Source: Lachnospiraceae bacterium (GTDB lineage: Bacteria > Bacillota > Clostridia > Lachnospirales > Lachnospiraceae). From it: DNA of 64,000 nt. The stretch is taken from positions 62,001-126,000 of the forward strand of contig CAJTBO010000003.1 in assembly GCA_910573755.1 (NCBI GenBank), given 5' to 3'. Made by a program: the position numbers and the translations under genes. Positions 1 through 64,000 of the stretch are shown one piece after another (the first letter of the stretch is position 1; every line of letters begins with the position of its first letter). Under the pieces are notes generated by a model. It was given only the letters and a program-made list of their open reading frames with translations. It had not been told where the DNA came from and did not search any database.

Positions 1-31
1 CAGGATCAATGTCCCGGATACACTGCAAAGA

Positions 32-50
32 GCGGGAAGAAGCTTCCCGC
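32..50 (-). terminator. Putative terminator of the surface-fibre operon
   Basis: A perfect 8-bp stem (GCGGGAAG / CTTCCCGC) with a 3-nt loop lies just past the last gene of the minus-strand operon. On the minus strand it is followed by TCTTTGC, a weak U-tract, so it may be an inefficient or Rho-assisted terminator. Confidence 0.5.
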
Positions 51-88
51 CCTTATGTCCGGAACGATATTCAGAAGTATCGTTATTT

Positions 89-1069
89 TTACTCATCTTC
101 GCCCGTTCCTTTTTTCTTTCTCTTAAACATTAAGAACCATGCTGCCGCTACAACCAGCACCGCCATCGACACGATCCCGACGATCACCGCAGGGGGCAGA
201 TTCACAAAGAAGGAACCCGGTTCACTTCCTATCCCCGAGCCGCCGCCGTTTGATCCCGGCACATTGGCAAGCGGGACCTCCTCATCGTCCAGGTCAACCA
301 GTTCCTGCGGCTCTTCCGCCGCTGCCGCCTCTCCGGCATCTCCTGCGCCCGCTGCTCCTGTATCTCCCGGAACAACCGTTACACCGCCGCCTGCACCTGC
401 CGCATCTGCCCCGCCGCCGGGAACAACTACGGGTGTTGTATTTGTAGTATTCACTATTTCTTCATCGTATATTGTAGTATCTCCGCCACCGCCGCCGGTT
501 CCGGTCGTCACACGGGTATAACGGAAAGTAAATACATTCTGCGTTTCATCCGCCGCCAGTGTTTTTGTCAGACTGTAAGCCTGCGGCATATATCCCTCGA
601 TATAGAGATATGGCACGATCGGCTTATCACCTATATTTCCTTCGTAGGTCCTGCCGGGTGCAAGGGCATTTCCATTTACATCCAGATAGTTTACGGTATA
701 ACTTACCATATCCCCTCTTACGCCATAGACAACAACATAATCCATATCACTGTCTACTGTAACAAAGCTGGGATTACTCAACATATCACTGTTGTCTGAA
801 CCGCTTGGCTTGATTCCCTTTACATAATATTTTTGATACTCGCTGCCATCTTCAGCTATTGCAGGTTTCACTGTTATATCATCCAGATTGAAAGCATTAC
901 CCGTATAATCCTTTTCCAGCAGCCCGTCTGTAAATGTTCCCTGTTTTCCTGCAAAAACACGTATTTTATAAGTATACGCCTGGGGTTTGGCATGCACAGT
1001 CATCCCCATCGAAATCACAAGAGAGAGCATGATCGCCAATGTTGCCAGAGCACCGAAAATTTTTTTCAT
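89..1069 (-). CDS. Secreted, membrane-anchored surface protein with MucBP-like segment
   Basis: Predicted surface protein of 326 residues. A signal peptide covers roughly residues 1-27 (MKKIFGALATLAIMLSL..., cleavage near VHA). Residues about 125-190 look like a MucBP-type beta-grasp repeat (YTVNYLDVNGNALAPG, then YIEGYMP). A Gly/Ala/Pro/Glu-rich linker (about 195-290) spans the wall and leads to one C-terminal transmembrane helix and a basic KRKKKG tail. There is no LPXTG-type motif before the helix, so it is probably held by the membrane helix and not by sortase. The start overlaps the preceding stop (ATGA), and a GGGAGG ribosome site lies inside the upstream gene, so translation is probably coupled. 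It is the last gene of the fibre operon. Its ligand is unknown; an adhesin or fibre-anchoring role is inferred from context. Confidence 0.8.
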   Translation of the reverse strand: MKKIFGALATLAIMLSLVISMGMTVHAKPQAYTYKIRVFAGKQGTFTDGLLEKDYTGNAFNLDDITVKPAIAEDGSEYQKYYVKGIKPSGSDNSDMLSNPSFVTVDSDMDYVVVYGVRGDMVSYTVNYLDVNGNALAPGRTYEGNIGDKPIVPYLYIEGYMPQAYSLTKTLAADETQNVFTFRYTRVTTGTGGGGGDTTIYDEEIVNTTNTTPVVVPGGGADAAGAGGGVTVVPGDTGAAGAGDAGEAAAAEEPQELVDLDDEEVPLANVPGSNGGGSGIGSEPGSFFVNLPPAVIVGIVSMAVLVVAAAWFLMFKRKKKGTGEDE

Positions 1070-1914
1070 TTCACAGCACCTCCCTCTTCTTTCTTCCTGT
1101 CATTCAGGGCAAAAAATGCCAACAACAGCAACAATGACCCGCTGATGCATGTTGCCAGAACATACGGAAACAGATTCTTTTCATCGCTGGTCGCTACAAT
1201 TTCCGTATTTCTTGCGAGAGGTACACCGTCTTCATCAAGATAAACAACTTCATTATTGACAACTTCCCTTTTTATTGTTCTGTGGTGCGTTTTTCCACCG
1301 CCGCCGCTGCCGCCGGAACTCTGCGGCTGGGGTTCAACCGCAAAATTCATTGACAGGTTAGCCACCTTATCCTGATAACTGTTGCCCTGCGTCTCCCCAT
1401 CCAGTTCAACCGTCAGCATTACTTTGGCGCCCTGCCCGCCGGCAAGTCCCCCCAGATAGAAATAATCGTTCAGTTTATTATCCTTTTCAAGCTCTTTCAG
1501 CCCGTCACTGTTCTCGCCGCCTACTTTCTGGCTGGTAAATAATACGGTCTCCGTTCCCGCCGGATCAACATAAGCCAGTTTATAGCCATAAGCGCCGCCT
1601 GATGCCCCCGCCTCTTCCATACTGTCTATGATCGTATTTTTCATATACCAATGTGTAGTATTATTATATTGATTTCCCAATATAACGCTGACAGTGATCT
1701 TATCTCCCGGCTGCATTGTTGATATCCGGTCATTTATCATACTGCTGCCGCCCAGATTATCCTCTACCCTGCCGGCTGGCGTAAATATCACGTTCCAGTC
1801 TCCCTGAGGCACATTACTGTCGCCCGTATCCGTATTCCCCGTAGCATATGCCGTCATGGTTCCGGAAATAAGCAGTCCCACAAGAAGCATAAGGCAAAAC
1901 ATCTTTTTTTTCAT
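1066..1914 (-). CDS. Secreted surface protein with C-terminal membrane anchor
   Basis: About 282 residues; I do not recognise a named family. It has a signal peptide (MKKKMFCLMLLVGLLISG..., cleavage near AYA), an extracellular beta-rich region (about residues 25-205), a Ser/Gly-rich linker (QSSGGSGGGGK), and a C-terminal hydrophobic helix followed by a short charged tail. I chose the inner Met as start because AAGGAGG sits 6 nt upstream of it. A reading frame that begins six codons earlier would place that ribosome site inside the coding region. The stop overlaps the next gene (ATGA). The extracellular part mentions no repeats or sortase motif. Position after two TasA-like genes suggests an accessory or anchor for that fibre, comparable in logic to TapA, but this is inference without sequence similarity that I can show. 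Confidence 0.75.
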   Translation of the reverse strand: MKKKMFCLMLLVGLLISGTMTAYATGNTDTGDSNVPQGDWNVIFTPAGRVEDNLGGSSMINDRISTMQPGDKITVSVILGNQYNNTTHWYMKNTIIDSMEEAGASGGAYGYKLAYVDPAGTETVLFTSQKVGGENSDGLKELEKDNKLNDYFYLGGLAGGQGAKVMLTVELDGETQGNSYQDKVANLSMNFAVEPQPQSSGGSGGGGKTHHRTIKREVVNNEVVYLDEDGVPLARNTEIVATSDEKNLFPYVLATCISGSLLLLLAFFALNDRKKEEGGAVK

Positions 1915-1928
1915 ACTCAGCCTCCTTA

Positions 1929-2651
1929 TCATTTAAAATTCAGGCTGCTTAAAACGCCATCTTCATCTGCACCGCTGTTATCCACTTCACGTCCCCAGGA
2001 GCTTAAGATCGCATCCGCCGCATTATGTGTCTGAACCGCATCCACATCTACCTTAATCCGGAATTCAAGTCCCTGATAATCATAAGAAACTCCGTCACTC
2101 TCTTTTGTAACAATCTCGGCTACAGCAGGATCAATACGCAGACTGTCCGCAAAATCCACACTCTCGCCGCTTCCCAAAGGCTTTTTATAATAGATCACGG
2201 TTCTTTCCTGCGTAGAAGCCGCAGTGTCTTCCTCCCAGCCGTTTTCCAATAACAAGTTCAGATCTATGTAACCCGGATATACATCCTGTTTCTTATTCTC
2301 ACCATCCACCCAATATTTATAAATCGTAACCCGGACATACTGGTCAATCTCACCGGTATTTTGAACACTTAACTTTTCCGCATACTTTACTCCGACTTTT
2401 ATTTTTTCGCCGTCAGGTATAAGATTCTCCAAAAGTGCTTCAGGATTTGAAACAGCCTCATTTTCACCGGTTTGTTCTATAAGTGTTACATCTATCGTCT
2501 GTGTTTCCAACTCTGTCATATGGTTTTCGGAATAATATGTCAGCGCCGCCCTTGCTCCTCCTACCGATGAAAACAATAACAGTACCGCCGCTGCTCCGAA
2601 TACCGCCAGCGTTACTTTAGGAGAAGAAATAAACTTTCTGAATTTTTTCAT
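1929..2651 (-). CDS. TasA/camelysin-like secreted protein (SipW-type signal)
   Basis: A 240-residue secreted protein resembling the TasA/CalY (camelysin) group, which forms amyloid-like or ordered biofilm fibres on Gram-positive cells. The N-terminus has a long hydrophobic segment (residues about 12-36) ending in GGARAALTYYSENH, the arrangement seen in proteins with SipW-dependent-type signal peptides. The mature part has the family's beta-sandwich pattern, with VQNTGEIDQYVRVTIYKYW near the middle and FRIKVDVDAVQTHNAADAI near the C-terminus. Its start overlaps the previous TasA-like stop by ATGA, and GGAGG lies 9 nt upstream. It is larger than its neighbour and has diverged from it, so the two may be major and minor subunits. 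Family assignment is by motif recognition; subunit roles are inferred. Confidence 0.78.
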   Translation of the reverse strand: MKKFRKFISSPKVTLAVFGAAAVLLLFSSVGGARAALTYYSENHMTELETQTIDVTLIEQTGENEAVSNPEALLENLIPDGEKIKVGVKYAEKLSVQNTGEIDQYVRVTIYKYWVDGENKKQDVYPGYIDLNLLLENGWEEDTAASTQERTVIYYKKPLGSGESVDFADSLRIDPAVAEIVTKESDGVSYDYQGLEFRIKVDVDAVQTHNAADAILSSWGREVDNSGADEDGVLSSLNFK

Positions 2652-3250
2652 GATTCATCTCCTCCTTCCGTCTGCCCGGGCTCAGCCGGTTCCTCCGGTA
2701 CTTCCGGTGAAACCGTCTCCTTTGGATCTGTCGGGAACTCGCTCTCCTGCTTTACACTATAATTCCAGTCGGGCATCGGATTTCCTTCATCATCCAGTTT
2801 CACGCTGCCGTCTTCCATATACTGCACCGCCGGTGTTCTCTCATAGATAACCACTACATTAAACGCATCTTTATCCGTTGCATCCTGCGGTACGCCTTCA
2901 ATCTTTATATCCAGACCGGAAGTTGTTTCACCGACTCCCAAAGCAACATGATACTCATAATAATCGCCGTTTTTTGTCCAACCGGTACCACTGTAGGTAA
3001 GCGGATACAGTCCCCCGCTGAAAGCCCTTACGCGAACATATACAGGTACTTCACCGGTATTTCTGATCGTAACATGTTTTGTCCAGTCACCAAATGTTTC
3101 CGTAATCTCTGTATCAGGCGCGCCTACCTCCACCGCATAACCGCCGACAGACGAAACATTGTCTGTAAAATATGCAAGCGCGCTTCCCGCCCCAATACTC
3201 AAGGGAAGAACAACAGCCGCTGCTGCAAGAATCATTTTATTCAGCTTCAT
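2648..3250 (-). CDS. TasA/camelysin-like secreted fibre protein
   Basis: A 200-residue protein with a short signal peptide (MKLNKMILAAAAVVLPL...) ending ALA|YFTDN. The AYFTD junction is a hallmark of TasA/camelysin-type proteins. The region around residues 50-75 (WTKHVTIRNTGEVPVYVRVR) matches the conserved beta-sandwich edge seen also in the downstream 240-residue gene. The C-terminus is a Pro/Glu-rich tail (about 165-200), unlike compact TasA proteins, and could be a wall spacer or an interaction segment. GGGAGG precedes the start at good spacing. The gene lies between an unanchored pilin-like protein and a second TasA-like gene in the same transcript, pointing to a secreted fibre. Processing is probably by a signal peptidase; the only one nearby is the Ser/Lys type at the operon head. 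Confidence 0.78.
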   Translation of the reverse strand: MKLNKMILAAAAVVLPLSIGAGSALAYFTDNVSSVGGYAVEVGAPDTEITETFGDWTKHVTIRNTGEVPVYVRVRAFSGGLYPLTYSGTGWTKNGDYYEYHVALGVGETTSGLDIKIEGVPQDATDKDAFNVVVIYERTPAVQYMEDGSVKLDDEGNPMPDWNYSVKQESEFPTDPKETVSPEVPEEPAEPGQTEGGDES

Positions 3251-3270
3251 CTTCTCATCCTCCCTTCATT

Positions 3271-4494
3271 TTACTGCTCAGGTGTCTCAGGCTGTGCCTG
3301 CGCCGGTTTTGGATCATTCCACGTCCATCCGTCTGCGCCATGCGTAAAACTGTTTGTCACAATATCGCCGCTGGTACCGATACCGTTACTGTTATTGGTA
3401 AAAAATACATTATTTTCTATCGTTCCATCTTCTCTGTCCGCTTCAGCAACAATGCTCTTTACCTCTTCACCGCTCACCGTAAATGCCGCACCGGAATAAA
3501 CTTCCGTGACAGTTACCTCGGCTCCTACAGGAATCACCTTTGAAAGTGTGACAGAACCTGTCGCCCTCCCTTCATAAGGAATCGCTGCCACATTGCTGTA
3601 AACAATTTCATCATTCAGGGTCGCTTCAATCTGAAACACACAGCCGTCTCCGCCGGCTATCACGGCATCCTTGGATACCGTAAATGTTTTACCGATCTGC
3701 AGAGATGTAAGTCTGGACGCCTGTTCCGATTTCAGTGTTGCCGTTACATCACTGCTCCATTCCAGGTCATTGTCAGCCGTATTAAAACTTCCGGCCGGTG
3801 CACTTCCCCGGCTTGGAAGGGCAATCAACTCCGGCAGATAAGTATAAACATATTCATCGGAATAAGCCATCGTGGCAAGCTGTTTATCCGTTCCTTCCCC
3901 CACCTGCGTAGTGTACTGTGCCACATTCATGCCTGAACCATGTGCTACTACCAGATACATTCCCGGATCGATTCCCGGAATTTTCAGCGTATTTTCCCCG
4001 GAATTCATAGTAGCTGTCCTTGAAGGTTCCTGTGCAGGCCCTTTTACCGTTACCTTTGTCCCGTCTTCCTTTGTCTCTTCTTTTTCCTCTACCGCCAGCG
4101 CTATTTTCGCCACATCCTGCGCCATCGTTCTGTACAGTGCATTACCGCCGTCACTGACCGACGCGCCGTTTTCCTGTTCCTTCGCCGCTTCTAAGGAAGC
4201 TGCAAGTTCCGGCGTGTCATATGGTGCGTTCAATGCCAATGTATATGCATCATATCCCGGCAGATCCTCTGCATTTGCCACCTTATACAGGTCCACCACT
4301 ATATCAGCCTGTGCCGTACTGTCCGATGCCCGCTTTATCGTTAAACTGCAGCTTTCCGGCCTCACCAGTTCCGGTGACGCTTCCGCTCTCCCGACTGACC
4401 ATGCAGGCAAAGCCAGTATCACACTTGCTGTCACGGCAAAGGCAGTCAAAGTACGTTTCCACTTTCCTATACCCGATCGCTTTTTATCATACAC
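3271..4494 (-). CDS. Pilin-like surface protein without sortase anchor
   Basis: A 407-residue secreted protein. The signal region is residues about 14-38 (WKRTLTAFAVTASVILALPA). The N-terminal half resembles the first domain of Gram-positive backbone pilins: IVVDLYKVA, then IPGIDPGMYLVVAHG, then a VYTYLPELIALPS strand near residue 220. The C-terminal half is a beta-rich domain with an ISxVIPVGAEVTVTEVY-like segment resembling a Cna-B/DUF5979-type fold. The protein ends in a hydrophilic Pro/Gln/Glu tail, with no LPXTG and no transmembrane helix. That is unusual for a pilin next to a class C sortase, so it may be secreted, be held by partners or act as a terminal cap. The start is GTG, placed about 9 nt after AGGAGG. 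It follows the sortase gene directly. Confidence 0.7.
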   Translation of the reverse strand: MYDKKRSGIGKWKRTLTAFAVTASVILALPAWSVGRAEASPELVRPESCSLTIKRASDSTAQADIVVDLYKVANAEDLPGYDAYTLALNAPYDTPELAASLEAAKEQENGASVSDGGNALYRTMAQDVAKIALAVEEKEETKEDGTKVTVKGPAQEPSRTATMNSGENTLKIPGIDPGMYLVVAHGSGMNVAQYTTQVGEGTDKQLATMAYSDEYVYTYLPELIALPSRGSAPAGSFNTADNDLEWSSDVTATLKSEQASRLTSLQIGKTFTVSKDAVIAGGDGCVFQIEATLNDEIVYSNVAAIPYEGRATGSVTLSKVIPVGAEVTVTEVYSGAAFTVSGEEVKSIVAEADREDGTIENNVFFTNNSNGIGTSGDIVTNSFTHGADGWTWNDPKPAQAQPETPEQ

Positions 4495-4568
4495 GGCCTA
4501 TCTCCTCCTTTATTTACTCTTTCTTTTTATGTTTCTCTGCTTCCTGTTTCAAGTTATCCGGTTATTTG

Positions 4569-5516
4569 TTACTCTTTTGTTTCCTGTTCTTTTATACTCT
4601 CCCCAGTCACTTTGGAGGAATCCTGCAGCTTTCTGCCAAGTTCCGCAACATCCTGCGTGCTGATTTTCAGCGGCTTTTTGCGATAAGCAAAGAGCGATAT
4701 AAGCAGCAGGACAAACAACATCGGAATCGCAATCGCCGGAGCCGCTATGTAAGGCGGTATTTTGGTCGCTTCCTTATGAATCACAATGGCTCCCTGCACA
4801 TTTTCAATTCTGTGCCCCCTCACTAACAGCCGATGGCTGTTGATACCGTAAGGAGTACAGGTCAACAGGGTGCAGTAATCCTTTCCCTGTGTTACATTCA
4901 ATGCCTCCATCTGTGTCGGCTCCACGATCAGGATCTGGTCTACCTCATAAGTCAGAACCTGATTCAGGATCGTGATCGTAAAGGTATCCGTCACTTCCAG
5001 CCGGTCAAGATCGGTAAACAGTTTCGCCGAAGGAAGGCCCCTGTGAGCGGAAATTACACTGTGCCTGCTTTCCCCGCCGATCGGAAGGCTGGAACCCTCC
5101 AGATGTCCTGCCGCCACATTCAGTACTGACTCGCTGGTTCCGTGATAAATGGGCAGTTCCACCCCGATCTTGTTGATCGAGATATAGCCTATGATACCGT
5201 TTCCTGCCACATCCAGAACATTGTTATAAGCTTCCGAAAGCCGTTCACTTTCCGAAAACGGAGCGCTCAACCCCCGCAGCTGTTCATTGTACTGTTCTGC
5301 CTCCGCAAATAAAACTTCGTAGTCGGTTTCATCCAACTCTGCCACAACAGCATCATAGTTAGCAATCGCCCGTGTCTGATGAAATGAATTCCAGTAATCG
5401 CTGATGGTTGGATACAGCATTACGCTCAATCCGATCAGCAGTATCACCACCAGAATAATGGTTGAAAGAGATCCTTTTTTCCTTTCTCTCTTTCGGACTT
5501 TTTCTTTATTTTTCAT
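4569..5516 (-). CDS. srtC: Class C (pilus-assembly) sortase
   Basis: Sortase of class C, the transpeptidase that joins pilin subunits through lysine-threonine isopeptide bonds at the outer membrane face. Length is 315 residues. Residues about 17-36 form an N-terminal membrane helix and about 258-277 a second, C-terminal one, the class C topology. Catalytic residues are visible: His158 in VISAHRG, Cys220 in TLLTCTPYG and Arg229 in HRLLVRG. The GDYxLDVP-like substrate groove region appears as INKIGVELPIYHG. I do not see the usual DPF/W lid motif clearly; SAPFSES near residue 85 is the closest candidate. It lies directly downstream of the LPSTG pilin after a structured gap and upstream of further surface proteins. 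Substrates are predicted to be the LPSTG pilin and the LPEAG adhesin. Confidence 0.95.
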   Translation of the reverse strand: MKNKEKVRKRERKKGSLSTIILVVILLIGLSVMLYPTISDYWNSFHQTRAIANYDAVVAELDETDYEVLFAEAEQYNEQLRGLSAPFSESERLSEAYNNVLDVAGNGIIGYISINKIGVELPIYHGTSESVLNVAAGHLEGSSLPIGGESRHSVISAHRGLPSAKLFTDLDRLEVTDTFTITILNQVLTYEVDQILIVEPTQMEALNVTQGKDYCTLLTCTPYGINSHRLLVRGHRIENVQGAIVIHKEATKIPPYIAAPAIAIPMLFVLLLISLFAYRKKPLKISTQDVAELGRKLQDSSKVTGESIKEQETKE

Positions 5517-5593
5517 CGGTTTCCCCGCCGGTTACTATTTCAGTTTGCTTTAAAATATAATTTTACTTTCTGCTGACGTTAGCCGGATTTTAT

Positions 5594-5694
5594 AGTACAA
5601 ATTATGTACTTATCCGTTGTTCACCGCACACCACGGGAAGGTGTCAGCCAGGTGCGGTATCTTCCGGAGCGCGGGAGACTCCGTGCTCCGGAAG
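5594..5694 (-). other. Structured intergenic segment between pilin and sortase
   Basis: Three inverted repeats sit in the 237-bp gap between pilin and sortase genes. One is a 6-bp stem AGTACA/TGTACT (5594-5610). The second is a 7-bp stem ACCGCAC/GTGCGGT with a long loop (5623-5658). The third is a perfect 10-bp stem CTTCCGGAGC/GCTCCGGAAG (5661-5694). None is followed by a U-run on the minus strand, so an attenuator, processing site or 3'-end stabiliser of the pilin message is more likely than a full terminator. This would give high pilin and low sortase expression. Confidence 0.55.
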
Positions 5695-5753
5695 CTTATT
5701 TCATATTTTTATGTACGCGTTCTGTCTCAATCAGAAACATTTACCGTTCCTGT

Positions 5754-7154
5754 TTATTCACGTGCGCTCATACGTTTTTTTGTGATCAGGAGAACACATG
5801 CACCGAGTACCATGATACCGCCGACTACGTAGAAGATTGTTGTACCGATGCCGCCGGTGGAGGGAAGCTGTACGCCTGCATAGTTTTGGATATCTGTAGT
5901 AAATACGAAATCACTTTTTGTCCAATCGTCGATATCATTTACTGTAACGTTCTCCCCATCAACCGATGCAGAAATAACAATTGTCTTATTCTCCATCTTA
6001 TTATAGCCATCCGGAACAGTTGTCTCTTCTAATATATATGTACCAGCTTTCAACCCGTCAAATACAAAGTTCGTCTTACCTTCTCCTGCTTCTATAGTAG
6101 CCACCACAGTTGTACCATCTTCTGCATATAAAGTAAATCCGGCTCCGTCTAATGCTTCCCCGTCTTCGTCTACTTTATCAAAATCCAACGCAAAAGTATA
6201 AACCTTTACAATATCCGTAGTTGTTTTACCAACTCCCTGTGTATCACCATTATTGCCAAATTCCAGACTTGCACTATTCTTTGCAACTTCACCGGAAGTG
6301 ACACCAGCATCTAATGTCGCTGTATATGTTACGATAATCTTTGCACCCGGTACCCTTGCCTCATTACCAATATCACTCATCGAAACTGTGATATTTTTGC
6401 CTTTGACATTCAACTCATATTCACCAGATTTATATTCTACCGCTTCAGCACTGTCACTAACTTTATAAGCAACTTTTAAAGAACCAGTATCATAGGACAA
6501 ATTATCAGATAATTCATCTGTAAATGTCAACTGATAGGATTCATAATCTGCAACGTCTTCCTTCATTGTCGCTGTCAATGTAAACGGAATATGATCTCCT
6601 GATGCATAATCCACTGTTGCATCCTTACCGTCAACCGTTTTCTCAAAATCAGGTATTCTGGAAACCTTAGGTTCAATCTCAATATCTCCACCAACATTTA
6701 CAATAAATTTGGAAACCTGATCTGCTCCTTCAGAAACTTTGCTCACATCAATAACCAGATAATATCCGCTTGCAGGTAAAGGCGCAGATGTCTCTGTATG
6801 AGTCAACTCTGCTACCGGTTCACCCTCCACGGTGATATCTGTTGCAAATTTATTGGCATCTGTAATTGTTTTTGCTTCCGCATACGCCGTGTTACTACCA
6901 TCCCCATGATAGTTTTTACCATACTCAATATCTGAAAGAATCTTTCCCGTAGAATCTAATGTACCTGTAAAAATCTGATATACTTTGTATGTATGATTTT
7001 CAGGAATCACAGCACCTTCCTTAACACTTATGCTGTAAGTTTTCTCAGAACTATCATCTCCCCCGGTTCCGTCTACTGCCATCGCTGTCATACCCATAGC
7101 TAAAACCATAACTACGGCTAAGAACAGGGCAGCTAATCTTTTCATCTTTTTCAT
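5754..7154 (-). CDS. Major pilin subunit, LPSTG-anchored
   Basis: Backbone pilin of about 466 residues. It has a signal peptide (MKKMKRLAALFLAVVMVLAM..., cleavage near AMA), an N-terminal domain (to about residue 150) with SISVKEGAVIPENHTYKVYQI, and a fimbrial isopeptide-forming D2-type domain (about 150-310, FEKTVDGKD...FTDELSDNL). A Cna-B/SpaA domain follows (about 315-400, FDKVDEDGEALDGAGFTLY and the ILEETTVPDGY strand). It ends in LPSTGG, a hydrophobic helix and a KKRMSARE tail. IEIEPK near residue 143 could supply the pilin-motif lysine for sortase linkage. I took the third Met of the frame because AGAAAGGA is 7 nt upstream of it. It lies between the tip adhesin and the class C sortase. 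Thr of LPSTG would be joined to a neighbouring pilin's lysine. Confidence 0.93.
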   Translation of the reverse strand: MKKMKRLAALFLAVVMVLAMGMTAMAVDGTGGDDSSEKTYSISVKEGAVIPENHTYKVYQIFTGTLDSTGKILSDIEYGKNYHGDGSNTAYAEAKTITDANKFATDITVEGEPVAELTHTETSAPLPASGYYLVIDVSKVSEGADQVSKFIVNVGGDIEIEPKVSRIPDFEKTVDGKDATVDYASGDHIPFTLTATMKEDVADYESYQLTFTDELSDNLSYDTGSLKVAYKVSDSAEAVEYKSGEYELNVKGKNITVSMSDIGNEARVPGAKIIVTYTATLDAGVTSGEVAKNSASLEFGNNGDTQGVGKTTTDIVKVYTFALDFDKVDEDGEALDGAGFTLYAEDGTTVVATIEAGEGKTNFVFDGLKAGTYILEETTVPDGYNKMENKTIVISASVDGENVTVNDIDDWTKSDFVFTTDIQNYAGVQLPSTGGIGTTIFYVVGGIMVLGACVLLITKKRMSARE

Positions 7155-7359
7155 AATCATTTCCTTTCTGCTTTTCAAGCCCTTGCTTTTTGTTGCTTTT
7201 GTTACTATTTATTATTACTTTTTGTGATCTTTCCCTCAGGCTTCGCATGTAAGATTTTCCACAATCTGATTTCAGTACAAGGCCTAAGTATTTTATATTG
7301 GTCTCTATATCCGGCGCATCCTTGCGTCGAGTGGAGGCTGTATTGCACTTCCGCTGTGC

Positions 7360-10300
7360 CTAATTTAAACCTCCTTTCTCTCTTTTGCGCCTCATACTAA
7401 GACCATACATAAGACCGACTGCGATTACCGCAAGCCCGCCGAATGTATACGCTGCGGTGCCGGGGCCACCGGCTTCGGGGAGTTCGAGCCCCATAGAGTT
7501 ACTAACAATGATATTTTTATTATCAGTGTTGAGCTTAGCACTCCCATCAGGTATAGATAACCTTAACCCCTCCCCACTCAAATAATTTATGTTAAACATG
7601 ACAGGTGTTGTCAATAACACATAACCTTCTGGTGGTTCTATTTCTGTCAGATAATATGATCCTATTCCTAATGACGGCAATGCAGCTGTACCCGTCTTTT
7701 TTTCAGTCACTATTCGGGTTGCCGCTGTCTTATCCTTTACCCATCCGGTAACTATTCCATCATTTATTTTTGCATATTCTGCCTGATCACCTGTGCCTCT
7801 GCCGAGAATAAAGACTGCACCGCCCAGTTTCGTATCCTGATTCTGATCACCTATTTTTGTAAGTGTTATTCCGTCCAGTGAACCTTTCACATTTATTACT
7901 TTTAAGCTATAGGATGTCGGTGTTGTTCCAGCCACGCCCACAGGCTCTAAGTTATACTCACCATCTGTTCCGTTTGCCGTTATTCCAGTTCCGTCTACTG
8001 TTAAGGTGATAGTACCGACCGCCTGATAACCTTCAGGCTGCTTTGTCTCAGTCAGCGTGTAAGTGCCATAGGGGAGTTCCAAATTTTCTGCCACTACGCC
8101 ACTTGCCCCTGAAGTATAATCTTTTTCCTCAAAAGCGTAATTCCCCTGTGCCATTAATGTATCGGCAACTAAAGTAAATACCGCATTATCCAGAGGATCC
8201 CCTTTCTCATCCACCTTGACAATATCTATTGTCTGTTTAGCAATCTCATTAGTAATAGTTGTTATTGGTCCGGATTGCACCGCTGTCACATCTTCCTGTG
8301 TTTCTCCTGCGGTTTCGGAAGCAGGATATAGCTCTATCTTTCCTCTGTTATTCTCAAATGTCACCTTATAAATCTGTTCCGACAACTCATATCCAACCGG
8401 TGCATCTACTTCCTTCATATAATAAATGTTCTCTGTCAAACCTGTGAATCGTATTTCGCCATTACCGGAAGATATTGCTTCCGCAAGCGCCTCGCCGTTA
8501 CAACCGGAATCATCTTTTGCATATAAAGCGAATTTTGCACCGCTTAAACGATTCCCATCCCCATCGGTTTTAGTAAAGCTGAGACTATTGCCGCTATTTA
8601 CACTGTTACGAACGGTTATTGTTCCTATTCCGGTTCCATCACTTTCTTCATAACTCAATCCATCAACCGCCACATCATAGAACCGATAACCATCAACGGA
8701 ATCCGCCCCGGGGTCACGATAAGTATCTCCTATAGCCGTCTCAAGAAGTGTATATTCTGCTTTCACACCATTTACATATACAGGATAATCTTTTGCAAAA
8801 TTATAAGTCCATTCATTCTCTTCCTTTAGCTCTACTGCTTCTTCAAGTTTTTCCGTCCCTCTCCAAAGTTCCACCTTAACAGATTCTACATATTCCGATG
8901 AAGTATTTCCCCAGTCTTTTACAGCCTTTATTTTCATCACGGCAGAAGACTCATTAGATATATCCAGCCTGTAAGCTCTTTCCCCAATCGGCTTTATTCC
9001 CGTACCTGTAACACCTCCGTCCGTCCCTATTTCAAAGCCGATCCTTTTTTTGATATATCCTGACGGACAATCTACTTCCTCCAAAGTATATTTTCCGGGT
9101 TTTGCACCTTCCACGCCATGAATTGTCAGATATCCATTACTATCTACCGCTAAGACTTTTGTTTCAACTGCTCCATCATTTGAATATAAATAGTAATCCG
9201 CACCATTTTTATATACCGTCTGAATCGTCTCATCTTTTATCAGGTTAAAAGTTACCCCTGTCAGACCCGCATTTGAAGTCTTATCGTACTTCCAGACGGT
9301 AATCGCATTTTTGGGCAGGTAACTATTCCTCAAATTTACAGTCTGGAAACTTTCATAAGGTAAATCCGAAGCATAACTTTCTGTTTTTACCTGTACGCCC
9401 GCACCCGTATAATCTCTCCAGGGACCTTCCGTCACCTGATTTCCGTTGCTATTAGAAATACGATACTCTGATAATGTAGCGATATTTTTGTTCCCATTAT
9501 AAACATAATTATTTTCTTTTACTGTAAAAGTTTTGTCTGCCGTTAAGCCCAACTCCCAAATATATGTAACTTCACTGCCGTTCTCTATCTTTTCACTGTA
9601 TCCCAAATCGTTATTTGGGGCTCCTGCATTTTTATCATGTAATTTCAAAATGTAAGCAGGAGACGACTGCCCTTCTGTAACTGTAATATTAAAATCTTTT
9701 TCTACCGCACTAATAGCATTCTTATCACCATAAAAAGTTTTAGCAACGACCAATTTCCCCTGTTTACGAACCAGCACTCCATCCACATGCCATTGATCCG
9801 TTGTATCATGTTTAAATACACACCAGCGAACCGTGAAATTATCAGTTGTTATATCTTCTTTTTTTACAAGGTTTCCGTCAATCTTTATATTCGCATCAGT
9901 ATCCCGTAATTCCCTCAATACTTCTTCGTCTGTGGGAAATTTTGCTAACTTATAAGTCCAGTTCTGACCATTAGTTCCAGTTACTTCTACACCTGTTGCC
10001 AGGCTTCGAATCTCTTTGTCAATCTCTGCTGTCACTTGCAGTTCTCCATTTGAAGCTTTAGCTACCAGAATCCTTCTCTGACTGCCTTGTACATCTGTAT
10101 AAATAACCGGTACGTATTTTACGCCTTGATTTCCTATACTGATCTGCTCATATATTCCATTGGTTGTAGTTTCTGCTACTTGTGTTGTAAAATAACTACT
10201 GTCAGGCACATTGGACGTTTCATCTGTTTCCTGAATCTCACTATTCAAGGCAATAAAAAATCTGACTTTAGGTAACACTAATTCTGTCTGAAATTGCTTT

Positions 10301-12126
10301 ACCTCTTCCCAGACAGGCGTCAATTTAATAATTTTTACGGTATCACTACCTTCCTGTGATACAGAATACTTTTCAGCCTCCTCTTTTCCAATAATGCCGC
10401 TTTCTATCTTTTCACCTGTACTCGTCTCCCAACCCTGAAAATCAAAGTATCTGTAATCTCCACTGGTTTTATCCTTCGCCAGCTTATATTCAACAGGCCA
10501 TGTAGTATATGGAAATCCCACCCCTGCTTCACTATCACCCGCATCCGTTACGGTGCCATCTGATATCTGGTCTATAACAAAATGATTTTCAGCGTTCTTA
10601 GTATTACCATATTCGAGCTCCTCCAGTTCAGCGGTTTCAAATTCAAAATCTTCATATACCACCTCATATTTATTAGTAATATCTTGCACTTTAATCGGTA
10701 TAAAAGCCTCATAACCTTCAGGATCCATTATCAAAATGTCATATCTTACTTCTCCTGTTATTCCTTGACTAGCTGCTGTTACCTCCAATTCCCGATCATC
10801 AATTATTTTCCCAATACAAAGACCCATATCGAGAGAAGAAACCATGATTTTTTGAACCTCACCACCGCCTTCTATAATAAAACGCAGCCTAATAGTTTCT
10901 TCTGAAGACATAGAAACAGCCGGATATTCATATACATCTTTTTTAAGAGCAATTTCTACTATTCTTACATTCGAATCCCCATCCCTGGGCACCGCAAAAA
11001 ATGTTCCGGATGGAGAAAAACTGCTCTGGCTAAACCCAAATTCTTTTCCTCCCCTGACATCCGCATCCATGATCTCAATTTCGCCATTATCCGGAAAATG
11101 AACTGCATATCCGGTCTGTTCTTCATCCTCTGTGATGACATCATCGTAGTTGATCTTTACTGCAACTTCTGTCTTGGGCTCAATTTCTTCCCCGTCAACC
11201 AGAATCACAATATCAAAGAGCCGCGCAAATGTTATTTCCATTTCCTGCCCGTCTTCATTTGCAGGCAGAGCCTCGGCCATCTGCTCATAATACTCTTTGT
11301 AACTATCACTTTCCTGCTCTATTTCTTCTACTTTCAGTTCTGCATTTTCCGGTATTTCAGCTTCTGCGCCATAAGATACAATAATTTCATAGTCATCCCC
11401 CTTCGCGGTAAGAGTGCCTTCCTTAAACCCTTCCGGAACAACAACTTCTTCTTCCGGCTTCTCCTCACCCTCTTCGAGTCCGCAAATCAAAACCTTCTGG
11501 ATCTCATAGCAGGAATCGTCATGGACATGATCACTCCCTGCTGCTCCCTCGCCCTCTTCGAGTCCGCAGACCAACGTCCTTTCACCGCCGCTTACACTGT
11601 AGCAGTCACCGCCGTGACTATGCTCTTCCCTGTCGCAGGTCAGTTTCGACTCCTCGTGCTCCACTGTCTCTTCAACCGTCGTCTCATTTCCTTCCTCATC
11701 CGTCTCGGTATGGCTCACGGTTTCGGTCACGGTCTCGGTCGTATAACAGGAATCGTCATGGCTATGCTCTTCCTTATCGCAAGTAAGTTCCTCTGTTCCG
11801 CCGCTCACACTGTAACAGGAATCATCATGGACATGCCCCTGCTCCTCTTTTGCGGCATCACATATCAACACTTCTCTCTCTTCATAACAATCGTCCGTAT
11901 GAACATGCGCAGATGAAGCCTCCATATCCTCAGAAACAGATGCCTCCTCCAAATGCACTTCCACTTCCTCATTATCTGCCGTTACGGCGATACCCTTATA
12001 CTTCAGAGCTCCCGCTGTTCCTATTGTTACTATTACTGCCAAACAGAGAAAGACCGCCAGCCAACGCTTATAGTTTTTCTGTTCACGCAAGAATCTTTCT
12101 ACCTGTTTCGAAATGTAAGATTTCAT
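7360..12126 (-). CDS. Giant LPEAG-anchored adhesin with HxHxxxCY repeats and SpaA/Cna-B domains
   Basis: A 1588-residue surface protein, probably the pilus tip or a wall-linked adhesin. An N-terminal hydrophobic segment (about residues 20-42) serves for export. Residues 74-215 hold five His/Cys repeats of the form HxHxxxCY...L.C, spaced by acidic linkers. A long central region (about 230-1010) is beta-rich, with an FQGWET-type bacterial-repeat signature near 590. A Cna-B domain (about 1115-1235, KAVKDWGNTSSEYVESVKVELW) and three SpaA-like domains follow (about 1240-1540; each has a K-x-D/G start and an E-ending TETxxPxGY strand). The end has LPEAGG at 1549, a membrane helix and an RRKREKGG tail. 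The start has GGAGGAGC upstream. The conserved Lys/Asn and Glu residues suggest internal isopeptide bonds. The ligand is unknown. Confidence 0.9.
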   Translation of the reverse strand: MKSYISKQVERFLREQKNYKRWLAVFLCLAVIVTIGTAGALKYKGIAVTADNEEVEVHLEEASVSEDMEASSAHVHTDDCYEEREVLICDAAKEEQGHVHDDSCYSVSGGTEELTCDKEEHSHDDSCYTTETVTETVSHTETDEEGNETTVEETVEHEESKLTCDREEHSHGGDCYSVSGGERTLVCGLEEGEGAAGSDHVHDDSCYEIQKVLICGLEEGEEKPEEEVVVPEGFKEGTLTAKGDDYEIIVSYGAEAEIPENAELKVEEIEQESDSYKEYYEQMAEALPANEDGQEMEITFARLFDIVILVDGEEIEPKTEVAVKINYDDVITEDEEQTGYAVHFPDNGEIEIMDADVRGGKEFGFSQSSFSPSGTFFAVPRDGDSNVRIVEIALKKDVYEYPAVSMSSEETIRLRFIIEGGGEVQKIMVSSLDMGLCIGKIIDDRELEVTAASQGITGEVRYDILIMDPEGYEAFIPIKVQDITNKYEVVYEDFEFETAELEELEYGNTKNAENHFVIDQISDGTVTDAGDSEAGVGFPYTTWPVEYKLAKDKTSGDYRYFDFQGWETSTGEKIESGIIGKEEAEKYSVSQEGSDTVKIIKLTPVWEEVKQFQTELVLPKVRFFIALNSEIQETDETSNVPDSSYFTTQVAETTTNGIYEQISIGNQGVKYVPVIYTDVQGSQRRILVAKASNGELQVTAEIDKEIRSLATGVEVTGTNGQNWTYKLAKFPTDEEVLRELRDTDANIKIDGNLVKKEDITTDNFTVRWCVFKHDTTDQWHVDGVLVRKQGKLVVAKTFYGDKNAISAVEKDFNITVTEGQSSPAYILKLHDKNAGAPNNDLGYSEKIENGSEVTYIWELGLTADKTFTVKENNYVYNGNKNIATLSEYRISNSNGNQVTEGPWRDYTGAGVQVKTESYASDLPYESFQTVNLRNSYLPKNAITVWKYDKTSNAGLTGVTFNLIKDETIQTVYKNGADYYLYSNDGAVETKVLAVDSNGYLTIHGVEGAKPGKYTLEEVDCPSGYIKKRIGFEIGTDGGVTGTGIKPIGERAYRLDISNESSAVMKIKAVKDWGNTSSEYVESVKVELWRGTEKLEEAVELKEENEWTYNFAKDYPVYVNGVKAEYTLLETAIGDTYRDPGADSVDGYRFYDVAVDGLSYEESDGTGIGTITVRNSVNSGNSLSFTKTDGDGNRLSGAKFALYAKDDSGCNGEALAEAISSGNGEIRFTGLTENIYYMKEVDAPVGYELSEQIYKVTFENNRGKIELYPASETAGETQEDVTAVQSGPITTITNEIAKQTIDIVKVDEKGDPLDNAVFTLVADTLMAQGNYAFEEKDYTSGASGVVAENLELPYGTYTLTETKQPEGYQAVGTITLTVDGTGITANGTDGEYNLEPVGVAGTTPTSYSLKVINVKGSLDGITLTKIGDQNQDTKLGGAVFILGRGTGDQAEYAKINDGIVTGWVKDKTAATRIVTEKKTGTAALPSLGIGSYYLTEIEPPEGYVLLTTPVMFNINYLSGEGLRLSIPDGSAKLNTDNKNIIVSNSMGLELPEAGGPGTAAYTFGGLAVIAVGLMYGLSMRRKREKGGLN

Positions 12127-12157
12127 TGCGCTCCTCCTTCCTTCTATCCATCCTTGC

Positions 12158-12775
12158 TTATTTCACCGCGCCCAGTTCTGACAGGGGCCATACCCTGAAC
12201 AGAATCTTTCCTACTACCACTTCGCTGCCTACGCAGCCCACCGCCGTGTTCCGGCTGTCTATACTTGTCGCCCTGTGGTCTCCCATCACAAAGCATCTTC
12301 CATCGGGAACCTGATACGGCAGGTCAATATTACATTCTCCCAACGCTTTATCCGATATATATGGTTCGTCAAGGCGTTCGCCGTTAACATATACATTGCC
12401 GTTTTCATCGATGTCAACCCAGTCCCCCGCGTAGGCGATCACCCGCTTGACGAGGATATTGTTGTTATAGTAAAAGGCTATTACATCGCCGGTTTCAAAT
12501 TTGGAGCGGTTCACAGCGATCACTATATCACCGTCCCGCAGAGTGTCCGTCATCGATTCCCCGCTGATCTGCAGTACCGGCAGTATCAAAACTGCCACCA
12601 GCACCGCCGCCGCCGCAACTACGATAAGGGAAAATATCGTGCTTTTCAGCACTTTTCCATAGCTGTTTCTGTACTGCTCCTTTTTCAGTGCTTCCTCTAT
12701 CTGCTCCAGACTTGGAAGTTTGATCTGATCCTCCGGCTGTTCACTGTTTCTCTTTCTATTCATCTTTCTTTTCAC
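12158..12775 (-). CDS. Signal peptidase I (Ser/Lys type)
   Basis: Type I signal peptidase, 205 residues, which removes signal peptides on the outer membrane face. It has an N-terminal cytoplasmic stretch and one membrane helix (about residues 46-68). Box B contains Ser74 in SGESMTDTL, box D contains Lys110 in ILVKRVIAYAGD, and box E is MGDHRATSIDSR. The Lys shows that it is the P-type enzyme and not the SipW/ER type, which has His at that place. This matters because two TasA-like proteins in the operon carry SipW-type signals. The frame opens with GTG, with AGG just upstream; an ATG four codons later (12763) is an alternative start. The gene overlaps the coiled-coil gene by 20 nt. It probably processes pilins and TasA-like proteins made from the same message. 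Confidence 0.93.
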   Translation of the reverse strand: MKRKMNRKRNSEQPEDQIKLPSLEQIEEALKKEQYRNSYGKVLKSTIFSLIVVAAAAVLVAVLILPVLQISGESMTDTLRDGDIVIAVNRSKFETGDVIAFYYNNNILVKRVIAYAGDWVDIDENGNVYVNGERLDEPYISDKALGECNIDLPYQVPDGRCFVMGDHRATSIDSRNTAVGCVGSEVVVGKILFRVWPLSELGAVK

Positions 12776-13175
12776 ACCTTTGTTTCAGATTATAAATATA
12801 CTGATCGGCCGCTTTCTGCGCCGCTTCAAAAACTTTGTTAAGCCTCAACGCCGCCTCTGCGATGGAACCCGCCTCTTCAAGTTCGATCTGCCTGTTCGCC
12901 CGCCATGTCTTCATTATCTCCCTCATCTTGGTAATACGGGCATCTTTCTCATCCAGACGGCTTTTCAGTTTTTCTATTAACTCATCTTTTTCGTCCAGTT
13001 TGGCTTTCAGCCTTTCATTGCCCGCCTCTGTCTCTTCTAATGACGCGGATAATTTTGTAATCTGTTCCTGTAATTCCGCCGCCTCTCTTCCCTGTGCCAG
13101 AAGAAGTTGAAGCAGATCCTGTTTCCGGAGTTTATGTAACTCTTTCTCTGTCATAATATCCGCCGTTTCTTTCAT
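12756..13175 (-). CDS. Small cytoplasmic coiled-coil protein heading the fibre operon
   Basis: A 139-residue hydrophilic protein that I recognise only as a coiled-coil type often seen beside signal peptidase and pilin genes in clostridia. Residues about 30-95 form a strong heptad pattern (LEETEAGNERLKAKLDEKDE and a second similar unit LKSRLDEKDARI). The C-terminal part (about 100-139) contains GSIAEAALRLNKVFEAAQ, an amphipathic helix. There is no signal peptide or membrane segment, so it should stay in the cytoplasm. A second Met at residue 8 has a GGCGG-like site before it and may be the true start. It overlaps the signal peptidase gene by 20 nt, so the two are probably co-translated. A role as an export or assembly scaffold is a guess. 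Confidence 0.75.
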   Translation of the reverse strand: MKETADIMTEKELHKLRKQDLLQLLLAQGREAAELQEQITKLSASLEETEAGNERLKAKLDEKDELIEKLKSRLDEKDARITKMREIMKTWRANRQIELEEAGSIAEAALRLNKVFEAAQKAADQYIYNLKQRCEKKDE

Positions 13176-13188
13176 ATGAATTCTTTTT

Positions 13189-13240
13189 CATAAAAGGGAA
13201 AACTTTACAGAATCTTATAGAAGAGCCTCCCCCTTTTATG
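13189..13240. promoter_or_regulatory. 10-bp inverted repeat in the leader of the fibre operon
   Basis: CATAAAAGGG (13189-13198) and CCCTTTTATG (13231-13240) form a perfect inverted repeat with a 32-nt spacer, ending 13 nt from the first start codon of the operon. It could be a leader hairpin or a regulator site. I could not define a convincing -35/-10 pair here. Confidence 0.4.
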
Positions 13241-13418
13241 CTGTTATTAATGAAGTGTGGGGCAACCCACCTAAATGGGTCAGAATTTTTATAATTTTTT
13301 TATATTTTTTTATTTTTGATATATTGCACAAAATTTTTCTTTTTATTTTTGATACTATCGGTTATTATTTCTTATATTTGAAATGTGGGGATTTGAAAAA
13401 GACCTGTTTAAATGATAA

Positions 13419-13449
13419 AAAAATCCCAAAATATAAATTTGAGATTTTT
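13419..13449. terminator. Bidirectional terminator-like hairpin
   Basis: An AT-rich 11-bp stem with one mismatch (AAAAATC..CAAA / TTTG..GATTTTT), with T-runs on both sides. It lies in a 350-bp AT-rich stretch between the fibre operon and the Rpn remnant, and would stop minus-strand transcripts coming from the remnant. Nothing else is recognisable between 13241 and 13545. Confidence 0.6.
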
Positions 13450-13545
13450 CTTTTTAATATATGCTTTCTATTCTTATATATTTTTATCCTTATATGTTTT
13501 TTATTCTTCAGATACTTTCTTAAGTTTTTCTATCTAAACCTCTAC

Positions 13546-13955
13546 TTATTTTTCAAGCTGCTCCCGTACTTTCTCCACTTCCTCCACCGTACAACTGCGG
13601 GATTCGGCTATTATCTTATTATCTGTCTCGCCCTGCTGGATTTTACTGTAGATGTTCAGGACTCTTTTGCTACCGATCTCGATCCCTTATTCTTTACCGA
13701 TTTCAATCCCTTTCTCCATTCCGATTGCTTCTCCGTCCTCCCGCAGCGTCTGGTCGTAAACCTCCTGATTAAATTCATAAACACTCATCTCTACGATTTC
13801 CTCCTTATGTTCACCGAAAAAATCCGCAAAGATATTCTCCGAAATGCACTCATCTACTGCCCGGCTCATCCATAAACGGGGCAATGTACTCTTTTAACGT
13901 CATCTGGTCATATTCCAAATCTTCTTTTAACTGGTTTCTAATGTACTCTTCGATT
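13546..13955 (-). pseudogene. Decayed Rpn-family (PD-(D/E)XK) nuclease/transposase fragment
   Basis: C-terminal piece of a gene resembling the Rpn/recombination-promoting nuclease (putative transposase) family. The frame gives EEYIRNQLKEDLEYDQMTLKEY, then shifts by one base near 13870-13880 to LWMSRAVDECISENIFADFF and VEMSVYEFNQEVYDQTLREDG. It then meets an in-frame TAA at 13687, after GMEKGIEIGKE. Reading resumes as GIEIGSKRVLNIYSKIQQG and EVEKVREQLEK, to a stop at 13546. One frameshift and one nonsense codon show decay, and the N-terminal catalytic part is missing. Upstream it is joined directly to an IS256-type transposase piece, so it looks like a recombination scar. The family call rests on the VDECI...F...EEIVEMSVYE pattern. 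Confidence 0.65.
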
Positions 13956-14240
13956 TTCTTCGCGTTACGGGTCAGATGCACGATACAGCGCTGGACCACG
14001 GCATCCTTAAAGATGGACCTTGCCCCATCCAGCACCAACTGAACTCCTGGCGGACGTTATCTGTTACAATATGTGCCGTCTTCAATCCTACACTATTCTG
14101 TGCCGCTTCATGATCTGATCCCGGCAGACAGATGCCTCTCTAATTTCTGCATATACGCTACTTGGAAGGTATGAAATCGAATACCGCTCATCCTTTACCA
14201 GCGTAGCAAAGAAACCTCTGTATGATTTGGTATTTTTCAT
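13956..14240 (-). pseudogene. IS256/mutator-type transposase remnant
   Basis: A short frame at 13956-14038 encodes VLDGARSIFKDAVVQRCIVH followed by LTRNAKK. This matches the conserved block of IS256-family (mutator) DDE transposases, in which QRCIVHxxRN follows the second Asp region. The reading frame runs straight into the Rpn-like fragment. Just upstream, a 50-residue minus-strand frame (14088-14240, MKNTKSYRGFFATLVKDERY...) is not recognisable and may be part of the same scrambled element. No intact transposase, no terminal inverted repeats and no target duplication could be identified. The following 282 bases, up to the MFS gene, contain nothing recognisable. Confidence 0.6.
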
Positions 14241-14522
14241 CCATCCAAGATGATACCTCTATCATACTACGAGGTTTCCTTTATTCTATTGGCGTTATTT
14301 CCGAATTACAGAAATTCTCCATTTAGCAATATCCTCTATAAAGAAAATAACCGATTTAGATATTTATATGTATAAAGATGTATATCCTCGCTTAAGGGTA
14401 TCTGTTATTCCGTTTCCTACTGCTTTTCCCCTGCGGCCAAAGTGTGCATTATCTGCCATTTACCTGAAAACAAACTTTTTATGCGCTCCTTCGCAGAAAG
14501 AAAGCAATTTACCATTACCTTT

Positions 14523-15764
14523 TCAAAGTACCTTTTGTTTCTTCACCACTGTCACCGCTATCGTATAAATAACCGCAAGAAACAGTGTTATGCCGATACA
14601 GACATAATATCTGTTGATCACGGCACTGTCCCCGGTAATCCGGAAAGCTGCCGCAGACAGAAACGGGGTCAGAAAAGTCCCCAGATTACCGCTGGCCATC
14701 ATCATCGCCGTGCCGAATGCCGCCTGTGTTTGGTTCACCCCTCCTGTAACCTGTATCATACACTGCGGCATAATAAATGTAATGGAAGAACCGGATATAA
14801 AACTACCTGCCAGCAAAAAAGGCAGCAATCGGCCCATCGCCATAAACACAAGTCCCGCACACAGACACAAAAAGCCAAACGGTATCGTGTACAGGTGAAA
14901 ACGACGGTCCAGTTTTCCAAAAATCATCCCGGACAAAACTCCACCGAGAAGACTGACCGCAGAGGCGATACCGGCCGTTGCGGCATTTCCCAGAGCATTT
15001 TCTGATATCAACATGGAAAGATTCGCAGGTACTGCATTAAAACAGAATAAAAACAGCATACCAGTAAACGCGCAGGCCATCAAAGTTCCACTGATCCGTA
15101 TCTTTTGCTCTTCCGGTTCTCCCGCACTTCCCGCCCGTTGCTTCTTTTCCGGCCCCCTCATCGCGCTTTTTTCCGCCGTCTCCCGCAATCCGTTTTTCCC
15201 CGGCACAAACAGCAGACAGCATATAAACCCCGGAACGATCAACAACAATACAAGATAATTCAGATACCATGCCACAGATGCTAACAGACCACCCACAAGA
15301 CTCATAACCATGGCACCGAAACTGTTAGCGCCGGACTGGATCCCCATAAGATCCGCTTTCTCCGTTCCCTCAAAATAATCTGTCAGCAGAGAGATCGCAA
15401 GGGCGCACAGAAGTCCCATGCCAACCCCCAACAGAGAAGACCATATCCGCAGAATCCCCAGACTCCTATGGAATAATACCGGCAGGATTCCTGCTGCCAT
15501 CATACAGACACATCCCATACCTATTAACAGTTTCTTGGAAAACCGCCTCGACAGTCTGGCAGAGACCAAAGACAGCACCAGTACAAAAACACCTGACATT
15601 GTCATTAAAAACTGAACGCTCTGTGCCGAAGCATCGGGAAACGCTTCACTTACGCCGGACATCATCGGTGATAGTCCCGTGGGCGCCATCTGCATCAGTG
15701 ACAGCAGAAGAACCGTCACAGCTATCATTCTTTTATTCACAGCCTTTTTTACTGCCTTTTCCAC
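14523..15764 (-). CDS. Major facilitator superfamily transporter
   Basis: Secondary transporter of 413 residues with twelve predicted membrane helices in two halves and a cytoplasmic loop around residues 190-220 (rich in Lys/Arg/Glu) between helices 6 and 7. The loop between helices 2 and 3 has SARLSRRFSKKLLIGMG, a version of the MFS motif A, and the matching second-half copy is GMIFGKLDRRFHLY. The start is a GTG preceded by GAGGAG 6 nt away; it follows the YhcH-like gene by 10 nt. It closes the catabolic cluster. The substrate cannot be read from sequence; uptake or efflux of a sugar acid or related carboxylate would fit the neighbours. Drug efflux is an alternative. Confidence 0.88.
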   Translation of the reverse strand: MEKAVKKAVNKRMIAVTVLLLSLMQMAPTGLSPMMSGVSEAFPDASAQSVQFLMTMSGVFVLVLSLVSARLSRRFSKKLLIGMGCVCMMAAGILPVLFHRSLGILRIWSSLLGVGMGLLCALAISLLTDYFEGTEKADLMGIQSGANSFGAMVMSLVGGLLASVAWYLNYLVLLLIVPGFICCLLFVPGKNGLRETAEKSAMRGPEKKQRAGSAGEPEEQKIRISGTLMACAFTGMLFLFCFNAVPANLSMLISENALGNAATAGIASAVSLLGGVLSGMIFGKLDRRFHLYTIPFGFLCLCAGLVFMAMGRLLPFLLAGSFISGSSITFIMPQCMIQVTGGVNQTQAAFGTAMMMASGNLGTFLTPFLSAAAFRITGDSAVINRYYVCIGITLFLAVIYTIAVTVVKKQKVL

Positions 15765-15774
15765 CGTTTTCTCC

Positions 15775-16230
15775 TCATACTTTCACTTTTACAACGATCT
15801 TTCTGACCGTACATTGTTTATCCGTCATACAGTTCGGTCTGTGGGCGTCCGTGGGCGGAACGATCACAAAATCACCGTCACGCAACACCGCACCGCCGTG
15901 TTTTGGAGGATTCTGATAGTACTGAATATCGTCTGCTTCGCTGTACTCTCCATCCGGAATCAGTCCTTTAGCCGGTACGATCCCCACAAATTCTTCCCCT
16001 TTCACAACAAACTGAATGTCAAAATAATCACGGTGTGTCTCAAACCTTCTGGTTTCCTCCGGATCCGTCTTATATTCCTGAATTTTGGCAAGCACACCCT
16101 CCGCCACAGGAATTTCCGTACCTGGCGTTAAAGCCATCAAATCCGTACCTGTCAGAAATGCAAACGCTTTTCGAAAACGCTCTCCTGCATAGTCATATTT
16201 CTGAATATCAGTCAAATTACATGTAATCAT
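15775..16230 (-). CDS. YhcH/YjgK/YiaL family protein
   Basis: A 151-residue cupin-like protein of the YhcH/YjgK/YiaL family, members of which are found in sialic-acid, 2,3-diketogulonate and other sugar-acid operons and which fold as a small beta-barrel with a metal site. Visible conserved blocks are ETHRDYFDIQFVVKGEE (His and Asp of the putative metal site), FVIVPPTDAHRPN and a C-terminal VRKIVVKVKV strand. Length is normal for the family. GAGAGGAATG precedes the ATG. The gene lies between the NTF2-like gene and the MFS carrier in the minus-strand cluster. It may isomerise or open a sugar-type intermediate. Its presence is a main reason to regard the cluster as carbohydrate- or sugar-acid-related. 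Confidence 0.88.
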   Translation of the reverse strand: MITCNLTDIQKYDYAGERFRKAFAFLTGTDLMALTPGTEIPVAEGVLAKIQEYKTDPEETRRFETHRDYFDIQFVVKGEEFVGIVPAKGLIPDGEYSEADDIQYYQNPPKHGGAVLRDGDFVIVPPTDAHRPNCMTDKQCTVRKIVVKVKV

Positions 16231-16407
16231 CTTTCATCATTCCTCTCTTTCTTTTTCCTTTTATAATGTCTCTGTCCATCATCCCCGCAAGGTATCGCCC
16301 CTCTTTATTTCTCTTCCTGCCTTTCGTTCAGGCGGTTTCCCGCCTGCAGGCTTCTCTCCCGCTCCTCACGCATACAGTTTCCACACCATATGCTTCGTTC
16401 TTAGGCC

Positions 16408-17121
16408 TCACCCAGGCAACGTATCCGGCACTCTGTCCGTCCCGTACTGCCAGTGTTCCGTACTTGGCCCGCTCGGCAGATTTTCCCCGTGGGACTGAGG
16501 CGGCAGAGGCTTTGACGATGCAAATAAGGACTCCAACCACATACCGTCTGTCAGTAACCGCTCTTTCGCATAGCGCACCCAGTCTCTGTCATAAGGACAT
16601 CGGAAATACTCACTGACATGAAGATGCAGGATCTTCCATACCCCATCCTCGACAACAAAATTCACGTCATATTTTTGTAACAGTATTTCTGCCCTGTAAC
16701 ATTTGCCCTCCGCCGTTTCGCTGGACAATAGCGCTCTTCTGGCATCAGAAATATCCGGTACGGCTGTACCAAGGTCTCCGGCATCCGTCTCCGTCGAAAA
16801 AGCCATCCAGATTCCCCTTGCGCTCTCCCCATCCGGAGAAACCTGCAGTAACGGTGTAGAAAATGACAGTGTTGTCAGTTTTCCCGGCACAGGTTCTTTC
16901 TGATAGAACGTCTCCACTTTCCAGTGTTCTGTATATACGCCAGAAGCGCCGTATTCCAGACTCGCCTCATCGCTCTTTGTCCACAACTCCGTGAGAATCC
17001 TCTCTCCACATCCTGCGCCACAGTAAAATGCATACCGGCTCATCAGATCGGCAATTGCCGCCCTTGCTTCCGATTGTCTCATTCTTTCTTCCAGTCGAAA
17101 AAGCCGCTCTTCTATCGTCAT
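16408..17121 (-). CDS. NTF2-like (SnoaL-type) protein
   Basis: A 237-residue protein with an NTF2/SnoaL-like fold, a cone-shaped small-molecule pocket used by dehydratases, isomerases and non-catalytic binding proteins. The N-terminal helix RLFRLEERMRQSEARAAIAD, followed by LMSRYAFYCGAG, is the typical entry of this family. The second half has a YRAEILLQKYDVNFVVEDG strand and WKILHLHVSEYFRCPYDRDW. GGGAGG precedes the ATG. The last residues (HWQYGTDRVPDTLPG) end abruptly, while another frame continues with PKNEAYGVETVC, so a late frameshift is possible but unproven. The 177-bp stretch between this gene and the YhcH-like gene holds that alternative frame and nothing else. It is probably an enzyme of the same catabolic pathway; the reaction is unknown. 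Confidence 0.75.
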   Translation of the reverse strand: MTIEERLFRLEERMRQSEARAAIADLMSRYAFYCGAGCGERILTELWTKSDEASLEYGASGVYTEHWKVETFYQKEPVPGKLTTLSFSTPLLQVSPDGESARGIWMAFSTETDAGDLGTAVPDISDARRALLSSETAEGKCYRAEILLQKYDVNFVVEDGVWKILHLHVSEYFRCPYDRDWVRYAKERLLTDGMWLESLFASSKPLPPQSHGENLPSGPSTEHWQYGTDRVPDTLPG

Positions 17122-17141
17122 ATTTTCTGCCTCCCTCTTTC

Positions 17142-18182
17142 TCAGGCTTCCATCCTCCCGCTTACCGCCACAGCCGCAGGGGAAGGGATCGATACGTTCT
17201 TTCCTCTGTTCACAAGCACACCGCTTTCATAATCGATCTCCAGCACACAGATCTCGTCGGAATGCTGCAGTGCTGCCACAACAATTTTTCCATCCCGGGA
17301 AATATGAAAATCCCTAGGGCCGTCCCCAGACAGTGCGGCAATACTTCTTCTCGCCAACGTCCCGTCTTTCCTTCTCTCAAATACGGTAATGGAATTGGAA
17401 GGACGATTTGCCGCAAGCAAAAACCTTCCATCAGGTGTCGCCCTCAGGGTGCTGGTCGCGGCCATCCCCCTGAAAGATTCTTCCATCACCGATATTTTCT
17501 GTAAAAGCCGCACACTGCCTTCTTCCTCCAGACGATCCTCAAACACATAAATATCATCAGGCATCTGCATCATGGCATAAATATACTTTCCACTGATCTC
17601 AAAATAACGGGGAAAGGGCTTGTCCGGGAACTCAAAAGAAGTGATTCGCTTCCCGTCCCCCGCCCGATAAATGACAAGCGCACATTCTGCAAGGGAAATA
17701 ACGCCCACATAGTCTCTTCCCACAGGCGCCACACAGTGCAACGCCTTCCAGACCGCCTCCCTGGGCGGTTCAACCACCAGCCTGGCCGGCAGCACCTTTC
17801 CGTTCTTTGCCACAGGAAACGCCGTCCATGTCCCGTGATAAAAATTGCAGGCATAAACATTCTCACCCGCTTCGTCCACCGCCACACAGCAGGTCCGCTG
17901 TCCGAAACTTCTCTGACCGCCCAGTTTTGTCAGTTCTCCGTTCCGCTCTATCCGGTATGCGGATACACCTCCATCCGCATACCCATCAAAGGTCATACCT
18001 TCATTGACTGCGTAGAGAAATCTCTCTGTTCTATCAAGCGCTACGCCTCCGGTATTGTAGGCCTGTGTAGCAGCAATAATTTCAGTCTCAAAGGAATCTG
18101 CATCAATATGAATGCTGTAGATTCCCTGACTCCCCCGGACAGAATTGGTTCCGATATATGCCTGATAATATGATTTTTTCAT
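17142..18182 (-). CDS. Lactonase-fold seven-bladed beta-propeller protein
   Basis: A 346-residue protein of the lactonase (YbhE/Pgl-like) beta-propeller family, members of which open lactones such as 6-phosphogluconolactone. The blade pattern is seen as repeated strands: GVALDRTERFLYAVNEG, CVAVDEAGENVYACNFYHGT, LRATPDGRFLLAANRPSNSI and FHISRDGKIVVAALQHSDEI. There is no signal peptide, so it acts in the cytoplasm. In a true 6-phosphogluconolactonase of this type an acidic and an Arg residue near the pocket are expected; I cannot assign them safely. A second propeller (NHL type) lies upstream in the cluster. Hydrolysis of a sugar-acid lactone is the best inference from context. It ends 21 bp before the NTF2-like gene, so co-transcription is likely. 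Confidence 0.85.
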   Translation of the reverse strand: MKKSYYQAYIGTNSVRGSQGIYSIHIDADSFETEIIAATQAYNTGGVALDRTERFLYAVNEGMTFDGYADGGVSAYRIERNGELTKLGGQRSFGQRTCCVAVDEAGENVYACNFYHGTWTAFPVAKNGKVLPARLVVEPPREAVWKALHCVAPVGRDYVGVISLAECALVIYRAGDGKRITSFEFPDKPFPRYFEISGKYIYAMMQMPDDIYVFEDRLEEEGSVRLLQKISVMEESFRGMAATSTLRATPDGRFLLAANRPSNSITVFERRKDGTLARRSIAALSGDGPRDFHISRDGKIVVAALQHSDEICVLEIDYESGVLVNRGKNVSIPSPAAVAVSGRMEA

Positions 18183-18284
18183 ACATTTCTACCTTCATTT
18201 TTCATTGCGGGTTTCTCCCGCCTCCAGAAATTCGTTTTCTTCCGCCAGATTCATTCCCTGTTCCCAAAACCGCCCATAAATTCT

Positions 18285-18872
18285 CTACCTCGTGAAATGT
18301 TCCCGGTGTATCACCGCACCATACCGATTGCGAACCACATACTTTGTCTGAAGCTCTGCGATCCACAAAAAAAGTGCAAGACCGGACATCACAAGCCACA
18401 AAACTGTCACAATCCCTTCCAATCCCCCAATTTCCGGAGATGCGCTCTTCATCAGAAAAATAGCGTGCCATACAAAATTGAGAATCGCCAGAGCCGCCGT
18501 GAAAAAGCCTCCGAATTTGATAGTCATGGAAGATTCCACATACTCCGCTCTTGTCATAATACTCTTTTTCCACAGCCCGCCGATGCCGCCGTAGCACAAA
18601 ACAAACAGAGGAATCACAACGATAATGCCAAAGGCCGGCAGTATCCCCTCAATATTGCTTTTGGTATTCTGCAGATTAGCAAGAAGAAAAAGCAACACGC
18701 AGCAGGCCGACAATACGGCTGATACCACCTTTTTTCTCCGATACTTCTCTACCGGTAAACAGGCGCTCCAGGTATTTCCGATATAGACCAGTTTTCTTTC
18801 GGTCTTCCCATCCTGATCCACGGTTTCCTGCATTTCATAATCCTGAAAATATTTTTTTGACAATGGTTTCAC
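18285..18872 (-). CDS. Small four-helix membrane protein of unknown function
   Basis: A 195-residue protein I do not recognise. A hydrophilic N-terminus (residues 1-45, MKPLSKKYFQDYEMQETVDQ...) is followed by four predicted membrane helices at about 47-65, 75-95, 122-142 and 150-172. It ends with a basic tail YVVRNRYGAVIHREHFTR. The N-terminal piece KTERKLVYIGNTWSACLP is distinctive and recurs in unnamed clostridial membrane proteins located beside transporters. The start is GTG, 8 nt after AAAGGA. It lies between the substrate-binding protein and the lactonase gene, in the same direction, but the 209-bp gap upstream holds tandem repeats and a hairpin. It may therefore be weakly coupled to the ABC genes. 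Confidence 0.65.
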   Translation of the reverse strand: MKPLSKKYFQDYEMQETVDQDGKTERKLVYIGNTWSACLPVEKYRRKKVVSAVLSACCVLLFLLANLQNTKSNIEGILPAFGIIVVIPLFVLCYGGIGGLWKKSIMTRAEYVESSMTIKFGGFFTAALAILNFVWHAIFLMKSASPEIGGLEGIVTVLWLVMSGLALFLWIAELQTKYVVRNRYGAVIHREHFTR

Positions 18873-18897
18873 AGGGATGTTCCTTTCGTCTATATAA

Positions 18898-18972
18898 AGC
18901 TAACAGGCTCCGCCTTTATAGCAGCTAACAGACTCCGCCTTTATAGCAACTAACAGGCTTTGCTCTTATGGC
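18898..18972. repeat. Three tandem 25-bp imperfect repeats
   Basis: Units at 18898-18922, 18923-18947 and 18948-18972 share the pattern AGCTAACAG then CTCCGCC then TTTATAGC. Units 1 and 2 differ at one base and unit 3 is more diverged. They sit between the binding-protein gene and the small membrane-protein gene. There are no spacers, so this is not a CRISPR array. A similar ATAAGCTAAC word occurs in the hairpin array upstream of the LacI-type gene. Confidence 0.85.
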
Positions 18973-18973
18973 A

Positions 18974-19001
18974 ACGGTCCGGCTCCGAAAAGCCGAACCG
19001 T
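18974..19001. terminator. Hairpin after the ABC substrate-binding gene
   Basis: An 11-bp stem with one mismatch (ACGGTCCGGCT / AGCCGAACCGT) around a 6-nt loop, 81 bp past the binding-protein stop. On the minus strand no U-run follows. It may reduce read-through into the downstream genes or protect the message end. Confidence 0.45.
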
Positions 19002-19081
19002 TTATCTTTCTCCAGTAATATATACCGTGCAGTATATATTTCCATGTCCTTTCTATTTCGTTTTACACAGCCAACCTGTCC

Positions 19082-20728
19082 TTACTCAGCCGCCACCAGC
19101 GGACGAACATTATAAATATTCGGCCAGCAGTGCGCATCGTATACAACGCCTGTCAGATCTGCGGACCATGCGTCCGGGATCACAACGTCACATACTGTGG
19201 AACATGCGTAGTGGTCTGCCAGGAAGTCCTGCACCTTTGCGTAGGCATCGTATCTCTCCTCATCGGAAGCCGCCCATGCCGCGTCGATCAGAGCATGCAG
19301 CTCTTCCTCGCCCTCGCCGATATAGGCATTCCAGGAAGTCTCGATTCTGCTGTCCGCAAATTCCAGCATACGGCCCACATCCCAGGTATCATTCTCACCA
19401 AACCCGATTGCAATCTCACCGTTCCAGGAATGCTGCAGCATAACCACCAGGTCAACCGTCTCGATATTCAACGTCACACCAATAGCCGCTAACTGCGCCT
19501 TCATCACTTCATAGTGAGCGGATGCGCCTCCATTCACCGCATAAGTTGTGAAGGTAAGTTCCTCCGCACTGTAACCGGAATCAGCGATCAGCTGTTTTGC
19601 TGTTTCCACATCCTGTTTATAGTCCTCACATTCATAGTAGTAAGGAGAAGCCGGCCCTGTCACGGAAGAATAGGAGGGTTCCGCAAAGCCCGCGTAGGCT
19701 GCCTGAGCAAGCAGTTCCTTATCTAACGAAAGCAGAATCGCTTTTCTCACATTCTCATCTGCCAGCACCGGATATGCCTTTGGTGTAAACCAGATAGGCA
19801 GGGTAACATTCTGCTCATATACGTTGACCGTGATATTGTCATGGCTTTTCAGTTCTTCCACCTGATTTGTGGAAAGGTTGAAGGCAACCTGTACATCCCC
19901 GGACTGCAGCGCCGTTGCACGGGCTACCGGATCCTGAATGAAAGAAAATTCAATATATTTGTAATAGGGAAGATTCTCCTTATCCCAGTAATTCTCATTG
20001 CGGACTAAAGTCATCTTCTCCCCTGTCTGCCAGGAGTCCAGTACATAGGGACCGGAACCCACAGGATTCATCGCAAATACCGTCTCATCTTTTCCCACTT
20101 CTTCAAAAGCCTTTTCCGAGAAAATCGCATAGTAGGTGCAACCAAGGATCTCCGGCAGATTTCCATAAGGTCTGGAAAGCGCCACAATAATATGGGTATC
20201 ATCCACCACTTCCGTATTCTCCATATCGAACATCAGGCTGTAATGATTCAGCGTGTAATCAAAGGAAGCCTGCAAAGACGCCTTCACATCGTTTGCCGTC
20301 ATCAGCTCGCCGTTGCTGAAATACACATCATCGCGCAATGTAAACTCCACATGGGTGTCATCGATAAAGTTCCATTCAGTCGCTAGAGAAGGATAGGCTT
20401 TCTTCTCCTCGTCATTCCAGCGCACCAGAGTATCAAACAGACAGCTGTCCACACGGTTGGATGTCTTATTCGTCACATAGTTCGGGAAAATGGAGGTGGG
20501 TTCTCCGTCGCAGGCCACCTTCAGCGTCTCATCGGAAGTACCTGTCGCCGGCACTTTTCCCTCGGGCACGGCTGTGGCCGCGTTCTCCTGTTTTTCTTCC
20601 GTTCCGGTTTCCCCCGCTGTATCCTGTGCGGGTGTCTGTGTTTCCGTGTTACTGTTGCCGCAGCCGGCAAGCAGAGACAGACACATTGCACCGGCAAGAA
20701 GAAGTGCTGTTACTTTTTTTACTCTCAT
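19082..20728 (-). CDS. ABC transporter substrate-binding lipoprotein, family 5 (Dpp/Opp type)
   Basis: Extracellular solute-binding lipoprotein of 548 residues, which delivers its ligand to the DppBC-type permease. The lipobox is LLAGC with the modified Cys at residue 23, followed by a flexible Thr/Glu-rich linker. The family-5 core is clear: the VEFTLRDDVYFSNGELMTAN block, DVKASLQASFDYTLN, MNPVGSGPYVLDSWQTGE and the C-terminal DVVIPDAWSAD region. Length is normal for peptide/nickel/opine-type binding proteins. The ligand could be a peptide, a glycoside or a charged conjugate; family-5 proteins vary. The order is permease, permease, ATPase, ATPase, binding protein, so this gene is last in the transporter set, which is less common than being first. 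Confidence 0.93.
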   Translation of the reverse strand: MRVKKVTALLLAGAMCLSLLAGCGNSNTETQTPAQDTAGETGTEEKQENAATAVPEGKVPATGTSDETLKVACDGEPTSIFPNYVTNKTSNRVDSCLFDTLVRWNDEEKKAYPSLATEWNFIDDTHVEFTLRDDVYFSNGELMTANDVKASLQASFDYTLNHYSLMFDMENTEVVDDTHIIVALSRPYGNLPEILGCTYYAIFSEKAFEEVGKDETVFAMNPVGSGPYVLDSWQTGEKMTLVRNENYWDKENLPYYKYIEFSFIQDPVARATALQSGDVQVAFNLSTNQVEELKSHDNITVNVYEQNVTLPIWFTPKAYPVLADENVRKAILLSLDKELLAQAAYAGFAEPSYSSVTGPASPYYYECEDYKQDVETAKQLIADSGYSAEELTFTTYAVNGGASAHYEVMKAQLAAIGVTLNIETVDLVVMLQHSWNGEIAIGFGENDTWDVGRMLEFADSRIETSWNAYIGEGEEELHALIDAAWAASDEERYDAYAKVQDFLADHYACSTVCDVVIPDAWSADLTGVVYDAHCWPNIYNVRPLVAAE

Positions 20729-20741
20729 GTTAAATTCCTCC

Positions 20742-21716
20742 CTATTCGTTTTTATTCAACTCAACCATCATCTCTTTTGCACGATGGCAGGCTACAAAGT
20801 GACCCGGCGACATCTCTTTCAGTTCCGGCGCCTTACTGTTTCTGCACAGCTCAGTGCAGTATGCACATCTGCCCGCAAAGCGGCAGCGATCCGGCGGATT
20901 AATAGGGGAAGACAGTTCCCCTTCGATCAGGATCTTCTCCCTGCGGTCATGCAGCGAGGGCACCGGAATGGCGGAAAGCAGTGCATTGGTATAAGGGTGA
21001 TACTGTTTCTGAAACAATTCTTTAGCAGAACTCTTTTCCACGATCTGCCCCAGATACATCACGATAATATCGTCCGATATATGCTTTACCACAGACATAT
21101 CATGGGTAATAAACATATAGGTTAACTTAAGTTCCTCCTGCAGATCCTGCAAAAGATTCAACACCTGAGCCTGGATCGATACATCCAGCGCGGATACCGG
21201 CTCGTCGCAGACTACAAACTTCGGCTTTAAAGCAAGGGCTCTCGCGATCCCGATCCTCTGACGTCTTCCGCCATCCAGTTCGTGGGGATAGCTGTTTGCA
21301 AAGCGCTCAGCCAGCTGTACGATATCCATCAGGTCTTTTACCCTCTTATAAATTTCCTCCTTTGTGCCGGTCTTATAGATCTTCATCGGTTCCGCGATCA
21401 GTTCTGTGACCGTCAGTCTGGGATCTAACGATGCAAAGGGATCCTGAAAGATCATCTGCATGTTGGGGCGGACTTTATGAAACTCCTTCACGGAATACCC
21501 TGCCACATCCTGTCCGTCAAATACCACTTTGCCGGAGGTTGGATCTGTCAGTCTGATGATCGTCTTTCCCAGGGTGGATTTTCCGCATCCGGATTCCCCC
21601 ACCACGCCCAGTGTCCTTCCTTCTTCCAGGGTAAAAGAGACATCGTCCACCGCATGAAGGATCCCGCTGCTTACCTGAAAGTATTTTTTCAGATGATTTA
21701 CTTCAAGCAATGCCAT
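20742..21716 (-). CDS. ABC transporter ATP-binding protein (DppF/OppF type)
   Basis: Second ATPase of the importer, 324 residues. The Walker A motif is GESGCGKSTLGK near residue 40. The signature motif reads ELDGGRRQRIGIARAL rather than the usual LSGGQ; this ELDGG variant occurs in some clostridial OppF-like proteins and is not by itself a defect. Walker B is FVVCDEPVSALD, followed by the H-loop MFITHDMSVV. The C-terminus (about 265-310) carries the oligopeptide-transporter extension with Cys residues in PPDRCRFAGRCAYCTELCRN, possibly an iron-sulfur or metal site as in other Opp/Dpp ATPases. It starts 3 bp after the DppD-type stop and is translationally linked to it. Confidence 0.94.
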   Translation of the reverse strand: MALLEVNHLKKYFQVSSGILHAVDDVSFTLEEGRTLGVVGESGCGKSTLGKTIIRLTDPTSGKVVFDGQDVAGYSVKEFHKVRPNMQMIFQDPFASLDPRLTVTELIAEPMKIYKTGTKEEIYKRVKDLMDIVQLAERFANSYPHELDGGRRQRIGIARALALKPKFVVCDEPVSALDVSIQAQVLNLLQDLQEELKLTYMFITHDMSVVKHISDDIIVMYLGQIVEKSSAKELFQKQYHPYTNALLSAIPVPSLHDRREKILIEGELSSPINPPDRCRFAGRCAYCTELCRNSKAPELKEMSPGHFVACHRAKEMMVELNKNE

Positions 21717-21719
21717 CTC

Positions 21720-22739
21720 CTATTCCTCCTTCTGTGCATAGATACATTTCACAAAGTGCCCCGGCGCCACTTCCGTCAGTACGGGATCACAGCCTTTACA
21801 CTTTTCCATACATTTTGAGCAGCGGTCATAAAAACTGCAGTACTCAGGCAGATCGTTGGGATCCACCGTCTGCCCTTGCACAGGCTTTAACCTGTCCACA
21901 TCTTTCGTCAAGCTCGGTATTGATTCAAACAACCCAATCGTATAAGGGTGCTTTGGCCTGTCAAAAATGTCTTCCACTGTGCCGTATTCTACGATCTCTC
22001 CCGCATACACAACCGCACATTTATTACAGATATCCGCCACGATGCCAAAATCATGGGTAATTAACATCATCGCTGTTCCCAGTCGATTGCGCAGATCCTT
22101 CATCATATCAAGCACCTGGGCCTGGATCGTCACATCAAGGGCCGTCGTCGGCTCGTCTGCGATCAGCAGTTCCGGATTACAGGCCAGTGCGATGGCAATA
22201 ACGACCCTCTGTTTCATGCCGCCGGACATCTGATGGGGATAATCCTTATAGCGCTCCGGCCGGATGCCCACCATCTCCAGCATATCCACAGCCTTCTTTT
22301 CTGCCTCCTCTTTGGAGCAGTGCTCATGCAGGCCGATCACTTCACTGATCTGATCACCGATGGGAATCACGGGATTCAGCGCCGTCATGGGATCCTGGAA
22401 GATCATGCTGATCTTTTTCCCTCTGTATTCCCGCATCTTTTTTTCAAGCTCTGCCTTCTGCGCCTTCGATGCATTCTGCGGCAGTATGATCTCCTCACCG
22501 TCCAGTTTGATGCTGCCCTGCACGATATGACTGGGCGGAACCGGCAAAAGTCCCATAAGTGCCAGCGCTATCGTTGTCTTTCCCGCTCCTGTCTCTCCCA
22601 CAAGCCCCAGCACATCCCGCTTTTTGATCTGAAAGGAAACGCCGTTCACCGCCTCCACAACACCGTCATAAGTCTCATAATGGACAACAAGATCATTTAC
22701 TTCCACCACAGGAATATTTTTTTCCCTGTCTTTTTCCAT
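21720..22739 (-). CDS. ABC transporter ATP-binding protein (DppD/OppD type)
   Basis: First ATPase of the importer, 339 residues. It has Walker A GETGAGKTTIAL, signature MSGGMKQRVVIAIAL, Walker B LLIADEPTTALD, and the H-loop MLITHDFGIV. The oligopeptide C-terminal extension includes the Cys-rich stretch EYCSFYDRCSKCMEKCKGCD, with more Cys residues than usual. The AGGAGG ribosome site lies just before the ATG. It pairs with the DppF-type protein to power the DppB/DppC channel. Order and spacing (12 bp after the permease gene) indicate one transcript. Confidence 0.94.
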   Translation of the reverse strand: MEKDREKNIPVVEVNDLVVHYETYDGVVEAVNGVSFQIKKRDVLGLVGETGAGKTTIALALMGLLPVPPSHIVQGSIKLDGEEIILPQNASKAQKAELEKKMREYRGKKISMIFQDPMTALNPVIPIGDQISEVIGLHEHCSKEEAEKKAVDMLEMVGIRPERYKDYPHQMSGGMKQRVVIAIALACNPELLIADEPTTALDVTIQAQVLDMMKDLRNRLGTAMMLITHDFGIVADICNKCAVVYAGEIVEYGTVEDIFDRPKHPYTIGLFESIPSLTKDVDRLKPVQGQTVDPNDLPEYCSFYDRCSKCMEKCKGCDPVLTEVAPGHFVKCIYAQKEE

Positions 22740-22751
22740 CCCTCTTCCTCC

Positions 22752-23666
22752 TTATTTCAGCCTCGGATCCAGCGCATCCCGCAGACCGTCTCCCAGGAGA
22801 TTAAATCCTAACACCGACAGTACGATAAAGATACCCGGAAAAGTACACAGATAAGATGCCGAATTCAGAAATTCCTTGCTGGTGGAGAGTAAGGAACCCC
22901 ACTCCGGTGTGGGCGGCTGTACGCCTACTCCCAGAAAACTGAGTGTCGATACACAAAGCACCTCCACCCCCAGAAGCCCTACGATCGCCAGGATGACCGG
23001 CCCTACTGCATTGGGCAGCAGGTGTTTGAACATAATGCTGAAATTGCCTGCCCCGATGGAACGGGACGCCTCCACATAATCGCTGTCCACCACCGTAAAA
23101 ATAGCTCCTCTGAATGTTCTGGCCATATTGGGCACTGCCCCTACGGAAAGTCCTATCACCAACACATACATGTTGTTCCCAAGTGCCGCCACGATGGCGA
23201 TGCTGAGCATCAGACCGGGAATGGACCCCCATACATCCAGTATTCTCATCACGATCATATCAAACTGCCCGCCGAAGTAGGCGCAGAGTACTCCCAGCGT
23301 CCCGCCGGTGAGCACTGCCACCGCCACCGTAAAGATCGCGATCGGCAGCGTAATCCTCGCCCCATAGACACAACGGGAAAACATATCTCTTCCCAGGTTG
23401 TCCGTTCCGAACCAGTGGACGGAACTTGGCCCCTTTAACATATTCATCACATCCATCTCATCGTACATATAAGGCGCGATGAGCGGTGCAAAAACTGCCA
23501 TCAGCAACAGCACGATAATAATTGCCATCCCAAGGACCGCCGTCCGGTTTCTGATCAGCCGGCGCCATGCATCCATCATCGGCGTAGATCGGGCCACTTT
23601 TCCATTTTTGCGTTTCATCCGGCGTTTATTGATTTTTTCCATTTCAGGTGTCACAAGTTTTGCCAT
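22752..23666 (-). CDS. ABC transporter permease (DppC/OppC type)
   Basis: Membrane subunit of the importer, about 304 residues. The N-terminal OppC-type cytoplasmic helix (KLVTPEMEKINKRRMKRKN) is followed by a first membrane helix (LGMAIIIVLLLMAVFAPLIA) and then a large external loop with KGPSSVHWFGTDNLGRDMFS. The five further helices include the EAA-type cytoplasmic loop EASRSIGAGNFSIMFKHLLP. I set the start at MAKLVTPEM, which overlaps the DppB stop in a TAATG arrangement, with GGGGGCGG upstream. The frame remains open for a further 156 codons, but that part is antisense to nothing and lies inside dppB out of frame, so it is not real. Confidence 0.93.
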   Translation of the reverse strand: MAKLVTPEMEKINKRRMKRKNGKVARSTPMMDAWRRLIRNRTAVLGMAIIIVLLLMAVFAPLIAPYMYDEMDVMNMLKGPSSVHWFGTDNLGRDMFSRCVYGARITLPIAIFTVAVAVLTGGTLGVLCAYFGGQFDMIVMRILDVWGSIPGLMLSIAIVAALGNNMYVLVIGLSVGAVPNMARTFRGAIFTVVDSDYVEASRSIGAGNFSIMFKHLLPNAVGPVILAIVGLLGVEVLCVSTLSFLGVGVQPPTPEWGSLLSTSKEFLNSASYLCTFPGIFIVLSVLGFNLLGDGLRDALDPRLK

Positions 23667-24652
23667 TATACCGCCCCCTGTTCCGCAAGCATTTTTTTCA
23701 TCTCTTTTTTGCTCAGCTTTTTCCCCGTTACCCTGGTTTTCAGCCTCGGATCGATGGCCACATAGGACAGATCCACGCACAGATTTACCAGGGTAAAAAC
23801 AATGGCCACAAACAGGATACCCCCCAACATGGCCGGCGTATTGATCGCCGTAATGGCCTTTACGATATAATTGCCAAGCCCCGGCAGCGCAAACACGGAT
23901 TCCAGAGCCATATTGCCGCCTAACTGGTTGCCAAGTCCCGAACCGATGCTGGTAGCTACAGGGATCATCGCATTCCGAAGCATGTGCTTTGTGACAATCT
24001 TTCCTTCCTTCTGTCCTTTTGCCCGGGCTGTCCTGATATAATCCTGCCGCATCACCTCCAACATACTGGAGCGGGTAATACGGATATTCTGCGTCATGGA
24101 CTGCAGCCCTGCACACAGGATCGGCAAAATCCACCCGGCAGGCCTGTCCAGGCCAAAGGAAGGAACCCAGCTTAAGTTTACTGCAAACACTTTAAGCAGC
24201 ATCATCGCCAACCAGAAGTTTGGCAGCGAGATAAACAATACTGACATGACTAAAATCACACTGTCTATCCAGGTATACTGTTTCAGGGCCGAGAGCACTC
24301 CCAGCGGAATGCCGAACACCACGCCCATCAGCGTGGCCGCAAGCGCCAGTTTGACGGTCACAGGGAAATATACCAGGATATCGTTTAACACAGGCTGCCT
24401 TGTCACATAGGAAGTTCCAAAGTCAAATCTGGTAAACACGGCCACAATATAGTCAAACCATCTTTTGATCAGAGGCTGGTCAAGTCCCAGCGTATGATGC
24501 ATGGCATCTATCTCTTCCTGTGTTGCCGTGGAACCCAGCAGCGAAGCTGCCGGATCCCCGGGCGCCAGAGCCGATATAAAGAAGACAATCGTAATCACAC
24601 CGATCAGAATCGGAAGGATCCATAAAATTCTTTTAATGATATAACGAGCCAT
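23666..24652 (-). CDS. ABC transporter permease (DppB/OppB type)
   Basis: Membrane subunit of the importer, 328 residues. The N-terminus RYIIKRILWILPILIGVITI is the standard first helix of DppB-type permeases, followed by a large outer loop with PAASLLGSTATQEEIDAMHH. Six helices are predicted. The EAA-like loop is TARAKGQKEGKIVTKHMLRN, where the ATPase docks. It is the first gene of the five-gene transporter set, 34 bp after the NHL propeller gene, with GAAAGGAGA as ribosome site. The C-terminus adds a hydrophilic tail (TGKKLSKKEMKKMLAEQGAV) beyond the usual end, which is a mild oddity. Confidence 0.93.
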   Translation of the reverse strand: MARYIIKRILWILPILIGVITIVFFISALAPGDPAASLLGSTATQEEIDAMHHTLGLDQPLIKRWFDYIVAVFTRFDFGTSYVTRQPVLNDILVYFPVTVKLALAATLMGVVFGIPLGVLSALKQYTWIDSVILVMSVLFISLPNFWLAMMLLKVFAVNLSWVPSFGLDRPAGWILPILCAGLQSMTQNIRITRSSMLEVMRQDYIRTARAKGQKEGKIVTKHMLRNAMIPVATSIGSGLGNQLGGNMALESVFALPGLGNYIVKAITAINTPAMLGGILFVAIVFTLVNLCVDLSYVAIDPRLKTRVTGKKLSKKEMKKMLAEQGAV

Positions 24653-24686
24653 ACCTGTCTCCTTTCAGTTAAGACCCCCGCTCAGT

Positions 24687-25766
24687 TTACTGAACCCTCT
24701 TTAAAGCGATGATCTGATGCTCTTCATTGGCATGTGTCGGGAAAATGAAGAGATTGCCTTTGCTGTCAACCGCCATCGTATGCCCTCTCAGATTGCCGTT
24801 GAAAAAGCCAAGTTCCCCGACAATATTGAATTCCAGATCAAAGATCGTTATATAGCCGCCGCGCCCCACTACATACACATAAGTCCCGTCTGTGTCAACG
24901 CCGGAAGGCTGCGCCATATTATGGCTGCAGTACGCTACGACCTCGCCTTTCTTATTAAATACATGGACCGCATCCTTCTCTCTGTCGCATACCCAGACAT
25001 TGTCGTTTGCATCCACGCACAGGGAATGTACGACCAGGAATTTGCCCGGTGTGTCCGTATAGGGATCCCATACGCCCTTGCCTCCCCATGTCTCAATATA
25101 GTTACCGTCTCTGTCGAATTTATGTACCGCCAAATTGCTGTACCCATCCGAGAAGAAATAATTGCCTTCCGAATCAAAATCAACGTCCGTCGGATTGTGG
25201 AAGGGTCCGCCGAGCTCTTTCAACTCATGTTTTAACATCCATTCATAAGCACCGCCGTTATAGCCGTGCTGAGGCTCCGTTGCAAAAATACCGTTATGCA
25301 TTCTCACTCTTGTAAATACGTTAGGATCGCTCAGGTTATCGCAGGGTTTCCCCTTCTCGCCGAAGGTGCGAACCACCTCTTTCGTTTCAAGGTCCAACTC
25401 ATAGGCATAACTCATCCCCGTATCCGGTATCACGATCGTATGATGATCCGTTACTTCAAAGAAATGCAAGCCGCCGATAATTCCCTCTCCGATAGTCTCC
25501 ACAAAGTTTCCTTCGGGATCCAGTTTGATCAGACAGCTGGGCGGTTCAGGGGACATAAAGCTTCCTCCCCGCAGACCACAGTAAAGGCTGTCGTCCGGCC
25601 CCACACAGCCGCCGGAGATATTGCCCATATAGGGAACCATTTCCAGAGACTCCGGCAGTCCCTTCGCATAATCCATGAAAAGCTGATATCTGAACTTTCC
25701 GTCCGCCGTCTCAATAAATACCTTCTGTCTCTCTGTGCGGTTTGCATCGCAATGCATCATTTTCAT
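24687..25766 (-). CDS. NHL-repeat beta-propeller protein
   Basis: A 359-residue cytoplasmic protein built of NHL-type blades. Blade signatures are NPTDVDFDSEGNYFFSDGYS, VVHSLCVDANDNVWVCDREK, QPSGVDTDGTYVYVVGRGG and HTMAVDSKGNLFIFPTHANE. There is no signal peptide. The N-terminus (MMHCDANRTERQKVF) is hydrophilic. The closest broad families are six-bladed propellers such as SMP-30-like lactonases and peptidyl-hydroxyglycine lyase-type NHL proteins, but no catalytic set can be assigned with safety. AAAGGAGG precedes the start. It sits between the 2-hydroxyacid dehydrogenase gene and the transporter genes, and may act on the imported compound or its lactone. Confidence 0.82.
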   Translation of the reverse strand: MKMMHCDANRTERQKVFIETADGKFRYQLFMDYAKGLPESLEMVPYMGNISGGCVGPDDSLYCGLRGGSFMSPEPPSCLIKLDPEGNFVETIGEGIIGGLHFFEVTDHHTIVIPDTGMSYAYELDLETKEVVRTFGEKGKPCDNLSDPNVFTRVRMHNGIFATEPQHGYNGGAYEWMLKHELKELGGPFHNPTDVDFDSEGNYFFSDGYSNLAVHKFDRDGNYIETWGGKGVWDPYTDTPGKFLVVHSLCVDANDNVWVCDREKDAVHVFNKKGEVVAYCSHNMAQPSGVDTDGTYVYVVGRGGYITIFDLEFNIVGELGFFNGNLRGHTMAVDSKGNLFIFPTHANEEHQIIALKRVQ

Positions 25767-25795
25767 CTTTTCTTTCCTCCTTTTATCATAGTCTT

Positions 25796-26791
25796 TTATT
25801 TTACATGCTCGATGTAATCAGGGTTTAACAGATCTCCTCTTCCGAGTTCTTTCCCGGCAAAGAAGTCCGCCACAATATCCACACCTTTCCGGTAGGTATA
25901 CCAGATCGATTCGTAAGTCTGACTGGATACATGAGGTGTCAGAACAATATTATCCAAACCGATCAGTTTCGAGTCCACCGGCAGTGGCTCTTTTGCATAT
26001 ACATCCAATCCCGCCGCCGCGATCTTTCGATTGACCAATGCATCATAGAGGGCATCCTCATCTATAATATTCCCTCTTGCCGTACATACTAAAACTGCAT
26101 TTTTCTTCATTTTACAAAATACACTTTCATCGATCAGATGATCCGTTTCCCTGTTATAGGGCAGGTGTACGCTGATGGCGTCGCAGGTCGTAAAGATCTC
26201 TTCCAGATCGGTGAATCTCACATTGTAAGCTTTGGCCGCCTCTTCATTTTGACAGACATCATAGGCTACCACTTCACAGCCAAAACCTGTCAGCAGTTTT
26301 GCAAGCGTTATACCGATATTGCCGAATCCCAGGATGCCGACTTTCTTCCCGATCAGCTCGCTGCCGATATTTTTCACCCAGACTCCGGATTCCACCGTCT
26401 TACGGTTGATCATCACCTGGCGGCCCGCTGCCATCATCAGCATCAACGCCATATCCGCCACACCGGTTTTATTAGCTCCGGTGGTTCTCGCCACACAGAT
26501 TCCGTGGGCGGTGGCTGCGGAGAGATCCACTTTGTCAAATCCCACCCCAAACCTGACAAGCAGTTTGCAGCGATTATTCATACGTCCGAAAATCTTTTCA
26601 TCATAAGGTTCCACATCGATCATACCGGCATCCGAATCATTCAAATTCTCAATCACCTCATTCACGTTATACGGCGTCTGAGGCACCCAGACATACTCGA
26701 TCCCCTTTGACTTTGCATACTGCTTTGTCTTTTCGTTCAGTTCCTCAAACAACGGAGATCTCTCCCCAAAGAATGAAACAAATTTCTTCAT
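25796..26791 (-). CDS. D-isomer-specific 2-hydroxyacid dehydrogenase
   Basis: NAD-dependent dehydrogenase of about 331 residues, related to D-3-phosphoglycerate dehydrogenase-like enzymes. It interconverts a D-2-hydroxyacid and a 2-ketoacid. The nucleotide motif is VGILGFGNIGITLAKLL near residue 150. The catalytic Arg lies in VCTARGNIIDEDAL, the Glu region in YAKEPLPVDS and the catalytic His in VLTPHVSSQTYES. The start at MKKFVSFFGERS is preferred because AAAGGA lies 12 nt upstream; a longer frame begins nine codons earlier, at the same ribosome site. It is the first gene downstream of the operator-bearing promoter, so it is probably the most tightly regulated enzyme of the cluster. Confidence 0.9.
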   Translation of the reverse strand: MKKFVSFFGERSPLFEELNEKTKQYAKSKGIEYVWVPQTPYNVNEVIENLNDSDAGMIDVEPYDEKIFGRMNNRCKLLVRFGVGFDKVDLSAATAHGICVARTTGANKTGVADMALMLMMAAGRQVMINRKTVESGVWVKNIGSELIGKKVGILGFGNIGITLAKLLTGFGCEVVAYDVCQNEEAAKAYNVRFTDLEEIFTTCDAISVHLPYNRETDHLIDESVFCKMKKNAVLVCTARGNIIDEDALYDALVNRKIAAAGLDVYAKEPLPVDSKLIGLDNIVLTPHVSSQTYESIWYTYRKGVDIVADFFAGKELGRGDLLNPDYIEHVK

Positions 26792-26848
26792 TTCTCTACT
26801 TCCTTTCCCCATTTTCACAGATTGTGCTTATCCCAGTTCTCGCAAATC

Positions 26849-26861
26849 TGCAATCGATTTC
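26849..26861. promoter_or_regulatory. Operator-like site 1 (leader of catabolic operon)
   Basis: TGCAATCGATTTC, close to the palindrome GCAATCGATTGC. It lies in the predicted transcribed leader of the minus-strand operon, between promoter and start codon. It matches sites 2 and 3 and is a candidate LacI-family operator. Confidence 0.6.
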
Positions 26862-26877
26862 TTTATTTCATGTTGAT

Positions 26878-26906
26878 AATATATCAATAGTTGGCATCGA
26901 TTTCAA
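26878..26906 (-). promoter_or_regulatory. Promoter of the catabolic operon
   Basis: On the minus strand TTGAAA (-35) and TATATT (-10) are 17 bp apart, a good sigma-A match. The start codon is about 87 bp from the -10 box. Operator-like site 2 overlaps the -35, which fits repression. Confidence 0.65.
26892..26904. promoter_or_regulatory. Operator-like site 2 (over the minus-strand -35)
   Basis: TGGCATCGATTTC matches site 1 at 11 of 13 bases. It overlaps the -35 box of the catabolic operon, so binding of a repressor would block RNA polymerase. Confidence 0.6.
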
Positions 26907-27041
26907 TTGATTTTTTGCACGAATTTCTCATATTATTTTTGTATATAATTCCCAAAATGTACATTTTGACTATTTTTATTTCCTTATTATTTTAGTTTTC
27001 TTTTCTTTATTTAATTTTTTGCAACTTTCTGGAAATTAACA

Positions 27042-27070
27042 TTGCAATCGGTTTCTCTTTGTTTTATAAT
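27042..27070 (+). promoter_or_regulatory. Promoter of the LacI-type regulator gene
   Basis: TTGCAA (-35) and TATAAT (-10) with exactly 17 bp between. The predicted leader is about 285 nt long and contains the hairpin repeat array. Operator-like site 3 covers the -35 and part of the spacer, which suggests autorepression. Confidence 0.75.
27043..27055. promoter_or_regulatory. Operator-like site 3 (in the regulator promoter)
   Basis: TGCAATCGGTTTC differs from site 1 by one base and lies between the -35 and -10 boxes. Three copies in 210 bp of a divergent promoter region are more than expected by chance. Confidence 0.6.
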
Positions 27071-27117
27071 GAAAACAGGTGAAAAATTATTTTTCAATTT
27101 ATATGCGGTTCGTGTAT

Positions 27118-27310
27118 AATATAGCTTATGGGAAGGCGCGTTCTTTGCGCCGTGAATCTAATGACAGGAAGCGTATTTTGCTTCCTGGAATATAGCTTAT
27201 GAGGAGCAGCTGTGCTGCTTCCAACCTCTAAGCACAGCAATGAGGCGCAGCTGCGTAAGCAGTCATAAGCTAACGAGCAACTGTGCTGCGAGTGAAGTAT
27301 TGGTATCGTA
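27118..27310. repeat. Hairpin-repeat array in the regulator leader
   Basis: AATATAGCTTATG occurs as a direct repeat at 27118-27130 and 27189-27201, and its inverse CATAAGCT at 27264-27271. Between them lie small hairpins: GGCGC/GCGCC (27135-27151), CAGGAAGC/GCTTCCTG (27165-27187, perfect 8 bp) and AGCAGC/GCTGCT (27205-27219). The layout resembles a clustered extragenic palindromic element and has no good reading frame. Confidence 0.7.
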
Positions 27311-27362
27311 AGCCATGAAAAACAAGTGAACTTTAATCAAGGCAAACCAGGAGGAATCCACC

Positions 27363-28358
27363 ATGACTATCTATGACATCGCCCAGGAAGCCGGCGTATC
27401 TGCCAGCACTGTCTCCCGCGTCATCAACAAGAAAAAAGGCGTGAACAAAAACAACCGCATCTTAGTGGAGGCTCTTCTCAAAAAATATAATTTTGAACCC
27501 AATGCCTCCGCTAGAGGACTGGTACAGCAGTCCACGAAAATCATCGGCATCGTCATGTCGGACATCCGCACCGCGCACCATGCGGAGGGGGCATATTTCA
27601 TGGAACAGGAGCTGAAAAACTACGGCTATAACTGTATTATCATCAATTCGGGCTTCTCCGATGCCACCAGAGAGGAAAGCATCCGCACCCTGTTTTCCCG
27701 CAGAGTGGAAGCCATCGTTTTAGTGGGATCCACCTTCCAGTCAGAAACCATGAAAAAAGCCATTCTGGAATATCTGGGTGACCTTCCCGTGATCATTGAA
27801 AATGGCTACATTGATCTGCCCAATGTATACGGCGTTCTGGCCGATGAGGAGCATGGCATAGCCGACTGTGTCCGCCTTTTATATGCAAAAGGAAAACGAC
27901 ACATGACCTTTATCAACAGAGGAGATACCCCCAGTAACAACCTGAAAATTCTGGGATTTCAAAATGCTCTAAAAGGATTTCCCGACTGTGAAGATTCCCT
28001 GGTTCTCCGGCTGAATACCGATGAGAACGAGTGGAACGAAAGCTATGCTGCTACATGCCGCCTGATGGAAGAACATCCTGCCACAGACAGCATCATCTAC
28101 GCTACGGATTTTCTTGCCATCGCAGGGATTCAGGCCCTGAAAGACGCAGGGTATGCGATTCCCGGACAGGTGGCGGTGGTGGGCGTGGATAATTCCGTCT
28201 ATGCCAGAATTTCTTCCCCGAGGCTTACCAGCCTAGACAACAAACTGGAACAGCTCAGCATTACCTGCTCCGATATTCTGGTGAAAGTTTTAAGAGGGGA
28301 AAAAGTTGCCAATAAGATGATGATCTTTTCCAATATCGCCGAGCGGGAAACCACCTAA
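27363..28358 (+). CDS. LacI-family transcriptional regulator
   Basis: A 331-residue DNA-binding regulator. The N-terminal helix-turn-helix TIYDIAQEAGVSASTVSRVI and the hinge helix near EPNASARGL are standard for the family. The effector domain is of the periplasmic-binding type (TKIIGIVMSDIRTAHHAEGA... to the C-terminal DNSVYARISSPRLTSLDNKL). GGAGG precedes the ATG. It diverges from the dehydrogenase-transporter-lactonase cluster, and three matching 13-bp sites lie between them, so it very likely represses that cluster and itself until a sugar-acid-like effector binds. The effector cannot be read from sequence. Confidence 0.93.
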   Translation: MTIYDIAQEAGVSASTVSRVINKKKGVNKNNRILVEALLKKYNFEPNASARGLVQQSTKIIGIVMSDIRTAHHAEGAYFMEQELKNYGYNCIIINSGFSDATREESIRTLFSRRVEAIVLVGSTFQSETMKKAILEYLGDLPVIIENGYIDLPNVYGVLADEEHGIADCVRLLYAKGKRHMTFINRGDTPSNNLKILGFQNALKGFPDCEDSLVLRLNTDENEWNESYAATCRLMEEHPATDSIIYATDFLAIAGIQALKDAGYAIPGQVAVVGVDNSVYARISSPRLTSLDNKLEQLSITCSDILVKVLRGEKVANKMMIFSNIAERETT

Positions 28359-28436
28359 TTATACCTACCTCATCGAAACTGATCATACTCATAGAATAGC
28401 AAAAGACTGAACTGTTGCCAGAAAGGAACAAAACAA

Positions 28437-29837
28437 ATGAGAAAAGAATCTGCTATCCATAATAATGCGTCTCAAATAAAGGAAAACAAGATGGGCAAGC
28501 AGCCTATAAACCGCCTGTTAGTCTCCATGTCCCTTCCCATGATGATCTCTATGCTGGTACAGGCGCTTTACAATATTGTGGACAGCATCTATGTGGCGAG
28601 AATCGAAGAAAAAGCCCTGACTGCCGTTTCTCTGGCCTTTCCGGTACAGAACATAATGATCGCGATGGCCATGGGAACCTGCGTTGGAATGAATGCCCTG
28701 CTTTCCAGACATCTGGGAGAGAAAGAATTTGAAAAGGCAGACAACGTCGCCAAAACGACAATGTTTCTTGCTGTCTGCCACTATCTGATCTTTTTACTGC
28801 TTGGCTGTTTCTTTGTACGCCCGTTCTACTACGGTCAGACCACGGACCAGACCATCATCCATTATGGCATCGAATATCTGCAGATCATCTGCATCTGCTC
28901 TTTCGGTATTTTCCTCCAGGCTGTCTTTGAAAGGATATTGCAGTCCACGGGCAAAACATTCTATACCATGATCACCCAGGGTACCGGTGCCTTGATCAAT
29001 ATTATTCTGGATCCGATCCTGATCTTCGGCTATTTCGGATTTCCCGCCATGGGGGTGAGAGGCGCCGCCGTTGCCACGGTTTTCGGACAGTGTGTGGCTG
29101 CTGTTCTCGCTGTCTGCTTCAATCTGGCTGTAAATCATGAAGTAAACCTTGGTCTGAAAGGTTTTAGACCCCGCCTGACGGTAATCAGGCAGCTTTATTT
29201 CATCGGTATTCCCTCTATTATCATGCAGGCCATCAGCGGTGTTATGAATTTCGGTATGAATCAGATCTTAATGACATTCAGCGATACCGCCACTGCCGTG
29301 TTCGGTGTGTATTACAAACTCCAGAGTTTTATTTTTATGCCTGTTTTCGGCCTCAACAACGGTATGGTGCCGATCATTGCCTACAATTATGGTGCCGGCA
29401 GCCGAAGCCGTGTCATAAAAACGATAAAACTGGGCGTCATTTACAGTGTCTGCATTATGTTGCTTGGCGTCCTGATCATGCAGTGCCTGCCAGAAAAGCT
29501 TCTTTTTTTATTTGAAGCTTCCGATACCATGCTCTCCATCGGCATCCCTGCACTTCGTATCATCAGTATCCATTTTGCCCTGGCCGGTTTCTGCATCGTC
29601 ATGAGCACCGCCTTCCAGTCTCTGGGCTACGCCTGGTGCAGTATGATCAACTCAATCTGCAGGCAGGTCGTGGTTATTCTGCCCGTAGCATGGCTTCTTT
29701 CTTTAAGCGGCCGCCTGAAACTGATCTGGTGGAGCTTTCCCATCGCTGAATTTGTCTCCGCCATTTTACAGATCGGCTTTCTGGTACTGATCTACCAAAA
29801 GGTGATCGTGCATATTGGGGAAGATCAGAAGAGTTGA
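28437..29837 (+). CDS. MATE-family efflux transporter
   Basis: A 466-residue multidrug and toxic-compound extrusion family protein, an Na+ or H+ driven exporter. Twelve helices are predicted in two similar halves. The first half begins PINRLLVSMSLPMMISMLVQ and contains ALYNIVDSIYVARIEEKALT; the second half has the matching GVMNFGMNQILMTFSDTATA. The N-terminal 18 residues are hydrophilic. AGAAAGGA lies 9 nt before the ATG. It follows the LacI-type gene by 78 bp in the same direction and may be co-transcribed with it. The substrate is unknown. Confidence 0.92.
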   Translation: MRKESAIHNNASQIKENKMGKQPINRLLVSMSLPMMISMLVQALYNIVDSIYVARIEEKALTAVSLAFPVQNIMIAMAMGTCVGMNALLSRHLGEKEFEKADNVAKTTMFLAVCHYLIFLLLGCFFVRPFYYGQTTDQTIIHYGIEYLQIICICSFGIFLQAVFERILQSTGKTFYTMITQGTGALINIILDPILIFGYFGFPAMGVRGAAVATVFGQCVAAVLAVCFNLAVNHEVNLGLKGFRPRLTVIRQLYFIGIPSIIMQAISGVMNFGMNQILMTFSDTATAVFGVYYKLQSFIFMPVFGLNNGMVPIIAYNYGAGSRSRVIKTIKLGVIYSVCIMLLGVLIMQCLPEKLLFLFEASDTMLSIGIPALRIISIHFALAGFCIVMSTAFQSLGYAWCSMINSICRQVVVILPVAWLLSLSGRLKLIWWSFPIAEFVSAILQIGFLVLIYQKVIVHIGEDQKS

Positions 29838-30142
29838 GAAGATGTGGGGCTACCATATGCTCCATTTTTCTCCTGTATTAAAAAACATATTAAACACACT
29901 CATGGTCTTTCTGGCAGACCAATAGCCTGTTCTCTTCACCGGCACTGTAGAATTCCAGTCTTCCGGTTTTCATATAATACATATAATAATATAGAAGCCT
30001 ATGCCTCTGCCAGTTTCTGGCCTGCTCCTGTTTTTCTCTCATCTCTCTGTAAAACTGTGAATTCAGTTGTAAATATTTTAATTATTATTGCCCTTCCTTT
30101 GTATCACTGTCCAGCTGGTATTGACCGCTTTTATCAAAATTC
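29838..30142. other. Intergenic stretch, no gene recognised
   Basis: I see no credible gene here. A small stem TGGTCT/AGACCA lies near 29906-29924, possibly a weak end of the MATE transcript. Short plus-strand frames lack ribosome sites and family features. Confidence 0.6.
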
Positions 30143-30252
30143 ATAACATAGGGTGCACGCTCATTGTGCGAGGTTTCAGTTACCTTACACAGCCCTGAGT
30201 AAACCTTCTGCTTCAGGTTCCACAAATCCAGATTGGAAAGGGTGGTGATATC
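30143..30252 (+). ncRNA. Left-end remnant of an IS110 element, possible bridge-RNA region
   Basis: IS110-family elements carry a structured non-coding left end that encodes a bridge RNA guiding recombination. This 110-bp segment, directly upstream of an IS110-type transposase fragment, contains stems GCAC/GTGC (30155-30169) and CCTGA/TCAGG, and the long-range pair GGTTT/AAACC. It ends in GGAAAGGGTGGTGATATC before the ATG. The assignment rests on position and folding; no guide loops have been proven. Confidence 0.4.
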
Positions 30253-30584
30253 ATGTTAAAAATCAACTTTATGTCACTCTGTTTGTCGATATTGATGTAA
30301 GTTCCAAATCCAATGTCGTTTATGCCGTGGATTTCCAAAAGAACAAGTATGTCTCATCCGCCTTCTCCAACAAAAAGTCTGGAGCTGAGGAGCTGGCGGT
30401 CATCATCCTGGGCTGCCTGAAAAAGCACCCTGACCTGACAACCGTTGTGGCCGTTTTGGAATCCACCTCCGTCTACAGCATCCATATAGCTAACTTCCTG
30501 TCCACCTGCGAAACTCTGATACTGTATAAGCCCTATGTCTTCTGTCTGAATCCTAAGATGACCACCAATTACCGCAAGGCATGA
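30253..30584 (+). pseudogene. IS110-family transposase, N-terminal fragment
   Basis: The frame encodes the RuvC-like DEDD start of an IS110 transposase: LFVDIDVSSKSNVVYAVDF with the first catalytic Asp, then TTVVAVLESTSVYSIHIANF with the catalytic Glu, then PYVFCLNPKMTTNYRKA. The ATG is one base out of frame with the body, because one base is missing near 30266. The protein stops after about 110 of the usual roughly 400 residues. The rest, including the C-terminal Ser recombinase-like domain, is absent; unrelated sequence on the other strand follows. The element is dead. Confidence 0.8.
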
Positions 30585-30585
30585 T

Positions 30586-30737
30586 ACTACTTTCATAAGC
30601 CTTTCCGGATCAGTATAAAAAGCTTCTTCAAATACACCATCCTTGTCTAATTTTGCCACATCCGCCATATGCTGCGTTTCTTCAAGAGGCGCCATAAATG
30701 GCTCCCAGTCTGAAAGAATAAATACACTGCTGAGCAA
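30586..30737 (-). pseudogene. Gene fragment, possibly an O-methyltransferase
   Basis: A minus-strand piece reads SDWEPFMAPLEETQHMADVA, then EEAFYTDPERLMKVVSCL. The FYTDPERL pattern resembles the N-terminal part of some SAM-dependent O-methyltransferases, but the fragment is short and I am not sure. It abuts the IS110 remnant exactly where that remnant stops, so a rearrangement joined the two. No start or functional domain remains. Confidence 0.3.
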
Positions 30738-31055
30738 ACATCACATGCATATGCCATAACAGATTTGCACAAAGAAATAAAATCTCTTTTTTTCCATTGC
30801 ATCTGTAAATATATCTTGTCTTTTTCTATCACAATCGCTCAGGAAATGCCGTATCATCTCCCAAAACATCTAATTTCAGAGTGGCATTTTCCGATGCGAT
30901 AAAAAAATTGCCTTTTTTCTTCAAAGGCAATTCCTTTTTCTATAGCACTCTCTAAAAGAGCTGCACAATATGTTTTAAACTCTTTTAATTTTGTAACAAT
31001 CGTTAGATAGAAAATTTTTTCCTTATCAACATCTTAGCCCCAGGATATGGTCAAA
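30738..31055. other. Non-coding stretch with a bidirectional terminator
   Basis: No gene is recognised here. A perfect 9-bp stem ATTGCCTTT/AAAGGCAAT at 30907-30931 is preceded by an A-run and followed by a T-run, so it can end transcription in both directions. It lies next to an ISLre2 fragment and may derive from a lost gene. Confidence 0.65.
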
Positions 31056-31370
31056 CTAATAAGGGCGTTCCCTCGTCTGCTTGTTGAAAAACAGCGCTTT
31101 CCTGAAGGTAACATCTCCCAGCGACGTAGTCAGTGTTTTGGTATGATGCGCTTCTATAGTCCATAGCCTCTGGCAGAGAGAGCTTTCACACAGCATCTGG
31201 TCGATAGCTTCCAGAGAATCCCGGAGCATTTCTGTTCCAAACTTACATAATGTATCAGTGAAGCCGTAAACATACTCTGCAAAGTTTTTTGGACTTTTAA
31301 GAAAATCATCTTCCAATTTCCCAAAATATTTAATGCAATGTTCTTCAAAATAAAGTATACTGTTAAGCAT
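31056..31370 (-). pseudogene. ISLre2-family transposase, N-terminal fragment
   Basis: About 104 residues of the N-terminus of an ISLre2 (UPF0236-type) transposase: MLNSILYFEEHCIKYFGKLE, then SLEAIDQMLCESSLCQRLWT, then HHTKTLTTSLGDVTFRKALF. AAAGGGG precedes the ATG. Intact family members have about 400-450 residues; this one stops after FNKQTRERPY, where normal proteins continue into the catalytic domain. The 50-60 bp upstream (GACACTTATACTCTATCAC...) may be part of the element's left end. It is inactive. Confidence 0.8.
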
Positions 31371-31511
31371 AAAGAACCCCTTTCTTTTGTGAGAGTTTTG
31401 ATTTGACACTTATACTCTATCACTAAAAGGAGGTTCTTTTAATTTAATCCGAAAAAAGTTTCACACTATCTTTCATAAAAGCGTAAAAAGAAACATTGAG
31501 AACGATTGCGG

Positions 31512-31555
31512 TATGATAAGGAAAGCGGCACCACAGTGCCGCTTTCCTTATCATA
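31512..31555. terminator. Perfect 20-bp terminator hairpin after pgi
   Basis: A 20-bp perfect stem with a CACA loop (arms begin TATGATAAGG and end CCTTATCATA). It lies 44 bp past the pgi stop. The A/T-rich foot allows termination in both directions. Confidence 0.85.
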
Positions 31556-31598
31556 AATATATAAACCCTTTAAAAAAAATACGGCTTTATCCCATATC

Positions 31599-32945
31599 TT
31601 ACAGCCTCTTCAACAGCGCTTCCCTCTGTTCCTCATACCCCGGTTTCCCGAGCAGTGCGAACATATTCTTCTTATAGCTTTCCACACCCGGCTGATTGAA
31701 CGGATTTACGCCCAGCAGATAACCGGATACGCCGCAGGCAAACTCAAAAAAGTAGAAAAGCTGCCCTAAATAAAACTCATTTACCTCTGGAATCTTTACC
31801 ATAAGATTCGGTACCTGGCCGTCGGTATGGGCAAGGATCGTTCCGTTCATCGCGGATTTATTTACAAAGTCAACAGTCTGGCCCGCCAGATAATTAAGGC
31901 CGTCAAGATCCACGGGCTCTTCCCCGATCGTAAGCGTTTCTCTGCTCTTTTCCACATCGAGCACTGTCTCAAACATGATCCTTGCGCCGTCCTGGATAAA
32001 CTGTCCCATGGAGTGCAGGTCCGTTGTCAGATCCACGCTGGCAGGGAAAATACCCCTCTGGTCTTTTCCTTCGGACTCGCCGTAAAGCTGTTTCCACCAT
32101 TCGGAGATATAATGGACTGCCGGTTCATAATTTGCCAGAATCTCAACTTCTTTTCCTTTTCTCAACAGGATATTGCGGACTGCCGCATACTGCAGCGCGT
32201 CATTTTCCTCAAATGCATTGTTTAAGGCTGCTTCTCTGCCGCTTGCTGCTCCTTCCATCAGTTTGTCAATATCCGCACCGGATACCGCAATAGGAAGCAG
32301 GCCCACTGCCGTCAGTACAGAAAAACGGCCGCCTACGTCATCAGGCACTACAAATGTCTCATACCCTTCTTCTGTCGCAAGTTTCTTTAAAGCGCCTCTT
32401 GCCTTATCGGTGGTCGCATAAATCCTCTTTGCCGCGCCTTCTTTGCCGTATTTCTTTTCGCACATTTCCTTAAAGATACGGAAGGCGATAGCCGGCTCTG
32501 TTGTCGTGCCGGATTTGGAGATGATATTGATGGAGAAATCCCGATCCCCGATCACATCCATCAGATCCTTCAGATAAGTAGAGCTGATGGAGTTGCCGCA
32601 GAAATAGATTTCCGGTGTTTTCCTGACGGACTTGTCCACTATATTATAGAAGCTGTGGCGCAAAAATTCGATCGCAGCCCTTGCCCCCAGATAGGAACCG
32701 CCGATACCGATCACCAGAAGTACCTCTGAATCGCTCTGGATCCTCTCCGCCGCTTTTTTAATTCTGGAAAACTCTTCCTTATCATAGTTTACCGGAAGAT
32801 CGATCCATCCTAAAAAGTCATTTCCGGCGCCTGTCCTGCCGACCAGAACTTCTTTCGCATCCGCTGCGGGCTTTTTCATATTTTCTACTTCATGTTCCGC
32901 GATAAAGGGTGCTGCTTTAGAATAATCAAATGTTACCTTGCTCAT
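31599..32945 (-). CDS. pgi: Glucose-6-phosphate isomerase
   Basis: Cytoplasmic enzyme of about 448 residues, converting glucose 6-phosphate and fructose 6-phosphate in glycolysis. The length matches the short bacterial type. Visible blocks are [20 protein letters not shown], the [18 protein letters not shown] phosphate-binding loop, [20 protein letters not shown] and the C-terminal [20 protein letters not shown] with the base-supplying Lys. Start [11 protein letters not shown] is favoured because AAGGAG lies 8 nt before it; a frame seven codons longer overlaps that site. It appears monocistronic, with its own terminator. Confidence 0.97.
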
Positions 32946-33054
32946 TGTTTTGCTCCTTTTCTCCATTGTTATCCTGTCTGCCCCAAAGGTTCAGACGATC
33001 ACTAAATTTACTAAATTCAGTTTAGCAAAGAACAGATTTTCTTTCAATAGAAAT

Positions 33055-33861
33055 TCAATAAGAATGATAAACAAATTCCAATAAGAGTCCTTCCAACTCT
33101 TTTATTTCCTCCGGCGCAAGCTTTTTCTCTTCCTCCTTCTTTTTATGCGCGGCAAAATCCGCGATCTGCGCCTGTTTTTCTTCTGTCTTTACTGCCGTTT
33201 CCTCTGTCCCTTCTTTTTCATTTTCACTACAGACATCCCTTGTTCCCTTTTCGTATTCTGTACCCGGGGCAGGATCCTTTTCCTGCCGTGCATCATTTTC
33301 CGCCGCCGTTTCCAGTTTGTCCAGCCTTTCCTGCTCCTTCTTTGATTGCGGGATCCGCACGCTGATATTATTTTCCAGATAATCTATTAAATTAGTCTTT
33401 AAGATCTCTTTCTTTCCTTTCAGGTCTACTGCAGCCGAGATCGAAAAATAGGCATAGAGCATCACAAAAGCAGACAGATAATAAGCAAGTATCTCTCCTA
33501 CCGTTTTACCTGCAATGATCGCCCTGCAGGCACCCGCCCCCGCTATAAAAATAGAAAGCAGAAGGAGTTGTCCGCTTAAATGCTCCATACCCTTTGCCGA
33601 CAGCGGGCCGAACCTGATGCCATGCAGGAATTTATCCACAAAAACGGGGATATTGACTACCTTCTCGTGCAGCTCATATCGGTTGGTAAATTTCAATTTA
33701 CATGCTTTCAGCATTTTATTTTCCGTGGATGACATATTATATGTCTCTTTTATCATATTTTGGTAAAGAAAACCTGTTATGATCTGGCATAACAGACTGA
33801 AAATAAACAATAATAATACTACACCGGCAAGTATTTCATGTTCTGTAAAAAGGCTTTTCAT
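33055..33861 (-). CDS. Membrane protein of unknown function with charged tail
   Basis: A 268-residue protein I do not recognise. The N-terminus has a membrane helix (about residues 10-33, ILAGVVLLLFIFSLLCQIIT). Two or three more follow at about 90-145. The region between (TENKMLKACKLKFTNRYELH) is basic and hydrophilic. The C-terminal 100 residues are highly charged Glu/Lys-rich and probably disordered, ending in an amphipathic EEIKELEGLLLEFVYHSY. It ends 109 bp upstream of the pgi start and has its own spacing, so it is probably a separate transcript. It is conserved-looking but unnamed in clostridia. No function is offered. Confidence 0.7.
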   Translation of the reverse strand: MKSLFTEHEILAGVVLLLFIFSLLCQIITGFLYQNMIKETYNMSSTENKMLKACKLKFTNRYELHEKVVNIPVFVDKFLHGIRFGPLSAKGMEHLSGQLLLLSIFIAGAGACRAIIAGKTVGEILAYYLSAFVMLYAYFSISAAVDLKGKKEILKTNLIDYLENNISVRIPQSKKEQERLDKLETAAENDARQEKDPAPGTEYEKGTRDVCSENEKEGTEETAVKTEEKQAQIADFAAHKKKEEEKKLAPEEIKELEGLLLEFVYHSY

Positions 33862-33980
33862 ATTACAAGCTCCTTTCTCCTGTTTATGTCTGTTTCAGTA
33901 TAATCCGGATAAAGTCTGTATCTCAACAAAAACCCTTCGCCGTATTTTTACAAAATGTGGGAACTTTTTTGCTCTTTCTC

Positions 33981-34009
33981 TGGAAAACGACATTATTTTC
34001 TGCTATAAT
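33981..34009 (+). promoter_or_regulatory. Extended -10 promoter of the TSCPD-murG pair
   Basis: TGC precedes TATAAT (34004-34009), an extended -10. A weak -35 TGGAAA lies 17 bp upstream. The first start codon is 74 bp downstream. Confidence 0.6.
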
Positions 34010-34082
34010 TTCTTTTTAATCAGAAAATTTTGTTGATAACAAAATGAATGGGCAGCGCCCCATAGAGAAGGGAGAGAGGGAT

Positions 34083-34328
34083 ATGCATTACAAACCATCA
34101 GGAGTCTGTTCCCAGGGAATTGATTTTGAACTGGAGAACGGGATCGTAAAGGGAGTTCGTTTTACAGGCGGCTGCAGCGGAAATACACAGGGCGTTGCGG
34201 CTTTGATCGAGGGAATGCCTGCAGAGGAAGCCATCAGACGGCTCAAAGGGCTGAAGTGCGGTTTTAAACCTACTTCCTGTCCCGATCAATTGGCAAAAGC
34301 ATTAGAAGCAGCACTTGTCAGTCAGTAA
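34083..34328 (+). CDS. TIGR03905-type TSCPD domain protein
   Basis: An 81-residue protein made of one TSCPD domain, a fold also found at the end of some ribonucleotide reductases and thought to bind metal or nucleic acid. Key motifs are SGVCSQGIDFELENG, FTGGCSGNTQGVAAL, LKGLKCGFKPTSCPDQLAKA; four Cys residues are placed as in the family. I took the inner ATG at 34083, which follows GAAGGGAGAGAGGG; a frame 13 codons longer lacks this support. Its stop lies 16 bp before the murG start. The function is unknown. Confidence 0.88.
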   Translation: MHYKPSGVCSQGIDFELENGIVKGVRFTGGCSGNTQGVAALIEGMPAEEAIRRLKGLKCGFKPTSCPDQLAKALEAALVSQ

Positions 34329-34344
34329 ATGCGGAGGTCATTTC

Positions 34345-35415
34345 ATGTCAAAAAAAATTATTTTAACAGGCGGCGGCACTGCCGGCCATGTCACGCCGAA
34401 TATTGCACTGATTCCTCATCTGAAGGAAGCAGGCTATGAAATAGTTTATATTGGCTCCTATGAAGGAATAGAGAAACGATTGATTTCCGATTTCCCGGAA
34501 ATTCCATACCACGGCATCGCAACCGGAAAATTCAGAAGGTATCTGGATCTTAAAAACCTGACCGATCCGTTTCGTGTTATAAAAGGCTTTGCCGAAGCAA
34601 AAAAGATCTTAAAGCAGGAAAAGCCCGATGTATTATTTTCCAAAGGCGGTTTTGTCAGTGTCCCCGTTGTCAGGGCGGCGGCTTCCCTGCACATCCCCTG
34701 TATCATCCATGAATCCGATATGACGCCGGGACTTGCCAATAAGTTTTGCATTCCGATTGCGCAGAAGGTCTGCTGCAATTTTCCGGAAACTTTAAAAATG
34801 CTGCCGGAAGAAAAGGCAGTTCTGACCGGTTCTCCGATCCGCGAGGAATTATCGAGCGGAAATAAGATCGCCGCTCTGGAACTCTGCAGATTCACCGTAT
34901 CCAAGCCGGTTGTTATGGTGATCGGCGGCTCTCTGGGGGCAGCCAGCATCAATCAGGCTGTGAGGGATTCTCTGGATGCATTGCTGCAGGATTTTCAGGT
35001 GGTTCATATCTGCGGCAAAGATAAGGTGGATAACCTGCTGCTCAATGTCAGCGGTTATAAGCAGTTTGAATATTTAAAAGCGGAACTGAAAGACGTGTTC
35101 GCCATGGCGGATGTTATTATTTCCCGGGCAGGCGCCAATGCGATCTGCGAACTTCTGGCCCTGAAAAAGCCGAATCTGCTGATTCCGCTGCCCGCAGGCC
35201 AAAGCCGCGGCGACCAGCTTTTGAACGCCGCTTCCTTTGAGTCACAAGGATACAGTATGGTGATACAGGAGGAGAATCTGACGCCGGAACTTCTTGTGGA
35301 AAAGGTACAGGAGCTGTATTTTACGCGGCAGATCTATATTGATGCAATGAACAGTTCCATGCAGATGAGTTCTATCAGCTCTATTATGAAGCTGATTCAG
35401 GAGGCAGTGGGATAA
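34345..35415 (+). CDS. murG: UDP-GlcNAc--undecaprenyl-PP-MurNAc-pentapeptide GlcNAc transferase
   Basis: The GT28 enzyme that adds GlcNAc to lipid I to make lipid II on the inner membrane face. The length of 356 residues is normal. Motifs are the N-terminal ILTGGGTAGHVTPNIAL glycine-rich loop, KGGFVSVPVVRAA, IHESDMTPGLANKF, MVIGGSLGAASINQAVR and the donor-site SRAGANAICELLAL plus LLIPLPAGQSRGDQ. GGAGG lies 7 nt before the chosen ATG. It lies outside any visible division-cell-wall cluster, which is common in Lachnospiraceae-type genomes. A bidirectional terminator follows. Confidence 0.95.
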   Translation: MSKKIILTGGGTAGHVTPNIALIPHLKEAGYEIVYIGSYEGIEKRLISDFPEIPYHGIATGKFRRYLDLKNLTDPFRVIKGFAEAKKILKQEKPDVLFSKGGFVSVPVVRAAASLHIPCIIHESDMTPGLANKFCIPIAQKVCCNFPETLKMLPEEKAVLTGSPIREELSSGNKIAALELCRFTVSKPVVMVIGGSLGAASINQAVRDSLDALLQDFQVVHICGKDKVDNLLLNVSGYKQFEYLKAELKDVFAMADVIISRAGANAICELLALKKPNLLIPLPAGQSRGDQLLNAASFESQGYSMVIQEENLTPELLVEKVQELYFTRQIYIDAMNSSMQMSSISSIMKLIQEAVG

Positions 35416-35440
35416 TGATCCTTTCCCGGATGCCCGGATA

Positions 35441-35472
35441 AAAAAAGATCCTGTATATACAGGATCTTTTTT
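35441..35472. terminator. Bidirectional terminator between murG and the anti-sigma gene
   Basis: A perfect hairpin: A6 GATCCTGTA on one side and TACAGGATC T6 on the other, around a 2-nt centre. It would end both convergent transcripts. Confidence 0.92.
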
Positions 35473-35495
35473 AAATACCGGAACGCCTTATCTTA

Positions 35496-37082
35496 TTATC
35501 TTTCCTTTATATTTTCAACAACAAGAGAACCGTCTTCCAGACAGATCTCAGCCTTCAGTTTTATGCTCAACGGGAAGAACACTTCTTCTCCATTCGCATT
35601 CACAAAAACCACCTCCATCCGGAAATGCAGGAAAAGTCCTTTTTCCGTTATAAATTCTCTTTCGGGAGCAAGGTTTACAGCCTCATATGTCAAGCCGTCT
35701 TTTTCCTCCTCCGATAACTTTTCAGATTTCCCGAAGGGTTCTTCCATTAAGTACAGTTGGATAGCCCCTGCGGTTTCATCATATTCCGCCTTCAGCTGAT
35801 GTATGATCTGGCTCTCATAATCATTGATGGAAAGAACACTGGCAGTCCAGTTTTCTCCCTTCAGGGATATGAGCCATAGTTCGCCCGCCTGCTGCTTTGG
35901 CGCCTCCTGCGGTTTTTCGGATACACTTACGTCATTTCCCGAAACAGAGGGCATATCGCTTTTTGCCGCCGTTTCATCCGAACCGTCTCCGGAAGCAGTT
36001 TCCTCTAAACCGTCTTCCGCTGCATCTTGTGCGGAAATTTTCATCCTCCCGTCATCCGCGATATCCGACTCCTTTCCTGCCGTAGTATTTTCCGCCGTTT
36101 TGCTCATCGATGTATTTTCCGCAGCAGTTTCTGTGTTCTTTTTCTCCGGTATATTTTCTGCTACAGCCGTATTCCGGGCGGGTACCGTCTCTGCTTCCGC
36201 CTCATTACTTATATTACCGTTACCGTCCTCTGAAGCCTCACTGCCTTCCGCAGCTGTTTTATCCGGCGCCTCTATATCCTCTCTCGTTATCGTTTTCGTC
36301 TGCGGCTCGCCGTTATACAGAAGGACAACCAGTTCTTCCTCGCCGTCGCCGTCCGCATCCGCAAAGGAAATATCTGGCAGTTTTTTTGTGCCGTTCATAT
36401 AATTCCAGTCAAAATACCGGCAGCTGTCCTTTACCCGAAGGGCGGTTCCTGTCAGTACACCGTTCTCATGGTATCCGTAGAGGGAAATATCTTTTTCCGG
36501 CAGTTCCGCCAACAGGATCGTCCGGAGTTTCTCCGGCTCATCCGCATAACGCTCTTCCATATCAGGTGTATAGATTTCCTTTATTTCCCGGAGTTTCTCT
36601 GCCGTCATCTCCGCCTTCCAGGCTTCAACTCCTCCCGGTACTTCCTCCGTTGTCTCCGGCTGCACCGGCTGTTCTGGCACCTCGTTTTCCGAAACAGTAT
36701 CATTACCGCTTACAGAGGGCTCCGGCTCATCCGCTTCCTGCCCCATAAGCGGTTTTTCTTCTTTTTCTTTGCTGTTCTGCTCATCCAGCGCAATAATATC
36801 CGCCTTATAACTCCTGACGATCACCGCCTTTGCCACGGTTTTCACCACAGGTATTTTTACCGCGGTCTCCGCGAAAGCATAGGAACTGTTTACCCCTATC
36901 GTCAGGCACAAAAGCAGAATTGCCGCAACAGAGCCTGCCATTTTGATCATGCGGTTACGCCATGCAGCCGTTTTTTTACGCCTGTCCGCAGCAACCGTCT
37001 GTCTCACCATCAGTAAAAGCTCATCCGGTATCTCTATTTCTTCATATTTCAGTTTTTCTTCCTGAAAATAGTCATGCTTCAT
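35496..37082 (-). CDS. Probable membrane anti-sigma factor with large outer domain
   Basis: A 528-residue membrane protein whose gene overlaps the ECF sigma gene by 11 bp, as anti-sigma factors do. Residues 1-46 are cytoplasmic (IPDELLLMVRQTVAADRRKK, similar in placing to RsgI/RsiV-like N-termini). One membrane helix spans about 48-68. The outer part has a Ser/Glu/Pro-rich linker, a calcium-loop-like DADGDGEEE at 242-250 next to a beta strand (VCBS/EF-hand-like), a low-complexity Ala/Glu/Thr stretch (about 275-395) and a C-terminal beta domain. The repeated PSVSGND phrase occurs twice. It may sense wall or polymer state and release the sigma factor by cleavage. The sensed signal is unknown. 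Confidence 0.72.
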   Translation of the reverse strand: MKHDYFQEEKLKYEEIEIPDELLLMVRQTVAADRRKKTAAWRNRMIKMAGSVAAILLLCLTIGVNSSYAFAETAVKIPVVKTVAKAVIVRSYKADIIALDEQNSKEKEEKPLMGQEADEPEPSVSGNDTVSENEVPEQPVQPETTEEVPGGVEAWKAEMTAEKLREIKEIYTPDMEERYADEPEKLRTILLAELPEKDISLYGYHENGVLTGTALRVKDSCRYFDWNYMNGTKKLPDISFADADGDGEEELVVLLYNGEPQTKTITREDIEAPDKTAAEGSEASEDGNGNISNEAEAETVPARNTAVAENIPEKKNTETAAENTSMSKTAENTTAGKESDIADDGRMKISAQDAAEDGLEETASGDGSDETAAKSDMPSVSGNDVSVSEKPQEAPKQQAGELWLISLKGENWTASVLSINDYESQIIHQLKAEYDETAGAIQLYLMEEPFGKSEKLSEEEKDGLTYEAVNLAPEREFITEKGLFLHFRMEVVFVNANGEEVFFPLSIKLKAEICLEDGSLVVENIKER

Positions 37083-37635
37083 TCCGGCTTTCCCTCTCCG
37101 CCTTCTTTAATGATTTTCCATATCTCGTTAAAAGCTCTTCGTCTTCCTTTTCCAGTTCTTTCCCCAGCTTCTTACATGCCGCATACAGTCTTGATTTTAC
37201 CGTATTCAGATTGGTATCCGTAATTTCCGCAATTTCTTTTAAAGTTTTTTCTTCAAAGAAATGCAGTTGTATCACAATCTGCATGTCTGTCGGTAATTCG
37301 GAAATTTTAGAGACGACCTCTATCTTCGGTTCATACGCCGGCTCTTCATAGCTTCCTTCCAGTAAATCATTATCCGACTCATCCCATGCTATGTATTTCT
37401 TTTCTTTCCGCAGGTACATCAGGCTTTCATTGATCACAATACGGTAGAACCAGCTCGCCATCGCCTCTTCGCTCTGCAGTTTTTCATAATTTTCCAACGC
37501 TTTACATATGGCGTTCTGCACCACATCTAATGCCGCCTCCCTGTTTTTTACATAATAAAAAGCGGCACGGTAAAACTGGTTCTGATTTTCAACAATGTGT
37601 TTCACCAGAGAGTCATACAGTGCTTTCTTGGACAT
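37072..37635 (-). CDS. ECF-type RNA polymerase sigma factor
   Basis: A sigma-70 family protein of about 187 residues of the extracytoplasmic-function type. Region 2 is AAFYYVKNREAALDVVQNAI followed by EEAMASWFYRIVINESLMYL. Region 4 is LPTDMQIVIQLHFFEEKTLK followed by AEITDTNLNTVKSRLYAACK, the promoter-recognising helix-turn-helix. The start MSKKALYD has AAGGA 8 nt upstream; the frame extends eight codons further without such support. Its stop overlaps the anti-sigma gene. Targets are likely cell-envelope genes; the GH25 lysozyme gene next upstream is one candidate. Confidence 0.92.
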   Translation of the reverse strand: MSKKALYDSLVKHIVENQNQFYRAAFYYVKNREAALDVVQNAICKALENYEKLQSEEAMASWFYRIVINESLMYLRKEKKYIAWDESDNDLLEGSYEEPAYEPKIEVVSKISELPTDMQIVIQLHFFEEKTLKEIAEITDTNLNTVKSRLYAACKKLGKELEKEDEELLTRYGKSLKKAERESRNEA

Positions 37636-37701
37636 ATCTGTATTCCTTCCTACTTTCAAGATGCTCTTCTCTTAAGTTTTGTTTAAATTATTTTCAACTT
37701 T

Positions 37702-38481
37702 TTAACGATTTTGTATCAAAGTTGTATCACACTGCACCGATATGGAATGATCTTCAAGAAAATCCGTCCATTCCTTCTCGGAACCGTAAAAAACATTCAG
37801 GTCAATATGCTCCTCTTCCCCGCTGTAGCCCTGCAGCTTTGCATCACTGTCATACTGCCAGAAAGTCCATTTTCCGGGCATACCCATATTCGGGGAAAAA
37901 TATATATTCCGAATCCAGAGCGGATACTCATCAAAAGCGCCTCTGATATAAGTACTGTAGGAACTTTCTGTGGCATAAATCAGCGGTTTTACGCCATAAT
38001 ATTCCTCCAGTCTGTCCAGAAGACTCTGAAGCTGCTTTCTCGTTTCTTCCACATCAGGTTTATTATAAAAACGGTCACCGTAAAATTCAATATCAACCAC
38101 CGGCGAAAGCATCCCTTCCTCTTTGGGCACCACGGAAATAAAATGTTCCGCCTGAGCCTCCCCCGTGCTTTCAAAGCTGAAAAAATGATACGCTCCTCTT
38201 TTTAACCTTGTCTTTCCTGACTGCTCCCAGTTTTCCTTAAATTTCGTATCGATGTGGCTGCTGCCCTCTGTCGCCTTGATAAAAGCAAAGTCTATATTTT
38301 CTTCCGCCAGAATTCCCCAGTCTATTTCCCCCTGATAATAAGATACATCCACTCCGCGGATCGGGTAATCCTCCTCCGAGGGATGATTTATCGTTATTTT
38401 CCCCTGATATACCAATAAGCCAAACAATATGGCATCGAGCAGCACAAAAAGAGCCGCCCCTGTCCATAGCTTCTTCTTCAT
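37702..38481 (-). CDS. GH25-family lysozyme (muramidase), membrane-anchored
   Basis: A 259-residue peptidoglycan hydrolase that cleaves the beta-1,4 bond after MurNAc. A membrane helix (about residues 5-24) anchors or exports it. The GH25 barrel begins with IRGVDVSYYQGEIDW (Asp45) and continues with FAFIKATEGSSHIDTKF, AYHFFSFESTGEAQAEHF and PVVDIEFYG, where Asp130 and Glu132 are the expected catalytic residues. The protein ends after the barrel, without a separate wall-binding domain. It lies upstream of the sigma/anti-sigma pair on the same strand, separated by 66 bp. It probably remodels the wall. A phage origin is possible, but no phage genes are near. Confidence 0.93.
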   Translation of the reverse strand: MKKKLWTGAALFVLLDAILFGLLVYQGKITINHPSEEDYPIRGVDVSYYQGEIDWGILAEENIDFAFIKATEGSSHIDTKFKENWEQSGKTRLKRGAYHFFSFESTGEAQAEHFISVVPKEEGMLSPVVDIEFYGDRFYNKPDVEETRKQLQSLLDRLEEYYGVKPLIYATESSYSTYIRGAFDEYPLWIRNIYFSPNMGMPGKWTFWQYDSDAKLQGYSGEEEHIDLNVFYGSEKEWTDFLEDHSISVQCDTTLIQNR

Positions 38482-38499
38482 AATTCCTCACATTCTACC

Positions 38500-38542
38500 G
38501 TACAGGCGGTCCTATGGCCACCCGGACAAATCCCGCCTGTAC
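38500..38542 (-). promoter_or_regulatory. Leader hairpin upstream of the GH25 gene
   Basis: GTACAGGCGG and CCGCCTGTAC form a perfect 10-bp stem with an inner GTCC/GGAC stem. It ends 19 bp before the GH25 start codon. On the minus strand it is preceded by TTGAGT and TACTAT, 17 bp apart, a possible promoter. It may also act as the end of the exopolysaccharide operon, though no U-run is present. Confidence 0.5.
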
Positions 38543-38627
38543 TTCCTTTACCATAGTATATGATATTTAAAAGAAACTCAATCCTTCTATGTCAGAAACG
38601 GCATTATTTTCTAAAAATATAATAATT

Positions 38628-39812
38628 CTAAAAAAAGAATTCATGACTTCCGGACAGATTTTTCAATTGAACTGCTTTTTTGAAAGCCCTTCTTTTTTCT
38701 TCATCTCTATATAATTTTTCAACACTTTCCGCAACCGCTTCCGGAGATAATTCACACAACATACCATCTTCCCCGTCTACGATCTGTTCCCTGTTCCCGC
38801 TGCGGTCCGAAGCAATGACAGCGCATCCAAGCACCTGTGCCTCCTGAATGGCAATGCTTTTTCCCTCATATCTTCCCGCCTGCACATACAGATCCGTCTG
38901 TACATAATAGGGATACGGATTATCCACCGCTCCCAAAAGCCGGAAGTCATCCTGCAGATCCAGCTTTTTTATTTTTTTCTCAAGCTTTTTTCTCTGATCT
39001 CCTTCCCCCAGCACATACCATCTTATCTGATATTCTTTATCTTTCAGGATTTTCATTGCCTCTATCGCAACATCATAAGCCTTCTGCCATGTCAAACGCC
39101 CCACCGAGAGGATACGGAATCCTTCATAGCCATCCGCGAAACCGCCCCCTTCCCCTGCCTTCCTTAAAATCTCCTCTTTATTGATAATATTGTGAAAAAC
39201 ATCTGTCTTCCCTTCATATTCCGGATAAAACGCAAGAAAATGACTCCTCACTTCTTCAGACACCGTATAAATCTTATCATAATCTTCATAACATCCCTGA
39301 TCAAGCTCCCTTGTATATCCTGCGCTTTCATAGTCAATATGTATGAACACCACCTTTTTTCCCGCCTTTACATATTCTGCCACATAATAGGCGGAAGCCC
39401 CCTCCAGCCATGCAACAGCCAGATCAAAGGAAATATCAAACCGCTGCGCCCCTTCGGACAGTATCCTCCACAAAAGCTTATCCGCCGAAAACCTTCTGCT
39501 TTTTGCCATGACGATCATGTTTTTTATAAGCAATCCGGTTTTTTTGAACAGGCTGCCGTTTCTAAAAAATGCGCCGCATACCTTTTTAGCCATCTGGTGC
39601 CTTCCCGCAGCCGTTAAAACCGAAGAATCATCATAGCGGGAGTTCAATACCCGGACATGGGACGGTATATCATGAATCAGTTCCCCCTGCCCCATGATCA
39701 CATAAAGATACACTTCATATTTATTATCGTTTAACCTTTTCAGCAGTTCTGTCAATGCTTTCTCCGCACCTGCCCGCCCTAACGTATTTATGACAAACAG
39801 AATCTTTTTCAT
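38628..39812 (-). CDS. Glycosyltransferase family 4
   Basis: A 394-residue retaining GT4 with a GT-B fold, cytoplasmic or membrane-attached. The N-terminal domain begins ILFVINTLGRAGAEKALTEL. The C-terminal nucleotide-sugar domain has FRILSVGRLTWQKAYDVAIE, DDFRLLGAVDNPYPYY and the GRYEGKSIAIQEAQVLGCAV segment with the E-x7-E motif. It ends shortly after the last helix in KNLSGSHEFFF, which may be a few residues short but does not affect the core. It is the last gene of the 25-kb polysaccharide block, 46 bp after the hydrolase gene. It probably adds a side sugar. Confidence 0.9.
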   Translation of the reverse strand: MKKILFVINTLGRAGAEKALTELLKRLNDNKYEVYLYVIMGQGELIHDIPSHVRVLNSRYDDSSVLTAAGRHQMAKKVCGAFFRNGSLFKKTGLLIKNMIVMAKSRRFSADKLLWRILSEGAQRFDISFDLAVAWLEGASAYYVAEYVKAGKKVVFIHIDYESAGYTRELDQGCYEDYDKIYTVSEEVRSHFLAFYPEYEGKTDVFHNIINKEEILRKAGEGGGFADGYEGFRILSVGRLTWQKAYDVAIEAMKILKDKEYQIRWYVLGEGDQRKKLEKKIKKLDLQDDFRLLGAVDNPYPYYVQTDLYVQAGRYEGKSIAIQEAQVLGCAVIASDRSGNREQIVDGEDGMLCELSPEAVAESVEKLYRDEEKRRAFKKAVQLKNLSGSHEFFF

Positions 39813-39857
39813 TACCGCTTCACCCTCAATATCGATCCACCGTTTTTTATCCGGCAG

Positions 39858-41495
39858 TTACAAAAGACTGCCCTTTTTAACCACCGTATTTTTCTCCTCG
39901 TTATTGCCCGGTGAACAGTCTTTTGCCCGGATAACAAAATAATATGTCACCCCTTTATCTAAACCCTTAATGATCGATTGATACGGATAAGTCTCAAAAG
40001 CCGCTCCATAGCCATAGCCCTTTCCTGTCTCCGGGCATAATTCTATCTGCTGCGCCCTCTCAAGATCCGGGTCCTTCTCAAAATCGAACGGCGTACTCTG
40101 ATAGTATAGTGTGTATATCACGCCGCTTTTATCCACCGCAACGTCCCAGCGCACGATTATTCCATCCTCCGTCAGTTCAACCTCTCCTATGCCTGTTCTC
40201 GGTACCGGCTCCTGCTTTGGATACTCTTCCGAATTATTATGAACGCTGCTCCAGACAGGCGGCAAAATATCATCCGCTTCGTTGTGTTCCAGTACAAAAT
40301 CATTTACCAATGTCAAACTTCCGTCTGTTATATAATGGGAAAATCCCGCCTTATCCTGTGCCTGCACGATGTCCTCCATAAGCACATCAAATCCGGCCGC
40401 AGCCGTATTTCCTGATAACGCGCTCTTCAACCCGAGCTCTTCAGGGCCTTCCGCATATCCAAGCGACAACACCTTAAATCCGTCCGGGCGGTTTGCCTCC
40501 GCACTGATCTTCGGCGCATAAACATTTTTATTATCGGCAAAAAAATCCTCTTTATATGTCCTTGCCGGATCGGAATCCAGCATGTAACTTTCAAATAATA
40601 AAAAATCTATATATTTCCGCGGTGAAAATTCATAATGAGGATAATAATAATTATAAAAAAACAGCCCTCTGTTCTGCAGAATATACTTATCCGGATACTC
40701 CTCTTTCAACCTCTGCATAAACCGCGCCACCCCCGGAGCTGTCCATTCAAACCTTGTCCTGCACGGGTCGTCATCTCTTGTAAACAGATCGGGCGCACAT
40801 GTATCGATCGTATCAAGAAACAATCCGTCGCAGCCAAGCCCTCTGCCATAATCCTCCGTAAGGATCTCCCGGATTCCAGCCACCTGATCCGTGCCGTCCT
40901 TTTGCATTTGATTCAGTTCATCATACCACGCCGGATCCCCTATATTAGTATAAGCACAATTAAAAGAGGGATTAAAATCCGGCATGCCGTCATAATCATT
41001 ATCATCTAAATAATAGGACGCAAACCCGCTTCCTCCCGGTGATGTCCTTCCCGATATATCATCGCCCTCAAGATCAGCCAGTCCTGCATTCTCAGGAGCA
41101 ACCCGCGGCCCAGTTTTATCTCCGGTAAACCTTATATCCGTCAGCATCTGTTCCGGGGTCATACCGTTTGTCCTCAGGTCTTCACCGACAGAAAGATACC
41201 CGAAAACAATCGTTCCCCCTTTCTGAATCGCCTCCACCTGCTGCCGGGTAATATTTCCGGAATCCGGATGCAGAATTACTATATCATACCGCCTTGCATC
41301 CTTAATGATCGAATCATCCAATTCCCCGTAATAAATCATATAGGTCTGCCGGATATTATTTTCCGGCTTTTTTACAGGAAATGCCGATTCCCAGAATATA
41401 TGCCCGAAATCATATATTAAAAAAAGTATTACCATAACTGTACATGCCTTTTGAAAGCCTCTGCTTTTAATATATTTTTTTAATTTTTCTATCAT
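39858..41495 (-). CDS. GH114/PelA-hydrolase-like glycosidase with C-terminal FN3-like domain
   Basis: A 545-residue membrane-anchored or exported protein. A hydrophobic helix lies at about residues 18-38. A TIM-barrel domain (about 50-340) resembles GH114 endo-alpha-1,4-polygalactosaminidases and the related GH166 domain of PelA: TYMIYYGELDDSIIKDARRY, IVFGYLSVGEDLRTNG, AYTNIGDPAWYDELNQMQ and GCDGLFLDTIDTC, with Asp223 and Asp228 as candidate active-site residues. An FN3-like beta domain (about 425-535, VRWDVAVDKSGVIYTLYYQS, then GVTYYFVIRAKDCS) follows. In Pseudomonas the PelA hydrolase cuts Pel. Here the hydrolase is separate and lies 17 kb from pelG, at the far end of the block. It would trim or release the polymer, or free stuck chains. 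Confidence 0.82.
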   Translation of the reverse strand: MIEKLKKYIKSRGFQKACTVMVILFLIYDFGHIFWESAFPVKKPENNIRQTYMIYYGELDDSIIKDARRYDIVILHPDSGNITRQQVEAIQKGGTIVFGYLSVGEDLRTNGMTPEQMLTDIRFTGDKTGPRVAPENAGLADLEGDDISGRTSPGGSGFASYYLDDNDYDGMPDFNPSFNCAYTNIGDPAWYDELNQMQKDGTDQVAGIREILTEDYGRGLGCDGLFLDTIDTCAPDLFTRDDDPCRTRFEWTAPGVARFMQRLKEEYPDKYILQNRGLFFYNYYYPHYEFSPRKYIDFLLFESYMLDSDPARTYKEDFFADNKNVYAPKISAEANRPDGFKVLSLGYAEGPEELGLKSALSGNTAAAGFDVLMEDIVQAQDKAGFSHYITDGSLTLVNDFVLEHNEADDILPPVWSSVHNNSEEYPKQEPVPRTGIGEVELTEDGIIVRWDVAVDKSGVIYTLYYQSTPFDFEKDPDLERAQQIELCPETGKGYGYGAAFETYPYQSIIKGLDKGVTYYFVIRAKDCSPGNNEEKNTVVKKGSLL

Positions 41496-41564
41496 TTTTT
41501 TGTTCTCCGTGAAAAATTTCCTGAAAGTACCATGATCCGGTTTCCATACTTCTGTATTCCGATT

Positions 41565-42581
41565 TTACAATATAAAGCGCCCTGCCGTTTTTGCCAGCAG
41601 CCGCCCCGCTCCGGGCTGATTTCTTACGATCCACATAGCGACTTTTCTATGGAGGGCCACCTCCGGCGCCTCCATATAAATATCCGCATATCTTTCAAGT
41701 TCCTGCATGCAGATCCTCCAGTTTTCACAATGCGGTGAAAACTCTCTTTTACTGCTCCGGCATGCCTCCACATACCAAAATGCCATAAACCGGAATGCAT
41801 ATTGCAGTTTATGGCATATAAAACCACTGTCCTCCAATGATTCGCCTGCAGCCAGCACCGGATGCAGCGCATAACTCAGTTCCTGTGCAGACCACCTTCC
41901 GCATGTCAGACTCCCCTTATGTTTACAATAAAAATATCCATAAAACGGCAATACGTCCCATATCCCGTTACAGCGGCTCAGATATCGGCAGACAAACGCA
42001 AAATCCTCAAATGCAGCCGTCTTCTCCGGACAGGATATGAGCAGTTCCCCTCTCTCATCTATTATGTTTTCCCGCCGGAATAAAACGGTCCCGAGACTCA
42101 TCTGAATCTGTTCCCACATGGCTTTTTTCAGCGCCTGGCCGGGACATCTTCTCCTTTCTCCGTGTATATGGCGCCGGTGAAATCCGGGCTTCCCGTTCTC
42201 ATCACAAAACAAAAGCCCGCAGGATGCCATCTCACTTCCGTCCCGTAAACTTTGAGCCAGCTTTTCTATCATAAGCGGATGGATCATATCATCTGCATCC
42301 ACAAAACCGATGTACCTTCCTTTTGCCTTCCTCAATCCGCAGTTGCGCGCCCGTCCGCTTCCTCCGTGCAAAATATTGATCAGTTCTATGGAACGGAAAG
42401 AGGATCTGTTTTCCTTTGCCGCATTACGGACAACCTGCGCCGTATGATCCGTGGAACCGTCATTGACCACGACCAGTTCCAGATTTTGGTATGTGGACGC
42501 AAGAATATTCTGCAGGCAGCGCCTTATCCGTTTTTCCTCCTGATATGCAGGTATAATGATCGACACCAGTTCTTCCATCAT
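41565..42581 (-). CDS. Glycosyltransferase family 2
   Basis: An inverting GT2 of 338 residues with a GT-A fold. VSIIIPAYQEEKRIRRCLQN and VVVNDGSTDHTAQ form the nucleotide-binding start; YIGFVDADDMIHP is the DXD metal motif. Residues after about 220 form the variable acceptor region, with the basic helix HKLQYAFRFMAFWYVEACRS near the membrane. There are no clear membrane helices. It is the first of four GT2 genes in a row (reading leftward it is the last), spaced by about 15-40 bp, which points to a polymer repeat unit or branch with several sugars. Confidence 0.92.
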   Translation of the reverse strand: MMEELVSIIIPAYQEEKRIRRCLQNILASTYQNLELVVVNDGSTDHTAQVVRNAAKENRSSFRSIELINILHGGSGRARNCGLRKAKGRYIGFVDADDMIHPLMIEKLAQSLRDGSEMASCGLLFCDENGKPGFHRRHIHGERRRCPGQALKKAMWEQIQMSLGTVLFRRENIIDERGELLISCPEKTAAFEDFAFVCRYLSRCNGIWDVLPFYGYFYCKHKGSLTCGRWSAQELSYALHPVLAAGESLEDSGFICHKLQYAFRFMAFWYVEACRSSKREFSPHCENWRICMQELERYADIYMEAPEVALHRKVAMWIVRNQPGAGRLLAKTAGRFIL

Positions 42582-42622
42582 GACAGGCCGCCCCTTCTTT
42601 TTTATTTTATAATCCCGAACCG

Positions 42623-43669
42623 TTACCTGACTTTATACAAAACAACATAGCTTAACCTGCATATAAAATTTACTGCCATATAATTTTTCCGGTTAAAAAA
42701 ATGCAGCAATATCCTTCTCGGAATAATCCCGCTTTTTTCACTGTACCGGTATGCCGATCGATATATTTCATTGTTATGTATCTCATGGCACAGTTTACGG
42801 TTTTCCTCATATGTCCTTGTGCTGCGGGGATTAAAAATGCCATATACCAGAACTTCCGTCACGGCTGTCAGTATGTTTTCATAATACGCCCTCTCCAGAT
42901 CCCCCCAAATTTTATTCTCCTGCAAAAGCATTTTCAGCCTTTTCTGGAACATATAATAATTTTTTACATACTGCGGCTGAAAGCGATGGGTCAGTGAATC
43001 CCCCCGCCATTCCACAAAATATACCGTCCGGGGAATATAAACACAGGATTTTGCCCTGAGCTGGTATTCCACATTAAAAAGCTTATCTTCACCAATAAAA
43101 ACATCCTGAGAAAATCTTATCGCATAACGATCCAAAACCGCTTTTTTATATGCCTTGGCACAGGGCGAGCGCAAATTCGTATTACCGTTCTTTGTCAAAG
43201 GTTTTGCATACAGTATTTTTTTAATCATCCGGACCGAATTTGCCCTTTTACCGATTTTTATTATCCGGGCATTTCCTGTAATTTTTGATCTTCTGCCGGA
43301 TTTTAATCTCTTTTTTCGTTCCGTATGATCAAAGATCAGCATATCCTGCTTCTGATATTCCCGCCTTGTAACAATCTCTAAAAAATCATGGGAAATCGTA
43401 TCATCGGAATCCACAAATATGATCCATTCTCCCCTGCTTACTTCTATTCCTTTGTTTCTGGCTGCAGAAACTCCCGCATTTTCCTGATCATATAATTTAA
43501 CCCTTGGATCTTTCCTGCAGTAACGCCTGCATATCTCCCCGCTTCGATCCGTTGAGCCGTCATTGATCAAAATAACTTCAAAATCATTAATGGTGCAGTT
43601 CAAAATCGAATCTATACACCGCCCCAGATATTTTTCTGTATTGTATACCGGTATAATAACGGAAATCAT
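42623..43669 (-). CDS. Glycosyltransferase family 2
   Basis: A 348-residue GT2. MISVIIPVYNTEKYLGRCID, EVILINDGSTDRSGEICRRY and GEWIIFVDSDDTISHDFLEI show the GT-A core, with the metal motif as DSDD. The C-terminal acceptor part is basic and Tyr-rich (YRSAYRYSEKSGIIPRRILL), suggesting membrane contact. It shares the first 110 residues' pattern with its neighbours but differs beyond, so it probably uses another acceptor. Donor and linkage are unknown. Confidence 0.92.
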   Translation of the reverse strand: MISVIIPVYNTEKYLGRCIDSILNCTINDFEVILINDGSTDRSGEICRRYCRKDPRVKLYDQENAGVSAARNKGIEVSRGEWIIFVDSDDTISHDFLEIVTRREYQKQDMLIFDHTERKKRLKSGRRSKITGNARIIKIGKRANSVRMIKKILYAKPLTKNGNTNLRSPCAKAYKKAVLDRYAIRFSQDVFIGEDKLFNVEYQLRAKSCVYIPRTVYFVEWRGDSLTHRFQPQYVKNYYMFQKRLKMLLQENKIWGDLERAYYENILTAVTEVLVYGIFNPRSTRTYEENRKLCHEIHNNEIYRSAYRYSEKSGIIPRRILLHFFNRKNYMAVNFICRLSYVVLYKVR

Positions 43670-43703
43670 CTGTTTATCCCCTTTAAGCCAAATGCCCCTG
43701 CAG

Positions 43704-44729
43704 TCATTTCAAATCACCGGAACCTGTAATATCGCGATACCACTGCGCTGTATTAAATATCAGCCGGTAGAGCAGATAATTCTTACAGCCCAGATAAAAC
43801 ATTATTTTCTCATACCATTGCAGCCGCGAAAATATCCATAACTTCTTTTCTTCACTTATTAAATGTTTTACATAATCCGTTAAAAGACGATCCCCGTATT
43901 TTCTTCCGATATGACGCCATAACATTATTTCGCTCAAAATAATACCTTCCAGATCAACAGCGTTCGATATATTGTTCTCTTTTATTTCATTTCCGCAAAT
44001 ATATCTTTTTACCTCATATCTGTCCGTGCATGCCTTTACAAAATACAAATCCTTCTTCTTTTTACTGTTTCTGTAATAGTACCATTTTTGCATCAGCACC
44101 GAGACATCAGCACCCTGCGCAAGCATACGGTAAAGAAATAATGTATCTTCACCGTATGAGAACTTTTCGTCAAACCGTATTGTTTTCAGGCTCTCGCGCA
44201 GGATCATCTTTCCGCCGATTGCATCAAGTTTTATGTCATTACGTGTAAAAACCATGGGGCTTCTTGCTCCGGCACTGTCCAGACAGTATCCCTCCCATTT
44301 GGTTTTATCCGTTTTTCTCCACTCTGCCGGCTTATTCTCCCTCTTCCCATCCGCCGGATACATACCGGAAACCGCAATAGCCGTATGGTTTTCCTCCTGC
44401 AGCTTATAAAGCGCCTCCAATAACTGCGGATGTATCATATCATCACAATCAAGAAAAAACAGGTACTTTCCCTCCGCTTTTTCTATACCCGCATTCCTTG
44501 CCGAAGATACGCCCCTGTGCTTTTGACGGATATATCTTATTCTCTTATCATCCCCGGAAAACTTTTTACAGATCTCTCCGCTGTTATCTTCAGAGCCATC
44601 ATCGATCAGCAGCAACTCAAAATCTGCATAGGTCTGTTCCAGAACGGATTTTACACAATCGCATATATAGTTCTCTTTATTATAAACGGGTATGATAACT
44701 GATATCTTCTTTCCTTTAGCGCTTTCCAT
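43704..44729 (-). CDS. Glycosyltransferase family 2
   Basis: A GT2 of about 341 residues. ISVIIPVYNKENYICDCVKS, ELLLIDDGSEDNSGEICKKF and GKYLFFLDCDDMIHPQLLEA form the GT-A core; the metal motif is DCDD, a less common Cys variant. A GEDTLFLYRMLAQGADVSVL segment typical of this subfamily follows. The longer frame would begin at a TTG overlapping the previous stop; I prefer the ATG six codons later, though both are possible. The gap to the preceding GT2 is only about 14 bp. Confidence 0.9.
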   Translation of the reverse strand: MESAKGKKISVIIPVYNKENYICDCVKSVLEQTYADFELLLIDDGSEDNSGEICKKFSGDDKRIRYIRQKHRGVSSARNAGIEKAEGKYLFFLDCDDMIHPQLLEALYKLQEENHTAIAVSGMYPADGKRENKPAEWRKTDKTKWEGYCLDSAGARSPMVFTRNDIKLDAIGGKMILRESLKTIRFDEKFSYGEDTLFLYRMLAQGADVSVLMQKWYYYRNSKKKKDLYFVKACTDRYEVKRYICGNEIKENNISNAVDLEGIILSEIMLWRHIGRKYGDRLLTDYVKHLISEEKKLWIFSRLQWYEKIMFYLGCKNYLLYRLIFNTAQWYRDITGSGDLK

Positions 44730-44743
44730 CACTCTAAACCGTC

Positions 44744-45658
44744 TCAAAAATTATTTACTGCTGGGTGAAGCCTTTTTCTTAATCTAAACAGCTTCCATAG
44801 ATTTTTTACTATCTCCCCGGCATCTTTGTATTTTACAGCGATCATATATCTGCGTTTGATCTTCCAGTACGCGATCCTGTCCCCTGACTTCTCATCCCCG
44901 ATATGGCATATCAGAGCAATCTCATCTATAAGCTTTTCATAATCCTGATATTTCTTTTTTTCTTCCTCTTCGGTCAGTACCCTTCTGGAGTGGCTTCCCT
45001 TTCTGACGCAGACCCCGTACAATTTCTCTGTCATCGTCGGGCACAAATAATGATACATAAACGGAAGCAGCATCTGAAAATTCTGTCCCACATCATATTC
45101 CGGTATGCGGCGTTCCGGATATATCTCAAAGAATTTCTCTGCCCGCAGCATATAGCATCCGCAGCAAACGTATGTTCTGGATTCCAAAATATCCCAGAAT
45201 ATATCCTCTTTCGATACATCCCCGGTTTTCTCATCCGCCGGCACCCGCCTTTGTGAACCTTCCTCAAAATAATATGCCAGCGACCTGACGCACTGATACC
45301 GGGGATTTTCTTTCAGGAATTTTACCCTTTTTTTCACAGACTCCTTCTCCAGCCTGTCATCGCTGTCCGGCCAGATGAGAAATTCTCCGGTTACATAGGG
45401 CAGTCCGCAGTTGATTGCTGCGGAAGCGTTTCTATGTTTGGATCGTACAATTCTGTAATCATATCCCTTTTTTTCAAATTTTTCCCGGTATCCTTCCGCC
45501 ACACGCAGCGTATGGTCCGTCGACCCGTCATCCACCAGGATCACCTCTACCCAGAAATATGTCTGGCTCAATACGGAATCCAGCATCCTCCCCAGATGAC
45601 GCTCTCCGTTGAATACCGGAATGATCACGGATACTTTATCTTTGATAAACTTTCCCAT
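44744..45658 (-). CDS. Glycosyltransferase family 2
   Basis: A 304-residue GT2. KVSVIIPVFNGERHLGRMLD, VEVILVDDGSTDHTLRVAEG and GEFLIWPDSDDRLEKESVKK give the GT-A fold and the DSDD metal motif. The middle region (ESRTYVCCGCYMLRAEKFFE) is Cys-rich. It is shorter than the other three. It lies 20 bp downstream of the ABC exporter stop on the same strand. It is a probable polymer-decorating enzyme. Confidence 0.91.
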   Translation of the reverse strand: MGKFIKDKVSVIIPVFNGERHLGRMLDSVLSQTYFWVEVILVDDGSTDHTLRVAEGYREKFEKKGYDYRIVRSKHRNASAAINCGLPYVTGEFLIWPDSDDRLEKESVKKRVKFLKENPRYQCVRSLAYYFEEGSQRRVPADEKTGDVSKEDIFWDILESRTYVCCGCYMLRAEKFFEIYPERRIPEYDVGQNFQMLLPFMYHYLCPTMTEKLYGVCVRKGSHSRRVLTEEEEKKKYQDYEKLIDEIALICHIGDEKSGDRIAYWKIKRRYMIAVKYKDAGEIVKNLWKLFRLRKRLHPAVNNF

Positions 45659-45677
45659 CTCTGTTCCTTTTATAATA

Positions 45678-47384
45678 CTATTTTACCCGGACAAACCCTT
45701 TGTTTTCTATCCTGTATACTATGTCGCATTCATCGGCAAGGCTCATATGATGTGTTGCTATCAGTATGGTTTTATCTTTCTTAACCTGCCTGATAGAGTC
45801 TATCACAGCCCTCTCCGTCTCCATATCCAATGCCGCAGTAGCTTCATCCATGACCAGAAGTTCGAAATCTTTATATAACGCCCTTGCCAGTACGATCCTC
45901 TGGCGCTGTCCGCCGGACATGGATGTTCCGTTTTCTCCTATCAGGGTATCCACGCCCTTTGGCATCTGCATAATATCATCCCATATCTGCGCACACTTCA
46001 GGCATTCTGTCAGCTTTTCCTCATCCGCCTGATCCTCCCGTGTAAAAAAGGCAACATTATTTCGGATGGTCTCTCCGTTTAAATAGGCAGTCTGCGGAAT
46101 ATAGCTTACGATATCTCCTAAATCCGCCTTACATTCCCCGCTGCCGTCCCTATGCGTTGCTATATCATAATCGTCATATAGAATATTTCCCGCCCCCGGA
46201 GCAAGCAGCCCGAGGATCAGGTCAAGAAAAGTCGTCTTCCCAATACCGGAAATCCCGATCACCGCAACCGAAGCCCCTGCAGGTACAGACATGGAAGCAT
46301 TTTTAAATATTTCCTTTTTCCCGCTATAGCCAAAGGTAAGGTTATCCACAAAGAGCCCCTTTTTAAAGGTAAGCTTCTTATGTCTTCTGTTTTGGGCGGA
46401 GTTTTCCTCTTTTGTTATTTCCGAGTACCTTATCATCCCTTCTTTCAATTCTTCATAAGATTTCTGCAAAAACCTTATATCATTCAGACCGTTCACTATG
46501 TTATATGCCATCGGGATCATTTTGACCAGCATCGTGAGGTAGATCACCATTGAGGCAAGAAAAAAATCCGTGTTTTCATTTGGACGCAGCAGGAAAAATC
46601 CCAGTATCATAAACAATGCCGTCATAACAAAGTTCTGCATTACCATATTAACGATACTTTTTTTATACTGGAATTGCTTCTGTACCTTTGCATACTCATT
46701 ACCGGCGCTGCAATATTTCCGTAAAATGACGTCCGAACTGTCTGCAATTTTCATTTCTTTAAAATTTCCGCAGGCAATGGTTACCTGCGCATTTGTTCTG
46801 ATCGTATAGGCTCTGGATTTATCGCCGTATACCCGTATCTGCTCCCTGTAATAAATGAACATACCCGCCATAAGCAGCACGAATGCAATGCAACTTGCGG
46901 CACCGAGCCATTTTGAAGTGCACATCATCACTGCAAAATATCCCGCCATAGTCAATAGATTGACCCCGATATCAATACAGAATGCCATGATCTTCATACA
47001 GTTTTGCGTGTCACTGCGCACCAGAGCCAAAGCCTGCATCGGCGTTCTCTGATTATGATGCAGCAGGTCCTCCTTCAACAGTAATTCAAACAGTTTCTCA
47101 GATAACCTTTGCGCCCCGTCATAGATAAACCGGTTATAAGCGCTGCATTTATACAGGTCAAAAAAACCTTTAAAAACAGACAACATCCCCATAAGAAAAG
47201 TAAATACAAGAATCTCCTCTGAAACCTGCTGTTCATCGATGACAAAATTGATAATATAAATGACCGCCGAGAAATTAAACACTTCCGTCGCAGGGCTGAT
47301 AACATTTAATACAAGCAGGATCTTCCAGTTTTTCCGTTCCTCTTTCTCAAATATTCCCGTTAAATAGCTAAACATTTTTATCAT
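45678..47384 (-). CDS. ABC exporter, fused permease and ATPase (MsbA/flippase type)
   Basis: A 568-residue half-transporter that works as a dimer. Residues about 20-330 form six membrane helices. The ATPase has Walker A GISGIGKTT at 377-385, signature SMSGGQRQRIVLARAL, Walker B ELLVMDEATAALD and the H-loop LIATHHMSLAD. There is no peptidase domain, so a peptide-bacteriocin role is less likely. The location among glycosyltransferases suggests flipping of a lipid-linked saccharide, possibly a substituent that is later joined to the main polymer exported by PelG. That is inference. The PelG protein elsewhere in the block is the presumed main polymer channel. Confidence 0.9.
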   Translation of the reverse strand: MIKMFSYLTGIFEKEERKNWKILLVLNVISPATEVFNFSAVIYIINFVIDEQQVSEEILVFTFLMGMLSVFKGFFDLYKCSAYNRFIYDGAQRLSEKLFELLLKEDLLHHNQRTPMQALALVRSDTQNCMKIMAFCIDIGVNLLTMAGYFAVMMCTSKWLGAASCIAFVLLMAGMFIYYREQIRVYGDKSRAYTIRTNAQVTIACGNFKEMKIADSSDVILRKYCSAGNEYAKVQKQFQYKKSIVNMVMQNFVMTALFMILGFFLLRPNENTDFFLASMVIYLTMLVKMIPMAYNIVNGLNDIRFLQKSYEELKEGMIRYSEITKEENSAQNRRHKKLTFKKGLFVDNLTFGYSGKKEIFKNASMSVPAGASVAVIGISGIGKTTFLDLILGLLAPGAGNILYDDYDIATHRDGSGECKADLGDIVSYIPQTAYLNGETIRNNVAFFTREDQADEEKLTECLKCAQIWDDIMQMPKGVDTLIGENGTSMSGGQRQRIVLARALYKDFELLVMDEATAALDMETERAVIDSIRQVKKDKTILIATHHMSLADECDIVYRIENKGFVRVK

Positions 47385-47408
47385 TCCGCCATTCCCCCGA
47401 AATACCTA

Positions 47409-48488
47409 TTATCTACCCGTTAATCTTCCTATCATCCAAAACGGCATCCTTCTATACAGCATCCAGAATATCCTCCGCCCTTTTGCCCGGGCTGTCGGTT
47501 CCAAAAGCCTCGGCTGCAATATATCCTGTCTCTTACACTCAAACCACTTCAGCTCCTCTTTCACCTCATTCCAGATCCTCCTTCCCGGATCCGTATGCAC
47601 TATTACCACAGATGTCCCCATACCGTCTTCCATATCCGGCCTGATCCGCTCAACGCCCCAAAAATCTCCTATTGTAAAATCACTGTTTCTGTTCACGGTG
47701 CAAAATCTGCAGCTATGGCACGCCGGACGTAGTATATAGTTTTTAAAATACATCCTGCAGAAAATATTCCGATAAATGGAGTCCGTATATTCTTTATTCC
47801 CGATCTGATAAGAACAGGTATGTCCTTGATCCGCATTGCGTTTATCCCGAAATACAAAATCCGTCATTTTTCCTTTGTGCTTTTTCTCCAGATACTCAAC
47901 ATAATCCTTCCACACCCCCGGAGAGGGAACACCGTAACACACAAGATCGACAAGAATAAGCTTTTGATATGTTCCGTTTAAAAATTGCAAGAGAGCCTGT
48001 GCCTGACAGGGCGTTCCGCAAAACAGCACCCACTTATCTTCTTTCAGTTCTCTCTCGATCCGGACATATATACCCTTTAAATTGCTCTGAACATATTTTG
48101 TCTTCTTGATCTGTTCAAGCTGCTCTTTGTTTTTTGCCTCCCTGTGTGCCACTTTCATGTTTTCACGATAGCCCGCACCGTAAACGCTTCCCCCCTGCTC
48201 TATCACAAACTGTGATAATATAGTAAATATACCTCCCGAAGAGCCGGAATATCTGATCTCATCTTCTTTTGCCTGCGCTCCGAAATAAAGATTATGACCG
48301 GGAGCTGCCTTTCTGGCTTTTACCGGACATACCCGCCTGCATTTTCCGCACTCTGTACAGGCAGATCCGTCAACTTCCGGATAATAAAACCCTTCCCGGT
48401 CCTGAACCATCCTGACCGCCCCCGCCGGACAGATATCGACACACGCGCCGCATCCGCAGCAAGCCTCTTTTTCTCTGTATATATCCAT
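47409..48488 (-). CDS. FrhB-type F420 hydrogenase/dehydrogenase beta-subunit family protein with ferredoxin domain
   Basis: A 359-residue iron-sulfur flavoprotein-like protein. Two 4Fe-4S motifs open it: CCGCGACVDICP (from Cys10 or 11 to Cys20) and CTECGKCRRVCP (Cys44 to Cys54). The FrhB N- and C-terminal domains follow, with YSGSSGGIFTILSQFVIEQG, VLFCGTPCQAQALLQFLNGT, VDLVCYGVPSPGVWKDYVEY and DFTIGDFWGVE. In clostridial polysaccharide clusters such proteins are often paired with a polysaccharide pyruvyl transferase, as here, where it lies 32 bp after that gene. It might supply electrons or modify a sugar before or after pyruvylation. The reaction is unproven; F420 itself is not expected in this organism. 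Confidence 0.88.
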   Translation of the reverse strand: MDIYREKEACCGCGACVDICPAGAVRMVQDREGFYYPEVDGSACTECGKCRRVCPVKARKAAPGHNLYFGAQAKEDEIRYSGSSGGIFTILSQFVIEQGGSVYGAGYRENMKVAHREAKNKEQLEQIKKTKYVQSNLKGIYVRIERELKEDKWVLFCGTPCQAQALLQFLNGTYQKLILVDLVCYGVPSPGVWKDYVEYLEKKHKGKMTDFVFRDKRNADQGHTCSYQIGNKEYTDSIYRNIFCRMYFKNYILRPACHSCRFCTVNRNSDFTIGDFWGVERIRPDMEDGMGTSVVIVHTDPGRRIWNEVKEELKWFECKRQDILQPRLLEPTARAKGRRIFWMLYRRMPFWMIGRLTGR

Positions 48489-48520
48489 GTTGTATAATCA
48501 AATCCTTTTCTGATTTCTGA

Positions 48521-49633
48521 TCACCGCCCGATACTTTCTGCCAGAAAACGCTCTGCCGCCTCCACACTTTTCCTGATGCGCCTCTTTACTTTATTCCAAT
48601 TGATTTCCGCATCGATATCCGCACACCCGTTTTCCCTGTACAGCCTGCTTCCGAGCCCCGATAATTTTATAATGTCACTGATCCTTCCCCCTGCGCCGCT
48701 ATGCGGAAACACCATAAATTTTTTCTGATAGATAATACTGAACGCCGTCCCGTGGAATGAATTTGTCACCACATAATCCGCTCTATGTATATATCCCAAA
48801 AATTCCGCCGGTCCGGCGGTATGATCTTTTAAAACATTTTCCCCTTCGAGTCCTGTACCGTTTTTATCCGTAATAATCGACAAATTCTTTCTTTCAGCCA
48901 GTTCTTTCGTAAATTCCACCAGCGTTTCATTATTTTCTGTCATATAGACAAAAATAAAATGATTTTTCCAGAGCATTTTTTCAATTTTCTGCCACTCTTT
49001 TTTTTCCAGCAAAAAGACGGGATCAGGAACCACGGCCACCGCTCTGCCGCAGAGCCTTTTGACATACGAAGCCGCGCTCTTTTCTCTGACTGATATGGTA
49101 TCCACATGCTGCAGCAGCTCTGAAAACGTTTTATCATATTTTTCCGGGAGCGCTTCTTTTCCCAGGCTTGCAGCGTATGCGACCACTCTTTTCTTATTTT
49201 TATTTTTAAAATCTCCGAAATACGCCCTTCTGAGGCCGCAGGTAATATCGGGATTCCATATCTGATCACTGCCGACTATATAATCCGCATAATCAAGTTT
49301 TTTTAACTGACTGCAAAAATATATTTTTCTTTTTTCCTCCCCCGTCAGATATTTTTTCCGAAATTGTCTCATGCGGGATCTTTTTTCAAAAAAAGCTTTT
49401 CCCAGCCTTAAATTGGCTCTCCATCGATATCCCCCCTGAATTAACATGCCAGAAATACCGCCTGACGGGATATAGGGAATCCACCAGTGCCTGCCCGTCA
49501 TAAACGGCGGTTCGTACCGGATAATTTCCGCTTTTATACCTTTCTTTCTCAAACCTTCTTTCAGACCGTATGCCTGCAGCATTGCTCCGTAATTATCGGA
49601 ACAATGAAACGTTAAAATACCTACGCCGCACAT
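48521..49633 (-). CDS. Polysaccharide pyruvyl transferase family protein
   Basis: A protein of about 370 residues of the CsaB/WcaK-type polysaccharide pyruvyl transferase family, enzymes that add ketal pyruvate from phosphoenolpyruvate to a sugar and so give the polymer a negative charge. VGILTFHCSDNYGAMLQAYG is the start, YIVGSDQIWNPDI is the family signature, YAASLGKE, VVPDPVFLL and VTNSFHGTAFSIIYQKKFMV complete the core. I used the inner Met, which has GGGGAG 7 nt upstream. It precedes the FrhB-type gene. Pyruvylation of a cationic Pel-like polymer would be a notable modification, but the acceptor is not known. Confidence 0.92.
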   Translation of the reverse strand: MCGVGILTFHCSDNYGAMLQAYGLKEGLRKKGIKAEIIRYEPPFMTGRHWWIPYIPSGGISGMLIQGGYRWRANLRLGKAFFEKRSRMRQFRKKYLTGEEKRKIYFCSQLKKLDYADYIVGSDQIWNPDITCGLRRAYFGDFKNKNKKRVVAYAASLGKEALPEKYDKTFSELLQHVDTISVREKSAASYVKRLCGRAVAVVPDPVFLLEKKEWQKIEKMLWKNHFIFVYMTENNETLVEFTKELAERKNLSIITDKNGTGLEGENVLKDHTAGPAEFLGYIHRADYVVTNSFHGTAFSIIYQKKFMVFPHSGAGGRISDIIKLSGLGSRLYRENGCADIDAEINWNKVKRRIRKSVEAAERFLAESIGR

Positions 49634-49662
49634 ATCGAAACTCCCCGCTCCAACAAACAGGA

Positions 49663-50310
49663 TCATTGGTTTTTACAATACTTTCCGTCATTTAAAAATT
49701 TCACATAATCAAAATCATCCAGATATCTTCTTCTTAAAATCCCTTGTTTAAAATTTATTAAGACTCCCAGTTCTTCTTTTTCTTCAAATCCTTTTATATA
49801 GCAGGCGGATGAAAATTCCGGATATGCTTTACGGGTAAAGATCACTTTATTTTCATAGGGCAATTGTTCAAAAGCCTGTAATGTTTCATAGCTGCAGCCA
49901 TCCTTTTCAGAGCCGATAATGAAAATATTATCCCAGTTTATCCTCTGTTTTCTTTCCTCCCACTTACACTTTCCCTCTTCAAAGTCTTTATAGTGGATAA
50001 AATAAATTTTCACATCTCCCAATAACCCCACCGGGCACGGATAGTCCTCCCGCAGTTCCTTCAGTTCCCGGTTCATATATTCCTTTAAGTTTTTTACCAT
50101 CTTCACAAAGTCATCCATTTCCATACTCAGATTAACTGTAGGCGTCAGATATTTCATCCCGAGATCATAATACATAAATGCCCCGCTGCAGTTGGATCCG
50201 ATTATCGTAAAATCCATATTTCTCAGTCTGCTGCGCCTCTTCTTTTTATAACTTCTCCATTCATATTCCCGAAATATTCTTAATACGGAACTAAAAAGCC
50301 GCTCTGCCAT
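49663..50310 (-). CDS. DUF1919 family protein
   Basis: A protein of about 215 residues of the DUF1919 family, members of which occur in exopolysaccharide loci and are of unknown activity. Recognised features are FTIIGSNCSGAFMYYDLGMK, YLTPTVNLSMEMDDFVKMVK, PVGLLGDVKIYFIHYKDFEE and FIIGSEKDGCSYETLQAFEQ. There are no membrane helices or signal peptide. The start was set at MAERLFSS, where GGAGG lies 6 nt before; the frame continues 25 codons upstream inside the preceding gene but lacks support. It overlaps no gene and starts 1 bp after the stop of the large membrane protein, so coupling is likely. Confidence 0.85.
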   Translation of the reverse strand: MAERLFSSVLRIFREYEWRSYKKKRRSRLRNMDFTIIGSNCSGAFMYYDLGMKYLTPTVNLSMEMDDFVKMVKNLKEYMNRELKELREDYPCPVGLLGDVKIYFIHYKDFEEGKCKWEERKQRINWDNIFIIGSEKDGCSYETLQAFEQLPYENKVIFTRKAYPEFSSACYIKGFEEKEELGVLINFKQGILRRRYLDDFDYVKFLNDGKYCKNQ

Positions 50311-50311
50311 A

Positions 50312-52747
50312 TCATTCCTCCAGTCCCAGTTCATAGGGCGGTTTTCCCGCGTCCTGCCGGAAATAATAACAGACAAAACTGTCATCTTCGTAATAAATAT
50401 TTAATACAGAGGGATGCTCTTCGGCAAACCGTCTGCACCATTCATAAGCTTTGGACTCCAAAACGGTGCGGTTTTCAGGCTGTGTATACATTTCCCATGC
50501 GGTTTTGTATTCCGAAAGCTCCATATCCGCCGCCTCTGCGGATATCTCTGATGTCAGAATTTCGGGGCTCTGGCTGACTGCATTATCCAGATAACCTCTG
50601 CTGCACATTTCTTTAAAAAGGGTTCCGTAGTTCTCTCCGCCCATCCACGACGGTCCCTCAAAAAAGTGAAGCTGCGCATAAAAAAGAGGCTTCTTTTCAA
50701 CATAGATAAATACATATTCCGAAGGGACAGTATATTTTCCTTTGCCGCATCCTTCCAGAAAGGTGAGCAGTTCCTCGTGCCACCCGTATTGAATGACAGG
50801 GTATAACTCGTCCGTCGGCGATATGATCGTATAGCTGTACCGCGGAAGCGTTTCTATAATGGATTCCGTCACTGCAGCCGCCGGCTCATATCTTGACAAT
50901 TCATAATACAATAGTCCCCGGAAGCTTCCTGTTATGACTGCCATCTCATAAATCCCCAGAACGGACAGCAGAGATAACAGCCGGAGCGCCGTCTCTCTCC
51001 CGTAGTACAACAGACCGGAAAATATGATATCCGCCGGCATCACCATAACCGCAAGAAGCATCATATGCCCGAGTCCGGAAAAACGCCCTTCCGGCAATAG
51101 ATCAGGCAGCCCGAGAGCCGGCGCCGCATACAGGATCACATGCAGCACAGAAACAATTATCACCGGCGGATATCCCCTGCATATTTTGTGAAGATACCCG
51201 AACCTGTCTTTTTTTCTGCCAAACCAGCAAATTACGATAGCCGCGGCAGTCAGGATCATTGCCCGGATGCCCCTTTCCCTTCCATATAACGCGGTATAAC
51301 CTTTCTCATATATCTTCGTCAACCCGCTGACCACGACTGCCGCTATACTTATTTCACTGCGTAAAACATCATCCCGTTCTTTTTTATCTGTTTCTCCTGC
51401 CGCATCATCCGTACTGTCTGTTTCCTCCCTCTGTTCCCCCGTCCTGTCGGTTTCTTCATACATGGCATTTATCGCCCAATTTATCGATGCATTAAACGGA
51501 ACTCCCTGGACCAACGCCCCTGCCATAGGCGCTGCCGCGATCATTCCCGCACATAAAACCGCCGATACCAGCGGTATGAGATAATTTTTGCTGCATACCT
51601 TTTTCAATGCACAAACAGCAAAGGACGCGCAGACGATCACACTCATCAACGCGGTATGAAAGTGCGTCATGATCACGGCTGTATACGACATAAAAAACAA
51701 AAAAAGCTTTTCATTCCAGATATATTTTAACTGTCTCTTGTCCCTTTTTGCGGCATCAGCCTGTTCTGTCTCCAAATACTCGGACAGGTATAGTGCGCTC
51801 AGACATACCGTGTGCAGGGCAAATTCCATCGGCAGCGTAATCTGCAGCCTGAACATACTGCGTATTATATATGTATTGTATACATCCCATGTCAAAAACA
51901 GCATCAGTACAAATACCGGCGTATACTGCCAGCAAAATATCTTTTTCAGCAACAAGTAAACCGAAAGAAGAAAGACTGCCACATGCATTCCCTGTAAAAA
52001 CAATAAAATACTGTATATCTTAATTCCAAACAATGTATGTATGCAATACACAAAACAATGCATGGCTTCCGGATAAATTCCGTCGGGAAATATATTTCCT
52101 TCGATCAGGCCATAGATCCATCCGTGATGTATATACAGATCTCCTGATCCATAGGAATGCATTTGAAACGCTCCGTAAGAAAAATATGCCATTCCATACA
52201 GGATGACCGCTGCCAAAATACCATATTTCCAGAATAAAAAACCTGTTCTTTTACTGAAATTCCAGAATTTCCTTTTTATGCCCAGCCTGATCCTCCGCCG
52301 GTTGCATGATTCTATTTTCCGCCGGAAGTCGCAGCTTAAAAAGCGCGCCGCTTTTTTTATATATCTGCCGCTCACCACAAAAAACAGAAGAATGCGGACC
52401 AAAACCCGGTATTTTCCTTTTAAACGGCGGATGTCCAGAAACTTTGCCTCCATCAGTCTTTTATATCTCCTGTCGAAACAGGACATTATATTCATCAGCA
52501 ACGCCAGTATAAAAACGCCGTAAAAGATCAAACGGACTCCCCATTGGTTTAAACCATGAAAAAGCCCAAGCATCAAAACCGTCACGTTCGCAATGACGAT
52601 CGGCACAGTAACGCAAAAACCGAATCGATATGTCTTTGACCTGGTTCTCAGATGCCCGTGAAACACAACCAAAGGCCAGAGAAACATCAGGAACAGATAA
52701 CCGACAAGTACTTTTATATATTCAGATATCCAATACCAACTGTCCAT
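50312..52747 (-). CDS. Large polytopic membrane protein, GT-C- or polymerase-like
   Basis: An 811-residue membrane protein with about twelve to fourteen predicted helices. A basic cytoplasmic stretch (about residues 105-165, rich in Arg/Lys) follows three helices. Another loop (about 425-470) is acidic. A C-terminal outer domain of about 190 residues (from AAVTESIIETLPRYSYTIIS to VCYYFRQDAGKPP) resembles the soluble part of GT-C-type glycosyltransferases or DUF6541-like proteins. The HSYGSGDLYIHHGWIYGLIE loop carries His/Asp residues of the kind used in GT-C active sites. No named family is certain. In this context it would transfer a lipid-linked sugar to the polymer outside, or polymerise a side chain. 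Confidence 0.65.
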   Translation of the reverse strand: MDSWYWISEYIKVLVGYLFLMFLWPLVVFHGHLRTRSKTYRFGFCVTVPIVIANVTVLMLGLFHGLNQWGVRLIFYGVFILALLMNIMSCFDRRYKRLMEAKFLDIRRLKGKYRVLVRILLFFVVSGRYIKKAARFLSCDFRRKIESCNRRRIRLGIKRKFWNFSKRTGFLFWKYGILAAVILYGMAYFSYGAFQMHSYGSGDLYIHHGWIYGLIEGNIFPDGIYPEAMHCFVYCIHTLFGIKIYSILLFLQGMHVAVFLLSVYLLLKKIFCWQYTPVFVLMLFLTWDVYNTYIIRSMFRLQITLPMEFALHTVCLSALYLSEYLETEQADAAKRDKRQLKYIWNEKLFLFFMSYTAVIMTHFHTALMSVIVCASFAVCALKKVCSKNYLIPLVSAVLCAGMIAAAPMAGALVQGVPFNASINWAINAMYEETDRTGEQREETDSTDDAAGETDKKERDDVLRSEISIAAVVVSGLTKIYEKGYTALYGRERGIRAMILTAAAIVICWFGRKKDRFGYLHKICRGYPPVIIVSVLHVILYAAPALGLPDLLPEGRFSGLGHMMLLAVMVMPADIIFSGLLYYGRETALRLLSLLSVLGIYEMAVITGSFRGLLYYELSRYEPAAAVTESIIETLPRYSYTIISPTDELYPVIQYGWHEELLTFLEGCGKGKYTVPSEYVFIYVEKKPLFYAQLHFFEGPSWMGGENYGTLFKEMCSRGYLDNAVSQSPEILTSEISAEAADMELSEYKTAWEMYTQPENRTVLESKAYEWCRRFAEEHPSVLNIYYEDDSFVCYYFRQDAGKPPYELGLEE

Positions 52748-52777
52748 CCTGTTTTCCTTTACCAGTAAATAATATGA

Positions 52778-54205
52778 TCAAAACCAGCCGTTTTTCTCTA
52801 TTGTTCCGATATGATAGCCATACTCTTCCGGATCCTGCTGATTCGCCAGAAGTATCTGCTCTCCGCTGTCCGGACGGGTGATGAAAAAAAATACTTCGTA
52901 TTTCCCGCGAGGCAGTTTATCGACAGGGATATTCACCGTAACGGTCAATTCTCTTTCTGATTCGCTGCCCCCTGAAAGGCTGCGCAGATCGCCTTTCATT
53001 TCATACGACCGGCAGATTCCCTGTTCCCTGTCATAAAGAACCAGTCCCATGACGGGTTTTACATAAACCGGCGCAAAACCGGCATTTTTCAAAGTGACGC
53101 CCGCTTCTATGCACCGCCCGGAAACATTGTGATCAAGATCAGCCTTCCGGATCAGCAGACGGTAGCCTAAATGGCGCTCAATATACGTATATCCGTCCAT
53201 ACCATAAAAGCAGCCCTCCTCCATGACCGTTGTCTCTCTCCATTTTTCCAGCACTTCCAGATCATGTCCTTCATTCAGATAAGTGACATGCATTGCGCCC
53301 AGATCCCTGATGGCATTTTCCAGATCGTTATATTGATTATCATGGATCACTTCCCCTCCGTTGGGAACCCGCCGGCAAAGCCGGTCCTGAAAGTCCAGTT
53401 CCTCCTTCCGGGTTGAAAATTCTTCTCCGCTGCTTTTCAGTATTTCATAAGTGCCATAATCACTTTCATTTCCAAGCATACCGTCGTTAAACAGACTGAG
53501 CCTTCCCGCAAACGGATGTGCCGCAAGAACATCTTCCGATATCTTCTCAATCCCGGTGATGCTTCTCCATTGGGCAGGCGTTCTGACCGCCAGATAAACA
53601 GAGGGCTCTGTTATGCCGCTTAACTTCTCCGCCAGCCTGCACAGATCCTCCTTTTCCGAATAGCTTGTGCCGTTCATTTCTCCCCAGTTGCCGGTAAACA
53701 ATCCCTGTATAACAAAGATCTGATCACCCGCCCTGCTCAGTATCTCTTCCATCTGTTCCATATGCTTCAGGATAATATCGATCGTTTCCGGTTCATAAAC
53801 TTCATTTTCTCCGTCCCAGTCATACAGAAAACGGATGATCAGCCGTTTATCTATGTTATCCAGCGCCTGAAACAGAGCCCTTATATTTTCCATGCCCTTT
53901 CCGCTGATTTCCTTATCCCTATAATTCTGCAGATTGATCTCGATCAGCGACAGGCCTTCTTTTTCATCTCCGTCATACAACTCCCTGACAAGTTCCCCGT
54001 AATCCGTTTCCTCATCGGTTATCATAAATCGATAAATTTTATAAAACCCTCTGTCAGTATTTGGCAGTTCCCGCGCGGATTCCGTAAATTGACAGCTTTC
54101 CATTTTGATATTTCCCCGATAACAGCGTACTGCGGCAAAAGATAACATTACCGTCAGTCCGGCAGACAGTACAAAGCAAATTCTTTTTCTACCAGTCTTG
54201 TGCAT
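52778..54205 (-). CDS. DUF4874/DUF4832 exported protein
   Basis: A 475-residue exported or membrane-anchored protein. A hydrophobic segment (about residues 8-27) is followed by a barrel-like DUF4874 region (RELPNTDRGFYKIYRF, then DKRLIIRFLYDWDGENEVYE, then IFVIQGLFTGNWGEMNGTSY). A DUF4832 domain follows (EVIHDNQYNDLENAIRDLGA, then HVTYLNEGHDLEVLEKW, then ERHLGYRLLIRKADLD and a beta-sandwich end). DUF4832 proteins often neighbour polysaccharide genes and have a glycoside-hydrolase-like barrel. Its catalytic residues cannot be assigned. It sits 1 bp from the GT2/DUF2304 gene, suggesting a joint role, perhaps cutting or sensing polymer outside the membrane. Confidence 0.85.
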   Translation of the reverse strand: MHKTGRKRICFVLSAGLTVMLSFAAVRCYRGNIKMESCQFTESARELPNTDRGFYKIYRFMITDEETDYGELVRELYDGDEKEGLSLIEINLQNYRDKEISGKGMENIRALFQALDNIDKRLIIRFLYDWDGENEVYEPETIDIILKHMEQMEEILSRAGDQIFVIQGLFTGNWGEMNGTSYSEKEDLCRLAEKLSGITEPSVYLAVRTPAQWRSITGIEKISEDVLAAHPFAGRLSLFNDGMLGNESDYGTYEILKSSGEEFSTRKEELDFQDRLCRRVPNGGEVIHDNQYNDLENAIRDLGAMHVTYLNEGHDLEVLEKWRETTVMEEGCFYGMDGYTYIERHLGYRLLIRKADLDHNVSGRCIEAGVTLKNAGFAPVYVKPVMGLVLYDREQGICRSYEMKGDLRSLSGGSESERELTVTVNIPVDKLPRGKYEVFFFITRPDSGEQILLANQQDPEEYGYHIGTIEKNGWF

Positions 54206-54206
54206 T

Positions 54207-55301
54207 CTATCCTATCCTGTTTTTCAATATTTTAACCCTGACCACAACAGCCAGCACACTCAAAAACATCCGCACCATATAGCATGCCGGCTCGATTCCG
54301 GAATGCATGCTTTTTCCACTCGTCCGTCTATGCATTACTGCCGGTACTTCCGCCACCCGAAACTTAAGCAGCAGCATCTGCAGCACCATATTGGCATCGG
54401 GATACCGGTAATCAAAATTATTGTAACCGGAATAATAGGCAAAGGCGTCTCTGCCCAGTCCCTGAAGTCCGGTAGTCGGGTCCGCGATCACCCTTCCGGT
54501 AATCATATAGATCATAGAGCGAAACAGCCAGAACGCAAATTTTTTGACCGCTGAAACCGGAAATTCCGAACTGCCCTCCATAAATCTGGACGCCAGTACG
54601 ATATCCGGCAGTTTTCCGTCAGGCCCCGCTTCTTTTAACTTGTTGAAAATGACCGGAATATTACAGACATCATGCTGGCCGTCCGCATCCATCTGGATCA
54701 CATACCGGTAGTTTTTCCGGACCGCATATTTATATCCTAACTGCAGCGCGCTTCCATACCCTAAACCAAATATATTTTTGATCTGAACACACCGGTACCC
54801 GTCAATAATTTCTCCCGATGAATCCGAAGACGCGTCATTAATACACAGAATATCCGCAATTTTTCCTATTTCCGGCGAAGACAGCGCCTCCAGTACCTTC
54901 CGGATATTTTTTTCCTCATTCCTTACCGGCAGGATCACCAGCAGTTCTTTATCCGCTTTTCGTCCGGTTTCCTTATTTTCCTCCAAAAGCATGGATACTT
55001 CTATTGCCAGCTCATGATTTTTCATCATGAAACGTGAAACCAGCAGGCTGAACCGGCAGCAGGCCAGTATACCTGCCGCTCCCGCACAGCCTGCAAACAG
55101 TTCCTGCCTTCTGCTCAGATCCGCTGTCCATCCCGACAACCGGGACACCATACCGATAAGAATAAGCATCACTCCCGCGATCTCCCACACTGCAGCAAGA
55201 TCCGCCGTCAGCCTTTTTCCGGCAAGAAACCAGAGGGCGGATAACATGATCAAAATGCCTGCAGTCATCATGATAATTCTGATAATGTCCCCTGCTTCCA
55301 T
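54207..55301 (-). CDS. DUF2304-like membrane domain fused to GT2 (DPM1-like)
   Basis: A 364-residue fusion. The N-terminal about 100 residues have three to four helices (IIRIIMMTAGILIMLSALWF and later AGCAGAAGILACC), like DUF2304 proteins that normally flank such GT2 enzymes. Residues about 118-330 are a DPM1/DolP-mannose-like GT2: LLVILPVRNEEKNIRKVLEA, CINDASSDSSGE, VIQMDADGQHDVCNIPVIFN with the DAD metal motif, and LPDIVLASRFMEGSSEFPVS. It may transfer a sugar from nucleotide to an undecaprenyl carrier for use by the 811-residue protein. GT2 in this family often work with GT-C enzymes, which supports that pairing. Confidence 0.85.
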   Translation of the reverse strand: MEAGDIIRIIMMTAGILIMLSALWFLAGKRLTADLAAVWEIAGVMLILIGMVSRLSGWTADLSRRQELFAGCAGAAGILACCRFSLLVSRFMMKNHELAIEVSMLLEENKETGRKADKELLVILPVRNEEKNIRKVLEALSSPEIGKIADILCINDASSDSSGEIIDGYRCVQIKNIFGLGYGSALQLGYKYAVRKNYRYVIQMDADGQHDVCNIPVIFNKLKEAGPDGKLPDIVLASRFMEGSSEFPVSAVKKFAFWLFRSMIYMITGRVIADPTTGLQGLGRDAFAYYSGYNNFDYRYPDANMVLQMLLLKFRVAEVPAVMHRRTSGKSMHSGIEPACYMVRMFLSVLAVVVRVKILKNRIG

Positions 55302-55322
55302 ATCTTACCTCTTCGTTTTTCA

Positions 55323-56765
55323 TCAGTCCGGCTTCCGGTAGACCAGATCGGAAGGCTTCTTTCCTTTGCCGCGCTTTAAAAGCTGCCATTTACAGAATAT
55401 ATTTCTGTCCAAATGCTTCTCCACCCAGCGCAGTCTGGCGTATGCGATCGTCCAGCCCGTAAACGCACCAAGAAGCACCCCCAGCCCATACCAGATTTCT
55501 GACAGCTGCATCGCGGCAACGCTTCCCAGAAAAGTGACAAGGCAGAAACCCGCCGTAGTCATTACCGCCCCCGCCAGATCATTGTAATAATAGAGAAAAA
55601 GGATCGCCGCATACATCAAAAACAATATAAAATAACCTGCCGCCATACACGGATATATCCGCATGACCATTCCGCCGAGCCCGAACCGTGGCAAAAGCAC
55701 GATACAGAGCAGAAAAACCACCACGGAAATAATAAACTGGACGCGTACAAGACCCATCAGTTCATTGGAGATCGAGCGGAACATACGCCTTTTTGCGTTG
55801 TCTATATCCGCTTTTTTCCCCCCGATCACAGATTCGGAATAAACTTTGTATTTTTCATGAAAATGCATCTCGATCCGCGCAATAAAGATGACCGTTGCCG
55901 AGATATTGGTAAACATGGCAATACAGGTCGCCATATCATAGGGCTGATTACATACAAAACTTTTGACAACTACTATTCTCATATCGCTGGTCCAGAATAC
56001 AAAATTATGGATATACAGCCCCAGTATGTAAAAAAAGTTGGCGAATACCAGCTGCCACCATTTCCCAAAATATTTCAGCACTTCCTTATATCGGTTACTG
56101 TTTTTCACAAAATATCTTTTTATCGTGGCAAATTCCATTACCGCGGTCAGAAAAAAACCGACCATCAGGGAAAACAGCATACTGATCATTACTTCCCAGT
56201 GAAAGATAAAATGCAGGATCAGTGAAAGAACAAATGTCACTATCATCCCGATCAGAAAAAAGACAGAAATTTTCTGATAATCCTTACAGACAGAAAGATA
56301 GATCATGGAGTAAAAAACCAGTACCAGGGAAATATAGCCGCTGAATCCCGTAAATACATAAAATACATTTACACCCCCGATAAAATGCTCCCAGAGACAG
56401 AACGGAATGCCAAACAGGCAGCTGAACACGATATTAAAGGCAAGCCCCAGATAATAGCAGGGCAGAATATCCTGATAGCGCTCCTCGAAAATAGCATCCG
56501 ACATATACTTTGACAATACGGCATTAAACGGAGACGCCGTCAGCAAAGCAAAAATAAAGATATATAATACCGTACAAAAAAATACCTCCCTTGCCAGATA
56601 TTCCGATCTGTTCAGCCCCAGCACCCATCCCATCAATACGATAGCCGATATGACCAGTATCATCGGGGCCACTGTGGCAACTGTGCTGTAAGTGAATCCG
56701 ATCAGGTTGGCAAAAACGGATTTTTTCTCAAATATACGGTTTAATTTTACGCCGATACCCGCCAT
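55323..56765 (-). CDS. pelG: PelG, exopolysaccharide export protein
   Basis: A 480-residue membrane protein with about twelve helices, homologous to PelG, the inner-membrane partner that moves the Pel polymer made by PelF. The N-terminus MAGIGVKLNRIFEKKSVFAN, then GFTYSTVATVAPMI, is characteristic. Other conserved blocks include FNAVLSKYMSDAIFEERYQD, WQLVFANFFYILGLYIHNFV and TIAYARLRWVEKHLDRNIFC. PelG belongs to the MOP flippase-like superfamily. pelF lies 4 bp before it, so the two are translated together, as in Pseudomonas and the Gram-positive pel operons. No outer-membrane PelB/PelC is needed or seen. Confidence 0.94.
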   Translation of the reverse strand: MAGIGVKLNRIFEKKSVFANLIGFTYSTVATVAPMILVISAIVLMGWVLGLNRSEYLAREVFFCTVLYIFIFALLTASPFNAVLSKYMSDAIFEERYQDILPCYYLGLAFNIVFSCLFGIPFCLWEHFIGGVNVFYVFTGFSGYISLVLVFYSMIYLSVCKDYQKISVFFLIGMIVTFVLSLILHFIFHWEVMISMLFSLMVGFFLTAVMEFATIKRYFVKNSNRYKEVLKYFGKWWQLVFANFFYILGLYIHNFVFWTSDMRIVVVKSFVCNQPYDMATCIAMFTNISATVIFIARIEMHFHEKYKVYSESVIGGKKADIDNAKRRMFRSISNELMGLVRVQFIISVVVFLLCIVLLPRFGLGGMVMRIYPCMAAGYFILFLMYAAILFLYYYNDLAGAVMTTAGFCLVTFLGSVAAMQLSEIWYGLGVLLGAFTGWTIAYARLRWVEKHLDRNIFCKWQLLKRGKGKKPSDLVYRKPD

Positions 56766-56769
56766 AGCC

Positions 56770-58299
56770 TTACACCTCCGCCGTCTTTTCTTCCGGCTGT
56801 CGTTTCAAAAATTCTTTATCATTCATTTCTTCCGCCGCATTCTGCTCCGGAATTTCCATATTTTCATCCTGCCAGACCTTTCCCATACTTTCCGCAAATT
56901 CTTTATAAATCTTTCCGTAGCGGTTCAACATGCCCTCCATCCGGTATAACGCGCAGACCCTTCTGTATCCGTTCTCTCCCATTTTATGACGTTTCCGTTC
57001 ATCCTGCGCCAGTGTCAGGATGGCATGTGTAATTTCCCCGACATTCATGATATGGGTAATGATCCCCGCCTCGCCGAAATGATCCTCTCCGCCGTTCCCC
57101 AGAATCAGTCCGCGGCAGTCTCCTACATCTGTAGCGATCACCGGTTTATGCGCCGCAAAACTTTCCAGAATCACAAGCGGCTGCCCCTCACTGATACTGC
57201 TCAGGATCATCATATCCATCTTCCCATAGTATTCCTGTACATCTATCTTTCCTGTAAATACAATGCCGGAGATTCCCATGATCCCTACCATATCAAAACA
57301 TTCCTGGGCGTATTCATCCTCCGCTTCCAGAGGACCCATGATCCATAACTTCAGCCTGGGGTCCTGTTCTTTTGCAAAACCGAACGCCTGAATCAATGTT
57401 TTTACATCCTTGATCGGCGCCACCCGCAATACTGCACCGATATATATCTCCTCCCTCTCTGTCTCGGTTTTGCCCAGAAGGCCCTGAAACCTTTCTATCT
57501 GTACCCCGTTTGGCACCACCATCGTCTTCTCCACGGGACACTCCAGTTCCGCCTGCAGTTCTCGTGCCTTCTCATACAGACTGGTGACAAGGTCTCCCCT
57601 GTCATATGCCATCTTGGACATTTTATGAAACTGCTCGATCCAGATATTTTTGTAGATGCCCTTCACCCATTTGGACTGGATCAGTTCTTCTTCCCGCTCT
57701 CTGGTATAAATACCATGTTCCGATATCATAAGGCGGCCGCCGTGGATATGTTTTCCCATACAGCCGAGTACCCCCGCATATCCGGTACAAAGACAGTGAT
57801 AGGCGTCCGCCTTCGGGATCTTCATCTGCAATGCCCGAAACAGCGGCAGATAAATGGAACGCATTGTCCATAAAAAGTCCGTAAATATGATCTGACTATA
57901 GTGCATCATATAAAATTCCGTAACCGCATGCAGAAAATCTTCACCCATCAGCAGATCATTCAGGGAACGCTTTTTTTTCTGGAAAAAATCGATCAGTTCT
58001 TCCCATTCGATCCTGTCTCCCAGCATCAGACTGCGCAGAGCCTGATATTCTCTTTTGTTCATCCGGCTCTTCCTTTTTCTCTGTCTGCACCAGTCCAGGT
58101 CATCCAGATAAAGTTCATGCAGTTCTACCACATTCTCCGGCAGTTCATATACAAATTTTCCCCGCAGCTCTCTGTTTGCCACAATCGTCAGGATAACAAA
58201 TTCCTGATGGGGAAAAGAACGTATCAGGCCATGCGCCCAACTGGACATCCCGCCTACTACATACGGGTAACATCCTTCTGCTATTATACATATCCTCAT
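56770..58299 (-). CDS. pelF: PelF, GT4 polymerising glycosyltransferase
   Basis: A 509-residue cytoplasmic GT4 that polymerises UDP-GalNAc/GlcNAc-type donors into Pel. The start MRICIIAEGCYPYVVGGMSS followed by WAHGLI matches PelF. Conserved segments are RLMISEHGIYTREREEELIQ, TMVVPNGVQIERFQ, EIYIGAVLRVAPIKDVKTLI and SSISEGQPLVILESFAAHKP with the E-x7-E motif. The C-terminal 50 residues (MGKVWQDENMEIPEQNAAEE...) form an acidic tail that is longer than usual. GGTGGGA precedes the ATG. It lies between the PelA-type gene and pelG in canonical order. Confidence 0.95.
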   Translation of the reverse strand: MRICIIAEGCYPYVVGGMSSWAHGLIRSFPHQEFVILTIVANRELRGKFVYELPENVVELHELYLDDLDWCRQRKRKSRMNKREYQALRSLMLGDRIEWEELIDFFQKKKRSLNDLLMGEDFLHAVTEFYMMHYSQIIFTDFLWTMRSIYLPLFRALQMKIPKADAYHCLCTGYAGVLGCMGKHIHGGRLMISEHGIYTREREEELIQSKWVKGIYKNIWIEQFHKMSKMAYDRGDLVTSLYEKARELQAELECPVEKTMVVPNGVQIERFQGLLGKTETEREEIYIGAVLRVAPIKDVKTLIQAFGFAKEQDPRLKLWIMGPLEAEDEYAQECFDMVGIMGISGIVFTGKIDVQEYYGKMDMMILSSISEGQPLVILESFAAHKPVIATDVGDCRGLILGNGGEDHFGEAGIITHIMNVGEITHAILTLAQDERKRHKMGENGYRRVCALYRMEGMLNRYGKIYKEFAESMGKVWQDENMEIPEQNAAEEMNDKEFLKRQPEEKTAEV

Positions 58300-58324
58300 T
58301 TTATTCCCACCATCCCGGCTATTC

Positions 58325-60151
58325 CTAATATGCGCTCTTCAATGTGATCACAACATTTCCCTGCTCTGCCATGATCAGGTAAACATCTTCCTCCAGTTCC
58401 TGCCAACTGCCGCCCTCCATGCTTTCTATCATCTCATGTCCCGTCCTCAATACAAACCATACAGGCCCTTTTGTATCATTACATTCCAGACGGATCGTAT
58501 TGAACTCTCTGCTTTCCTTATAATCCAGCGCAAGGAACCTGCGAATCCTTATATCACACTCTGATACGGTCGTACTGTCAAATCCGTATCTCCTGACAGG
58601 ATGATCCCGGAGATTCTGCCACAGCGTATTGGAGACAAATGTCCAGTCCCTCTCTTCCCGCTCCGGATACACGATGTCTTTCATATCCACCATGACACTG
58701 TTGTATCCCAGCGCTGTCTCCAGACACCTGATCCTGAAATCATATCTGCCCGTTTCTTCAAACCCGTCAATTATCACACTCTGTCTGGTGACATACTCTG
58801 AAAGATACCCTATCACTTCCTTATCGTCATCAGGGCTTTCGACCACTGTCCGCACCGATCCGAGCAGCTTCTCCCGCAGGGCATCCATTACCTCTTCCTC
58901 TGTCAGCCCATCCGCATAAAAGGAAGTAAACTGATACGTCGGCAGTTCCCTCTGCATAAATTCATGATCCTTTGCCAGCTTTTTTTCTATCGGCGTTTCG
59001 GATATCCGTGCCCCGGACAAACCGGTCTCCGCCCTTTGTTCGTTCAAAAGTTTCATATAGCGCTGAAACTGATCCCCGTTGGGCTCATGTTCGTCCTCAT
59101 AATCAAACTGAGGGGCAAGCATACAGGTCAGCGAAAGCCCGTTATCCCGGCGGACAGCCACCAGATCAGGCCACATAACATTCTGGAACAGCCCCTCCAG
59201 AGACTGGCTGTAGTGTTCCTCCAAAAATTCTTCGTTTTCATCCGCCAGCCCGGGATAATTGGCATAGATCATATTCTGCGCGTTGACTACCGGATAGATC
59301 TCATAGGGATTCATCTTTGCCGATATCGCAGACAGTATCCCCAGACCTGCCACATCCTCCATACAGCTTCCGTTCACGGCAAAAACAGCAGCGCTTCCGG
59401 CATCTTTTTTCCATATAACGGCGGGAAGTTCCCGTTCTTCCACAGGCTCCGTTCCCAGATCCTGTTTTTTCGGAATGCCGTTCATATAAATCTCACTTTC
59501 CGAAGATACTACATACCACGGAAACGTATACTCTATTCCTTCCTCCTTCTCCTCTGCCGTATAAAAGGCCTCTCCGCCCAGCAAAAATCCCTGATGCAGA
59601 TAAACTTCCCCCATCGGCATTTCCCCGGCCCTGACCGTTTCAATCCCCAGCAGGGTTTTCAGCCGCGGGCTGTCCTCTATCACAGATACCTCCGGCAGAT
59701 TACAAAACACAAGATTTATTCCCGTCTCCACATATTTTTCTAAAAGAGCGCAATTTTCCTCACCGCCCCAGTCAATATCGCTCGAATCAACCATTATTAC
59801 GGCGGGAAGGGCCTGATCCTTCCCTTCTTTCGAATCCTCATATTCCTCCGGCGACAGATAAGTTTTAAGCCTTCTTTTTGTATAGGAGGCCCAAAGTGAT
59901 ACCGTTTTCCTGAGATCCCCCTCTTTTCCGATATAGACAACGGTTTCTCTCACATCACCCGCAAAATCCTCTGCACCGGTGTCCTCCGCATGAAAAGAAT
60001 CACTGTTCTGCGGAATTTCCGATATGTCTGTTATATAAGAATTTTCTTCATAATGATTCCAGCTTTCCAGTGCAACATTCGAAAACTGGAACAGAAAAAA
60101 AACGATAAACATCACAATGGTGATGGTTAAATAATTTCGGCGTGTTATCAT
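58325..60151 (-). CDS. DUF2194 protein in the PelA-deacetylase position
   Basis: A 608-residue membrane-anchored outer protein; an N-terminal helix lies at about residues 8-28. It occupies the place of the PelA deacetylase gene in the Gram-positive order D-E-A-F-G. The protein matches the DUF2194 type: VVYIGKEGDLRKTVSLWASY, VMVDSSDIDWGGEENCALLE, then SLTCMLAPQFDYEDEHEPNG. A polysaccharide deacetylase (NodB) would have TFDDG and HSxTH motifs; neither is visible, although QFDYED could be a relic. The C-terminus (about 480-608) is a beta-rich region, possibly a carbohydrate-binding module. It may bind polymer without deacetylating it. If so, the product may be less cationic than typical Pel. Confidence 0.8.
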   Translation of the reverse strand: MITRRNYLTITIVMFIVFFLFQFSNVALESWNHYEENSYITDISEIPQNSDSFHAEDTGAEDFAGDVRETVVYIGKEGDLRKTVSLWASYTKRRLKTYLSPEEYEDSKEGKDQALPAVIMVDSSDIDWGGEENCALLEKYVETGINLVFCNLPEVSVIEDSPRLKTLLGIETVRAGEMPMGEVYLHQGFLLGGEAFYTAEEKEEGIEYTFPWYVVSSESEIYMNGIPKKQDLGTEPVEERELPAVIWKKDAGSAAVFAVNGSCMEDVAGLGILSAISAKMNPYEIYPVVNAQNMIYANYPGLADENEEFLEEHYSQSLEGLFQNVMWPDLVAVRRDNGLSLTCMLAPQFDYEDEHEPNGDQFQRYMKLLNEQRAETGLSGARISETPIEKKLAKDHEFMQRELPTYQFTSFYADGLTEEEVMDALREKLLGSVRTVVESPDDDKEVIGYLSEYVTRQSVIIDGFEETGRYDFRIRCLETALGYNSVMVDMKDIVYPEREERDWTFVSNTLWQNLRDHPVRRYGFDSTTVSECDIRIRRFLALDYKESREFNTIRLECNDTKGPVWFVLRTGHEMIESMEGGSWQELEEDVYLIMAEQGNVVITLKSAY

Positions 60152-60176
60152 TTTACAAAGCCGTACCCTTTCCGAC

Positions 60177-61136
60177 TTAACTGAAAATCCTGATCAGTTC
60201 CAAAGTCTCATTATCGATCACAACATCCGATTTTTTCAACGCCTCAAGCGTCTGAAAAAACGCCTCCCTGTTTCTGACGGTAAAATACAATTTCAGCTTA
60301 CAGGTATAAGATGAAAGCTGATCCGGATACTGCTTTGCCAGCCGCATACACCATTTTTCCGAATTTTCATAATCTTTGATCTCAAGCAGCCTCAGACACA
60401 CCCCCTCATATTGCTGCTGAGTCATTCCGGAAGGATTTTTGGCATAAAAAGATTCCGCCGCCTCGATCATCATCTTAACAAACCTGTTTTGTTCCAGCTG
60501 CGTAAAAACCTTCTGTTTTAAAATTTTATCCGTATAATTGATCATGGTATCTTCGTATTCTGTCTGATCATCCTTTTCTTCCCTGATACCCAAATACAGT
60601 TTTTGTACTTCTATACGGAATTCATTCAGTTCATGGCTCAAAACAGCTGCCGCATAATGTGAAGATTCGGAATCCTTTGTCTCCAGCGCCAAAGAAATCG
60701 CAGACAAAGAATCTTTTATCTCCCCCTTCAGCACGTTCAGCATCGCCGTCCGCAGGCTCTTACGGTCATTGACTGCGATTGCCTCCTCCAGAGGGATCAC
60801 ATTCATTTCCCTTTCCTCATCCGCTTTCAGCTGGGTCCTTACACGTCCCTTGCTGAACATTACGTCATCCAGTTCCACCTGAAATCTGAAAACAGTCAGA
60901 TAAAACAGATGTACCATAAAGAAAAACAGCGGGCCGACCACCGGGCACAGCAGCATAACAATAAACCGCAGGAGACAGGTTCTCCGGTTGTCATGCAGGC
61001 GTTCATCCTCCCCCTCTCTTTTTCTGTTGCGGACAGGAACGACAAACAGGATGCTGATCAGAAAATAAAGGACTGCTATTATTGTATTGACCAGAACAAC
61101 TATGAGAAAAATATACTCATCCCTCGACAGGCTCAT
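60177..61136 (-). CDS. pelE: PelE-like membrane protein with TPR-type tail
   Basis: A protein of about 319 residues in the pelE position. Two membrane helices lie at about residues 8-32 and 55-80 (IVVLVNTIIAVLYFLISILF and LLCPVVGPLFFFMVHLFYLT). The cytoplasmic remainder consists of helices resembling tetratricopeptide repeats (EDTMINYTDKILKQKVFTQL, MIEAAESFYAKNPSG, LEIKDYENSEKWCMRLAKQY). PelE links PelD with PelG and PelF in the inner-membrane complex. The start MSLSRDEY has GGGGGAG 4 nt away and overlaps the pelD stop by 20 bp. A 26-codon longer frame is unlikely. Identification rests on place, topology and TPR shape. Confidence 0.82.
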   Translation of the reverse strand: MSLSRDEYIFLIVVLVNTIIAVLYFLISILFVVPVRNRKREGEDERLHDNRRTCLLRFIVMLLCPVVGPLFFFMVHLFYLTVFRFQVELDDVMFSKGRVRTQLKADEEREMNVIPLEEAIAVNDRKSLRTAMLNVLKGEIKDSLSAISLALETKDSESSHYAAAVLSHELNEFRIEVQKLYLGIREEKDDQTEYEDTMINYTDKILKQKVFTQLEQNRFVKMMIEAAESFYAKNPSGMTQQQYEGVCLRLLEIKDYENSEKWCMRLAKQYPDQLSSYTCKLKLYFTVRNREAFFQTLEALKKSDVVIDNETLELIRIFS

Positions 61137-63306
61137 TCTTCTCCCCCTCTCTGAGTCTGCAGTCATAACCGGCGCTCCGGAAGCGTTCCGCCACACCCTC
61201 CGCATTTTTTTCATCCGTATTGGAAAGCAGGATATAGAATCCGCCGTCGCTTAAAAGTCCCATATAATCTGTCTGACGTATATTTTTCCCCAGTATCTCC
61301 GATGCTTTTTTATAATCTTCCGCGGGAATTTCAATCATGGCACATTCCGTAAGACCATCCTCTTTTGCCCTGAAAAACGCACCTGTCAATTCTTCAAAAG
61401 CGTCCGCCGCCATGACCCTGGTCCCGTCCAGATACCGTCCGTGCGTAAGCGTATCCAGATACCGGTTGGCGTGCACCACCGCGCTCTGGATCAAAGAACC
61501 GATGATCGTCAGGCGGTTTGCTTCCGAAAGCGTCATGCGCTGCCACGGAATTCCCCAGATCATCAGCATCAGTTCCATTTTTTCCTCTGTGTATACGGCG
61601 CTCGCCATCAGCGGAAGTTTCTCATCCATCTTTTTATTGATGAATACACGCCGTTCCTTCAGATCCTGATACAGATCCTCCATATCCGTATATTTAATGG
61701 AATTTCCCAGTCTCTTTGCCTCCGGAGATGTAAAGGAAAACAATCTGGCATAATCTCCGTTTGCCACCATATAGACAGCGACATCCCTGCTGTCCATCAG
61801 TTGTCCCAGCACCTTTGCCGCATAGAACAGTACTTCTTCCGGTTCATAAGCCTCCAGACTGGAAGTGATCTCATAAATTTTTCCGAGGCTGTCACGCTGG
61901 TTGACAAGCTGTGTCTCAAAACTCTGCTTCATTCTGACATTACTGTCGTTGATATCCGATATATCATCTACTTTTCTGCTTAAATACTGTATCTCTTCCT
62001 CATTCTCTTCTCTGATAAACTGCAGCTGGTCGCGCATGTAACCGACGATCATACCAATGATAAACAGCTGGGCCATCCAGACATAGATATTATAATCCAG
62101 CAATACCTCAAATCCCGTCCTGCCGTACATCTGCTGCAGGAAATAGCCTGCCACGGCAAGAAGGGACGAAAAAATCGCCTGTTGCTGCCCGTATATGATA
62201 GCAAACAGCAGAACATACAGTAAAAAGAAATCCAGCCTGTTAAAATACTGACTGTCAGCCGCCTTGCTGTTCAAAATATAAAAAGGAATAAAACAGATCA
62301 GATTTTCAACAAACGGAAACAGCCGTTTAAAGATAACTTTGATACCGTGCCAGATCCTTCCCGCCCTGCTGCCTCCGGCATCCTCATCACGGATAAAGGA
62401 ATCCGCGTTCCGCTTCATATATCCGGCAACCTGTTCTGCCCCCTCCTGATAATGAACAAATATCTTCTGTCCAAACTCTTCCTGAAAAGACTTCCCGTCC
62501 AGCATCAGGCGGTATTTTTCTCCCACCGAATTATTGACCAGACGGATACCTCCTCCCATCGTTTTGATGATTGCCTCTGCCAGCTGTACCTCATTTATCT
62601 CTTCCATAGAAGAAATATGGTAACGCGATAATGCCGGGCGCTCTTCCATCATCACCTTATACGCCAGTTCTACCGCATCATTCAAAAAGAGCATAGAAAA
62701 TGATCTTCTGTCATTGGCAGATATTCTGCCTGTCTTCAGTGCCTCCAGACACATCTGAAAGCACGGGCCGCTCTCTTCCCTGCCCTTGTCCGGCACACCG
62801 TAGAGATGGTCAAAACGCAGGATCATGATATCCATTCCCTGTGCTCTTTGATAATTTTCGCAAACCTCTTCTCCCTGCGCCACCGCGATCGCTTTAAATC
62901 CTTTCGGCGATACGGCCTCTGTTTCCGCTACATCGTTAGGATACGACATACCGTACACTTCATGAGAAGAAAAATAAACAAAACGCCCTTTTCCTGTCAT
63001 CGAATACGTTGACAGAACATTCATCAGCGATGCCGTATACCTTACCGACTCCTGCCTTTCCCTGTGCCAGTCAAAATTGGTGTCATACGCGCCCATATAT
63101 ATAACCATTTCCGGCTGAACGCTCTCAAAAATATCCTTAACGCTCTCGTCCTCATAAGAATAATCATATCTCTCAAAAACATGCTTGTAGGAAAACCGGC
63201 GATCCCTGCGGCCTGTCAGCAAAAAAATCCTGTGCTTCCCTTTATTCAGCTTATCGATCACAGCATCGGTCATTCTGCTGCTGCCGCCGATTAATAATAC
63301 ATTCAT
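61117..63306 (-). CDS. pelD: PelD-like c-di-GMP receptor with N-terminal SDR-fold domain
   Basis: A 729-residue inner-membrane protein. Residues 1-300 form an extended SDR (NAD-dependent epimerase-like) domain, yet MNVLLIGGSSRMTDAVI departs from GxxGxxG and the Tyr-x3-Lys pair is missing (FKAIAVAQGE is at that place), so catalysis is unlikely. Residues about 330-425 are four membrane helices, followed by a coiled linker, a GAF domain (about 470-620) and a degenerate GGDEF domain (about 625-720). The GGDEF site reads SDGGFYIL, but RQTD at 677-680 keeps the RxxD inhibitory-site pattern that binds c-di-GMP in PelD. So polymer export may be switched by c-di-GMP. AAAGGGG precedes the ATG. Confidence 0.9.
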   Translation of the reverse strand: MNVLLIGGSSRMTDAVIDKLNKGKHRIFLLTGRRDRRFSYKHVFERYDYSYEDESVKDIFESVQPEMVIYMGAYDTNFDWHRERQESVRYTASLMNVLSTYSMTGKGRFVYFSSHEVYGMSYPNDVAETEAVSPKGFKAIAVAQGEEVCENYQRAQGMDIMILRFDHLYGVPDKGREESGPCFQMCLEALKTGRISANDRRSFSMLFLNDAVELAYKVMMEERPALSRYHISSMEEINEVQLAEAIIKTMGGGIRLVNNSVGEKYRLMLDGKSFQEEFGQKIFVHYQEGAEQVAGYMKRNADSFIRDEDAGGSRAGRIWHGIKVIFKRLFPFVENLICFIPFYILNSKAADSQYFNRLDFFLLYVLLFAIIYGQQQAIFSSLLAVAGYFLQQMYGRTGFEVLLDYNIYVWMAQLFIIGMIVGYMRDQLQFIREENEEEIQYLSRKVDDISDINDSNVRMKQSFETQLVNQRDSLGKIYEITSSLEAYEPEEVLFYAAKVLGQLMDSRDVAVYMVANGDYARLFSFTSPEAKRLGNSIKYTDMEDLYQDLKERRVFINKKMDEKLPLMASAVYTEEKMELMLMIWGIPWQRMTLSEANRLTIIGSLIQSAVVHANRYLDTLTHGRYLDGTRVMAADAFEELTGAFFRAKEDGLTECAMIEIPAEDYKKASEILGKNIRQTDYMGLLSDGGFYILLSNTDEKNAEGVAERFRSAGYDCRLREGEKNEPVEG

Positions 63307-63342
63307 TGCGCTACCCCTTTTTGTATTTTCTCATTCCGCTTT

Positions 63343-63747
63343 TCAGCGGCACCGATACATCAATTCCACCATGTCGCTGATCTCCGCGAAATCTTCCTCA
63401 TCCTCCGCATCAAACCATGTCTGCTTTCCGATCAGTATGTATGGCGCATAAGTACTCAGCTCCAGCAATACCTCCCCTGCCGCTTTTTCTGACATATCTG
63501 TCATAATTGTAATACGGCTGTTCTCCATAGTACGCAAAAACAGATTTCCTTCCAGATCTTTTGTGATATCCGTAATCCCCGGTTCTGTCACCATGCCGGT
63601 TTCCCTGTCATAACTTCTGATCCCTGCCATGACCAGATCCCGGTAGGGAATTTCATACCTGTCCTGTTGAAGGTCTGTAATCTTAATGCACTTTTTGGTA
63701 AAGCGGATCCTCTTTGCTCTTAATACAATATTTGAATGTTTTTCCAT
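63343..63747 (-). CDS. Small cytoplasmic protein heading the pel block
   Basis: A protein of about 134 residues that I do not recognise. It has mixed beta strands in the first half (IVLRAKRIRFTKKCIKITDL, then YRDLVMAGIRSYDRETG, then NLFLRTMENSRITIMTDM) and an acidic C-terminal helix. The pattern suggests a small PH-like or beta-barrel regulatory fold, but this is not certain. There are no membrane segments. The ATG at 63747 is preferred over a GTG three codons earlier. It is 37 bp before pelD and about 90 bp from the predicted promoter, so it is the first gene of the block. A regulator or assembly factor for PelD is possible. Confidence 0.7.
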   Translation of the reverse strand: MEKHSNIVLRAKRIRFTKKCIKITDLQQDRYEIPYRDLVMAGIRSYDRETGMVTEPGITDITKDLEGNLFLRTMENSRITIMTDMSEKAAGEVLLELSTYAPYILIGKQTWFDAEDEEDFAEISDMVELMYRCR

Positions 63748-63785
63748 TCCCGGCACACTCCCACTTTATGCAGACAGTATAAAAA

Positions 63786-63812
63786 TGACGCAAAGGTTCA
63801 TACTCTGCGACA
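63786..63812. other. Left recombination-site-like element of a possible invertible promoter
   Basis: Two 10-bp arms, TGACGCAAAG and CTCTGCGACA, are inverted repeats matching at 8 of 10 positions, around a 7-bp spacer GTTCATA. This is the geometry of a tyrosine-recombinase crossover site. In the leader RNA it could also fold as a hairpin, and it could be an operator. Its right part is repeated in inverted form at the window end. Confidence 0.45.
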
Positions 63813-63838
63813 AGGATAATAATATTTTTACTTTTAAC

Positions 63839-63867
63839 ATTATATCTGTTGACGGGGAGTTTTGCAA
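63839..63867 (-). promoter_or_regulatory. Strong promoter driving the pel block
   Basis: On the minus strand TTGCAA and TATAAT are exactly 17 bp apart. The first gene starts about 92 bp beyond the -10 box. No stronger promoter was seen nearer, although TTGCGT and CATAAA (17 bp apart, around 63765-63793) form a weaker second option. Confidence 0.8.
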
Positions 63868-63988
63868 CAGCTTGTGTGGAAAATTTCAGGGCTGCACAGA
63901 TAAAGCGTGATAAAAATTATATATTTTTGAAAAAAAGCTTCCGTATCTGCCGGATTTTTTGGATAAGGCCTGATCGATCAGCTAAAAA

Positions 63989-64000
63989 TGTCGCAGAGTA
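63989..64000. repeat. Inverted copy of the left 12-bp element, cut by the window end
   Basis: TGTCGCAGAGTA is the exact reverse complement of TACTCTGCGACA at 63801-63812. The 176 bp between the copies hold the pel promoter. The repeat reaches the last base of the window, so its true length is unknown. Confidence 0.75.

Follow-up and report, generated by a model that had tools for sequence, protein, structure and literature searches.

We infer from the sequence that the pel operon of this Lachnospiraceae bacterium very probably lies behind an invertible, phase-variable promoter, which stands in the ON orientation in this assembly. The operon is found in a 64,000-nucleotide stretch of DNA, the whole of which is called the window here (C3:62001-126000 of a 4.88-Mb, 87-contig assembly, 95% complete). 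The features of the window, and those of a second locus on contig C21, are as follows.

52778..54205, minus strand: gene for a DUF4832/DUF4874 protein, from domain matches
55323..56765, minus strand: pelG, exporter (PF16933, E 3.3e-147)
56770..58299, minus strand: pelF, glycosyltransferase (NF038011, 365.7 bits against a cut-off of 100)
58325..60151, minus strand: gene for a DUF2194 protein at the place of the PelA deacetylase, assigned by position
60177..61214, minus strand: gene at the place of pelE, 345 aa, assigned by position only
61117..63306, minus strand: pelD-like gene, 729 aa, with an N-terminal epimerase-type domain
63343..63756, minus strand: S137 gene (our label), the first of the pel operon, 137 aa
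63781..63812, minus strand: putative operon-proximal recombination site, with a 27-bp core at 63786-63812 that reads, outward, TGTCGCAGAG-TATGAAC-CTTTGCGTCA
63813..63988, no strand: putative invertible segment, 176 bp, between the inverted 27-bp sites
63839..63867, minus strand: sigma-A-type promoter, TTGCAA-17-TATAAT, facing the operon (ON), its -10 element ending 26 bp from the proximal site
63989..64000, plus strand: first 12 bp of the putative distal recombination site, which runs on to 64015 (the repeat to 64020) beyond the window
C21 7048-7074 and 8171-8197: two further copies of the site, flanking the P0001 gene
C21:7096-8031, minus strand: P0001, a 311-aa tyrosine recombinase (Phage_integrase match)

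The operon follows the Gram-positive pel gene order, pelD, pelE, pelA-type, pelF and pelG, with pelE and pelA placed by position only, and we take it to be a Gram-positive pel locus, for which Pel synthesis is predicted from the genes. It shares with the pelDEADAFG loci the epimerase-type N-terminus that clostridial PelD carries, pelF, pelG and an accessory gene of the DUF4832 kind that accompanies clostridial pel loci, and differs in that an S137 gene and the invertible promoter precede pelD (as far as the excerpted text of PMC7112168 describes those loci).

The sequence-only reading that raised the possibility of a switch had placed exact 12-bp inverted repeats at 63801-63812 and 63989-64000 around the segment 63813-63988, the left copy belonging to a 27-bp element at 63786-63812, and all of these are present as described. 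It had also predicted how the right copy, cut off by the window edge, would continue, namely with TGAAC and an arm like CTTTGCGTCA. The actual bases come close: the completed copy, from 63989 to 64015, reads TGTCGCAGAG-TATGAAC-ATCTGCGACA. The repeat reaches far past 12 bp, to 32 bp with 29/32 matching when the flanks are included, and scores 23; when the 620-bp region was dinucleotide-shuffled 300 times, the highest score reached was 13. Both inner arms of the two sites are identical, as are the 7-bp centres, and the outer arms differ at three positions. The locus therefore has the makeup of an inverton, with inverted repeats flanking a promoter-bearing segment. An Rfam search of the switch region gave seven matches, every one below its gathering score. 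A second inverted repeat in the window (40962-40984 and 43294-43316, 21/23, 2.3 kb apart) is unexplained.

When the pel-type site was sought throughout the assembly with up to three mismatches, exactly four copies were found, and the reversed control pattern gave none. Two of the four surround the pel promoter and the other two surround the P0001 gene. Residues R145, K183, H254, R257 and H280 of P0001 are invariant across seven aligned recombinases, and among solved structures P0001 is matched best by chains that bear the name Int protein. The first gene of the operon at C21 encodes a 135-aa paralogue of the pel-operon S137 (50% identical); after it come genes for a BTAD regulator, a 134-aa protein and a 1312-aa protein containing DUF11 repeats. 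A scan of genome_contigs with P0001 returned one close relative and two distant ones at 24-25% identity; viral_contigs held no match to P0001 and none to the site. The close relative comes from a [Clostridium] symbiosum MAG (L034, apparently the same locus as contig C38 of genome G004), where a recombinase 80% identical to P0001 sits between two sites; beyond it lie an S137 gene and, by the ORF list, more genes, among them those for a signal peptidase and SpaA-type pilins. Surface-protein operons behind a switch that encloses a recombinase gene occupy L030 882-8197 and L034 9817-20495.

From these features we infer that the pel segment would flip, that P0001 would be the pel enzyme and that transcription would follow orientation. 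In the proposed mechanism, a tyrosine recombinase would bind the 10-bp arms of both inverted 27-bp sites and exchange strands within the identical 7-bp centres, so flipping the 176-bp segment. In the ON state the promoter would read through the proximal site into S137-pelD-pelE-pelA-pelF-pelG, and in the OFF state its transcript would end at the distal site, where a T-run comes after a near-perfect hairpin. The enzyme would most likely be P0001, supplied from its own site-flanked segment before the surface-protein operon on C21 and acting on pel in trans.

Switches with related sites, which we call type A, occur at five loci: pel and C21 in this genome, C38 of G004, C11 of G021 and C3 of G008. 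In all five the site reads outward from the segment as inner arm, 7-bp centre and outer arm. Both sites of a pair share the same centre (5/5), with four different centres overall; within pairs, inner arms differ at zero or one position and outer arms at one to three. Strand exchange would demand matching centres and would let the inner halves swap ends while the outer halves stay anchored, and matched centres, near-identical inner arms and divergent outer arms are what exchange within the centre predicts. The G021 switch (L062 7014-9115) lacks S137, its first gene encoding a 289-aa protein and the next a BTAD regulator.

The same comparison bears on whether pel carries a relic of a P0001-type switch that is now locked ON. 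The relic reading would account for the lack of an adjacent recombinase and for outer arms that differ at three positions, yet the outer arms differ at three positions in G021 too, where a recombinase lies inside the switch. Moreover, the inner arms and the centres at pel are both identical, and a recombinase gene that is open and still flanked by matching sites remains in the genome; we consider a locked relic decidedly improbable and an invertible segment the better account.

The sequence-only reading had called the promoter strong. TTGCAA-17-TATAAT is indeed present on the minus strand at 63867-63839, but its occurrence is unremarkable by count (1 found against 2.4 expected), promoter-like sites being no commoner than in shuffles. 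Because counts show no excess, the weight of the promoter derives from its conserved place in related switches: in 5/5 type A switches, 25-27 bp separate the end of a TTGC[ACG]A-17-TATAAT promoter from a site. The promoter points toward the operon at pel only (ON) and away from it in the other four (OFF). Across 11 switches, judged by the best-scoring promoter, the ON orientation is seen at two, the pel and C4 switches of this genome, and the OFF orientation at nine. The proximal site is separated from the 137-aa ORF by 29 bp, a gap in which a second promoter would hardly fit, and the promoter scan detected none in it.

Comparative evidence for flipping of such segments comes from a second site family of this genome (TGTAGACAGAATTCACATTCTGTCTACA-like, type B), found at C17 and C4, where each switch adjoins a recombinase of another branch than P0001. 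The C4 switch has a counterpart on C4 of G004 (L059 9346-10305 in this genome, G000; L065 7971-8936 in G004), and the genes behind it in both genomes encode S137, a GGDEF diguanylate cyclase and a BTAD regulator; the two recombinases are 87% identical. Aligned between the genomes, the segments score 120 inverted against 14 direct (shuffles, 10.7 ± 1.4), and the flanks keep the same orientation, with direct scores of 24 and 51. The promoter accordingly faces the operon in one genome and away from it in the other: the C4 switch is inverted between two species. Within this genome, the C17 and C4 segments score 97 inverted and 12 direct. Control of Pel by c-di-GMP has been described (in the excerpted text of PMC7112168), and with C4 ON here, c-di-GMP made from the C4 operon might also act on PelD. 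Two type B switches (L058 6999-7280 and L063 7201-7488) precede S137 genes in operons that also encode a protein of 388-430 aa, in L058 a BTAD protein, and a large protein of about 1830-1870 aa, for which the copy in this genome matches no Pfam family.

For the pel segment itself, the best comparison is with the C38 switch of G004, a related locus and not an orthologue, at 30 inverted and 18 direct (shuffles, 11.6 ± 1.2). This was the only one of nine pel-segment comparisons to exceed six standard deviations. Against the pel segment, a type B switch unrelated to it scores 21 in reverse, and the sequence kinship is accordingly thin. All three type A switches with the recombinase gene inside share a single orientation, and orthologues therefore do not show type A inversion. 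In the one-genome-per-species sets searched, no second genome carried this pel switch, and homologous switches alone showed the opposite state.

The sites are palindromic, and this raised the alternative that the repeats are paired repressor operators or mere terminator hairpins that are not recombined. The sequence-only reading had noted a weak hairpin with a T-run at 63940-63960, which a terminator scan did not flag; the stronger terminator-like hairpin is the right-hand (distal) site itself. In four of the five type A switches the outer arm contains GCGTCA at the operon-proximal site and GCGACA at the distal one, and in the same four the proximal hairpin is the weaker (-6.1 to -11.7 against -13.8 to -15.7 kcal/mol; at pel, -9.1 against -14.0). 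The exception is G008, with -13.3 kcal/mol proximally and -7.9 distally. Among the eight bases that follow, six or seven are T at the distal site in 5/5 switches, and at the proximal site two to four are T in four switches and six at pel. The distal site, with its hairpin and T-run, probably doubles as an OFF-state terminator, and ON transcripts of pel might be partly stopped at the proximal hairpin and its T-run.

A good terminator at the distal copy is thus what the operator or terminator alternative would expect, but in four of the five type A switches the proximal copy has the weaker hairpin, and in four it has few T after it, so terminator function does not account for both. Nor would that alternative explain inverted pairs with pair-specific, asymmetric centres, placed around or beside recombinase genes, or a type B switch that is inverted between species with collinear flanks. 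On these grounds we rejected a plain operator or terminator reading, which is extremely improbable. The invertible-promoter reading, in turn, is supported by the extended right copy, by a site-flanked tyrosine recombinase and by homologous promoters that are oppositely oriented in related switches.

Which recombinase would act at pel was approached through the gene content of the genome. The window was said to lack a recombinase gene, and this holds for genes resembling four query tyrosine recombinases, none of which occurs in the window or onward to C3:140000. The expectation that one might lie just beyond the window was right in kind and wrong in place: a site-flanked tyrosine recombinase exists, but on C21. 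Serine recombinases gave no match on C3 and 20 elsewhere in the genome, and 22 further stretches resemble P0001, some of them maybe pieces of one gene.

With so many candidates, none of them beside pel, and with the pel and C21 centres one base apart (TATGAAC and TGTGAAC), the pel segment could be invertible and yet be flipped by a recombinase other than P0001. We regard this as unlikely, since within three mismatches the same arms occur at the P0001 locus only, and the two type B recombinases, at C17 and C4, adjoin a different site family. Given that the pel segment flips, P0001 is likely its recombinase, favoured because its locus alone shares the arms. The one-base difference between the centres should discourage recombination between the two loci.

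Action in trans has a precedent in G008. There the locus that corresponds to C21 (ATPase 86%, BTAD regulator 67% and next protein 76% identical) has a 227-bp promoter-only switch with no recombinase gene nearby. The sole P0001 relative in G008 at E <= 1e-60 (61% identical) is encoded some 135 kb from this switch, on the contig that carries it, and adjoins one degenerate site-like sequence.

The small protein S137, which matches no Pfam or NCBIfam family, accompanies many of these switches. We found 14 S137 genes, four in this genome, four in G004, three in G345, two in G357 and one in G221; among sampled genomes of the family, S137 is present in 4 of 397, this genome included. An inverted-repeat pair lies upstream of all 13 testable members, as found with a score threshold stepped down from 16 to 14 to 10; the G221 gene, which starts 42 bases from a contig end, was left out of this count. 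Scores run from 13 to 31 for the 11 S137 genes whose switches are short, the weakest being that on C25 of G345 (17/19, score 13). As a control, 400 random 600-bp stretches yielded nine that score at least 13, all nine overlapping known switches, and the 391 switch-free stretches reach at most 11. A recombinase lies inside or beside the switch for 12 of the 13 genes, the exception being the pel locus of the window. The recombinase on C39 of G345 (L066 6130-6677) is in two overlapping pieces in different frames, and that switch may therefore be frozen. S137 is not obligatory, because G021 and G008 have type A switches and no S137 match. An AlphaFold2 model of S137 built from two sequences was poor (mean pLDDT 60.8; the other four, 33.9-39.6) and was not used to assign a fold; a Foldseek search with the S137 model returned nothing at E <= 0.001.

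Other pel loci were compared with that of the window. A different pel operon in G004 (PelG 28% identical, PelF, DUF2194), headed by an S137 gene, lies behind a type B switch with an adjacent recombinase, in the OFF orientation; taken with the pel operon of the window, it suggests that Pel has come under such switches at least twice. On C88 of G004 (L064 2556-3986 and 8020-10200), the PelG match has one TGA inside and the place of PelD is taken by two ORFs of 258 and 448 aa, reflecting either draft error or decay. At the pel loci of G005 and G008 (PelG 55-56% identical), the best repeats upstream of the ORF at the pelD place score 11 and 9, within the random range (up to 11), the G008 region extending about 450 bp to a contig end. 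With no switch-like repeat found at these two loci, pel operons of the genus do not as a rule have the switch.

These observations led us to a broader and more tentative reading, in which exchangeable cassettes, each made of a site pair, a promoter, S137 and with or without a recombinase, may have taken over surface operons repeatedly. S137 would then perhaps be a working part, and one recombinase could couple a matrix sugar and a surface protein stochastically. The operons so captured would possibly include those for pilus-like proteins, BTAD regulators, a diguanylate cyclase and, at least twice and with two site families, pel. S137 might, for instance, feed back on the recombinase or gate the operon.

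Promoter inversion itself is known. In Bacteroides fragilis it involves the Mpi recombinase, and to our knowledge Pel is not among the inversion targets of that species. Those inversions, at distant loci, likewise concern promoters for capsular polysaccharides and other surface products (excerpted text of PMC4747536), in another phylum and with another promoter type. The closest mechanism is that of the flg, cmr and pdcB switches of C. difficile, in which short promoter segments are flipped by site-specific recombination; in the excerpted text of PMC9286219, flg and cmr both depend on the one recombinase RecV, and the pdcB switch, 174 bp between imperfect 19-bp repeats, is given with its recombinase not identified there. 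The C. difficile systems, likened here by mechanism, have other targets; in the present genome the switch of the likely recombinase encloses its gene, and an S137-headed pel operon is the target at a distance.

Inverton group 139 of the hCom2 community is also similar by description, as opposed to repeat sequence: it is mostly clostridial, is linked to a tyrosine recombinase group and shifts orientation in culture, with examples of 26- and 14-bp repeats around segments of 205 and 227 bp, and no pel target is named in the excerpted text of PMC11892184. Phase variation, sought as a term, does not occur in PMC7112168. Among the matches listed from open-access papers, none described a phase-variable pel promoter, and the searched terms were absent from the Streptococcus intermedius Pel paper. 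A Pseudomonas review considered as prior art had matched through unrelated passages and was dropped. What is new here is pel as a target, a probable recombinase encoded far from it within a switch of its own, and the S137 family that goes with such switches.

As a matrix sugar of biofilms Pel is widespread, and accounts of its control centre on c-di-GMP and transcription factors. A DNA switch before pel would make its production an all-or-none, heritable choice of the single cell in a gut anaerobe, and a shared recombinase would tie Pel to a surface-protein operon. S137, in turn, offers a handle for finding more such switches in Lachnospiraceae.
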